Below are positions 1 to 32,869 of a stretch of 32,869 nt of DNA, one piece after another. Location: assembly GCA_945875545.1 (NCBI GenBank), contig CAMCKZ010000032.1:1-32869 (forward strand), in the 5' to 3' direction. Position 1 is the stretch's first letter; every line of letters starts with the position of its first letter. Both the position numbers and the translations under genes were made by a program. The DNA is from Polyangium aurulentum. GTDB lineage: Bacteria > Myxococcota_A > Polyangia > Polyangiales > Polyangiaceae. The notes beneath the pieces were generated by a model that did no database searches, was not told the origin of the DNA, and saw only the letters and a program-made list of their open reading frames with translations.

Positions 1-1
1 G

Positions 2-292
2 TCTGCATTTTACGATCGACCCCTCGGGTCCTGCTCAAGGGGCCAAAGGCAACGCGTGGCCCTCGCGCAGGCCCTCATCGGGGGGACGTCCGTCATCCTG
101 CTCGACGAACCGACGACGGGGCTCGACGAAAAAACGTGTCGCGGGCTCAGCGACCTTCTGCGCGCCCGCGTGGAGCAGGGAGCGCTCGTCGTCGTGTCCA
201 CCCACGACCGCGTCTTCGCTCAAGAAATAGGTGCAGACTTCATCGATATGGAAGCCTTCCGTCCCTCACGAGCGACGCAAAAAAAGCCGTAG
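2..292 (+). CDS. ABC transporter ATP-binding protein, 3' end only
   Basis: The reading frame is open from the window edge (frame of base 2) and ends in TAG at 290-292, giving about 96 residues of the C-terminal half of an ABC ATPase. An ABC signature (SRGQRQR), the Walker B motif with catalytic glutamate (VILLDEPTTGLD) and the H-loop (VVSTHDR) appear in the correct order and spacing. Such subunits hydrolyse ATP at the cytoplasmic face to drive a membrane partner. The wording resembles small single-domain exporters such as the haem-exporter ATPase CcmA, but the Walker A half and the partner permease lie outside the window, so substrate and direction are unknown. Its last 53 bases overlap the end of bioD on the opposite strand. 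Confidence 0.9.
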   Translation, partial: SAFYDRPLGSCSRGQRQRVALAQALIGGTSVILLDEPTTGLDEKTCRGLSDLLRARVEQGALVVVSTHDRVFAQEIGADFIDMEAFRPSRATQKKP

Positions 293-920
293 CAACGCTG
301 GCACCCGCAAACGGAATCGCGTGGGTATTATCAGGAAATAGTGGCGCCAGAATGCGCGCATTTCCGAGGGCCGACTCCTCCCGCTGCTCCTGCATTTGGG
401 TCAAGACGAGGCCGTCGAAGTTAAGCCCCATCGCGGCGGCCGCAAGTCGCGTGGCGCGCACGTCGTGGATAACGCCGAGACGGTTCACCGCGACCAAAAA
501 ATGCGCGTGCGCGCCGATGCGGGTCACCACATCGGCGTTGGAAAGCCCATCGTCGAACGGCGAAAAAAGGCCCCCCGCGAGTTCGAGAATGATCACCCCC
601 GAGAAGCGCTCCCGGAGCGCGATAAACTGCTCCACGAAGAGTGCCGCCGAGACGCTCTCGCCCGCGCGATGGGCCGCCTCGCTGGGTGCCAGCGGCGCGG
701 AAAAGCACCGCGTCGCGAAGCCCAAATCCGCCGGACTTCGCGTCGACGACTGCGCCAGCGCCACCTGGTCATCGCCGAATACCGTGGAAAAACCCGACTC
801 AAACGGCTTCAGTCCGCACACTTCTACTTGCGCCCGGAGCGCCCGTGCCATGGCGCACGCGACGTAGGTCTTTCCAACATTCGTGCCCGTGCCGCTCACC
901 ACCAAAACGCGCGCGCTCAT
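240..920 (-). CDS. bioD: Dethiobiotin synthetase (BioD)
   Basis: Encodes 226 residues, the usual length for BioD. This cytoplasmic ATP-dependent enzyme closes the ureido ring of 7,8-diaminononanoate with CO2 to give dethiobiotin, the penultimate step of biotin synthesis. The N-terminus carries the P-loop GTGTNVGKT (residues 10-18), diagnostic of the family, followed by family-like stretches such as GLKPFESG and ILELAGG. Its ATG overlaps the bioF stop as ATGA (917-920), so the two are probably translationally coupled and belong to one operon with zapA. Its stop codon lies inside the convergent ABC ATPase gene. BioA and BioB, needed for the rest of the pathway, are not in this window. Confidence 0.95.
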   Translation of the reverse strand: MSARVLVVSGTGTNVGKTYVACAMARALRAQVEVCGLKPFESGFSTVFGDDQVALAQSSTRSPADLGFATRCFSAPLAPSEAAHRAGESVSAALFVEQFIALRERFSGVIILELAGGLFSPFDDGLSNADVVTRIGAHAHFLVAVNRLGVIHDVRATRLAAAAMGLNFDGLVLTQMQEQREESALGNARILAPLFPDNTHAIPFAGASVATAFFASLVRDGRLPYR

Positions 921-2020
921 GCCAAGCCCCCGAGCGCGGCGACCAATCTCTCGACGTCATCATCGGTGCAGTCTGCACGCAATGTCAAACGCAGGCGCGC
1001 GGTATTCTCGGGCACCGTGGGAGGCCGAATCGCGACCACATGAAATCCTCGCGCGCGCAGCGAGGCCGACGCCGTGAGGGCCCTGTCATTGGTACCGAGG
1101 ACGACGGGAACAATGGGTCCGTGGCCAAGCACCGAAAGGCCAGACGGACAAGACCCTCGAACACGCGCACTCATGGCGGCGAGACGCACGCGAGCCCCGT
1201 TTGCAGCGCGCACGAGGCCCACGCGGCGGGCCAGAACGGCGGCCATTTGGGGCGACATCCCCGTGGAAAAAACAAAGGACCGGGCGCGGTTCCACAGCCA
1301 ATCGAGCAGCAAATGCGGCCCCGCGACGAACGCGCCGGACCCGCCTAACGCCTTGCCGAAGGTGCCAATGAGTATGTCGGGTACGACGCCGCATCCAGCG
1401 CACAGCCCTCGACCATCCGGACCAAAGACGCCAAGCGCATGCGCCTCATCCACCATAAGTACCGCAGAATACTCATCGCATACGTTACGCAGACGTGGCA
1501 AATCGGGGGTATCGGCGTCCATGGAGAACCACGACTCTGTGACGACCATGGCCCGGCGGTGCGGGATCGTGGCCAGCGAAAGTTCGACAGCGGCTGCATC
1601 GAGGTGCGGAACGACGACGACCCTCGCGCGCGACAATCGGCAGCCGTCGATGATCGACGCGTGATTCTTTTCGTCGCTCACGATCAAATCGCCGTCTGCC
1701 ATCAGCGCGCCAATAACCCCAACGTTGGCGGCGTATCCCGAGGAAAAAACCAGCGCATCCTTACACGAAAGCCAATCGGCAAGCGCGCGTTCCAGGTCTT
1801 CGTGGTGGGCCGTGTCGCCGGTCACAAGCCGCGACGCACCGGCACCCCAGGGCGCGGGCGGCATGTCATCGAGGCCCGCGACGGAGCCGCCGAGGCCCAA
1901 ATAATCGTTCGACGACAAGTTCACGAGGCCGTCAGGAACGCGCGACCGACGAACCCGTCGCGCGCTCGCCGCGTCGAGTGCCCCGAGGGATTCCGTAAGA
2001 AACGCGAGAGCGTCGCCCAT
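917..2020 (-). CDS. bioF: 8-amino-7-oxononanoate synthase (BioF)
   Basis: Encodes 367 residues. BioF is a PLP-dependent alpha-oxoamine synthase joining pimeloyl-ACP/CoA with L-alanine to form 8-amino-7-oxononanoate. Visible motifs are NLSSNDYLGL (34-43), GASRLVTG (61-68), the cofactor-stacking His in DEKNHASIIDG (His120), the PLP-ring aspartate in DEAHALGVFG (Asp191) and the Schiff-base lysine in GTFGKALGGSGA (Lys223). It is slightly shorter than the roughly 384-residue E. coli enzyme because its N-terminus is compact. It lies 20 bp downstream of zapA and overlaps bioD by 4 bp. Related enzymes (KBL, ALAS, SPT) share the fold; adjacency to bioD makes BioF the natural assignment. Confidence 0.95.
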   Translation of the reverse strand: MGDALAFLTESLGALDAASARRVRRSRVPDGLVNLSSNDYLGLGGSVAGLDDMPPAPWGAGASRLVTGDTAHHEDLERALADWLSCKDALVFSSGYAANVGVIGALMADGDLIVSDEKNHASIIDGCRLSRARVVVVPHLDAAAVELSLATIPHRRAMVVTESWFSMDADTPDLPRLRNVCDEYSAVLMVDEAHALGVFGPDGRGLCAGCGVVPDILIGTFGKALGGSGAFVAGPHLLLDWLWNRARSFVFSTGMSPQMAAVLARRVGLVRAANGARVRLAAMSARVRGSCPSGLSVLGHGPIVPVVLGTNDRALTASASLRARGFHVVAIRPPTVPENTARLRLTLRADCTDDDVERLVAALGGLA

Positions 2021-2040
2021 GGTTTTAGGCCCCGCGTGCC

Positions 2041-2334
2041 CTAAGGCGCTTCGACGTGCAGCAGCGCCTCATCGACCCGCGCGATGGCGGCGATCACGGT
2101 TTCGCGCGAACGCTGTTCCACTTGCAGGCGTCGGCCGCGCTCGGCAACGAGCTCGTCGGCGAGGGCGAGGGCCGCCAAAAGCGCCGCTTCGACGGGGTTG
2201 GTTCGCTGCGAATTCGCGCCGAGGTTCAGCTTCTCTTCGACGATCGCCGCGAGCTCCAGGAGGTGCTCATCAGGCGCCGTAGTCGCCAGCCGAAGCACCT
2301 GTTTTCCCACCGTTAGCTCGACGCGTCGTGACAC
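2041..2334 (-). CDS. zapA: Cell division protein ZapA
   Basis: Encodes 97 residues matching ZapA, a small cytoplasmic protein that bundles FtsZ filaments at the division site. The N-terminal part (RRVELTVGKQVLRLAT) resembles the globular ZapA head. The rest is a long helix rich in Ala, Leu and Glu, as in the coiled-coil tail used for tetramerisation. The phrase AAIVEEKLN is typical of the family. It starts the minus-strand operon zapA-bioF-bioD and diverges from the cold-shock gene at 2473, so the 138 bp between them must hold promoters for both. A division gene heading biotin genes has no obvious functional logic and may be simple co-transcription. Confidence 0.88.
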   Translation of the reverse strand: MSRRVELTVGKQVLRLATTAPDEHLLELAAIVEEKLNLGANSQRTNPVEAALLAALALADELVAERGRRLQVEQRSRETVIAAIARVDEALLHVEAP

Positions 2335-2393
2335 TCCGCCACGCTAACACGGCCAAGAAGGGCCAAGCGACCAAACAGCCCGTACGAAGACGC

Positions 2394-2423
2394 TTGCGGA
2401 ATCGTAGGAAAAAAGCCTAGCGT
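2394..2423 (+). promoter_or_regulatory. Possible sigma-70-type promoter of the cold-shock gene
   Basis: In the divergent gap between zapA and the cold-shock gene, TTGCGG (2394-2399) and TAGCGT (2418-2423) are separated by 18 bp, a loose match to -35/-10 elements. It would give an untranslated leader of about 40 bases. Both hexamers deviate from consensus, so this is a weak prediction. Confidence 0.25.
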
Positions 2424-2472
2424 GCACCGCGTCCGCAGCCATGCGGGCTCAATGAAGTAGAGGTTAGTTCAA

Positions 2473-2679
2473 ATGGCAACCGGTCTGGTCAAATGGTTCA
2501 ATGCTTCCAAGGGTTTCGGATTTATCGTCGCCGATGACGGGGGCGAAGATGTGTTCTGCCACCACAGCGCGCTGATGGTTGAAGGGTACCGAACAATCGA
2601 CGAGGGAAGCCGCGTCGAGTTCGAGCTCGCTAAGGGGCCTAAGGGCCTTCAGGCGCAGAACGTCCGTCATATCGGCTGA
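2473..2679 (+). CDS. Cold-shock-domain protein (CspA family)
   Basis: Encodes 68 residues, the standard size of a single cold-shock domain, an OB-fold that binds single-stranded RNA/DNA and melts RNA structure. The RNP1 motif KGFGFI (13-18) is canonical. RNP2 reads VFCHHS (27-32) where VFVHFS or VFVHYS is usual, so a Cys and a His replace the customary Val and aromatic residue. The opening MATGLVKWFNASKGFGFI is typical. A ribosome-binding stretch (GAGG, about 2459-2462) precedes the ATG by roughly 10 bases. It is monocistronic: an intrinsic terminator follows at 2709-2742. Confidence 0.96.
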   Translation: MATGLVKWFNASKGFGFIVADDGGEDVFCHHSALMVEGYRTIDEGSRVEFELAKGPKGLQAQNVRHIG

Positions 2680-2708
2680 AGATCCCCCGCGGATTCTAGA
2701 GTCGTTCA

Positions 2709-2742
2709 GGGCCGTCTCCGGCAACGAGGCGGCCCTTTTTTT
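2709..2742 (+). terminator. Rho-independent terminator after the cold-shock gene
   Basis: A 10-bp stem pairs GGGCCGTCTC (2709-2718) with GAGGCGGCCC (2726-2735), with one G-T wobble. The loop is 7 nt and seven T residues follow immediately (2736-2742). This is a textbook intrinsic terminator placed 29 bp after the csp stop codon. Confidence 0.93.
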
Positions 2743-2771
2743 GTGCCTCTTTTGTGCCGCTTTTGTGCCGC
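2739..2771 (+). repeat. Three tandem 11-bp units downstream of the terminator
   Basis: TTTTGTGCCTC (2739-2749), TTTTGTGCCGC (2750-2760) and TTTTGTGCCGC (2761-2771) follow head to tail. The first T run is shared with the terminator T-tract. The array lies in the leader of the aminotransferase gene and looks like local slippage or duplication. Confidence 0.85.
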
Positions 2772-2808
2772 TGTGTGCGGTCCCCTCGGCGGAAGCGAGC
2801 AAAAAGCC

Positions 2809-3873
2809 ATGACAATGTACCCCAACTACCTGGCGTTCGCCCGCGCACACTTCGGAACGGCGCGCTTTAACTTTGCGCTCTCCGGCGAACATCGCGCCGC
2901 TTGTTTGCGCGAACCCGACGCCGCGGGCCGACCCGGTGCCGTAGAGGAATTGAGGCGCGCCCTCGCCGATTTTTTGTCGCGCGATGCGTCGGAGGTTGTG
3001 CCGTGCCTCGGCGCCTCGCAGGCCATGAGCCTCGCCGCCGCTTGCCTCAAGGGCGAAAAGAGCGTTGCCGCGTTGGAGTCGCCGATCTACGAACCCCTGC
3101 GTTTCGCCTTCGATTCCGCGCACGGGCCTCGTGTTTCGATCGAACGCGCCGCGCGTGACGACTACGCGCTGCCCCGCACGCTCGATGCATCTGTGCAGAA
3201 TGCAGATATTATTGTTTTGACCAATCCGAACAATCCAACCGGTGCCGCCACGAGCGACGAAGCGTTGAAGGAGTTGCTTTCGGGCTTTCGCGGCAGCGTG
3301 GTCGTCGACGACGTTTACGCGCCCTTCGACGACTATTTGATCGATGGAAAGTGGCCCGGGCGGGCCCGCGATTTGCACCCTAACGCATGGGTCCTCGGGA
3401 GTCTCACGAAGGCCTTCGGTGTAGGGCCGTACCGCGTGGGCTGGCTCATCGTGCCGCCCGAGGCGCGGGCCGCAGTGGACGAACAGATGGTTCGCGCGGT
3501 CGGTGAATTGCCCGCGGCGTGGGCAACGAGCGCGCTGCAAATTCTGGAGCAAATTCCAGCAGTTGCGCGGGAGATGAAGTCCACGTTGGCGGAGCGAAAA
3601 AGCGTCGTTGTCGGGGCCCTTCAAGCGGTGCCGGGCCTCGATGTTTTCGTCCCCGCGCGCGGCCCGTATTGCTGGGTACGACTGCCGGAAATCAACGACG
3701 TCTTCGCGCATGTTCAACGGTGGGCTCGCGAAGACGGCCTCGTCGTTTCACCGGGACTCTTTTTCGGCGCCCCGCACGGTATGCGCGTTTCCTGGACAGC
3801 TCCCTTGGCGCAATTGCGGTTGGGCACCCCGCTCCTCCAGACGCGCCTTCGGGAGTTGATTGGGAGCAAGTGA
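2809..3873 (+). CDS. PLP-dependent aminotransferase, class I/II
   Basis: Encodes 354 residues from the ATG at 2809, preceded by a GGAAG ribosome-binding stretch. An in-frame GTG at 2743 exists but sits directly behind the terminator T-tract, so it is rejected. The fold-type I landmarks are present: NPNNPTG (139-145), VVVDDVYAPF with the cofactor-binding Asp167 and Tyr170, the Schiff-base lysine in SLTKAFGVG (Lys201), and an arginine in PYRVGW (Arg209). These enzymes transfer amino groups between amino and keto acids. The size and motif set fit the broad group holding aspartate/aromatic aminotransferases, histidinol-phosphate aminotransferases and CobD-like decarboxylases. The substrate cannot be assigned from sequence or neighbours. 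The rnj gene follows 38 bp later. Confidence 0.88.
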   Translation: MTMYPNYLAFARAHFGTARFNFALSGEHRAACLREPDAAGRPGAVEELRRALADFLSRDASEVVPCLGASQAMSLAAACLKGEKSVAALESPIYEPLRFAFDSAHGPRVSIERAARDDYALPRTLDASVQNADIIVLTNPNNPTGAATSDEALKELLSGFRGSVVVDDVYAPFDDYLIDGKWPGRARDLHPNAWVLGSLTKAFGVGPYRVGWLIVPPEARAAVDEQMVRAVGELPAAWATSALQILEQIPAVAREMKSTLAERKSVVVGALQAVPGLDVFVPARGPYCWVRLPEINDVFAHVQRWAREDGLVVSPGLFFGAPHGMRVSWTAPLAQLRLGTPLLQTRLRELIGSK

Positions 3874-3911
3874 CGCTGGGCATCCGTGCGTTATGCACGT
3901 AATGTCAGGGC

Positions 3912-5561
3912 GTGAACGATCTGCGAATTTTCCCCCTCGGTGGCCTCGGCGAGGTCGGAATGAACTGCTTGGCCCTCGAGCAAAATGGGGAAATTCTGCT
4001 CATCGACGCGGGCGTTACCTTCGACTCGCGCGGCCTCGGCCTCGACGTGGTGCACCCTGATTTCGCCTGCCTGGATCGCTTTGACGGCCGCATCAAGGGC
4101 CTTGTGCTGACCCACGCCCACGAAGACCACGTGGGTGCCGTGCCCTATCTCTTGGATCGTTTCGATATTCCCGTGTACGGGCCTGCGTATGCTCTTGAGC
4201 TGCTCAAGAGCCGTCGTCGGGAACACCCTATCCTTGACGACATGAAGGCCGAGGAGATCGCTCCGGGCTCTCGCGTTCGCGTCGGGTCTTTTGAAGTTGA
4301 GGCGATTCGCGTCGCCCATTCGATCGCCGACGCCCTGGCGTTCGCCATTCGCACGAACGGCGGAACGGTGGTTCACACAGGGGATTTCCGCTTCGATGGC
4401 ACCCTCGCGCCGACCGAGCAGCTCGACATCGCTCGGTTTCGCGCTCTCGGAAAAGAGGGCGTGGCGCTGCTCATGAGCGACTCCACGAACGTCGATGTTG
4501 AGGGCGACACGGTCGGCGAGGGCGAGGTGGCCGAACGGCTCGAAAGCCTCGTAGCGAAGCAAACGGGCGGCGTCATACTCGGTATGTTCGCGTCCAATAC
4601 GTCGCGTATGAAGCGTATAGGTAAGATTGCTACAGCGACGGGCCGGCGCATTGTGCCCTTGGGGCGGAGCATTGTGAACCACTTGCAGATTGCACGCAGG
4701 CTCGGTTACCTGCCGTGGCCCGAGGAGCTTCTGTGGCCACCGGATCGCATTGGCGAGCTTCGGCGAAACCAATGGCTCGCTTTGGCCACAGGCACGCAAG
4801 CCGAGGAATATTCGGCACTTCAGCGCATCGCGAAGGGCCAGCACCACCAGGTCAAGCTCGCGGGCGGCGACGCGGTCATTCTTTCGAGTCGGGTGATTCC
4901 GGGCCACGAGCTCGCGGTCACCGAGATGATCGGCGGACTGCTCCGTCAGGGCGTGGAGGTCATTACGGCGGGCGATGATCCCCTCGTGCACGCGTCGGGC
5001 CACGCGTCTGCACCCGATCAACGCCGCATGATCCAAGAGACGATGCCCGCGGCTTTTCTACCGCTGCATGGTACGCGCATGCACTTGGAAAAGCACGCCA
5101 AGCTAGCGCGCGCCGAGGGAATTCGCTCGGTTTTGGTGGCCGAAGATGGCGATCGCGTGCGCTTCGATGGCAGCCAACTCAGTCCCGATTTTCATGAAAA
5201 AGTTGGGCGCACGTGGCGCGCTCACGGGCGGGTGCTCGCGGAGTCGCTCCTCGACGATCGCCGTCTTCTCGCCGCCGAAGGTTTGGTTGTGGCGATTTTG
5301 CATGTGCCGTCCGGGGGCGCCTCGGGCGCGCAGTTGGTCCTCGTGTCGCGGGGCGTTTTTGGGTCCGCGGCGATGGACCGCGAGGCTTCGGTGCTCGCGA
5401 AAGAAGAGGTGCGCCAGGCGCTCGCAGCCGCCTCACGGGAGGGCCGCGAATCCCTGGATGCCGCCACGAAAGACGCGGTTCAACGGGGCGTGCGTCGTGC
5501 GGTGCAGAAGGTCGCGGGTTACCGGCCCACGGTGCACTTGGAGATTGTGCGCGAGGCCTAA
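3912..5561 (+). CDS. rnj: Ribonuclease J
   Basis: Encodes 549 residues, the normal length of RNase J, a metallo-beta-lactamase/beta-CASP ribonuclease with 5'-3' exonuclease and endonuclease activity in mRNA decay and rRNA maturation. The opening LRIFPLGGLGEVGMNCL is family-typical. The zinc-binding HAHEDH lies at residues 68-73, and HTGDFRFDGT follows where the next metal ligands are expected. SGHAS and LPLHGTRMHLEKHAKLA mark the beta-CASP region and the final histidine motif. The C-terminal region after about residue 440 matches the dimerisation domain. The start is GTG; a stop codon (TAA at 3900) lies four codons upstream in frame, so no longer start is possible. Confidence 0.96.
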   Translation: MNDLRIFPLGGLGEVGMNCLALEQNGEILLIDAGVTFDSRGLGLDVVHPDFACLDRFDGRIKGLVLTHAHEDHVGAVPYLLDRFDIPVYGPAYALELLKSRRREHPILDDMKAEEIAPGSRVRVGSFEVEAIRVAHSIADALAFAIRTNGGTVVHTGDFRFDGTLAPTEQLDIARFRALGKEGVALLMSDSTNVDVEGDTVGEGEVAERLESLVAKQTGGVILGMFASNTSRMKRIGKIATATGRRIVPLGRSIVNHLQIARRLGYLPWPEELLWPPDRIGELRRNQWLALATGTQAEEYSALQRIAKGQHHQVKLAGGDAVILSSRVIPGHELAVTEMIGGLLRQGVEVITAGDDPLVHASGHASAPDQRRMIQETMPAAFLPLHGTRMHLEKHAKLARAEGIRSVLVAEDGDRVRFDGSQLSPDFHEKVGRTWRAHGRVLAESLLDDRRLLAAEGLVVAILHVPSGGASGAQLVLVSRGVFGSAAMDREASVLAKEEVRQALAAASREGRESLDAATKDAVQRGVRRAVQKVAGYRPTVHLEIVREA

Positions 5562-5607
5562 AAAAAGCCAACGACCCCGGCGCGAAACTGAGGGTATCCT
5601 TCGGTCC

Positions 5608-6093
5608 ATGACTGCCGCACGCGCGCGAAATAATCTGGGTCAGTCGGTCGTCCCCCCGAAACTGTCCGGTGCCCCGACCGTTGATGAAATGCGCATTCGC
5701 CTCGGAGGTCGGGCACGCACCGTCGCCCGCGCGGGCGAGCTCGTCTCCTTCGTCGAGGCGGGCGAAACGCGCATTGGCGTCATTGTGGCGAGCGCCGGTG
5801 CCTGCGTCGACGTGTGGATCGTCCCTGCGGACCTGCGCCGAATCCCGCCCGCGGACTTGCACCACTGCGATGGCCCCGCGGGCCGCGACCTTCAAGAAGT
5901 GGTCATGAGTCTCAAGATCTTCGCTTCCCTGTGGGAAGGGCAGCGGGTCCTCATCGCGAGCCGATATGGCGGCTCGATCACGGCCACGGTGCGCCATAAA
6001 TGCCGCTACGGGGCCATCGTTGTGCGCGACGACGGCGTGGTGATGGGGGCCGGATTTCGCGCGCTCTTCCCGGCGGGCGGCGCGGCGTGCTGA
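5608..6093 (+). CDS. Hypothetical protein, 161 residues, beta-rich
   Basis: I do not recognise a named family. The ATG at 5608 lies 46 bp after rnj on the same strand. The frame shows strong G/C preference at third codon positions throughout, supporting real coding. After a polar N-terminus of about 30 residues come short alternating hydrophobic stretches (ELVSFVEAGETRIGVIV, CVDVWIVPADLRR, RVLIASRYGGSITATV, YGAIVVRDDGVVMGAGF), which look like two SH3/KOW-like beta units. No signal peptide or membrane segment is evident, so a cytoplasmic location is likely. Placement after RNase J might suggest RNA-related work, but that is only a guess. The minus-strand frame covering this stretch lacks coding character. 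Confidence 0.7.
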   Translation: MTAARARNNLGQSVVPPKLSGAPTVDEMRIRLGGRARTVARAGELVSFVEAGETRIGVIVASAGACVDVWIVPADLRRIPPADLHHCDGPAGRDLQEVVMSLKIFASLWEGQRVLIASRYGGSITATVRHKCRYGAIVVRDDGVVMGAGFRALFPAGGAAC

Positions 6094-6163
6094 TGGCTCG
6101 CAAGTAATTGAATTTGTAGTGGTTTTTGGCCGCAGGCGTGCAGCGGTGTGAACGAGCCCGGCG

Positions 6164-7408
6164 CTAGGTCACAACGATGCGCGCGAAGCGCCGCTGCTTG
6201 GAGCCAACACGTACGAGGTATGTGCCACGTGCAAGCGTCATCTGCGCGTCGGCTGTGCGGCAGCTATCGACCTCCACTCCGCCCTGTTCCACGAGACGAC
6301 GACCTTCGCTCGTGCTCTTTACGAGCCCCGCGACCGAGAGGGCCTTCGCGAGCCAAACTCCTGCACCGGACGACTCGATGATGACCTCGGGCACGTCGTC
6401 GGGCACGGCGTCGCCGGAGTACACGCGCTTGAATTCGGCCTCCGCGCTGGCCGCATCTTCGGCCGAATGAAACCGCGCGATCATCTCTTTGGCGAACAGC
6501 GCCTTGACCGCCATGGGGTTCGGTGCCGTGCGGCGAAGCTCGGCGACCTCTTCGCTTCCCCGCGTTGAAAGCAGCTCGAAGTACCGCCAGATCACCTGGT
6601 CATCGACTTGCAAAATCTTGCGGAACATTTCCGCCGGCGCCTCGCGAAGCCCCACGTAGTTCCCCGTGCTCTTCGACATTTTTTTTCCAACGACGCGCAG
6701 CGTGTCCGGGTCAATCTTGGCGTCGGTCCCCTCCAAGATTGGCACGGTCAGCACCACCTGCCCGCGTTGCCCGTATTTTCCCTGGAGATCGCGGCCCATG
6801 AGCAGGTTGAACAGCTGGTCGGTGCCGCCCAATTCCACGTCGCTCCGGAGGGCCACCGAGTCGTAGCCCTGGAGCAATGGGTACAGAAATTCGTGCTGCC
6901 AAATGGGCCTGTTGTCGGCGTGACGCGCGGCGAAGTCGTTGCGCTCGAGCATGCGCGAGACGGTTTGCTTGGCGAGAAGTTCAACCAATTCGAAACTCGT
7001 CATGGCCCCGAGCCACTCGCTGTTGAAGCGCACTTCTGTTCGCTCTGAGTCGAGTATGCGAAAGGCCTGGTCGGTGTACGTGGTAGCCGCCGCGAGCACT
7101 TCTTCGCGCGTCAGGCGCGGACGCAAATCGTTCTGGCCCGTCGGGTCGCCGACGAGGGCCGTGAAGTCTCCCACCAGCAAAATCGCTTGGTGCCCGAGGT
7201 CTTGGAACTGCCGCAATTTTGTCAGCAGCACCGCGTGACCCAAATGCAAATCGGGCCGCGTTGGATCGAAACCGGCCTTGACCCGCAGCGGCACACCGGA
7301 CGTTTCGGCCTCGCCCAAACGGAGCGCAAGCTCAGCGCCCAGGGGGTTGTCGACGACTCCGCGCGTCAGGATCGCAAGCTGCTCGGACACCGGAAGGAAA
7401 GCCGTCAT
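6164..7408 (-). CDS. tyrS: Tyrosyl-tRNA synthetase
   Basis: Encodes 414 residues. This class I synthetase activates tyrosine with ATP and charges tRNA-Tyr. It shows the HIGH-type motif HLGH (55-58), KMSKS exactly at 243-247, and tyrosine/ATP-pocket stretches VGDFTALVGDPTG and ELGGTDQLFNLLMGR. The C-terminal 70 residues (VWLAKALSVAGL...GRRLVEQGGVEVD) form the S4 RNA-binding domain. The features fit the bacterial TyrRS group with a spaced HIGH motif, as in TyrZ-like enzymes. It lies 53 bp downstream of the HU/IHF gene on the same strand, so the two may be co-transcribed. It converges with the hypothetical gene ending at 6093. Confidence 0.96.
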   Translation of the reverse strand: MTAFLPVSEQLAILTRGVVDNPLGAELALRLGEAETSGVPLRVKAGFDPTRPDLHLGHAVLLTKLRQFQDLGHQAILLVGDFTALVGDPTGQNDLRPRLTREEVLAAATTYTDQAFRILDSERTEVRFNSEWLGAMTSFELVELLAKQTVSRMLERNDFAARHADNRPIWQHEFLYPLLQGYDSVALRSDVELGGTDQLFNLLMGRDLQGKYGQRGQVVLTVPILEGTDAKIDPDTLRVVGKKMSKSTGNYVGLREAPAEMFRKILQVDDQVIWRYFELLSTRGSEEVAELRRTAPNPMAVKALFAKEMIARFHSAEDAASAEAEFKRVYSGDAVPDDVPEVIIESSGAGVWLAKALSVAGLVKSTSEGRRLVEQGGVEVDSCRTADAQMTLARGTYLVRVGSKQRRFARIVVT

Positions 7409-7461
7409 GGCTCCCCTTCTAACGCCATTTTGTGTTCGCCGAAAAGCGACTGGACGCGACT

Positions 7462-7818
7462 TCAGCGTGCGCGGGCGGAATCGCGGTCGGCGTTCGAATC
7501 GGGCGGGCTCGCGTCGTCGGTTAGGATGGCGTGTTTCTCGCGGGCGCCGTCAATTCGCTCGCGGAGCGCCTTTGCGACCTTAAAAAACGGGGACCTCTTT
7601 TTTGCCACCTGCACCACTTCGCCCGTGCGCGGATTGCGGCCGTCGTAGGCTTCGTAATTGCGCACCACGAAGGACCCAAATCCGCGAAGCTCGACGCCCT
7701 CTCCGCAACGAAGCCCCTCATTCATCGCGTCGAAGATTCCCTGCACGAGCAATGCGGCCTTCGCCTTTGGGATGTTGGCCTTCGCGGCAACGGCATCAAT
7801 GAGTTCGCTCTTGGTCAT
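7462..7818 (-). CDS. HU/IHF family DNA-binding protein with acidic C-terminal tail
   Basis: From the ATG at 7818 this gives 118 residues; a TTG at 7827 would add three. HU and IHF are small dimeric proteins that bend DNA and organise the nucleoid. MTKSELIDAVA is the usual start, GVELRGFGSF forms the saddle, and RNPRTGE (61-67) is the beta-arm tip whose proline intercalates into DNA. MTKSELI resembles IHF subunits more than HU. The protein is about 25 residues longer than the standard 90-100 because of a C-terminal tail (after RERIDGAREK) rich in Asp, Ser and Arg, which could modulate binding. It sits upstream of tyrS and diverges from the TonB-receptor gene. Confidence 0.93.
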   Translation of the reverse strand: MTKSELIDAVAAKANIPKAKAALLVQGIFDAMNEGLRCGEGVELRGFGSFVVRNYEAYDGRNPRTGEVVQVAKKRSPFFKVAKALRERIDGAREKHAILTDDASPPDSNADRDSARAR

Positions 7819-7973
7819 AGCCCGCAAGATTAGCCAACTCAGCAGGAATTACCAGATACATACGCGCGATTCGCAAGCAAAAAGAACGCGGTCCCGGTGC
7901 CGCGCCGGTGCCAAAGTCCCCGGTCAAAAAACCCCGTAGTCGGCGGCACAAAGCAACGATAAGTGCTTGCGCC

Positions 7974-10619
7974 ATGCGGTTTCGCCTGCGTCATAATTTG
8001 GCTCTTGTTGCCCTGGCCGCAGGGTCGAACGCGTCTCCTGCGCTGGCCCGCGCCGACGAACCGGCACCCGCGCGCGGCGGTGCCAGTGAGTCGCTGCTGC
8101 GCCCCACCGAGCCCGTAGAAGCCGCGCCGTTGCCCCAGAAGGCCGCTGTGACGCCTCCAAGGCTGCTGTCCGACACCGGGGTTAGCTACCCCGCGGAAGC
8201 CCTCGCACAGGGCTTCTACGAGGCAACAACGGTGCTCCTCAAGGTCGACGTCGATGCGACGGGCGCGGTGACGAAAGTCGAAGTGGAAACCCCGCGCGGC
8301 CACGGCTTCGATGAGGCTGCGGTCGCCGCGGCAAAAGAGCTCAAATACGAGCCCGCGAAAAGGGGCGATCGGGCCATCGCGTCGCGTTGGCGCCACGCGT
8401 ATTCGTTTGAAGTTCCGCTGGCGCGCCTCGATGGCTTCGTGCGCACAGCATCAAGCGATCGCGGCCTCGCAAGCGTCACGGTGCGTCTCGAACGCGACGG
8501 CGAAGCTCCCGTTTTGACCGTGACCGATGGCACCGGGCACTTCGCGTTTGGCGCGCAGGCGCGAGGCCCCGTTCATCTCGTTGCAGCGGTGCCGGGTTTC
8601 GACGAGGTCGTCGTCGACGAGACGCTCATTCCGGCGCAGGAGACGAGCCTGACCATTCGCCTCGAACGCGCCCAAGCCGCCGCGCCGAAGACCGCGAAAG
8701 ACGACTCCGGCGCCGCGTTCGAAGAGATCACCGTGCGCGGGCAGAGGCCGCCGCGCGAGGTCACGAAGCGCACCCTCGAAAAGCGCGAACTCGAGCGAAT
8801 TCCCGGCACAAACGGCGACGCTCTTCGCGCCATTCAGAGCCTTCCCGGGGTCGCCCGCCCGCCAGGTTTGGCCGGTCTTCTCATCGTTCGCGGCGCCCCC
8901 CCAAACTCCACAAACGTCTTCGTCGACGGCACGCTGATCCCGCTCGTCTACCACTTCGGCGGCCTGTCGAGCGTGGTGCCCACCGAGATGATCAGCCGCA
9001 TCGATTTCTACCCCGGAAACTTCAGTGCCCGCTACGGGCGCGTGACCGGCGGCATCGTCGATGTGGGGCTTCGCGCACCTCGCGTCGACAAGCTCGCGGG
9101 CATGACCCAGGTCGATCTCATCGACGCCCGCAGCGTGGTCGAAGGCCCCATCGCCGACACGGGTTGGAGCTTCGCCCTCGGGGCAAGGCGCAGCTACGTC
9201 GACGTGTGGCTCAAGCCCGTGCTCGAGGCCGCGGGATCCGGCGTCAGCACAGCCCCCGTTTATTACGATTGGCAGGCGGTGGTCGAGCGCCCGCTTCCGC
9301 AAAAAGGCCGGCTAAACTTCGCTTTTTATGGCTCCGACGACCGCCTCGAAATTCTCATCAAATCCGTCAATGGGAGCGATCCGTCCATTGGTGGAGGCCT
9401 CGGGCTGCACACGGCATTTTGGAGATTGGCTGCAACCTACAAGCAATCTCTCGGAGAGAAAACCGACCTGTCGATGGTGCACGCCATCGGTAAGAACACC
9501 ATCGAGTTCAACCTCGGAGACAACGCGTTTCAGCTCGACGGAATGCCGCTCACAAACCGTGTAGACCTCACGCATAAAATTTCGCCGGGAACCACCCTCG
9601 ACGCGGGTCTCGATATGCTGTGGCAGCCCTACGACATCTTCGTCCGGCTTCCGCCCCAGCCTCGGCCCGGGGAGCCCGCCGATGGACCGGGCCTTTCCCG
9701 CGAGTCCCGTACCGTGCGCACCTCTGCGTCGATCTATCGCCCCGCCGCCTTCGTGGAGCTCTCATTGCAGCCCGCAACTGGAACGCGTATTGTGCCAGGC
9801 ATACGCGTTGATTACTCGCGCGATACGAAATCGTGGGACGTGAGCCCGCGCTTCAGCGCTCGCCACGAACTCGCGCGCGAGCACCCCAAGACGATCATCA
9901 AGGGCGGGGCCGGGCTCTTCACGCAACCGCCGCAACCTCAGGAAACAAGCTCGGTTTTCGGTCAGGCGGGCTTGACCTCCAATCGCTCATATGGATATTC
10001 CATAGGGGTCGAACAAGACCTTTGGCGCCCCGTCGAGATCTCGCTGGAGGGCTTCTACAAGAAGCTCGATAACCTCGTGGTGGCCCGGTACGGCAACGCG
10101 GGGGTGGGAACCGTTTACGGACTCGAAATGCTCCTGCGCTACAAGCCCGACGAGCGCTTCTTTGGGTGGCTCGCGTACACGCTGTCGCGCAGCGCGGTAC
10201 AAGACCGCCCCGGTGAGCCCGAGCGCTTGGCGCAGTTCGATCAAACGCACATTCTCACGGCCCTCGGAAGCTGGCGCCTCGGCGGCGGGTGGGAGCTCGG
10301 CGGGCGCATGCGCGTCGTCTCCGGCAGCAACACGACGCCCAGCGCTTACGGTTTTTTCGACGGCAACAGCGCGGTCAATCTTCCGGCGCAAAGTTACCCG
10401 CCGTTCGGCGAGCGGCTGCCACTTTTTCACCAATTCGATATCCGTGTAGACCGCACGTGGACCTTCGCGTCGCACAAGATCGATGTGTACCTCGACCTGC
10501 AAAATGCCTACAATTCGCCCAACTCCGAAGGCGTTTCTTACAATTACAATTACACGAAGCGCAGCTACGCGGGCGCGCTTCCCATCTTGCCGAGCATCGG
10601 TGCCCGCGTCGATTTTTAG
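7974..10619 (+). CDS. TonB-dependent outer-membrane receptor with N-terminal TonB-C and carboxypeptidase-like domains
   Basis: From the ATG at 7974 this encodes 881 residues; an in-frame start at 7908 would put 22 basic residues before the signal peptide and is rejected. Domains in order are: signal peptide (about 1-27, ending ALARA); a TonB C-terminal-like domain (about 62-149, with VSYPAEAL, GAVTKVEV and AVAAAKELKYEPA); a carboxypeptidase regulatory-like beta domain (about 152-231); a plug domain (about 262-370, with LLIVRGAPPNSTNVFVDG and NFSARYGRVTGGIVDV); and a beta-barrel to the C-terminal aromatic residue (RVDF). Receptors of this class import substrates across the outer membrane using TonB-transmitted energy. 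Carrying a TonB-C domain in the receptor itself is unusual. The ligand is unknown. Two lipoprotein genes follow in an operon. Confidence 0.93.
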   Translation: MRFRLRHNLALVALAAGSNASPALARADEPAPARGGASESLLRPTEPVEAAPLPQKAAVTPPRLLSDTGVSYPAEALAQGFYEATTVLLKVDVDATGAVTKVEVETPRGHGFDEAAVAAAKELKYEPAKRGDRAIASRWRHAYSFEVPLARLDGFVRTASSDRGLASVTVRLERDGEAPVLTVTDGTGHFAFGAQARGPVHLVAAVPGFDEVVVDETLIPAQETSLTIRLERAQAAAPKTAKDDSGAAFEEITVRGQRPPREVTKRTLEKRELERIPGTNGDALRAIQSLPGVARPPGLAGLLIVRGAPPNSTNVFVDGTLIPLVYHFGGLSSVVPTEMISRIDFYPGNFSARYGRVTGGIVDVGLRAPRVDKLAGMTQVDLIDARSVVEGPIADTGWSFALGARRSYVDVWLKPVLEAAGSGVSTAPVYYDWQAVVERPLPQKGRLNFAFYGSDDRLEILIKSVNGSDPSIGGGLGLHTAFWRLAATYKQSLGEKTDLSMVHAIGKNTIEFNLGDNAFQLDGMPLTNRVDLTHKISPGTTLDAGLDMLWQPYDIFVRLPPQPRPGEPADGPGLSRESRTVRTSASIYRPAAFVELSLQPATGTRIVPGIRVDYSRDTKSWDVSPRFSARHELAREHPKTIIKGGAGLFTQPPQPQETSSVFGQAGLTSNRSYGYSIGVEQDLWRPVEISLEGFYKKLDNLVVARYGNAGVGTVYGLEMLLRYKPDERFFGWLAYTLSRSAVQDRPGEPERLAQFDQTHILTALGSWRLGGGWELGGRMRVVSGSNTTPSAYGFFDGNSAVNLPAQSYPPFGERLPLFHQFDIRVDRTWTFASHKIDVYLDLQNAYNSPNSEGVSYNYNYTKRSYAGALPILPSIGARVDF

Positions 10620-10634
10620 CTCCAGGACCCGACC

Positions 10635-11672
10635 ATGATCCGAACACTCTTTCGCTCCGCGGTTGCCGGCGCGGCGCTGATTTTGCTCCCGTCTTGCGGC
10701 GGCGGATTCGATCCCGCGAGCAAGATTCAGAGCGTGCGCGTTCTAGGCCTTCGCGCCGATAAACCCTACGCGAAACCCGGCGATACGGTGACCCTCGAGG
10801 TCCTCGCGGTGGACCGGCGGCCGGAGGAAAAACGCCAACGGCCCATGACCGTATTTTGGCTCCCGCTCGTCTGCACCAATCCGCCAAACGACGCGTATTA
10901 CGCGTGCTTTACGCGGGCTGCGAAACTGACCTCCCCGACCGGCGAGCCCACTCCGGGTGCAGGGGCGGGCGGAGCGGATGGGGCCGCAGACATCACGGCG
11001 TTGGTGGCAAAAGGACAGAGTTTTTCCTACAAAATACCGGGCGACGCGGTCTCCAGTCATGTCAAAGTGCCCGGGGCAAACGGGGACTATGGAATATCCA
11101 TAGTGTTCTACATGGCCTGCGCGGGCCGCATCCGATTGGCCTCGCGCGACGAGGCTTCCGCGAACCCGCAGCAGGTTCCCATTCAGTGCGTCGACGACGA
11201 CGGGCAAGCTCTTGGCGCCGACGACTACGTGCTCGGATTTTGGCGCACGTTTGTTTACGATGATCGCCCAAACGCGAACCCGCTCATCGACAACGTGCTC
11301 TTGAAGACAGACGTGATTGGCCCCGGCGCCGCAGTCGCGATAACGCCCTGCGCCGACGGCAGCTCGGGGCAGTGCAAGGGTGCCGAGGTCAACGTCGTGG
11401 TTCCCGCGTCCAGTCAGGAAGACAAGCCCTACGATCCCGATGCGCCGCGCGAACGCATTTGGGTCGCGGCGTTTTCCGACGTGGCGTCGGTCGGTGGCGC
11501 GCAACAACTCCTTTACGACACGAAGGCCGGGGCCATTCGCGACAACCCCGTGAGGGTCACGGCGACAAGCGGAGACCTGGGAAAAAGCGGCACACTGTGG
11601 CTCGTCGTTCACGACAGCCGCGGAGGCGCCACGTGGACGACCGTGCCTCTTCTCGTGACCGCGGCTCCGTAA
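10635..11672 (+). CDS. Lipoprotein of unknown function, partner of the TonB-dependent receptor
   Basis: Encodes 345 residues with a lipoprotein signal: hydrophobic stretch then lipobox LPSC (18-21), so Cys21 should be lipidated. The mature part begins with a beta-rich segment (IQSVRVLGLRADKPYAKPGDTV) that resembles an Ig-like or cadherin-like strand pattern. Several cysteines (CTNPPNDAYYACF, MACAGRI, IQCVDD, TPCADGSSGQC) could form disulfides in the periplasm or at the cell surface. It starts 15 bp after the receptor stop and overlaps the next gene (TAATG). By analogy with SusC/SusD pairs, a receptor-associated lipoprotein could help capture substrate, but no SusD similarity is visible. Function unassigned. 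Confidence 0.85.
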   Translation: MIRTLFRSAVAGAALILLPSCGGGFDPASKIQSVRVLGLRADKPYAKPGDTVTLEVLAVDRRPEEKRQRPMTVFWLPLVCTNPPNDAYYACFTRAAKLTSPTGEPTPGAGAGGADGAADITALVAKGQSFSYKIPGDAVSSHVKVPGANGDYGISIVFYMACAGRIRLASRDEASANPQQVPIQCVDDDGQALGADDYVLGFWRTFVYDDRPNANPLIDNVLLKTDVIGPGAAVAITPCADGSSGQCKGAEVNVVVPASSQEDKPYDPDAPRERIWVAAFSDVASVGGAQQLLYDTKAGAIRDNPVRVTATSGDLGKSGTLWLVVHDSRGGATWTTVPLLVTAAP

Positions 11673-12451
11673 TGGGTCGGGGCCTTTCGCCCGTTTGGCA
11701 CCCTCGGTTCCGGGCGCGCGTGGTTGCCGCCTGCATCGCGGTTTGCATCGGTGCGGCACCGGCTTTCGCCCTTGCCGCATGCGACGCAGCACCGATGGAA
11801 GGACGCGCACTGCACCCCCTTGATAAGTCCGATGTGGGCGAACCCTTCGACGCGAATTTTCTTTTGGCCGACGCGGACTTCGAAGACGCCGCGTTTCTCC
11901 CGGGCGACAGCGTGCAGGCATTTTTCGAAAAGCCGCCCTATGGCGCGCCGTCGTTCCTCGCGAGTTACGTGGAGAAGGGTCGCCGCGCCGCCGACCTCGT
12001 GGCCGACGCTTCCTTGCGTCATCGGGTGAGCGGCTTGTGGCTCCTCGCGCGCCTGCAACGGGATGGCGCATTGATCGCGGCGCGGCGCTATCCTTCCGAG
12101 GCAAAAGACACGGAATTCGTCTTCTCGTATGGATGTTCCGGACGCCTATTGTGCGACGCGCACTTCGGGGGACTTTCGGTCCAGCTCGATGCTTTGGCGG
12201 GGGACATGAGGCGCTCCTTCGCGGACGTGCGCGGGGCGGGAGTTTCAGTCAATGGCTTCGCGGTGGGCGAGAGAACTGCCACCCTCGACAACGTGTTTGT
12301 GACGTCTGCGAACCTGGCCACCGCGGCGCTCTACGCGCTGGAGCCCGTGGTGCACGGGAACAACGGAGGCCAAGAGCAGACGTGGCGCATCTACAGGCTT
12401 TACGCCGCGCATACGGGGTATAGTCCGATGGGACGTGAACCCGCGCCGTAA
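11672..12451 (+). CDS. Lipoprotein resembling a lysozyme-like (LQKE-motif) surface domain
   Basis: Encodes 259 residues; the ATG shares a base with the preceding stop (TAATG), implying coupled translation. A signal peptide ends in the lipobox LAAC (34-37). The mature domain follows a pattern I know from secreted actinobacterial and candidate-phylum proteins: a phrase like FL.sY...g..AA.li..As, then a helix ending in LQKE, then FSYGC...CD..f.G, and finally NVFV.s.aTAALY..eP. All blocks are present here in order (SFLASYVEKGRRAADLV, LWLLARLQRDGALI, FVFSYGCSGRLLCDAHFGG, NVFVTSANLATAALYALEP). The usual Glu of LQKE is Asp here. If the family is a peptidoglycan hydrolase, this member may be altered or inactive. 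Family recall is from memory and unverified. Confidence 0.75.
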   Translation: MGRGLSPVWHPRFRARVVAACIAVCIGAAPAFALAACDAAPMEGRALHPLDKSDVGEPFDANFLLADADFEDAAFLPGDSVQAFFEKPPYGAPSFLASYVEKGRRAADLVADASLRHRVSGLWLLARLQRDGALIAARRYPSEAKDTEFVFSYGCSGRLLCDAHFGGLSVQLDALAGDMRRSFADVRGAGVSVNGFAVGERTATLDNVFVTSANLATAALYALEPVVHGNNGGQEQTWRIYRLYAAHTGYSPMGREPAP

Positions 12452-12512
12452 CGCCGGCGTTGTGTGGAGCTCGATGGTTGACCCGCCGGTCCCTCTGGGC
12501 TACGCGGGATGC

Positions 12513-12838
12513 ATGCATTTCTTCAAGAGTTTCGCCGTGCTCGCGTTCCCCCTCTCGCTCGGGGCATGTGCTGCCAGGGTCGGCATGGCCGGGGCTTTGG
12601 TGGTGCCTCGCGACTCGGCGGCCCAATGCCGGCAGAGTGCCTAGCGCTCGGTGTGGAGCTCGATGCCATTGTTCTCGCGACCGACCGTATCGCTTGCGTC
12701 TGCGGCGTCGGTGGCCATGGATCGCCGGTCAGCTCGTCGGGTGCTGCCGCCGCCGTGACTGTCTTGGCGGCGCAGGCCGAAGAAGAGGCCGCACGTCAGG
12801 GCCAGAACACCCAGAACACGAGCAACCGCCGCCGCTGA
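12513..12838 (+). pseudogene. Small lipoprotein gene interrupted by a frameshift
   Basis: The first frame starts at ATG 12513 and gives a lipoprotein signal (MHFFKSFAVLAFPLSLGAC, lipobox LGAC), then runs to AAQCRQSA and stops at TAG 12642-12644. In the -1 frame the sequence continues without a stop as ECLALGVELDAIVLATD then RIACVCG..., ending at 12838. Read across a shift near 12625-12633, the product would be a secreted Cys-containing lipoprotein of about 108 residues with paired cysteines and an Ala/Glu-rich C-terminal part. Small exported proteins with a C...C...CVC arrangement are, as I recall, common in myxobacteria. It could be a decayed gene, an assembly error, or, less likely, recoding; I see no slippery heptamer. 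Confidence 0.6.
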
Positions 12839-12869
12839 ATCCGCGCCCGTCGCTCGTTCGCGCTCGTCG

Positions 12870-13796
12870 TTAGTTCGCGACCGCGGGCAGGCCCTCGGGC
12901 GACGCTGCGACCCGCGCCGAGACCTGCAAGTGGCCTTGGTTTCGGGCGATGCGTGCAAGGCGCATGGATGTTGTGCGAAAGCGCGGAATGACGGCGCCGA
13001 GAAAGTAGTTCCGGAAGATGTAGCCCCAGAAACTCGGCTCGTTGAGCGCCGGATCAATGCGATGCGCGAACGCCTCGTGGGCCTCCCGCGCGCGGCTCCA
13101 ATGCAGGCCCGACTTCTCGTGGTGGACCGTGTGAAAGCCGTTGTTGAACAGCAGTAGATTCAGAAAACCGGTGAAGTTGCGCGAGTGGTTGACGGGCGAT
13201 TCTTCGTCGGTGTGGACGTGCTGCACGAAGTTGAAAACGAGTACCGCAAACGTGCTAAATTGCTGGGGAAGAACGACGTACAGCAGCGCCTTTTTCCAGT
13301 CGATGACGAGAGCCGTGACAATCCACGCCGCGAGAAATACGTACTGAAAAACGCAGGCCCAATACTTCGCGCGGTCGCTCGTTTTGAGCTGCGCGAGGTA
13401 ATCGCGAATCGGCTTTTGTTGGTGGTACGCGCTCACCGACGGGTACGCGAGCAGCATCGCCAAGTGGTTGTTCTCGGTGAGGCGGTACGTCATCGTGTAG
13501 TCGCCGGCGCGGTTGTTGAGAACGTGGTGGTTCTTGTTGTGCGTCGGAATCCACCCGAAGGCCGGAAAGCCGTAAAACACCGTGAGCCAGTAATCCACCA
13601 CGTGGTTCGCCGCGGCGTTTCGAAAAATCGGCAGGTGGTTGTGGTTGTGGGCGATGATAGCCACCGCGACGGACAAGAACATGTAGAGTGCAAGCACCCC
13701 GATGTTCATCGCCGGGAGCGACCACTGGTACAAAAAGAGCGCCGTCGTGACGGCCATGTACGCGAGGGTTCGACGGTCGGCTTGGTTCCGCAGCAT
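12870..13796 (-). CDS. Membrane fatty acid desaturase
   Basis: Encodes 308 residues. Integral-membrane desaturases use a di-iron centre and O2 to introduce double bonds into acyl chains. The histidine clusters are HNHNH (50-54), HNKNHH (86-91), HVH (193-195) and HTVHH (222-226), interrupted by hydrophobic membrane segments at about 12-48, 65-82 and 148-192. This matches the FA_desaturase family of the membrane hydroxylase/desaturase superfamily. No electron-donor domain is fused. The gene stands alone: it converges on the frameshifted lipoprotein gene and has a long non-coding stretch upstream. Regiospecificity and lipid substrate cannot be read from the sequence; a related hydroxylase is possible. 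Confidence 0.92.
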   Translation of the reverse strand: MLRNQADRRTLAYMAVTTALFLYQWSLPAMNIGVLALYMFLSVAVAIIAHNHNHLPIFRNAAANHVVDYWLTVFYGFPAFGWIPTHNKNHHVLNNRAGDYTMTYRLTENNHLAMLLAYPSVSAYHQQKPIRDYLAQLKTSDRAKYWACVFQYVFLAAWIVTALVIDWKKALLYVVLPQQFSTFAVLVFNFVQHVHTDEESPVNHSRNFTGFLNLLLFNNGFHTVHHEKSGLHWSRAREAHEAFAHRIDPALNEPSFWGYIFRNYFLGAVIPRFRTTSMRLARIARNQGHLQVSARVAASPEGLPAVAN

Positions 13797-14259
13797 GATG
13801 CCGGGTGCGTACGAGACGCCTCGCTCTCGGTCAAGGTCCCAACGTCAAATAGCTGGAAAAAAGCCGGTATCAGCGACGCTCGCCGGGTGCAGGGAGGCGC
13901 ACCGCGACGCGGAATTTGCGCGTGCCCCCGAGCCTCGGGTCACAGCTTCGGCCGCTCGCTGGAAGAACCACGGCCTCGCGCGGCCCGCGCAACGAGATAT
14001 ACTGCGTCTGTTGCACCGCAGCCGCTATACTGCGAACGGCTTCGTCCTGCGCATTTCGCTAGGGCTCCGCTAGGGCTCCGCTAGGGCTCCGCTAGGGCTC
14101 CGAGCTCTGGCGAGCCTGGCTCGGCAGCAAGCGAAGGAGTTGGCTCACAGCCAGAGAGGCTGCTCCGCTCCCTCTCAGCGCCCGCCTCAGCCAAAGGCTC
14201 GCATGACGAACCCGCAGATTGAAGCCGTTCGCCGTAGACCAAGCTCTCCGCACCGACGG
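13797..14259. other. Non-coding stretch between desaturase and DUF4280 genes
   Basis: No convincing gene is visible in these 463 bp; open frames here lack coding character. It holds two copies of TATACTGCG (13998-14006 and 14026-14034, 28 bp apart), an 11-bp tandem array (14058-14101), and short inverted repeats such as CGAGCC/GGCTCG just downstream and TGGCT/AGCCA near 14140-14152. The desaturase promoter must lie at its left end. The compositional texture differs from the flanking genes and could be decayed sequence. Confidence 0.6.
14058..14101 (+). repeat. Four perfect tandem copies of an 11-bp unit
   Basis: GCTAGGGCTCC is repeated four times without a mismatch (14058-14068, 14069-14079, 14080-14090, 14091-14101). 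Each unit contains a TAG in one frame, so the array is unlikely to be coding in all frames. Perfect identity suggests recent expansion by slippage or that the array is maintained. Confidence 0.95.
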
Positions 14260-14643
14260 TTATTTAGCCTCGACCTTGGTCTGGCCGGGGTCGGTGATCT
14301 CGATGCTGCCGCCCCAAATGCAATTCGCCTTGCAGGTCGCGAGGAGCGCGGGTTTTCCCCCAACTTTCACCTTCGAAGCCCCCGGCGACCAGGGTGCCAC
14401 GGTCATGGGAATGCACGGTGCCGGCGTGAGCACCCCGAGGGCCGCCGCCGTCAGCGCAATCACCATGGGATTCGCGGTCGATTTGCACATGCCGAAGGGC
14501 AGGATGTTCATCATCGGCACGAAATCCATGATCGTCGCGATGGGCATGGTGATCGTGAACGGCGGCACAATGACCAGCAATTTACCGGGCGCAGCTCCCA
14601 TGCTGCACTTTGTGGCTGCTCCGAGGACCACCATTTTCGCCAT
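14260..14643 (-). CDS. PAAR-like protein of the DUF4280 family
   Basis: Encodes 127 residues with the DUF4280 pattern: an early CSMG motif, IMDFVPMMNILPFGMC, ANPMVIALTAAALGVLTPAPC, an APWSPGA segment and a late CKANCIWGG. Conserved cysteines recur at these motif positions. PAAR and PAAR-like proteins form the sharp metal-stabilised tip on the VgrG-type spike of type VI secretion systems and related contractile injection systems. A strong ribosome-binding site (AGGAG, 7 bp before the ATG) supports the start. It is the last gene of a minus-strand group with SPFH/SHOCT and TerB-like genes. No sheath, tube or baseplate gene is present here, so it would be an orphan tip or a marker of a distant system. 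Confidence 0.87.
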   Translation of the reverse strand: MAKMVVLGAATKCSMGAAPGKLLVIVPPFTITMPIATIMDFVPMMNILPFGMCKSTANPMVIALTAAALGVLTPAPCIPMTVAPWSPGASKVKVGGKPALLATCKANCIWGGSIEITDPGQTKVEAK

Positions 14644-14706
14644 CGCATGTCTCCTGGGCGCAAGGCCCGTGCAATCGTTTGTACGAAGAGTTGCCGAGCG
14701 GTTTTC

Positions 14707-15759
14707 TTACAATTCCGCGAGGATAGCATCGCGTTTGGCGGCGAAGGTGGCGTCGTCGATCAGCGACTGCGCATGCAGGTCTTTTAGCTGGCGGAGTCGG
14801 TCGGCAACGCTCGGTGCCGCCGCGGTCGCCGTCGGGATGGGTGCCGGCGCGCCTGGAGGGACCGGAGGCTGCGCCCCAAATCCGCCCGGTGGAAACATGC
14901 CCTGCATGGAACTCGCCATCACTTGCCCTATGCCGACTGCCGCGCCAATGCCCGCGCCGAGGCCAGCAATTCCGCCCGTATTCTGCGCCGCATCGCGCAT
15001 GGCGTAGGCCGCTTGGGCCTGCGCAAAACCTTGTATTCCGCCGAAGGCACCGATCTTGGCGCGTTCGTCGATGGCCTTCTCGACCTCCGGCGGCACCGAC
15101 ACGCTCTCGATGAGAAAAGCCGTGAGAATCACGCCAAGCTTGGCAAATGGTTCGGCCATTTTCTCTTTGCACTTGGCGGCCACGCTCTCGACGTTGCCCG
15201 CGACCTCGAGCACCGGAATCTTCAGTTCGCCGAGCACCGCGGTGAACGTTTGGATAAGGTTTCTCCTGAGAATTCCCTCGATTTCCTCGGTTTTGACATC
15301 GCCATCGGTGCCCACAATCTCCTTGAAAAACACCGTCGCGGTCTCGGGATTCACGCGAATCGCGTAGCCCCCAAACGCGCGAACGCGAACCATGCCGAAG
15401 TCGGCGTCGCGGAGCAAAATAGGGTTCGACGTGCCCCAGCGCATGTCGGTGTATTGCTTCGTATTAACGAAGTATATTTCGCACTTGAACGGCGAGTTGA
15501 ATCCGTATTTCCAGCTCGCCAGTGAGGTCAAAATGGGGATGTTCTGCGTGCTCAGCACGTGGCGACCGGGCTTGAAGACGTCGCCGATCTGGCCCTCGTG
15601 GACAAAAATCGCCACCTGGCCCTCGCGCACAATGAGCTGGGCCCCGCTCTTGATCTCGTTTCCAGCCCTAGGGAAACGCCATACAAGCGTGTTCGACGAG
15701 TCGTCGGTCCACTCGATGATGTCGATGAGTTGGTTTTTGACCCAATTGAGAAGACCCAT
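14707..15759 (-). CDS. SPFH-domain protein with C-terminal SHOCT domain (YdjI-like)
   Basis: Encodes 350 residues. The N-terminal two-thirds (to about residue 235) matches the SPFH-like family often labelled virion core protein or YdjI: LIVREGQVAIFVHEGQIGD, FKPGRHVLSTQNIPIL and YFVNTKQYTDMRWGTSNP are typical. A Gly/Ala/Met-rich linker and a Pro/Ala stretch (about 255-315) follow. The end is a SHOCT-type helical motif (DRLRQLKDLHAQSLIDDATF), which in other proteins mediates oligomerisation or membrane association; many relatives carry a zinc ribbon there instead. SPFH proteins assemble at membranes as scaffolds. GGAG lies just before the ATG. Bacillus YdjI works in envelope-stress membrane repair; a similar role here is inference. 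Confidence 0.88.
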   Translation of the reverse strand: MGLLNWVKNQLIDIIEWTDDSSNTLVWRFPRAGNEIKSGAQLIVREGQVAIFVHEGQIGDVFKPGRHVLSTQNIPILTSLASWKYGFNSPFKCEIYFVNTKQYTDMRWGTSNPILLRDADFGMVRVRAFGGYAIRVNPETATVFFKEIVGTDGDVKTEEIEGILRRNLIQTFTAVLGELKIPVLEVAGNVESVAAKCKEKMAEPFAKLGVILTAFLIESVSVPPEVEKAIDERAKIGAFGGIQGFAQAQAAYAMRDAAQNTGGIAGLGAGIGAAVGIGQVMASSMQGMFPPGGFGAQPPVPPGAPAPIPTATAAAPSVADRLRQLKDLHAQSLIDDATFAAKRDAILAEL

Positions 15760-15843
15760 GGCGCGGCTCCGAACGACGACGAAAGGGGAGACAAAAAAGC
15801 GGACGAGAGGAGATTGAAGGCCGCAAGCAGCCTGTTCTCTTTT

Positions 15844-16227
15844 TTAGAGCGAAAATCCGTCGGTTGACACGGAATCGCTCAACGTCTCGACGGTGCCAGA
15901 AATGCCGAACGCCATCGCGAGCCATTGGATCATGTCGCGCTCCGCGGGGCTCACCTCGCCGTCGAGTTTGACGAGCAGCAGAGCGGCGCGCAAAAACGTG
16001 GTGCGCAGCCAGGAAGTCTCCAAAATACGGAACGCCACGACGGGATCAAATGGCAGGTCGTCGAGGCGCGCCGCCAAATCGCCGGCCCGCGCTTCTTCGA
16101 GAAATTCCAGGATGACGGCCTTCTCGCTCGGGTGCAGGCCGTCGCAGGAAGCGATGCGGTACAGCCCGGCGGCGAAGACCTCAACCTGGGCGCGGGAAAG
16201 CGATGCAATGGGCTCAGCGTTCGGCAT
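15844..16227 (-). CDS. TerB-like (DUF533/TerB superfamily) small helical protein
   Basis: Encodes 127 residues, almost entirely helical. The middle and end carry the TerB-type signature of a helix followed by D-G-x-hydrophobic-x-P-x-E: YRIASCDGLHPSEKAVILEFL near residues 23-43 and LVKLDGEVSPAERDMIQWLA near residues 86-105. These two acidic repeats are the metal-binding-like motifs of the TerB fold, named for tellurite-resistance proteins but widely linked to membrane-stress modules. It precedes the SPFH/SHOCT gene by 84 bp on the same strand, and SPFH and TerB proteins recur together in stress-response neighbourhoods. No signal peptide is seen, so it is cytoplasmic. The specific function is unknown. 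Confidence 0.78.
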   Translation of the reverse strand: MPNAEPIASLSRAQVEVFAAGLYRIASCDGLHPSEKAVILEFLEEARAGDLAARLDDLPFDPVVAFRILETSWLRTTFLRAALLLVKLDGEVSPAERDMIQWLAMAFGISGTVETLSDSVSTDGFSL

Positions 16228-16318
16228 GGGCTCGCTAGAATAGGCAGCCGTCCTGCGAACCGCAAGGTGCCGGGCGCACGAATCCTGCGCGCGCCTCGCC
16301 GCACGCGAAACAAAAAGT

Positions 16319-17212
16319 TCAGACGACCGGGTCTTCGACGGCGCGGCCCGATAGGCGGCGCCCGAGCGTCCACGCGCTTTCGACGAGGCCGATGCTGACG
16401 TAGATGGCCAACAGCCACACCAACACGAACGCGGGCCCGCGCACGTAACTCACGTAAGCGCTTGATAACACACCGAAAAGCACCACTCCGACCGTGCGCG
16501 GATTTGGGTGGAGGTCTTTGAACGATCGAAACTTGATCGTGGACACCATGAGCGTGCCGAACAAAATCGTGGTGCCCAGAATGGCCCACGAAAAACGCGA
16601 TTGTTCGAGGCGCACGGAACTCGCGTGGTTCGCCAAAATCAACGAGACCAGCATGCCCGCCGCCCCCGGTGAAGGCAGGCCCACGATGTACTTGCTGGGC
16701 TTGGTTGGCCGCCCGGTGTCGTCCATCGACAGGACGTTGAAACGCGCGAGGCGGACCACCGCGCAGGCCGCGAAAAAAAAGCCCACGAGCTGCCCGACGA
16801 GGCCCAAATGATGGAGCGACCACAGGTAGACGAGTACCCCGGGCGCGACCCCGAACGAGAGCGCATCGGCGAGGGAATCAAGCTGGAGACCGAAGGAGCT
16901 TTGCGTCTTGGTGGCCCGCGCGACGCGGCCATCCATCGTGTCGAAAAACACGGCGTACACCAGGAAAAGCGCTGCGTGAAAGAAGCCGTCGGCCGCTTCG
17001 TTCGGAAGGCCACGTTCGCGAAACGCAAACGACTCGGCGGCGGTACGCAGCGACTGAAACCCACAAAACACGCTGGCGAGCGTGATCATATTGGGCAGCA
17101 AAAAAAGCGTCTTTTGAAGGTCGACGCGGCGGCGCAGGCGAGGGCGGGGCACGGCACGTAGGGTACGACGAGCCGACGCAAAATTCCAACGACCGATGCA
17201 AGTAGTCCCCAT
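16319..17212 (-). CDS. pssA: CDP-diacylglycerol-serine O-phosphatidyltransferase (PssA type)
   Basis: From the ATG at 17212 this encodes 297 residues; the open frame reaches further upstream but lacks family character there, and a GTG at 17152 is an alternative start. It carries the CDP-alcohol phosphotransferase motif DGxxARx8Gx3Dx3D exactly (Asp94 to Asp116). After basic RRRVDLQK come LFLLPNMITLASVFCG and multiple hydrophobic segments, as in membrane PssA of the Bacillus-type family. It makes phosphatidylserine from CDP-diacylglycerol and serine, the precursor of phosphatidylethanolamine. No psd decarboxylase gene is present here. It diverges from the TPR-lipoprotein gene and lies upstream of the TerB-like gene with a 91-bp gap. 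Other CDP-alcohol transferases share the motif; overall length and the start pattern favour PssA. Confidence 0.85.
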   Translation of the reverse strand: MGTTCIGRWNFASARRTLRAVPRPRLRRRVDLQKTLFLLPNMITLASVFCGFQSLRTAAESFAFRERGLPNEAADGFFHAALFLVYAVFFDTMDGRVARATKTQSSFGLQLDSLADALSFGVAPGVLVYLWSLHHLGLVGQLVGFFFAACAVVRLARFNVLSMDDTGRPTKPSKYIVGLPSPGAAGMLVSLILANHASSVRLEQSRFSWAILGTTILFGTLMVSTIKFRSFKDLHPNPRTVGVVLFGVLSSAYVSYVRGPAFVLVWLLAIYVSIGLVESAWTLGRRLSGRAVEDPVV

Positions 17213-17309
17213 TCTTTGCGAAGACTCGCCGCCACCGAATGCGGACGGGTGACGCCGCGATCGACGAAAATGGCGCGGAGTTTCACCGCGTGCCATCGAG
17301 GCTGGTAGC

Positions 17310-18056
17310 ATGCGCGCGATGACAGCTCGGAGGCCGCTGGCCCTGTGTTTTGGGATGCTCTGGGCCTGCACCGGCGCTCGCGGGCCGCATGACGTCGCGG
17401 TTCACGACGACCTCGAGGCGGTGCGCGAGCAAAGCGATCTTCGCCAGTCGAACCACGCCCGCGAGCTTCCCCCGGAGCCGCCTCCCGCCGATGGTCCCGG
17501 GCCCCGCGCGAGCCTTCCGCCCAGGGAAATCGTGCGGATCGGAGCGCGTCGTCCGGACTCTCCACGGGTTGACGATCCGGGCCCGAGACCCGTTTTGAAG
17601 GTCGTCGGCGGGCGTCACGGCAACGACTCGGTCGAAAAGAGAAACATCGACGACGACGAGGATGGCGCGGGCGAAACCGTTGCGTCGCCCCAAGAACTCG
17701 CGCTGTACAAAAAGGGCAACGACGCGGAACGCGCGTCGAAACACAAAGACGCCCTCGAGGCTTTCGGAAAGCTCCTCGTGTTGCGCCCCGACGGGCCCTT
17801 GGCCGAGCAGGCCATGCTCGGGCGCGCCGTTGCCCACCAGGGTGACGGAGACTCCATACGGGCCGCAGAAGACCTGGAATCCCTGGTAAATCGCTTTCCA
17901 ACGAGCGACAGCACCCCGGAGGTGCTCTTTCGCCTCGTCGGCCTGCACCGAGGTCTTGGCCACAGGGAACGTGCCGCGGAGCTGTCGGACAGGCTATCGT
18001 CCCAATATCCGAAGAGTGAGGCGGCTCGTCGCCTTGCGCGGGAGAAAACTCGATGA
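17310..18056 (+). CDS. TPR-containing lipoprotein
   Basis: Encodes 248 residues; a second in-frame ATG at 17319 is an alternative start, and GAGG lies 8 bp before 17310. The lipobox LWAC (17-20) predicts a lipoprotein. A long Pro/Arg/Asp-rich unstructured segment (about 30-130, containing DDDEDG) is followed by tetratricopeptide-like helices (about 135-245), as in ELALYKKGNDAERASKHKDA and RLVGLHRGLGHRERAAEL. The layout recalls YbgF/CpoB-like periplasmic proteins, which bridge outer-membrane and cell-wall functions, but no direct match is claimed. Its stop overlaps the LysM gene start as ATGA, so it probably works with that protein and with the downstream ABC system. Confidence 0.8.
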   Translation: MRAMTARRPLALCFGMLWACTGARGPHDVAVHDDLEAVREQSDLRQSNHARELPPEPPPADGPGPRASLPPREIVRIGARRPDSPRVDDPGPRPVLKVVGGRHGNDSVEKRNIDDDEDGAGETVASPQELALYKKGNDAERASKHKDALEAFGKLLVLRPDGPLAEQAMLGRAVAHQGDGDSIRAAEDLESLVNRFPTSDSTPEVLFRLVGLHRGLGHRERAAELSDRLSSQYPKSEAARRLAREKTR

Positions 18057-19441
18057 TCCGTCGCACCATTTCTTTGGCCCTAATTGTGTATTCTGCACCT
18101 TTGTTCGCGCAGGGTGTTTCGTCGGCCTCGGGCGGGCCCGTGCCCTCGGCGCTTGGCACCCAAGAAGTGACCGAACGCGGCCTCGAACGGGCCCTTGATA
18201 GCGCCGCGGCGGGGAGTCTGCCGCCCGGTGCCCAACGAGCGGGAGCCTGGGGAAAAACCGGGGGATCAGGCGCGAGGACCTCGTCTTCGCAAGATCGCGC
18301 ACCGGGCCAAACCGACACTTTCGATCTAGGCCGCGGCAGGGGCGGCGGGAGATCGATGAAGGGCGCCGAGGATGGCCCCGTTTTTCTTGAGTCCCCGGCC
18401 AATAGCGCGCCGGCGCAAGAGCGCGAGAGCCGCAAGACCAGCGTCGTCGTTCAGAAGGGCGATTCGCTGTGGACGATTTGCGATCGCGAACTCGGAAATG
18501 CCTACGCGTGGCCGAAGGTTTGGGCGCTGAATCCCCACGTGGAAAATCCCCACGTCATCGAGCCGGGCCAAGCGATTCGCCTCACCGCCGAGGGCTCCTT
18601 GGCTGGCGGGGCTGCGTCGGGCGGTCGCGGCCCGGGGCGTTTCGGTTCGTCACAAGGCGGCGGTAAGGCCTCGGGTTTCAATTTCCGGCCTGGCTCGCGC
18701 GTCGATCCCCAGTCGATCTTTCAACTGGACGAAGGTCTCGTGGAAGACGATGACGGTGCAATTGCCGGAGAAATCCAGGGTTCCCCGAGCGACCGCCTTT
18801 ATCTCGCGGCGGGCGACGACGTGTGGATCAAGCCCGCAGACGGCAAGAAATTGGAGGTCGGCCAGGTGCTGATCGTGCAGCGCCCTGTTGAAAAGACGAC
18901 CGTGGGTACGGTTGTTCACCACGTGGGCTCTCTTCGCGTGACGGCAATGCGTGAAGGATACACGCTTGTGCGCGGGGTCATTGTTGAAGCCTCCGACGTC
19001 ATCGAGCGCGGCATGAAGCTGTCGAGCGAGGCACGGGAACTTCGCATCGTGGCCCCCGTGGCCGGGGCTCCAGACCTCGTCGCTCGCATCGTGGGTGCCA
19101 CGCATCTGCACGCGTTTTACGGGCAAAATCAGGTCGTTTTTCTCGATCGCGGATCCAACGACAAACTCGAATCGGGGCACACTCTTTTTGTCGACCGCGA
19201 GGGCGACGGCCTGGCCAACACCTCCACGTACCGCGAGGCCCGCACGACGCTGAGTCTTGACGCGGAGGGTCTCGGCGAAGAACACGCCAACGGCACGCCG
19301 AGCACCGAAGCCCTCCCGTCGGACCGCATCGCGGAGCTGCGCGTCGTCGCGGTCAAGCCCCACTCCGCGACGTGTTTGGTCTTGCGTGCGCGCCGCGAAA
19401 TCGAAAAGAGCGACGTCGCGCGTACTTCGTCAGGGCCCTAA
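18053..19441 (+). CDS. LysM-domain exported protein
   Basis: Encodes 462 residues. A signal peptide (MIRRTISLALIVYSAPLFAQ) predicts export. A low-complexity Gly/Ser/Arg linker of about 100 residues leads to a LysM domain (about 130-178: VVVQKGDSLWTICDRELGNA with WPKVWALNPHVENP and IEPGQAIRL), which binds peptidoglycan glycan chains. The remaining 280 residues contain repeating beta segments (GDDVWIKPADGKKLEVGQVLIV, GTVVHHVGSLRVTAM) and have a fold I do not recognise. It overlaps the TPR lipoprotein by 4 bp and precedes the ABC genes by 105 bp. A cell-wall anchor for the downstream machinery is a reasonable guess, not shown by the sequence. Confidence 0.87.
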   Translation: MIRRTISLALIVYSAPLFAQGVSSASGGPVPSALGTQEVTERGLERALDSAAAGSLPPGAQRAGAWGKTGGSGARTSSSQDRAPGQTDTFDLGRGRGGGRSMKGAEDGPVFLESPANSAPAQERESRKTSVVVQKGDSLWTICDRELGNAYAWPKVWALNPHVENPHVIEPGQAIRLTAEGSLAGGAASGGRGPGRFGSSQGGGKASGFNFRPGSRVDPQSIFQLDEGLVEDDDGAIAGEIQGSPSDRLYLAAGDDVWIKPADGKKLEVGQVLIVQRPVEKTTVGTVVHHVGSLRVTAMREGYTLVRGVIVEASDVIERGMKLSSEARELRIVAPVAGAPDLVARIVGATHLHAFYGQNQVVFLDRGSNDKLESGHTLFVDREGDGLANTSTYREARTTLSLDAEGLGEEHANGTPSTEALPSDRIAELRVVAVKPHSATCLVLRARREIEKSDVARTSSGP

Positions 19442-19461
19442 TCGGCCCCGTCTCCGACAAG

Positions 19462-19497
19462 CGATCGCCTGTAAATTTGCAGCGATACGGGCGATCG
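19462..19497. repeat. Perfect 8-bp inverted repeat in the LysM-ABC gap
   Basis: CGATCGCC (19462-19469) and GGCGATCG (19490-19497) flank a 20-nt loop. No T-tract follows, so it is not a classical terminator. It could be a regulatory operator or an RNA hairpin between the LysM gene and the ABC ATPase. Confidence 0.5.
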
Positions 19498-19546
19498 AGG
19501 CTGCGCTCTCTTCAACGGGCCACGAAAGCGCGCTACGACCCCGCGC

Positions 19547-20533
19547 GTGATCAACGTGAGCGGACTTACCAAGCATTACGGCGGCTACGTGGCCGTCGAT
19601 GACGTAAGTTTTGCCGTGGATTGCGGCGAGATTGTGGGCTTTCTCGGGCCCAACGGCGCAGGCAAATCGACGACGCTGCGGATGCTCGCGGGGTTCATTG
19701 GCCCAACCTCGGGCTCGGTCTCGCTCTCGGGCCACGACGTCGTCTCGGCGCCGATGAAGGCCAAGCAGACCCTCGGGTACATGCCCGAGTCGGCACCATT
19801 GTACACCGAGATGCGCGTCGCGGAATACCTGCGTTTTCGCGCGTCGATCAAAGGTGTGGCGCGGCGAGAAAGGGCTGCGGCCGTGGGGCTTTCAATGGAA
19901 CGCGCCCGCGTCGCCGACGTGCGCGACGTGCGCATTGGCGAGCTGTCGAAGGGGTATCGGCAGCGGGTCGCGCTCGCGGATGCCATCGTCGCAGACCCGC
20001 CCATTCTGGTGCTCGACGAACCAACGGCGGGCATGGACCCGAATCAGATTCGCGACGTGAGAGACCTTCTTCGCGAGCTCTCGCCACGAAAAGCCATCCT
20101 GCTGTCGACCCACATTCTCGGCGAGGTCGATGCAATCTGCACGCGTATTGTCGTGCTCGCGAAGGGGCGTGTGGCCATGGCGGGGACCCTTGCGGAACTC
20201 ACGAGCAAGGCCCGCACCGCCGGCACCGGTATTCGCTTTCGGGGTGCAAAAGACCTGGCGCAAGCGCTTACCCTGGCCTTTCCGGAGATCGCGAAATCCG
20301 GCGTCCTTGAGCGCGACGGCGAATGCGTCTTGTGCGTGTATTGGCGCGACGGCGTGGACGGCATACGAAGCGCAGACGTAACCGAGTCACTGATGGAACG
20401 GATGATGACCGCCAAGTTGAAGGTGCGCGGCACCGTTGAACTCGGCGAGCGCACCGGGGCCGACCTCGAAGAGATTTTTGCATCGCTGACGCGCCGGCCG
20501 CCGGCGGACGAGCCCCACGGACAGGGCCAATGA
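19547..20533 (+). CDS. ABC transporter ATP-binding protein, GldA-like
   Basis: Encodes 328 residues from a GTG at 19547. It contains Walker A GPNGAGKST (34-42), the signature LSKGYRQRV (133-141), Walker B ILVLDEPTAGMD (153-164) and an H-loop in LLSTHILGEVDAIC. Residues 1-225 form the ATPase and a C-terminal regulatory segment of about 100 residues follows. Subunits with this layout pair with ABC-2 permeases and GldG proteins, as in gliding-linked GldAFG of Bacteroidetes and related systems elsewhere. The stop overlaps the permease start (ATGA, 20530-20533). The substrate and whether the complex supports motility cannot be read from sequence. Confidence 0.9.
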   Translation: MINVSGLTKHYGGYVAVDDVSFAVDCGEIVGFLGPNGAGKSTTLRMLAGFIGPTSGSVSLSGHDVVSAPMKAKQTLGYMPESAPLYTEMRVAEYLRFRASIKGVARRERAAAVGLSMERARVADVRDVRIGELSKGYRQRVALADAIVADPPILVLDEPTAGMDPNQIRDVRDLLRELSPRKAILLSTHILGEVDAICTRIVVLAKGRVAMAGTLAELTSKARTAGTGIRFRGAKDLAQALTLAFPEIAKSGVLERDGECVLCVYWRDGVDGIRSADVTESLMERMMTAKLKVRGTVELGERTGADLEEIFASLTRRPPADEPHGQGQ

Positions 20534-21288
20534 ACGCGTTTCTGGCCCTTCTTGTTCGGGAGCTTTTTGCCTTCTTCGTCACCCCGTTGGCGTGGGTTCT
20601 GCTCGTCGTTTTTCTCGTCGTCCAGGGCCTTCACTTCACGCTCCTTGTGCAGCATTTTTCCTCGGCCGGAGATGCGGCCTCGGACCAATCGCCGGTGCAG
20701 GCATTTTTCGGAAATACGGCGATTCTTTACCTCGTGCTCTTCCTGCTCGTGCCGCCGCTGACCATGCGGCTCTTCGCCGAAGAGCGCCGAAGCGGCACCC
20801 TCGAAGCGCTGCTCACCGCACCCATCACCGCGTCCGCCGTGGTGCTCGCCAAATACCTAGCTGCACTCTGCACCTATGTGTCTTTGTGGCTTCCGACGGT
20901 TCTCTACTTGGTCGTCTTGCGCCAAACCGGGGCCATCGACTGGCACGTAGCGGCAACGAGTTACCTAGGCGTTTTCCTCGTCGGGGCAGCTTACCTGGCG
21001 GTCGGGCTGCTCATGAGCGCGCTGACGTCGAGTCAGTTTATCGCCCTGGTCTTGACGGCCCTGGTGATGCTCGTGCTGTTCATTGTGGGCATCGCCGAGT
21101 TCGTTGCGCCCCCGGGTTCGGTGCTTCAGGGTGTGGCGCACCACGTGTCGATGTGGTCCCAGATGGCGAGTTTCGCCTCGGGCCTCATCGATACGCGGCA
21201 TCTGGTTTTCGACGGCTCCATCGTGGTTACCTGCCTCTTTGTGACGGTTCGCGTGGTGGATTCCTGGCGTTTGGATGGCCGCGCATGA
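20530..21288 (+). CDS. ABC-2 type permease, GldF-like
   Basis: Encodes 252 residues with about six hydrophobic membrane segments, as expected of an ABC-2 permease. Phrases such as FAEERRSGTLEALLTAPITASAVVLAKYLA are typical of the family: a cytoplasmic re-entrant segment with E-R-R-SGT-E and P-x-x, where the ATPase couples. It forms the membrane channel for the ATPase encoded directly upstream. Start and stop overlap both neighbours by 4 bp (ATGA), giving tight translational coupling across the cassette. No substrate can be assigned. Confidence 0.87.
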   Translation: MNAFLALLVRELFAFFVTPLAWVLLVVFLVVQGLHFTLLVQHFSSAGDAASDQSPVQAFFGNTAILYLVLFLLVPPLTMRLFAEERRSGTLEALLTAPITASAVVLAKYLAALCTYVSLWLPTVLYLVVLRQTGAIDWHVAATSYLGVFLVGAAYLAVGLLMSALTSSQFIALVLTALVMLVLFIVGIAEFVAPPGSVLQGVAHHVSMWSQMASFASGLIDTRHLVFDGSIVVTCLFVTVRVVDSWRLDGRA

Positions 21289-22856
21289 CCGAGAACACGC
21301 ACCACGCCGCAGGCAACGAGGCTCCATTGCCGCCGCGGCCTGCCCCGCCCGCCGCCCGCTGGCACCGGTTGCTGGACCTTGGCGGGGTCACCGCGGCCTT
21401 TGCGCTGCTCGTCCTGGGTAACATCGTGGCAGCCCGCCACTGGACGCGCTTCGACGCCTCTGCGGGCGCGCGCTGGACGCTTTCGCCCGCAACCCTCACA
21501 ACGCTGGCGGCCATTGACGAAACTGTGCATATTTACTTGCTATTCGGCTCCGCAGACCCGCTCGGGCAGTCGGTTCGCCACACGCTCGAGGCCTACCTCG
21601 GTGCCACGAACAAGCTCGAGGTGCATGCGGTGGACCCGGACCGCGACCCCGTCGCGTTTGAGGAAATTCGTCATCGCTTCACCGTGGATGCGGAGCGCAC
21701 CGCCGATGGGCGAACGGTCACCGACGCCAGCATCATTGTGAGCCGCGGCGAGAGGGCCTGGTTCATCAGCGCGAGCGAACTCGTGCAGGTTTCGTCCGGC
21801 GACGATACCCGGGCCAGGCCGCGAGAAGAGCAGGCAATTACCACGGCTTTGCGTCGTGTGCTTGGCGGCGAACGCACGGTGGTTTGCGTGACGACGGGCC
21901 ACGGCGAGGCGAGCGTCGACGACACGGGCGCGCAGGGTCTTGACGCCTTCGCGACGATTCTGAAGAAGAGCAACATCGAGGTGCGAACCGTCGCCATCAA
22001 GGGTCAAGGTTCTTTCGACGGCTGTTCCCTCGCGATGGTGGCGGCCCCGCACCTGCCTTTTGATCGGGCCGACGCCCTCGCCCTCGCGGATTATTCTCAG
22101 GAAGGACACGGCATTTTCCTCGCCTTGGGCCCCATTGTCGCCGAAGGCGGAATTCGAGAGACTGGGCTTGAGGGCTTTCTTGCGGGCAACGGCATGGCCA
22201 TCGACGCCTCTTTGGTGGTCGAAACTGCGGGCGACAGCGTCGTCGCGGGTTCGCGCGGCCTTCGATTTCAGACGAACGTGCAGGAACATCCGGTGACAAC
22301 GGGCTTGGCGTCGGGCCCGAGCACGAGACCGAGGGTCGTCTTGGATCTCGTGCGGCCGCTGCGCCATGTGCAAAGTCCGCGGGGCGTTTCTGCTGTAGAT
22401 TTGCTGCTTTCGAGCGACCAGTCGTTTGCCATTGACAATCTACGCGATATCGGTACTTGGAAAGACGTGCCGCCGAGGGCAGCCGCGGATCGGGGCGGGC
22501 CCCATGCGTTGGCAATGCTCGCCGAAGAGCGCCTCGCGAACGAAAAAGTGGCACGGGTCGTGCTCGTTGGCTCCGCGGCCATTCTTGAGGCACGGGCCTG
22601 GAACGAGCCCACCCAGTCGCGGGGCGCGGCGTTCCTCGCTGAGAGTTTTGTGGCGTATTTGGGCGGCGAATTGCCCGTCGTAGATGTGCCAGAAAAGCAG
22701 GAAATCGCCGCGGGATTGCGAATCACCGACGAAGCGCGGGCCTCGGTCGGTCGCTACGTGCTGCTGGTTGTTCCTGGGGCGTTTGCGGCGCTCGGTTTGG
22801 CGATTGCGTGGCTGCGCCGCAGCCGGGGCGGCGTGCCGCGGGGAACCCCGTCGTGA
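21285..22856 (+). CDS. GldG-like auxiliary protein of the ABC cassette
   Basis: Encodes 523 residues from the ATG at 21285, which overlaps the permease stop. The layout matches GldG/ABC-type uncharacterised transport proteins: a short cytoplasmic N-terminus, one membrane segment (about 33-51), a large extracytoplasmic region of about 430 residues (with FDASAGARWTLSPATLTTL at its start and TGHGEASVDD in the middle), and a final membrane segment (about 487-508) followed by a basic tail. The periplasmic part looks like a Rossmann-type domain without catalytic motifs I recognise. In known gld operons such proteins are needed for assembly with the ABC-2 pair. Role here is inferred from gene order. 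Confidence 0.8.
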   Translation: MTENTHHAAGNEAPLPPRPAPPAARWHRLLDLGGVTAAFALLVLGNIVAARHWTRFDASAGARWTLSPATLTTLAAIDETVHIYLLFGSADPLGQSVRHTLEAYLGATNKLEVHAVDPDRDPVAFEEIRHRFTVDAERTADGRTVTDASIIVSRGERAWFISASELVQVSSGDDTRARPREEQAITTALRRVLGGERTVVCVTTGHGEASVDDTGAQGLDAFATILKKSNIEVRTVAIKGQGSFDGCSLAMVAAPHLPFDRADALALADYSQEGHGIFLALGPIVAEGGIRETGLEGFLAGNGMAIDASLVVETAGDSVVAGSRGLRFQTNVQEHPVTTGLASGPSTRPRVVLDLVRPLRHVQSPRGVSAVDLLLSSDQSFAIDNLRDIGTWKDVPPRAAADRGGPHALAMLAEERLANEKVARVVLVGSAAILEARAWNEPTQSRGAAFLAESFVAYLGGELPVVDVPEKQEIAAGLRITDEARASVGRYVLLVVPGAFAALGLAIAWLRRSRGGVPRGTPS

Positions 22857-24988
22857 GCGGTTACGTTCGCCGCCACGGGGCCAGTGCGGCCCTGATGCTG
22901 GCAGCCCTCGGCCTCGGCGTGTGGGTCTTCGTCGCGGAGCCTCGTCTCCAATCAACCGGCGATCGGGAGAAGCGCGGAAAGAATATTTTTCAGGAGTTTT
23001 CCAGGTCGGGCCTGAACGCCATCGAGCTTGAACCGGTGGGCGGTCCGCGGCTGCGGGTGGAGCGCGTGAGCGTGGCCGACACGTGGAATCTCTTTCTCGA
23101 CGATGCACCGACGGACGGCGACGAGGCCGCCATCGACAAGCTCGCGGCGGCCATTGAGTACGCGAGTGTCGTGCGTGAGGCGACCGGCAGCAGCTTCGGC
23201 CTCGAGACCCCGAGACTGCGGGGGGCCATTCGCATCGGCGACGTTCGGCAGGAGTTTTCCATCGGTTCCGCAGCTCCAGGGGCACCAGGAACGGCGTATG
23301 TGCGCGTCGGCGACGGCGCCGTGCAGGTGGCGAGCGCGGCCTTCGTCGTGGAGGTTCTGGCTACCGCCTCGCGTCTCGTGGAGCGCCGCGTCGTGCCTTA
23401 TCTCTCCGTCGAGACGTCGCGGCTGGAGGTCGGAGGTGGCTCGCTCGTTGCCAAGGCGTTCGAGCGCGTCGAGGGTGGCGCCTGGCTGTTTGCCGGAGAG
23501 AGAGCGCGCGCCTCGCGCAGGGCTATTGACAGGCTTTGGTCAGCGATTGCGGATCTTCAGTCGGAGAAGGAACGCCCCGATTCGGCGTGGGCACCGGCGG
23601 CGGACGACGACGTTGTGCGGGTGCGCCTCATCCCGCGCGATGGGCGCCCCGCGGCGGGTCTCGAATTGCATGCAGGATGCATGGATGCCTCTCGGGCCAC
23701 GCTGCGCCTTTCTGGCCCAAAAAAACGCGTCGTGTGCGTGGCTTCCGCCGTCTATGAGAAGCTGAAGGGCCTGAGCGCGGAGGACTTTCGAGACGCGGCG
23801 CCGGTGGCTCTCAGGTCCGATGAAATCCAGGCGATTCGCATCGTGGATGGCAGCGAAACGTTTGAGGTTGGGCGCAAGGGGCCGGCGTTCTTGGTTCGCA
23901 GCGACGGCAACCGCAGCGTGCCAAGCGAGCTCAACGAAGACGTGAACGCGTGGATGGACGGACTATCGGCCGACGCGGAAGACGCCGTGGACGACGCGCA
24001 AACTGCGCGCCTTGACCTCACGGGAATACTTGAGGTCTACACGGATAAAGTGAAGCCGGCGGAGAGTCTTCATTGGGTCCGTATTGATGCGAATACGGTG
24101 GTTTTGAAGCGGGATTCCGACGCCGCGATGCTTCGAGTTCGGGGCGGCGTGGCGGCTCGAATGTCCGCGAAGGGCGCATGGCTAAGGCCTCGCGCGGTGT
24201 TCGAGGCAGCGGCGGGCGCGCGCGCCGTCACGCGCCTCGAGCTTGTCTGCGACGGGCGGCGGGAGGTGGTGGAGCACGGGTCCGAGGGCTGGGTGTTTGT
24301 GGAGCCCAAGGGGGCCCCCGTGGATGCCGCGCACGCTCTCGACGTAGCGGCGAAACTGCTCGCGACGCGCGCGGACAGGTGGCTTGAAACCTCGGAAAAA
24401 CCCGGGGGAAGTGCGTGTTTTGGGCGCGCTACGCTGGCGGGTCAAGATGGTGGCGGCGCGGGCGTGTACGAGCTGCAACTGGGCGACCGGCGCGAGGGCG
24501 CTTACGTGGCTTCCGCGAGCGGCGCACCTGGGGCATTCTTGGCACCGACGGCGACCCGCGAGCTCTTGACCGCGTCCCTCGTGGACCGCGTGCTTGGCCC
24601 CGGGGATCTCGACGGCGCGGCCTCGGTGACGCTCCGGCGCGGGGCTCGAAGCGGCGTATTTGTGAGGACCAGTAGGGGATTGCGTTTGCGTGGGGCCGAG
24701 GAAAATGGGCCACTTGGTGAACGTTTGACCGCGCGCGTCGCGTCTCTCCTGGCGGATGAAGTTCTTCACGCGGGAGAGGCAACTTCGCGCGACGGATTGA
24801 GCCACCCGGCAGCGACGATTGAATGGGCGGGGTCTGCGGGCAATGTTCTTGGGCAGATGAAGTTCGGGGCGCCCGTTGCGCGGGGGCTCGATCGCTTCAT
24901 TCCGGTGGCCTCACCGCGGGGCGGGGTGGTGCTTGGGATTCGGCCCGAGGTTCTTGAAGAATTGTTTGAGGCTGTCGGCGGGAAGTAG
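22853..24988 (+). CDS. DUF4340-type membrane-anchored protein
   Basis: Encodes 711 residues from a GTG at 22853 (GTGA overlap with the previous stop). One N-terminal membrane segment (about 10-27, ALMLAALGLGVWVFVAEP) anchors a long extracytoplasmic region. That region is rich in short beta stretches and repeats the pattern of hydrophobic strand, turn and Arg/Asp-rich strand (NAIELEPVGGPRLRVERV, IQAIRIVDGSETFEVGRKG), which is characteristic of DUF4340 proteins found after GldG-like genes in many phyla. No catalytic motif is visible. It ends the cassette; the TPP-enzyme gene starts 32 bp later and may be read through. Family assignment rests on gene order and beta-repeat pattern. Confidence 0.72.
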   Translation: MSGYVRRHGASAALMLAALGLGVWVFVAEPRLQSTGDREKRGKNIFQEFSRSGLNAIELEPVGGPRLRVERVSVADTWNLFLDDAPTDGDEAAIDKLAAAIEYASVVREATGSSFGLETPRLRGAIRIGDVRQEFSIGSAAPGAPGTAYVRVGDGAVQVASAAFVVEVLATASRLVERRVVPYLSVETSRLEVGGGSLVAKAFERVEGGAWLFAGERARASRRAIDRLWSAIADLQSEKERPDSAWAPAADDDVVRVRLIPRDGRPAAGLELHAGCMDASRATLRLSGPKKRVVCVASAVYEKLKGLSAEDFRDAAPVALRSDEIQAIRIVDGSETFEVGRKGPAFLVRSDGNRSVPSELNEDVNAWMDGLSADAEDAVDDAQTARLDLTGILEVYTDKVKPAESLHWVRIDANTVVLKRDSDAAMLRVRGGVAARMSAKGAWLRPRAVFEAAAGARAVTRLELVCDGRREVVEHGSEGWVFVEPKGAPVDAAHALDVAAKLLATRADRWLETSEKPGGSACFGRATLAGQDGGGAGVYELQLGDRREGAYVASASGAPGAFLAPTATRELLTASLVDRVLGPGDLDGAASVTLRRGARSGVFVRTSRGLRLRGAEENGPLGERLTARVASLLADEVLHAGEATSRDGLSHPAATIEWAGSAGNVLGQMKFGAPVARGLDRFIPVASPRGGVVLGIRPEVLEELFEAVGGK

Positions 24989-25020
24989 CGAAACCCGAGG
25001 GGAAAGCCTAGGCTGGCGCC

Positions 25021-26826
25021 ATGATGAAGCGCGTGGCCGATGTGCTCCTCCAGCGTCTCGCCGTGGTGCACGGAGCGAAGCACGCGTTCTTGGTCACCGG
25101 AGGCGGGGCCATGCACCTGAACGATGCCGCGCTCGAACACCTCACGCCGGTGCCGTGCCACCACGAGCAAGCGTGCGCGATTGCGGCGGAGGGCTATGCG
25201 CGGGCGGGCGGCCCTCTGCCCGTGGTGAACGTGACGACGGGCCCCGGCGGGCTCAACACGCTCACGGGGCTCATGGGTCAGTGGACCGATTCGGTTCCCT
25301 GCGTGTACCTGTCTGGCCAGGTAAAATACGAGACAACGTTGGAGTCGGTGCCCGAGCTCGCGCTCCGCCAACTGGGCGATCAAGAGGTCGACATCATCTC
25401 CATCGTAAGGCCTCTCACGAAGTACGCGGTGACGCTCACAGACCCTCGGGATGCGGCCGCGGTCGTCGATGAGGCCGTGTGGCACGCGACGAATGGGAGG
25501 CCGGGTCCGGTGTGGATCAACGTCCCGATGAACGTGCAGGGTGCAAGTACCGACGAAGACGAACTGCGCATCTTCACCCCGCCCACCGGAGGAAAACCGG
25601 TGCTGAGCGAGAGCCTTGCGGACCGGGTCGCGACCGCGCTTTTCGCAGCAGAAAGGCCCCTTTTGGTGTGCGGTCGGGGCGTGCGTTTGGCAATGGCCGA
25701 GGGCCTTCTTTTGAACCTCCTCGAACGGATGCAGCTCCCCTGCGCGACGACCTTGAACGGCTACGATCTTGTGCCGAGCGACAGCCCGATGTGGGTCGGG
25801 CGCATCGGCGGGCAGGGTACGCGCGCGGGGAACTTCGCCCTGCAATCGGCCGATGTGGTCCTCTTCGTTGGCACGCGCAACAACGTGCGCCAGGTGACCT
25901 ACAACTGGGGCGATGCGGCGAGAAACGCCTGCGCCATCGTCGTTGATATAGACGCTGCCGAGCTGGAAAAACCCTTGCGAAAGCCCGATCTGCCTGTGCA
26001 CGCGGATGCGGGAGACGTGCTGCGCGCCCTTCTTGCGCGGGCGACCCCGGAGGCATTGAACGCAAAGTCCGGGGAGCGGGAAGCGTGGCGCGCATGGTGC
26101 ATAGCGAGACGTGACGCGTACCCCGTTGTTACGAAGGAACACCGAGAACATACAGGCACTGTGGAGCCGTATGTGTTTGCCGACGAGCTGACGCGACGCC
26201 TCCCGGAGGGTGCGATTTTGGTCACGGCCAATGGCACCGCGAACGTGACGGCGTTTCAGGCGGGTGTCACGAAAGCGAGGCAAATCGCTATATGGAACAG
26301 CGGCTGCGCCGCCATGGGTTACGAGCTTCCGGCGGCGATTGGCGCCGCGCTGGCGAGGCCCGGCGAGGCTGTGACGTGCGTCGCGGGCGACGGGTCGATC
26401 ATGATGAATCTGCAAGAGCTTGCGACGATCGCCTTTCTCAAGTTGCCCGTGCGCGTGTTGCTTCTTTGCAACGGCGGCTACGCCTCGATTCGCCAAACCC
26501 AAGAACGCTTTTTTCAGAGGCTCGTGGGCTGCGGCACCGAGAGCGGCTTGGGCTTTCCGAACTGGGAGAAGATAGCCGCGGCGTTTGGTCTTCCATTCCA
26601 GCAAATTACCTCGCCGGATGAACTTGGTGAGGGCCTTGATCGGGCGCTCGCGGCGGAGGGGCCGGTCTTCGTCGAGGTGCGCACCCGCGTCGACACGACC
26701 TTCGCGCCGAAGGTCGCGAGCGCGCGCCTCGCCGATGGGCGCATGGTGTCGAAGCCCCTCGACGAAATGGCCCCGTTTCTCCCGGAAGACGAGGTCGCGC
26801 GCAATCGGTGGCCGACGCAGGGCTGA
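25021..26826 (+). CDS. Thiamine-diphosphate enzyme of the acetolactate synthase superfamily
   Basis: Encodes 601 residues. Three domains are visible: N-terminal pyrimidine-binding domain with the catalytic glutamate in CHHEQACAIAAEGYAR (Glu49); a central domain (about 190-340); and a C-terminal pyrophosphate-binding domain with the GDGS motif (VAGDGSIMMNL) and a downstream CNGGYASIRQTQ as the Mg-binding Asn segment. These enzymes decarboxylate 2-oxo acids or transfer acyl groups. Sequence alone cannot separate acetolactate synthase, a decarboxylase or a sugar-modifying enzyme like YerE. No regulatory ilvN-type subunit follows. The next gene is NeuB-like, 143 bp away, so a role in an unusual surface sugar is possible. 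Confidence 0.85.
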   Translation: MMKRVADVLLQRLAVVHGAKHAFLVTGGGAMHLNDAALEHLTPVPCHHEQACAIAAEGYARAGGPLPVVNVTTGPGGLNTLTGLMGQWTDSVPCVYLSGQVKYETTLESVPELALRQLGDQEVDIISIVRPLTKYAVTLTDPRDAAAVVDEAVWHATNGRPGPVWINVPMNVQGASTDEDELRIFTPPTGGKPVLSESLADRVATALFAAERPLLVCGRGVRLAMAEGLLLNLLERMQLPCATTLNGYDLVPSDSPMWVGRIGGQGTRAGNFALQSADVVLFVGTRNNVRQVTYNWGDAARNACAIVVDIDAAELEKPLRKPDLPVHADAGDVLRALLARATPEALNAKSGEREAWRAWCIARRDAYPVVTKEHREHTGTVEPYVFADELTRRLPEGAILVTANGTANVTAFQAGVTKARQIAIWNSGCAAMGYELPAAIGAALARPGEAVTCVAGDGSIMMNLQELATIAFLKLPVRVLLLCNGGYASIRQTQERFFQRLVGCGTESGLGFPNWEKIAAAFGLPFQQITSPDELGEGLDRALAAEGPVFVEVRTRVDTTFAPKVASARLADGRMVSKPLDEMAPFLPEDEVARNRWPTQG

Positions 26827-26969
26827 CGTTCGGCGTCATCGGGCTGACGGTAGGGCGCGAGCGGATCGGGTTCAAGCCCGGCCTAACAGGGAAACAGCTA
26901 GGAAAATGCGCATGGCACGCTCTTCGCTGGTCCGTGGCGGAACGTCCTCCGGTATGAAGGAAGCAGAGC

Positions 26970-28142
26970 ATGGTGGCCAACGAACTTTCCCCGTTTCACG
27001 AACTCTTCGTCTTGGAACTCGCCAACAATCATTGGGGGCGTCTCGATCGCGGCCTTCGCATCGTGCACGAGTTCTCAAAAGTGGTGCGGCGTCACGGCGT
27101 GCGGGCCGCCATCAAGCTGCAATTTCGCGAGGTCGACGATTTTATTCACCGCGATTTCCGGGAGCGCAGCGACATTCGCTACATCCAAAAAACGCTCGCA
27201 ACGCACATGAGCTGGGCCGATTACCGCACCCTCGTCGAAGAGATTCGCAACCAAGGGATGATCACCATGGTGACGCCCTTTGACGAGAAAAGCATCGACC
27301 GCTGCGTGGATTTCGATGTCGACATCATCAAGATTGCCAGCAGCGATCTCAACGATTGGCCGCTCATCGAGAAGATGATCCGCACGCGAAAACCCGCCAT
27401 CGTAAGCACGGGGGGAGCGGCTCTCGTCGACATCGACCGGCTCGTAAGTCTCTACACAGAGGCGGAAATTTCCCTAGGAATCAATCATTGCGTGTCGATG
27501 TACCCGTCGGAAGACGAGGAGCTCGAACTCAATCAGATCGATTTCTTGCGAGGGCGTTACCCGCACAACGTGATCGGCTTTTCGTCGCACGAATACCGCG
27601 ACTGGACGTCATCCATTCAGATGGCATACGCAAAAGGTGCCCGAACATTTGAGCGCCACATTGACATCGAAGAAGGAGGAATTCCGGTTTCTCCATACTG
27701 CTCCAAACCCGAAAATGTTGATGAGTGGTTTGGGGCTCTTCGCAAGGCCAAGCAGATGTGCGGCGGGGCCTCGAACGCCCGCAGAATGCTGCCGGAGAAA
27801 GAGGTCAAGTACCTCGATGCCCTCGTGCGTGGCTATTACGCGAGGCGCGATTTGCCTGCAGGAAGCGAGCTTTTGGAGGGAGACTTTTACCTCGCGGTGC
27901 CGCTGCAACAGGGGCAGCTTTCGTGCCGCGAGCGCATCGACGGCGCGACCCTTGCGCGGGGCATTCGTGCGCACGGGGCCCTGACGGTGGACCACGCCGC
28001 CGAGAGCCTCGAACTCGACGCCAAGACCGTGACGATGATCAAGGGCCGTGGGCACGTCTCCACGCCCGCGCCCGGGGCCGTTAAAGCTCTCCACGAGGTG
28101 CAGGCCGTGGCGGCGCGCCGTGTGCGGGCGGTGCGGGGGTAA
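26970..28142 (+). CDS. NeuB-like nonulosonate (sialic-acid-type) synthase with SAF domain
   Basis: Encodes 390 residues, near the usual 340-390. NeuB-type enzymes condense PEP with a hexosamine to form nine-carbon acids such as neuraminic, legionaminic or pseudaminic acid. The opening LELANNHWG replaces the usual EIGxNHNG motif, keeping the metal/substrate residues Asn19-Asn20-His21. Further family features include KLQFREVDD, DIIKIASSDLNDWPLI, STGGA, NHCVSMYPS and FSSHEYRD. The C-terminal 110 residues form an SAF/antifreeze-type domain (RRDLPAGSELLEGDFYLAVPLQQG). A GGAAG stretch precedes the ATG. It lies 3 bp ahead of nadE. The exact sugar is unknown; spore-coat polysaccharide SpsE-type enzymes are also members. 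Confidence 0.87.
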   Translation: MVANELSPFHELFVLELANNHWGRLDRGLRIVHEFSKVVRRHGVRAAIKLQFREVDDFIHRDFRERSDIRYIQKTLATHMSWADYRTLVEEIRNQGMITMVTPFDEKSIDRCVDFDVDIIKIASSDLNDWPLIEKMIRTRKPAIVSTGGAALVDIDRLVSLYTEAEISLGINHCVSMYPSEDEELELNQIDFLRGRYPHNVIGFSSHEYRDWTSSIQMAYAKGARTFERHIDIEEGGIPVSPYCSKPENVDEWFGALRKAKQMCGGASNARRMLPEKEVKYLDALVRGYYARRDLPAGSELLEGDFYLAVPLQQGQLSCRERIDGATLARGIRAHGALTVDHAAESLELDAKTVTMIKGRGHVSTPAPGAVKALHEVQAVAARRVRAVRG

Positions 28143-28145
28143 CGA

Positions 28146-30107
28146 ATGCAGCTCGTTCGTCTCGCGCTCGCGAATGTCGACACCACCGTCGGTGCCGTGC
28201 ACCGGAACGGCGATGCGGTGATTCGCGCGGCGCGAGAGGGCGCGGCGCGGGGCGCGCAAGTGGTGGTTTTTCCCGAGCAAACCCTCGGCGGCTACGCGCA
28301 AGAAGACCTCGTTTTGTGGCGCAGTTTTGTGCGCGCGCAGGAGCAGACTCTTGTGCGCGTGGCGCAAGAAACCGCGAACGTGCCCGCAGCTCTCGCGATC
28401 GGCGTCACGGTTCTCTTTCAAGAGAGGCCCTATTCGGCCGCGGCCTTCGTCTACGCGGGCCGCATTTGGGGCCTCGTTCCGAAAGAGAAGCTGCCCACCT
28501 ACGATGTTTTTTACGAGTCGCGCACCCTCTCCCGGGGCGCGCCGGGGCTTGCAGGTTGTGTGCATTGGGGCGGCAGTCCGATTCCCTTCGGAGACCTGGT
28601 ATTTCGCACGCCGCTCGGGGTTGTGGCCCTCGAAGTTTGCGAAGATGTGTGGTCGCCGGATGGCCCCCAAAGGCGTCGATCCTTCGCGGGCGCGGAGCTC
28701 GTGCTGAACCTGTCTGCGTCGCCGTTTCGCGTGGGCATCCACCAGACACGCCGCGAGCTTTTGTCGACGCGTTCGTTCGATCACCAAGTCACCCTGGCTT
28801 ACGCGAATCTCGTCGGCGCGAACGATGGCCTCATCTTCGATGGCGGCGGTTTCGTCTGCCAAAACGGGCGAGTTTTGGCCGATTTACCGCGTTTTCAAGA
28901 GGGTGTGCACGTCGTCGACGTCGACCTCAATCGCACGCGCCGCATGCGCGCGGAGAACAGCACGTGGCGTGAAGACGCCACCCTCGCCCGCGACTCCGCG
29001 TCGCAAGTGCAGGTGGTTGACGTCGATGGACCTCACCCCGCGCCGCCAGTCTCGGGCCCCGCCCACGCCGGACTGAGGGCGCGTTACCCAAGGCCGCCGC
29101 ACCGCAATTTTTTTCTGCCGCTGCCCGAGCAGCATGTTCCTGCGCGCACCCGTTTTTGCGAAGAGCTCCTGGACGCGCTCGCCCTTGGCATCGGCGGCTA
29201 CTTCGAAAAAACGCGCGCGTTCAAAACCATCGGGGTCGCGCTTTCCGGTGGCCGCGATTCGCTGCTGGTGCTGTGGATCGCGCGCCGTTGGGTGGAGCGT
29301 AAGTACGGCGGTGAGGGCCGTGCAGAGGCCATGGCGATGGAGCTTTTGCGAGGGTTTTTCCTGCCATCGCGCTTTTCATCGCCGGAAACCGCGCGCGCTG
29401 CCGAGACGACCGCCCGCGAACTGGGCGTGCCCTTTGTGGTGCTCTCGATCGAAGATGCGGTGCAGAGCGAACTCGACGCCATCGCGCGCATGCTGCAGCC
29501 GGGTGAAGTTGTGACGGCGGCGGCCAAGCAAAACGTGCAAGCGCGAATACGTGCAGAGCGCATGTGGTCCTGGGCGAACTGCGCGGAGGGCCTCCTTCTG
29601 CAGACGAGCAACATGAGTGAGAAGGCCGTGGGCTACACCACGATCGGCGGCGATATGGAGGGCGCGCTCGCAGTCATTGCGAACGTACCAAAAACAGTCG
29701 TTAACTACCTGTTGGATTACCTCCTTGAGACCACAGGCTCCGAGGCCATCGCGCGCACGTTGGAGAAGCCGCCGAGCGCCGAGCTCGCGGACGACCAAGA
29801 AGACGAGCGCGACCTGATGCCGTTCCCGGTTTTGGATGCGTGCTTCGCTCTATTTGCTGGAGAAAAGCTGCACATCGACGAGGTCGAGGAGATTCTCCTT
29901 GACACATTTCCGGAGTTTCCTCGCGGTCAAATGTCTCTCTGGGTGCAGCGTTTCGGGCGCATGTTTCGTGCCTCGATCTTCAAGTGGGTTCAGACGCCCC
30001 TCTCGCTGCACGTCGGCAACCTCGATCTCGATCGGGAGCGCGCGATGCAGCTTCCGGTCGTTCAGTCGGGGGAGTGGCTTCTGCCGCCGCCGATTTCGCG
30101 CGGATGA
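28146..30107 (+). CDS. nadE: Glutamine-dependent NAD+ synthetase
   Basis: Encodes 653 residues, matching the long (Mycobacterium-type) enzymes of about 680 residues. It converts deamido-NAD to NAD using ammonia released from glutamine. The N-terminal nitrilase-type glutaminase has its triad in place: Glu44 (VVVFPEQTL), Lys113 (VPKEKLPTY) and Cys165 (LEVCEDVW). The C-terminal synthetase shows the PP-loop ALSGGRDSLLV, TSNMSEKAVGYTTIGGDMEG, and a terminal acidic segment. In many relatives the loop reads SGGxDS with a hydrophobic x; Arg occupies it here. It is sandwiched between the NeuB-like gene (3-bp gap) and the SGNH hydrolase (ATGA overlap), which is unusual for a cofactor gene. Confidence 0.95.
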   Translation: MQLVRLALANVDTTVGAVHRNGDAVIRAAREGAARGAQVVVFPEQTLGGYAQEDLVLWRSFVRAQEQTLVRVAQETANVPAALAIGVTVLFQERPYSAAAFVYAGRIWGLVPKEKLPTYDVFYESRTLSRGAPGLAGCVHWGGSPIPFGDLVFRTPLGVVALEVCEDVWSPDGPQRRRSFAGAELVLNLSASPFRVGIHQTRRELLSTRSFDHQVTLAYANLVGANDGLIFDGGGFVCQNGRVLADLPRFQEGVHVVDVDLNRTRRMRAENSTWREDATLARDSASQVQVVDVDGPHPAPPVSGPAHAGLRARYPRPPHRNFFLPLPEQHVPARTRFCEELLDALALGIGGYFEKTRAFKTIGVALSGGRDSLLVLWIARRWVERKYGGEGRAEAMAMELLRGFFLPSRFSSPETARAAETTARELGVPFVVLSIEDAVQSELDAIARMLQPGEVVTAAAKQNVQARIRAERMWSWANCAEGLLLQTSNMSEKAVGYTTIGGDMEGALAVIANVPKTVVNYLLDYLLETTGSEAIARTLEKPPSAELADDQEDERDLMPFPVLDACFALFAGEKLHIDEVEEILLDTFPEFPRGQMSLWVQRFGRMFRASIFKWVQTPLSLHVGNLDLDRERAMQLPVVQSGEWLLPPPISRG

Positions 30108-31309
30108 AGCCGAGGAAATTCGCTGCTATTTCGGCGATGGTGGGCCTTGCCGCTGGCCCGATGGCGCGGGCTGAAACGCTCTTCGGAACGGAACACCTCG
30201 CCCCATTTTTGGCGGAGCTCCGCGCGCTCAAGACGGGCTCGGCGACGCACGACGCGATCATCACCGTCTGGGGTGACTCGCACACCGCCGCCGACGGCTG
30301 GACGAGCGTCGTGCGGAGCGAGCTTCAGGGCCGTTTTGGCTCCGGGGGGCGGGGCTTTGTTAGTTTAGGAAAACCGTGGAAATCCCATGGCCAGAAGCAG
30401 GTTTCGTTCTCGAACGGCCCGGGCTGCGAGGGGCACACGCTTCTCGATCGGGAGCCGGATCCAGAGGGTGCGTACGGTATCGGTGGTTCGTATGTTCTCT
30501 GTCGCGGCAAGCGGGCCAGCGTCTCCACGACCTTTCGAGACAGCGTCGACGCTGTCGCTGTGCACCTCGGCGGCGGGCCCGCAGGCGGAGTCGCGGAGGT
30601 CCTTCTGGACGGCACCCTTGGCGGTACGCGGAATCTCCATATGACCGTTCCCGGGGTTCTCACCTGGGTTCTGCAAGTGCCCGCGGGAACTAGGGAAATC
30701 ACAGTCCGAAGTCGCGACGGCAGTCCGTTTCGAGCGTATGGAATTTCCGCCCATCGCCATGAAACGGGCGTCGTCGTCGACGCACTTGGCGTCAACGGCA
30801 CGCGCGCAGAGAACCTTGAGCGCATCGACGAGCTGCACCTGTTGCGCGCCGTGGCCCAGCGCAAGCCGTCGCTGGTGGTCTTTGCCTACGGCACCAACGA
30901 GGCGAGTGACGACGGGGACCTCAGCTTGTACGCGGACCGTCTTGGGCGCGTCATTGAGAAGGTTCGCCGGGGCCAGCCGCTCGCATCGTGCCTGCTCGTC
31001 GGACCGCCGGATCGCTCCGAGCGCGTCGGCGACCACTGGGAGACGATGACGCGAATCCTCGCGATCGCCCAGGTGCAACGGCGCGTGGCGCAACGTAGTG
31101 GTTGCGCCTTTTTCGATACGCTGGAGGCCATTGGCGGCCCGGGGACCATCGAGGCGTGGAGCCAAGAGGACCCGCCTCGGGCCCAACGCGATCACGTGCA
31201 TTATACATGGGCCGGCTACACCACCTGGGGTCAAGCCCTCAGCGACGCGCTGCTCGTGGCCCTTGATGCGGACGCCGCGCACCCCCTCGCGCACCCGCCG
31301 AGCCAATAA
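30104..31309 (+). CDS. Exported SGNH/GDSL hydrolase
   Basis: From the ATG at 30104, which overlaps the nadE stop, this encodes 401 residues. An N-terminal signal peptide (MKPRKFAAISAMVGLAAGPMARA) predicts export. SGNH blocks are in order: GDSHTAADGW with nucleophile Ser59, a Gly in the FVSLGKPW region, VFAYGTNEASD (block III Asn), and RDHVHYTWAGY (Asp/His of block V). Relatives in alginate and wall-polymer loci act as O-acetyl transferases or esterases on polysaccharides. A large beta-rich insert (about 130-250) separates the blocks. The C-terminal LAHPPSQ and stop codon fall inside repeat copy A (31286-31437), so the protein end may have been supplied by the repeat. Confidence 0.85.
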   Translation: MKPRKFAAISAMVGLAAGPMARAETLFGTEHLAPFLAELRALKTGSATHDAIITVWGDSHTAADGWTSVVRSELQGRFGSGGRGFVSLGKPWKSHGQKQVSFSNGPGCEGHTLLDREPDPEGAYGIGGSYVLCRGKRASVSTTFRDSVDAVAVHLGGGPAGGVAEVLLDGTLGGTRNLHMTVPGVLTWVLQVPAGTREITVRSRDGSPFRAYGISAHRHETGVVVDALGVNGTRAENLERIDELHLLRAVAQRKPSLVVFAYGTNEASDDGDLSLYADRLGRVIEKVRRGQPLASCLLVGPPDRSERVGDHWETMTRILAIAQVQRRVAQRSGCAFFDTLEAIGGPGTIEAWSQEDPPRAQRDHVHYTWAGYTTWGQALSDALLVALDADAAHPLAHPPSQ

Positions 31310-31437
31310 CCCGTCGCCGCTGTAATGCGTGCAGTCTACGCGTATAGCGCATGCACAATGCATGCAACAAATAGAGAACACGGGCAAACGAGGTTCGCTC
31401 GTTCACCCGCTTTTGGGTCGTTCAAAGTGGGCCGCGT
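31286..31437 (+). repeat. Direct repeat, copy A (about 152 bp)
   Basis: Aligns without gaps to 32700-32851; I count 13 mismatches in about 152 positions (about 91% identity). It starts inside the last seven codons of the SGNH gene, includes its TAA stop, a palindrome-rich segment with TACGCGTA and several TGCATGCA-like motifs, the hairpin at 31381-31409 and a conserved GTGGGCCGCG at its end. Similarity fades beyond 31440. Confidence 0.93.
31381..31414 (+). terminator. Intrinsic terminator inside repeat copy A
   Basis: CGGG (31381-31384) pairs with CCCG (31406-31409) and AACGAG (31387-31392) with CTCGTT (31398-31403), leaving a 2x2 internal loop and a 5-nt loop. TTTT follows almost immediately (31411-31414). 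It would end transcription of the SGNH-hydrolase operon. Confidence 0.8.
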
Positions 31438-31440
31438 GCA

Positions 31441-31556
31441 GGCGCGCGAGTACGTGGGGACAAAACCGGCTTCCGTTCGCTGACGCTCGCACCTCGGTGG
31501 CACTCCCCGCTCTCTTCATGCTCGCGAAGACGAGCACCCAGGCGTGCGTTCGTCGC
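31441..31556. other. Short non-coding gap between repeat copy A and the small minus-strand gene
   Basis: No gene is supported. A 6-bp inverted repeat TGCTCG (31519-31524)/CGAGCA (31531-31536) lies just beyond the stop of the small minus-strand gene and could form a weak hairpin, without a T-tract. Confidence 0.4.
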
Positions 31557-31763
31557 TCACCCTCCGTCGGCGAACACGCGAACCTGTTCTTCCCACTCGC
31601 GCGGCGTGACGGGCAGCCCCGCAGCGACGCGCGCCGCACGAAGCTCCGCCTCTAGACGCTGCGCACTCACGACCCACGCCATACGCTCGTCCACCGTGGT
31701 GCATCGAGCCCGTTCGCGCACGCGTGCGCGTTCTTCGTCCGACAGAGGCGGGAGTGAGCTCAT
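31557..31763 (-). CDS. Small protein, probable partner of the nucleotidyltransferase
   Basis: Encodes 68 residues, highly charged and mostly helical (PLSDEERARVRERARC, AWVVSAQRLEAELRAARVAAG). No domain is recognised. Its ATG overlaps the stop of the upstream nucleotidyltransferase gene (ATGA, 31760-31763), so the two are translationally coupled. Small alpha-helical partners next to minimal nucleotidyltransferase genes commonly form toxin-antitoxin pairs. This one lacks the Rx4-6H motif expected of a HEPN toxin, so which member is the toxin is unclear. Confidence 0.65.
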   Translation of the reverse strand: MSSLPPLSDEERARVRERARCTTVDERMAWVVSAQRLEAELRAARVAAGLPVTPREWEEQVRVFADGG

Positions 31764-32254
31764 GACGGCGTCCGATCGTACAAGCTCTCGAGGACGCGCA
31801 CATCGTCAAGATCCTTCGGACGCCCCGCGGCACGCTTCATCGCGATGAGGTCCTCCCGCGCGATGACGCGAACGCGCTCCCCGCCGATGGAGACCTCAGG
31901 CGCACGACCGTAGTGGTCGTCGAACGCGAAGGGCTCCTTCACGAACAGATCAACTTCCGCGAGGGGAACGCTCGGATTCCAAAGGGAGAGGGCGATGAGC
32001 CCCTTCTCCTCGACCCAACGCGCGCGCTCCGCCGCATCCGCAAACGCGGACAACGGCACGGGAGCGCGCGGCCGAAATCCCTCACGCCCGAGCACGTCCA
32101 CGACGCGCCGAGCGTTCTCGGGATCGAGCGCGACCACCAAGTCGATGTCCGCGGTGAAGCGTGGATGTCCATGGACGACGACCGCGAGGCCCCCAACGAC
32201 CAGGTAGCGAACGTGCTCCGCGTTGAGCGCTCGGAAGATACGGAGGTGCTCCAC
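31760..32254 (-). CDS. Minimal nucleotidyltransferase, AbiEii/DUF6036-like
   Basis: Encodes 164 residues from a GTG at 32254. The N-terminal [19 protein letters not shown] followed by TADIDLVVA matches the DNA polymerase beta-type nucleotidyltransferase fold: the GG loop at 21-22 and two metal-binding aspartates at Asp36 and Asp38. A third acidic residue is available in [11 protein letters not shown]. Such proteins transfer nucleotides to protein or RNA targets and occur in type IV (AbiE) and MNT/HEPN toxin-antitoxin systems. With the coupled small gene it probably forms a toxin-antitoxin unit. The cassette lies between the two direct repeats and is likely acquired. Target and toxic member are not evident. 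Confidence 0.8.
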
Positions 32255-32328
32255 GCGACAAAGTGTAGCACACGCCGGAACTACTTCTCCCGCAGGACGA
32301 AGACGCTCGTACCGTAACCATACGGCAT

Positions 32329-32660
32329 CGCTTTGCGGTGCAGGCCAAGCAAGGTCGCGCGGTGTACGGCGTCGACATGAAGATCGTCGACGACAAGGGC
32401 GCGGAGATCGCCTTCGGAAGCGAGACCAGCGGCGACCTCTACGTGCGTGGGCCGTGGGTCATCGACCAGTGGTTTGCCAGCGATTCAGAACGTCCGCTCG
32501 TGGACGGATGGTTTCCGACCGGCGACGTCGCCCGCATCGACGCCGACGGGTATATGCAGACCACCGACCGAGGCAAGGACGTCATCAAGAGCGGCGGCGA
32601 GTGGATCGGCTCCATCGATCTTGAGAACATCGCGATGGGCCATGCGGCGACTGCCTTGAC
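32329..32660 (+). pseudogene. Remnant of an acyl-CoA synthetase (AMP-binding family)
   Basis: An open frame includes the well-conserved C-terminal core of long-chain fatty-acid-CoA ligases: [45 protein letters not shown] and [14 protein letters not shown] then [13 protein letters not shown]. In intact enzymes of about 550 residues this segment binds AMP and holds the hinge Asp/Arg (TGD and DR) plus the linker to the C-terminal lobe. The N-terminal ATP-binding half is absent and the catalytic lysine domain after GH is replaced by unrelated sequence from about 32645. It is therefore a truncated fragment at both ends, not a functional enzyme. It diverges from the nucleotidyltransferase gene. Confidence 0.85.
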
Positions 32661-32723
32661 GTCCTCGGCGACGGTGCGGTGGAGCGGCTCGAGAACGTTC
32701 TCGCGCACCCCCCGATCCAATAA
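32643..32723 (+). pseudogene. C-terminal tail of another reading frame, joined to repeat copy B
   Basis: In a frame different from the acyl-CoA synthetase remnant, 26 codons read [19 protein letters not shown] then LAHPPIQ and a TAA stop. The last codons match the LAHPPSQ end of the SGNH hydrolase because both lie in the direct repeat. Whether this is a real gene remnant or chance reading is uncertain. Confidence 0.35.
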
Positions 32724-32851
32724 CGCGTCGCCGCAGCAATGCGTGCAGTCTGCGCGTATAGCGCATGCATAATGCACGCAACAAATAGAGAAAGCGGGCA
32801 AACGAGGTTCGCTCGTTCACCCGCTTTTGGGTCGTTCCCGGTGGGCCGCGT
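32700..32851 (+). repeat. Direct repeat, copy B (about 152 bp)
   Basis: Second copy of the repeat at 31286-31437, same orientation, about 1.41 kb apart. The longest uninterrupted match runs about 43 bp through the hairpin (32796-32838). Its left end again contains LAHPPxQ-stop coding and its right end GTGGGCCGCG, with looser similarity up to about 32860. Confidence 0.93.
32794..32828 (+). terminator. Intrinsic terminator inside repeat copy B
   Basis: GCGGG (32794-32798) pairs with CCCGC (32820-32824) and AACGAG (32801-32806) with CTCGTT (32812-32817), with a 2x2 internal loop and a 5-nt loop, followed by TTTT (32825-32828). The stem is one pair longer than in copy A. Confidence 0.8.
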
Positions 32852-32869
32852 TTCAGGCCGCCCGCTTGG

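What the first reader, a model, noticed from the sequence alone, without database searches (positions are those of the whole stretch)
7974..10619. TonB-dependent receptor carrying its own TonB-C-like domain
Between signal peptide and plug lies a domain with TonB C-terminal features (VSYPAEAL..., AVAAAKELKYEPA) and then a carboxypeptidase-regulatory domain. TonB-C normally belongs to the inner-membrane energiser, not the receptor. A receptor-borne copy could mimic, gate or replace the TonB contact, or signal to partners.
Basis: partly seen in the sequence, partly recalled or inferred. Interest (0 to 1): 0.55.

Follow-up and report, generated by a model that had tools for sequence, protein, structure and literature searches.

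The report
Outer-membrane receptor carrying TonB's own domain
This bacterium's outer-membrane import protein carries, on its inner face, a copy of the domain that normally belongs to TonB, the separate protein that powers such importers; the layout recurs across its phylum and may be a built-in gate or docking site for the power connection.

Summary
Confirmed. The 881-aa protein (7974-10619, +) reads: signal peptide, genuine TonB_C domain (Pfam 2e-9, 38.2 bits, cut-off 24.6), SusC/Oar-type CarboxypepD_reg extension, TonB box (EEITVRG), plug, barrel. The predicted fold matches TonB's C-terminal domain (rmsd 1.9); no STN profile match. It is not a quirk: 78 of 78 scanned homologues have it; in 30 relatives 73 of 150 listed TonB_C places lie in receptor-sized frames; 16 of 16 sampled long frames across Myxococcota repeat it, as does an MxcH-type siderophore receptor. 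'Replaces TonB' is disfavoured: no membrane anchor, a TonB box kept in 89 of 101, separate TonB/ExbB/ExbD genes. The receptor-borne domain differs from true TonB domains: acidic instead of basic, with the box-binding strand beta3 far more conserved. Favoured, unproven: it caps the receptor's own TonB box until TonB displaces it, as FpvA's signalling domain does; rival: it docks TonB. The AlphaFold model did not show the cap and a covariation test was negative. Also new: an Ig-like lipoprotein gene directly follows the receptor in 79 of 80 named loci. My searches listed no paper describing the layout.

The parts
7974..8048 (+). signal peptide, aa 1-25 (MRFRLRHNLALVALAAGSNASPALA)
   Evidence: sequence; 78 of 80 receptor frames in the named loci have a hydrophobic stretch followed by an AxA-like site (crude rule, not SignalP)
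8157..8411 (+). TonB_C domain, aa 62-146 (Pfam core aa 71-140 = 8184-8393)
   Evidence: Pfam PF03544 2e-9, TIGR01352 6.9e-10, PDB TonB by profile, AlphaFold2 model plus Foldseek
8382..8408 (+). beta3 strand of the TonB_C domain, aa 137-145; in true TonB this strand pairs with the TonB box
   Evidence: model secondary structure; strongest excess conservation over true TonB domains
8427..8666 (+). CarboxypepD_reg / SusC- and Oar-type N-terminal extension (NTE), aa 152-231
   Evidence: Pfam PF13620 4.8e-8; structural match to SusC NTE 9hfj Z 11.2, rmsd 2.3, 80 aligned, and 5aq0 Z 13.1, rmsd 1.3, 81 aligned
8721..8741 (+). TonB box, aa 250-256 EEITVRG
   Evidence: position and pattern, conserved in homologues; compare DEVVVTG of SusC Bt1763 (PMC7782687, passages)
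8745..8774 (+). very conserved junction RPPREVTKRT, aa 258-267
8778..9050 (+). plug domain, aa 269-359
   Evidence: Pfam PF07715 3.3e-9
9081..10616 (+). beta-barrel part, about aa 370-881
   Evidence: no PF00593 match for the window protein itself up to E 1; full-length homologue L251 matches PF00593 at 1.6e-26
10635..11672 (+). partner lipoprotein gene, 345 aa, lipobox LLPSC, conserved cysteines, Ig-like predicted fold
   Evidence: homologue directly downstream in 79 of 80 named loci; all 20 matching loci in the 13 matching genomes of 20 searched lie behind a receptor of the family; model pLDDT 88.6, pTM 0.85, Foldseek

Best explanation
A TonB-dependent outer-membrane transporter of a Myxococcota-wide class with an uncatalogued N-terminal layout: signal peptide - TonB_C - (NTE or proline-rich linker) - TonB box - plug - barrel, paired here with an Ig-like lipoprotein. 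Shown: the domain is a TonB C-terminal domain by sequence and predicted fold; it has no inner-membrane anchor; the TonB box is kept; real TonBs exist in the same genome; and its beta3 strand (the strand by which TonB grips a TonB box) is more conserved than in true TonBs. Inferred: in the resting receptor the receptor's own TonB_C holds its own TonB box by strand addition, as the signalling domain of FpvA does; substrate binding, relayed through the plug, loosens that grip and the motor-linked TonB takes the box and pulls. The domain would then be a built-in gate that stops idle receptors from occupying scarce TonB.
For: TonB_C identity. Spread: 73 of 150 listed TonB_C places in 30 relatives lie in frames of 740 aa or more; 37 of 150 listed places over 112 genomes of the phylum, in 34 genomes (both lists are cut, so lower bounds); 16 of 16 sampled long frames show TonB_C, 10 of 10 scanned have TonB_C and CarboxypepD_reg above cut-off, 9 of 10 Plug above cut-off. 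At least two more receptor families carry it without the NTE: L160/L162/L163/L167/L177 and the MxcH-type receptor L199 (1098.6 bits against cut-off 925; TonB_C 1.9e-16, Plug 2.5e-16). TonB box kept: 89 of 101. beta3: TonB-minus-receptor entropy 1.23 bits, against 0.11-0.69 for the other four elements; position 138 basic in 95 of 105 receptor domains and 7 of 27 TonBs; position 141 aromatic in 101 of 105 against 7 of 24. Precedent: in FpvA the signalling domain's sheet holds the TonB box until TonB displaces it (PMC9249621, passages).
Against: The AlphaFold2 model (single chain, aa 52-268) leaves the TonB box disordered (pLDDT under 50 for model residues 200-205 = aa 251-256) and forms no strand there. 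Presence of a clean box does not go with the basic/aromatic beta3 pair 142-143 (61/28/6/6, Fisher p 0.21; 4-5 independent pairs on the tree, uninformative). The domain is acidic overall, and so is the start of the box. 12 of 101 TonB_C receptors have no clean box by my rule. The beta3 comparison sets 105 receptor domains against 30 diverse TonBs with ragged ends (only 19 reach position 143), so part of the excess may be sampling. The Oar NTE is dispensable for secretion and most of FoxA's signalling domain for TonB binding (PMC6434023, PMC6699858, passages), so N-terminal domains need not gate.
Confidence: 0.4

Rival explanations
1. [quoted passage not shown]
For: Charge: receptor-borne domains mean -1.49 (n=105), true TonB domains mean +3.07 (n=30), Mann-Whitney p 3.5e-10. 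In 8 of 8 loci with a tonB beside a TonB_C receptor the receptor domain is acidic (-1 to -6) and the TonB domain is neutral or basic (0 to +9). A TonB homologue does form C-terminal homodimers with a salt bridge for which a receptor competes (FusB, PMC13253070, abstract).
Against: Related sequences, so the p value overstates independence; the 30-row TonB set holds at least one receptor fragment cut by a locus end (L154), which works against the contrast. The MxcH-type domain L199 looks basic by eye; the NTE next to the domain is more acidic still (-4.56), so acidity may only mean 'part of a receptor'. No complex was modelled.
Confidence: 0.25
2. Structural or assembly part: TonB_C is an inert periplasmic bead that helps folding, export or peptidoglycan contact, like the still unexplained NTE.
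For: NTE deletion in SusC Bt1763 abolishes growth for reasons perhaps unrelated to transport (PMC7782687, passages); 6 of 20 fetched paralogues show no TonB_C domain and look otherwise intact (L139, L143, L146-L149).
Against: Three receptor families carry the same domain just before the TonB box; its TonB hallmarks are near invariant (Y72, P73, G97, D113, P127, A128, F145) and beta3 is the most differentially conserved part.
Confidence: 0.22
3. Signal transducer: TonB_C stands in for STN and talks to an anti-sigma or other inner-membrane regulator.
For: Same place in the protein as STN in FecA/FoxA-type transducers.
Against: No FecR match in this genome (the control rang in 4 of 14 genomes); the four neighbouring proteins scanned in the window are no sigma or anti-sigma factors by Pfam.
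Confidence: 0.08
4. Replacement: the receptor powers itself, its TonB_C taking the place of TonB.
For: A TonB domain is physically present on the receptor.
Against: No inner-membrane anchor, no SxHxLxS motif in any receptor scanned and a cleavable-looking signal peptide; separate TonB-ExbB-ExbD sets in the genome and tonB beside TonB_C receptors in eight relatives.
Confidence: 0.03

Closest known systems
SusC-type transporters of Bacteroidota (NTE + TonB box + plug + barrel, partner lipoprotein SusD)
   Same: CarboxypepD_reg NTE before the TonB box; NTE fold matches 9hfj; a lipoprotein gene is the constant neighbour
   Different: TonB_C sits in front of the NTE; the lipoprotein is predicted as Ig-like beta domains with conserved cysteines and shows no SusD in the 50 listed hits
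Oar of Myxococcus xanthus (TBDT for PopC secretion)
   Same: myxobacterial TBDT with a PF13620 NTE and TonB box
   Different: no TonB_C is described in Oar; the same paper's survey of 34,893 TBDTs lists five N-terminal layouts built from CarboxypepD_reg, STN and AMIN, none with TonB_C (PMC6434023, passages and section 15)
MxcH, myxochelin receptor (NCBIfam NF038079)
   Same: profile positions 1-234 match aa 61-362; an over-cut-off member (L199) carries TonB_C then TonB box then plug
   Different: window protein scores 78.9 bits against a cut-off of 925; the MxcH-type member has no NTE match
STN-bearing transducers (FpvA, FecA, FoxA)
   Same: extra small periplasmic domain N-terminal to the TonB box; FpvA's holds the box
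   Different: domain is TonB_C, no STN profile match; no FecR in the genome
TonB energy transducers
   Same: C-terminal domain family PF03544
   Different: no anchor, no SHLS motif, domain at the N-terminus of a receptor; acidic, with conserved beta3

Membership tests
TonB-dependent outer-membrane receptor | plug domain PF07715 | tested here: met
   3.3e-9, 37.6 bits, cut-off 23.9
TonB-dependent outer-membrane receptor | beta-barrel PF00593 | tested here: inconclusive
   no match for the window protein up to E 1; full-length homologue L251 (44% identical over aa 42-881) matches at 1.6e-26; 8 of 10 homologues scanned match
TonB-dependent outer-membrane receptor | TonB box before the plug | tested here: met
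   EEITVRG aa 250-256; pattern in 89 of 101 TonB_C receptors; function untested
TonB C-terminal domain (PF03544) | profile match above curated cut-off | tested here: met
   (38.2 against 24.6 bits), 78 of 78 at E 0.001
TonB C-terminal domain (PF03544) | fold of solved TonB domains | tested here: met
   predicted model; Foldseek 6i97_D E 3.7e-4, target TM 0.77, rmsd 1.9, 88 columns, 20% identity
TonB energy transducer | N-terminal membrane anchor with SxHxLxS motif | tested here: not met
   signal peptide ending ALA; motif in 0 TonB_C receptors scanned
TonB energy transducer | TonB_C at the C-terminus | tested here: not met
   TonB_C lies before the plug in 141 of 141 frames with both
STN transducer | STN domain PF07660 | tested here: not met
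   no STN (E up to 1) or among the families; own-genome STN search rings only at C53
STN transducer | FecR-type anti-sigma partner | tested here: not met
   0 matches in the genome (97.5% complete)
SusC | NTE of CarboxypepD_reg type before the TonB box | tested here: met
SusC | SusD-type partner lipoprotein | tested here: inconclusive
   a lipoprotein partner exists; no Pfam match, model Ig-like, no SusD in the 50 listed hits
MxcH (NF038079) | score over curated cut-off 925 | tested here: not met
   78.9 bits

The most novel reading that the evidence does not exclude
Myxococcota evolved, in three receptor families, a self-gated TonB-dependent transporter: the receptor's own TonB-type domain grips its own TonB box and must be displaced by the motor's TonB, so that contact with the motor is competitive and substrate-controlled. 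TonB_C would then be a general strand-gripping module and not a mark of the energiser, and annotation that counts TonB_C domains as TonBs would be wrong for a large share of this phylum's hits.
Probability: 0.35. Interest if true: 0.78.

Novelty: new variant of a known kind. Interest (0 to 1): 0.57.

Why it matters
How an idle receptor is kept off the few TonB molecules of a cell is an open question in TonB-dependent transport (my own judgement of the field). A receptor with both halves of the TonB-TonB box contact on one chain makes it directly testable with one domain and one peptide. It also corrects annotation: many TonB_C hits in Myxococcota are receptors, not energisers, and the published list of five TBDT N-terminal layouts would need a sixth. 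The constant Ig-like lipoprotein neighbour offers a new partner family to study.

Tried and rejected
Tried without support: (a) cis contact in the AlphaFold2 model, box left disordered. (b) Covariation of TonB box and beta3, Fisher p 0.21, tree pairs uninformative. (c) Linker trade-off: the lengths before and after the NTE are strongly anticorrelated (r -0.885, sum 30.5, s.d. 3.6), but on a tree it is one change for the first and three for the second, one independent pair, so it carries no weight. (d) Recent copying from a neighbouring tonB: on a 92-column tree the receptor domains do not pair with the TonBs beside them; few columns, low support. (e) Plasmid records: no place covers 80% of the TonB_C-NTE-plug query; the best hits are NTE-plug receptors, mostly of Bacteroidota, and one TonB. 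(f) VIA-align of the N-terminal model: list filled by the NTE, so it says nothing on the TonB_C part or on STN. STN was not seen in the 50 listed Foldseek rows; absence there excludes nothing.

The first lipoprotein profile was built on untrimmed frames, gave spurious hits and was discarded; the trimmed one is what I cite. One search was a failed script, repeated.

Literature: ten searches of the open-licence library; none listed a paper that I recognised, from titles and abstract starts, as describing TonB_C on a receptor; I looked for it inside nine papers by term only. Subscription papers, including the original MxcH reports, are not held. That TonB domains in general dimerise in crystals is recalled, apart from FusB.
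Full report
OBSERVATION. Window 7974-10619 (+) encodes an 881-aa protein (an upstream GTG at 7908 would lengthen it). Pfam gives TonB_C at aa 71-140 (2e-9, 38.2 bits, cut-off 24.6), CarboxypepD_reg at 152-231 (4.8e-8) and Plug at 269-359 (3.3e-9). NCBIfam adds TIGR01352 tonB_Cterm (6.9e-10) and a partial match to the myxochelin receptor model MxcH, positions 1-234 on aa 61-362 (78.9 bits, cut-off 925).

FOLD. AlphaFold2 on aa 52-268 with 78 sequences: mean pLDDT 90.5; the TonB_C part shows helix 23-27, strands 34-42 and 47-53, helix 61-69, strand 86-94 (model numbering; add 51). Foldseek finds TonB C-terminal domains: 6i97_D (TonB bound to FoxA, E 3.7e-4, target TM 0.77, rmsd 1.9), 9dc4_T, 8rd6. 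A profile of the same alignment finds TonB2 2k9k (9.8e-8), 6fip, 6i97_D, 1u07 and others by sequence. The NTE part matches carboxypeptidase D 5aq0 (Z 13.1, rmsd 1.3, 81 aligned) and the NTE of SusC 9hfj (Z 11.2, rmsd 2.3, 80 aligned). No STN profile match.

ANATOMY. Before the plug lies EEITVRG (aa 250-256), followed by the nearly invariant RPPREVTKRT. It fits the TonB box of SusC Bt1763, DEVVVTG, which likewise follows the NTE (PMC7782687, passages). By a simple pattern 89 of 101 TonB_C receptors keep such a box. The N-terminus is a signal peptide ending ALA; 78 of 80 receptor frames in named loci have an AxA-like site behind a hydrophobic stretch, and no receptor has the SxHxLxS motor motif (crude rules). 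So the receptor domain is a free periplasmic domain, not an anchored TonB.

HOW COMMON. In this genome (3.5 Mb, 97.5% complete) four places match TonB_C: this receptor and three TonB-like genes. Eight places match Plug; only this one carries TonB_C, one being cut off at a contig end. All 59 genomes searched with the whole protein match. One scan of named genomes returned 80 loci, the best of 343 relatives, nearly all labelled as Myxococcota or their older names (Polyangiaceae, Labilithrix, Sorangium, Minicystis, Polyangium, Myxococcales, Deltaproteobacteria; one carries the label Proteobacteria). Of the N-terminal parts, 78 of 78 match TonB_C and CarboxypepD_reg (three cut by contig ends were dropped, and the set is biased to close kin). 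To look for losses I fetched 20 paralogues that had aligned only from the middle: 12 of 20 still have the domain by a receptor-type profile, 2 more have it in another frame (L130, L132), 6 lack it. In 30 relatives 73 of 150 listed TonB_C places lie in frames of 740 aa or more. Over 112 genomes drawn from the phylum 37 of 150 listed places do, in 34 genomes. Both lists are cut off. I fetched 16 of the long frames: 16 of 16 show TonB_C, and of 10 scanned all have TonB_C and CarboxypepD_reg over cut-off and 9 have Plug over cut-off, the tenth just below.

OTHER RECEPTOR FAMILIES. A second family (L160, L162, L163, L167, L177) and the MxcH type (L199, 1098.6 bits over the 925 cut-off) carry TonB_C, then a proline-rich or short linker, then the box, with no NTE. 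Two MxcH relatives (L200, L201) show no TonB_C. So the unit 'TonB_C in front of the TonB box' recurs in three receptor families, with gains or losses.

IT IS NOT THE ENERGISER. The genome has a TonB-ExbB-ExbD set on C132 next to another receptor, and an ExbB-ExbD-TonB set on C78 (the Exb names are mine, from the sequences, not from a profile search). In eight other genomes a tonB lies beside a TonB_C receptor (L179-L185, L193): in five the two TonB_C stretches are 117-243 nt apart, in three about 1.3 kb. On a small tree these TonBs do not pair with their neighbours' receptor domains (few columns).

WHAT DISTINGUISHES IT. Receptor-borne domains (n=105 after thinning) against true TonB C-termini (n=30): net charge -1.49 against +3.07, Mann-Whitney p 3.5e-10; in the eight pairs the receptor domain is -1 to -6 and the TonB 0 to +9. 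The tryptophan of TonB alpha2 is mostly gone (W at 123: 3 of 105 against 15 of 30). The strand beta3 is far more constant in receptors: TonB-minus-receptor entropy 1.23 bits, against 0.11, 0.66, 0.37 and 0.69 for alpha1, beta1, beta2 and alpha2; 138 is basic in 95 of 105 against 7 of 27, 141 aromatic in 101 of 105 against 7 of 24. In true TonB, beta3 is the strand to which the TonB box is added (PMC11658791, passages). A TonB must fit many receptors; a receptor-borne copy that served one private partner would look like this. Limits: related sequences, ragged TonB ends, 30 TonBs of which at least one row is a receptor fragment.

MECHANISM. I favour a gate: the receptor's own TonB_C holds its own TonB box; substrate binding releases it; TonB takes over. 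FpvA gives the precedent with another domain: its signalling domain binds the TonB box without ligand and TonB displaces it (PMC9249621, passages). Against it: the model did not show the contact, box and beta3 did not covary, and the domain is acidic overall, like the start of the box. The rival, a dock for TonB, uses the charge contrast and the known pairing of a TonB-type domain (FusB, PMC13253070, abstract). FecR signalling is unlikely here. I put the gate at 0.40, the dock at 0.25, an inert or assembly part at 0.22.

THE PARTNER. Right behind the receptor (15 nt) is a 345-aa lipoprotein gene. A homologue lies directly downstream in 79 of 80 named loci (three of them cut by contig ends) and in 17 of 20 paralogue loci, including 5 of the 6 that lack TonB_C. 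In 20 genomes searched it was found in 13, at 20 loci, every one on the same strand within about 230 nt behind a receptor listed (distances read off the two tables by eye). So it belongs to the receptor family and not to the TonB_C domain. It has a lipobox, conserved cysteines and a confident Ig-like model (pLDDT 88.6, pTM 0.85) without a close match in the PDB (target TM 0.34 at best in the list); no Pfam match. This recalls SusC-SusD in arrangement, with a different lipoprotein.

NOVELTY. A survey of 34,893 TBDTs lists five N-terminal layouts from CarboxypepD_reg, STN and AMIN (PMC6434023, section 15); it required PF00593, which the window protein does not reach. A 2025 study of TonB/TolA evolution used PF03544 as a TonB marker (PMC12204202, passages). 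My ten searches listed no paper that I recognised as describing TonB_C on a receptor; subscription papers are not covered, and the layout is visible to anyone in domain databases. I file it as a new variant of a known kind.

Noticed in passing
window 10635-11672: Ig-like, cysteine-rich lipoprotein family found only directly behind receptors of this family in the genomes searched; no Pfam name.
   Followed up: yes
window 11672-12451: Third gene in the row, secreted-looking 259-aa protein, no Pfam or NCBIfam family; homologues follow the lipoprotein in a minority of loci.
   Followed up: partly
L199 (G137 C2): MxcH-type myxochelin receptor carries an N-terminal TonB_C, and the first ~100 positions of the curated NCBIfam model NF038079 match such domains in other receptors.
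   Followed up: partly
L179-L183: tonB and TonB_C-receptor genes abut; the receptors' boxes there look classic (EVVVTA, EIVVVA).
   Followed up: partly
L013 (G000 C132): TonB-ExbB-ExbD and a 992-aa receptor in one 7.6 kb contig of the same genome.
   Followed up: no
A3, aa 145-154 and 229-251: Flexible linker lies either after or before the NTE with nearly constant total length; one event on the tree.
   Followed up: yes
L249, L243, L250, L248: Receptors in which TonB_C is followed by two tandem CarboxypepD_reg-like domains (two stretches by Pfam in L249 and L243; by eye in L250 and L248).
   Followed up: no
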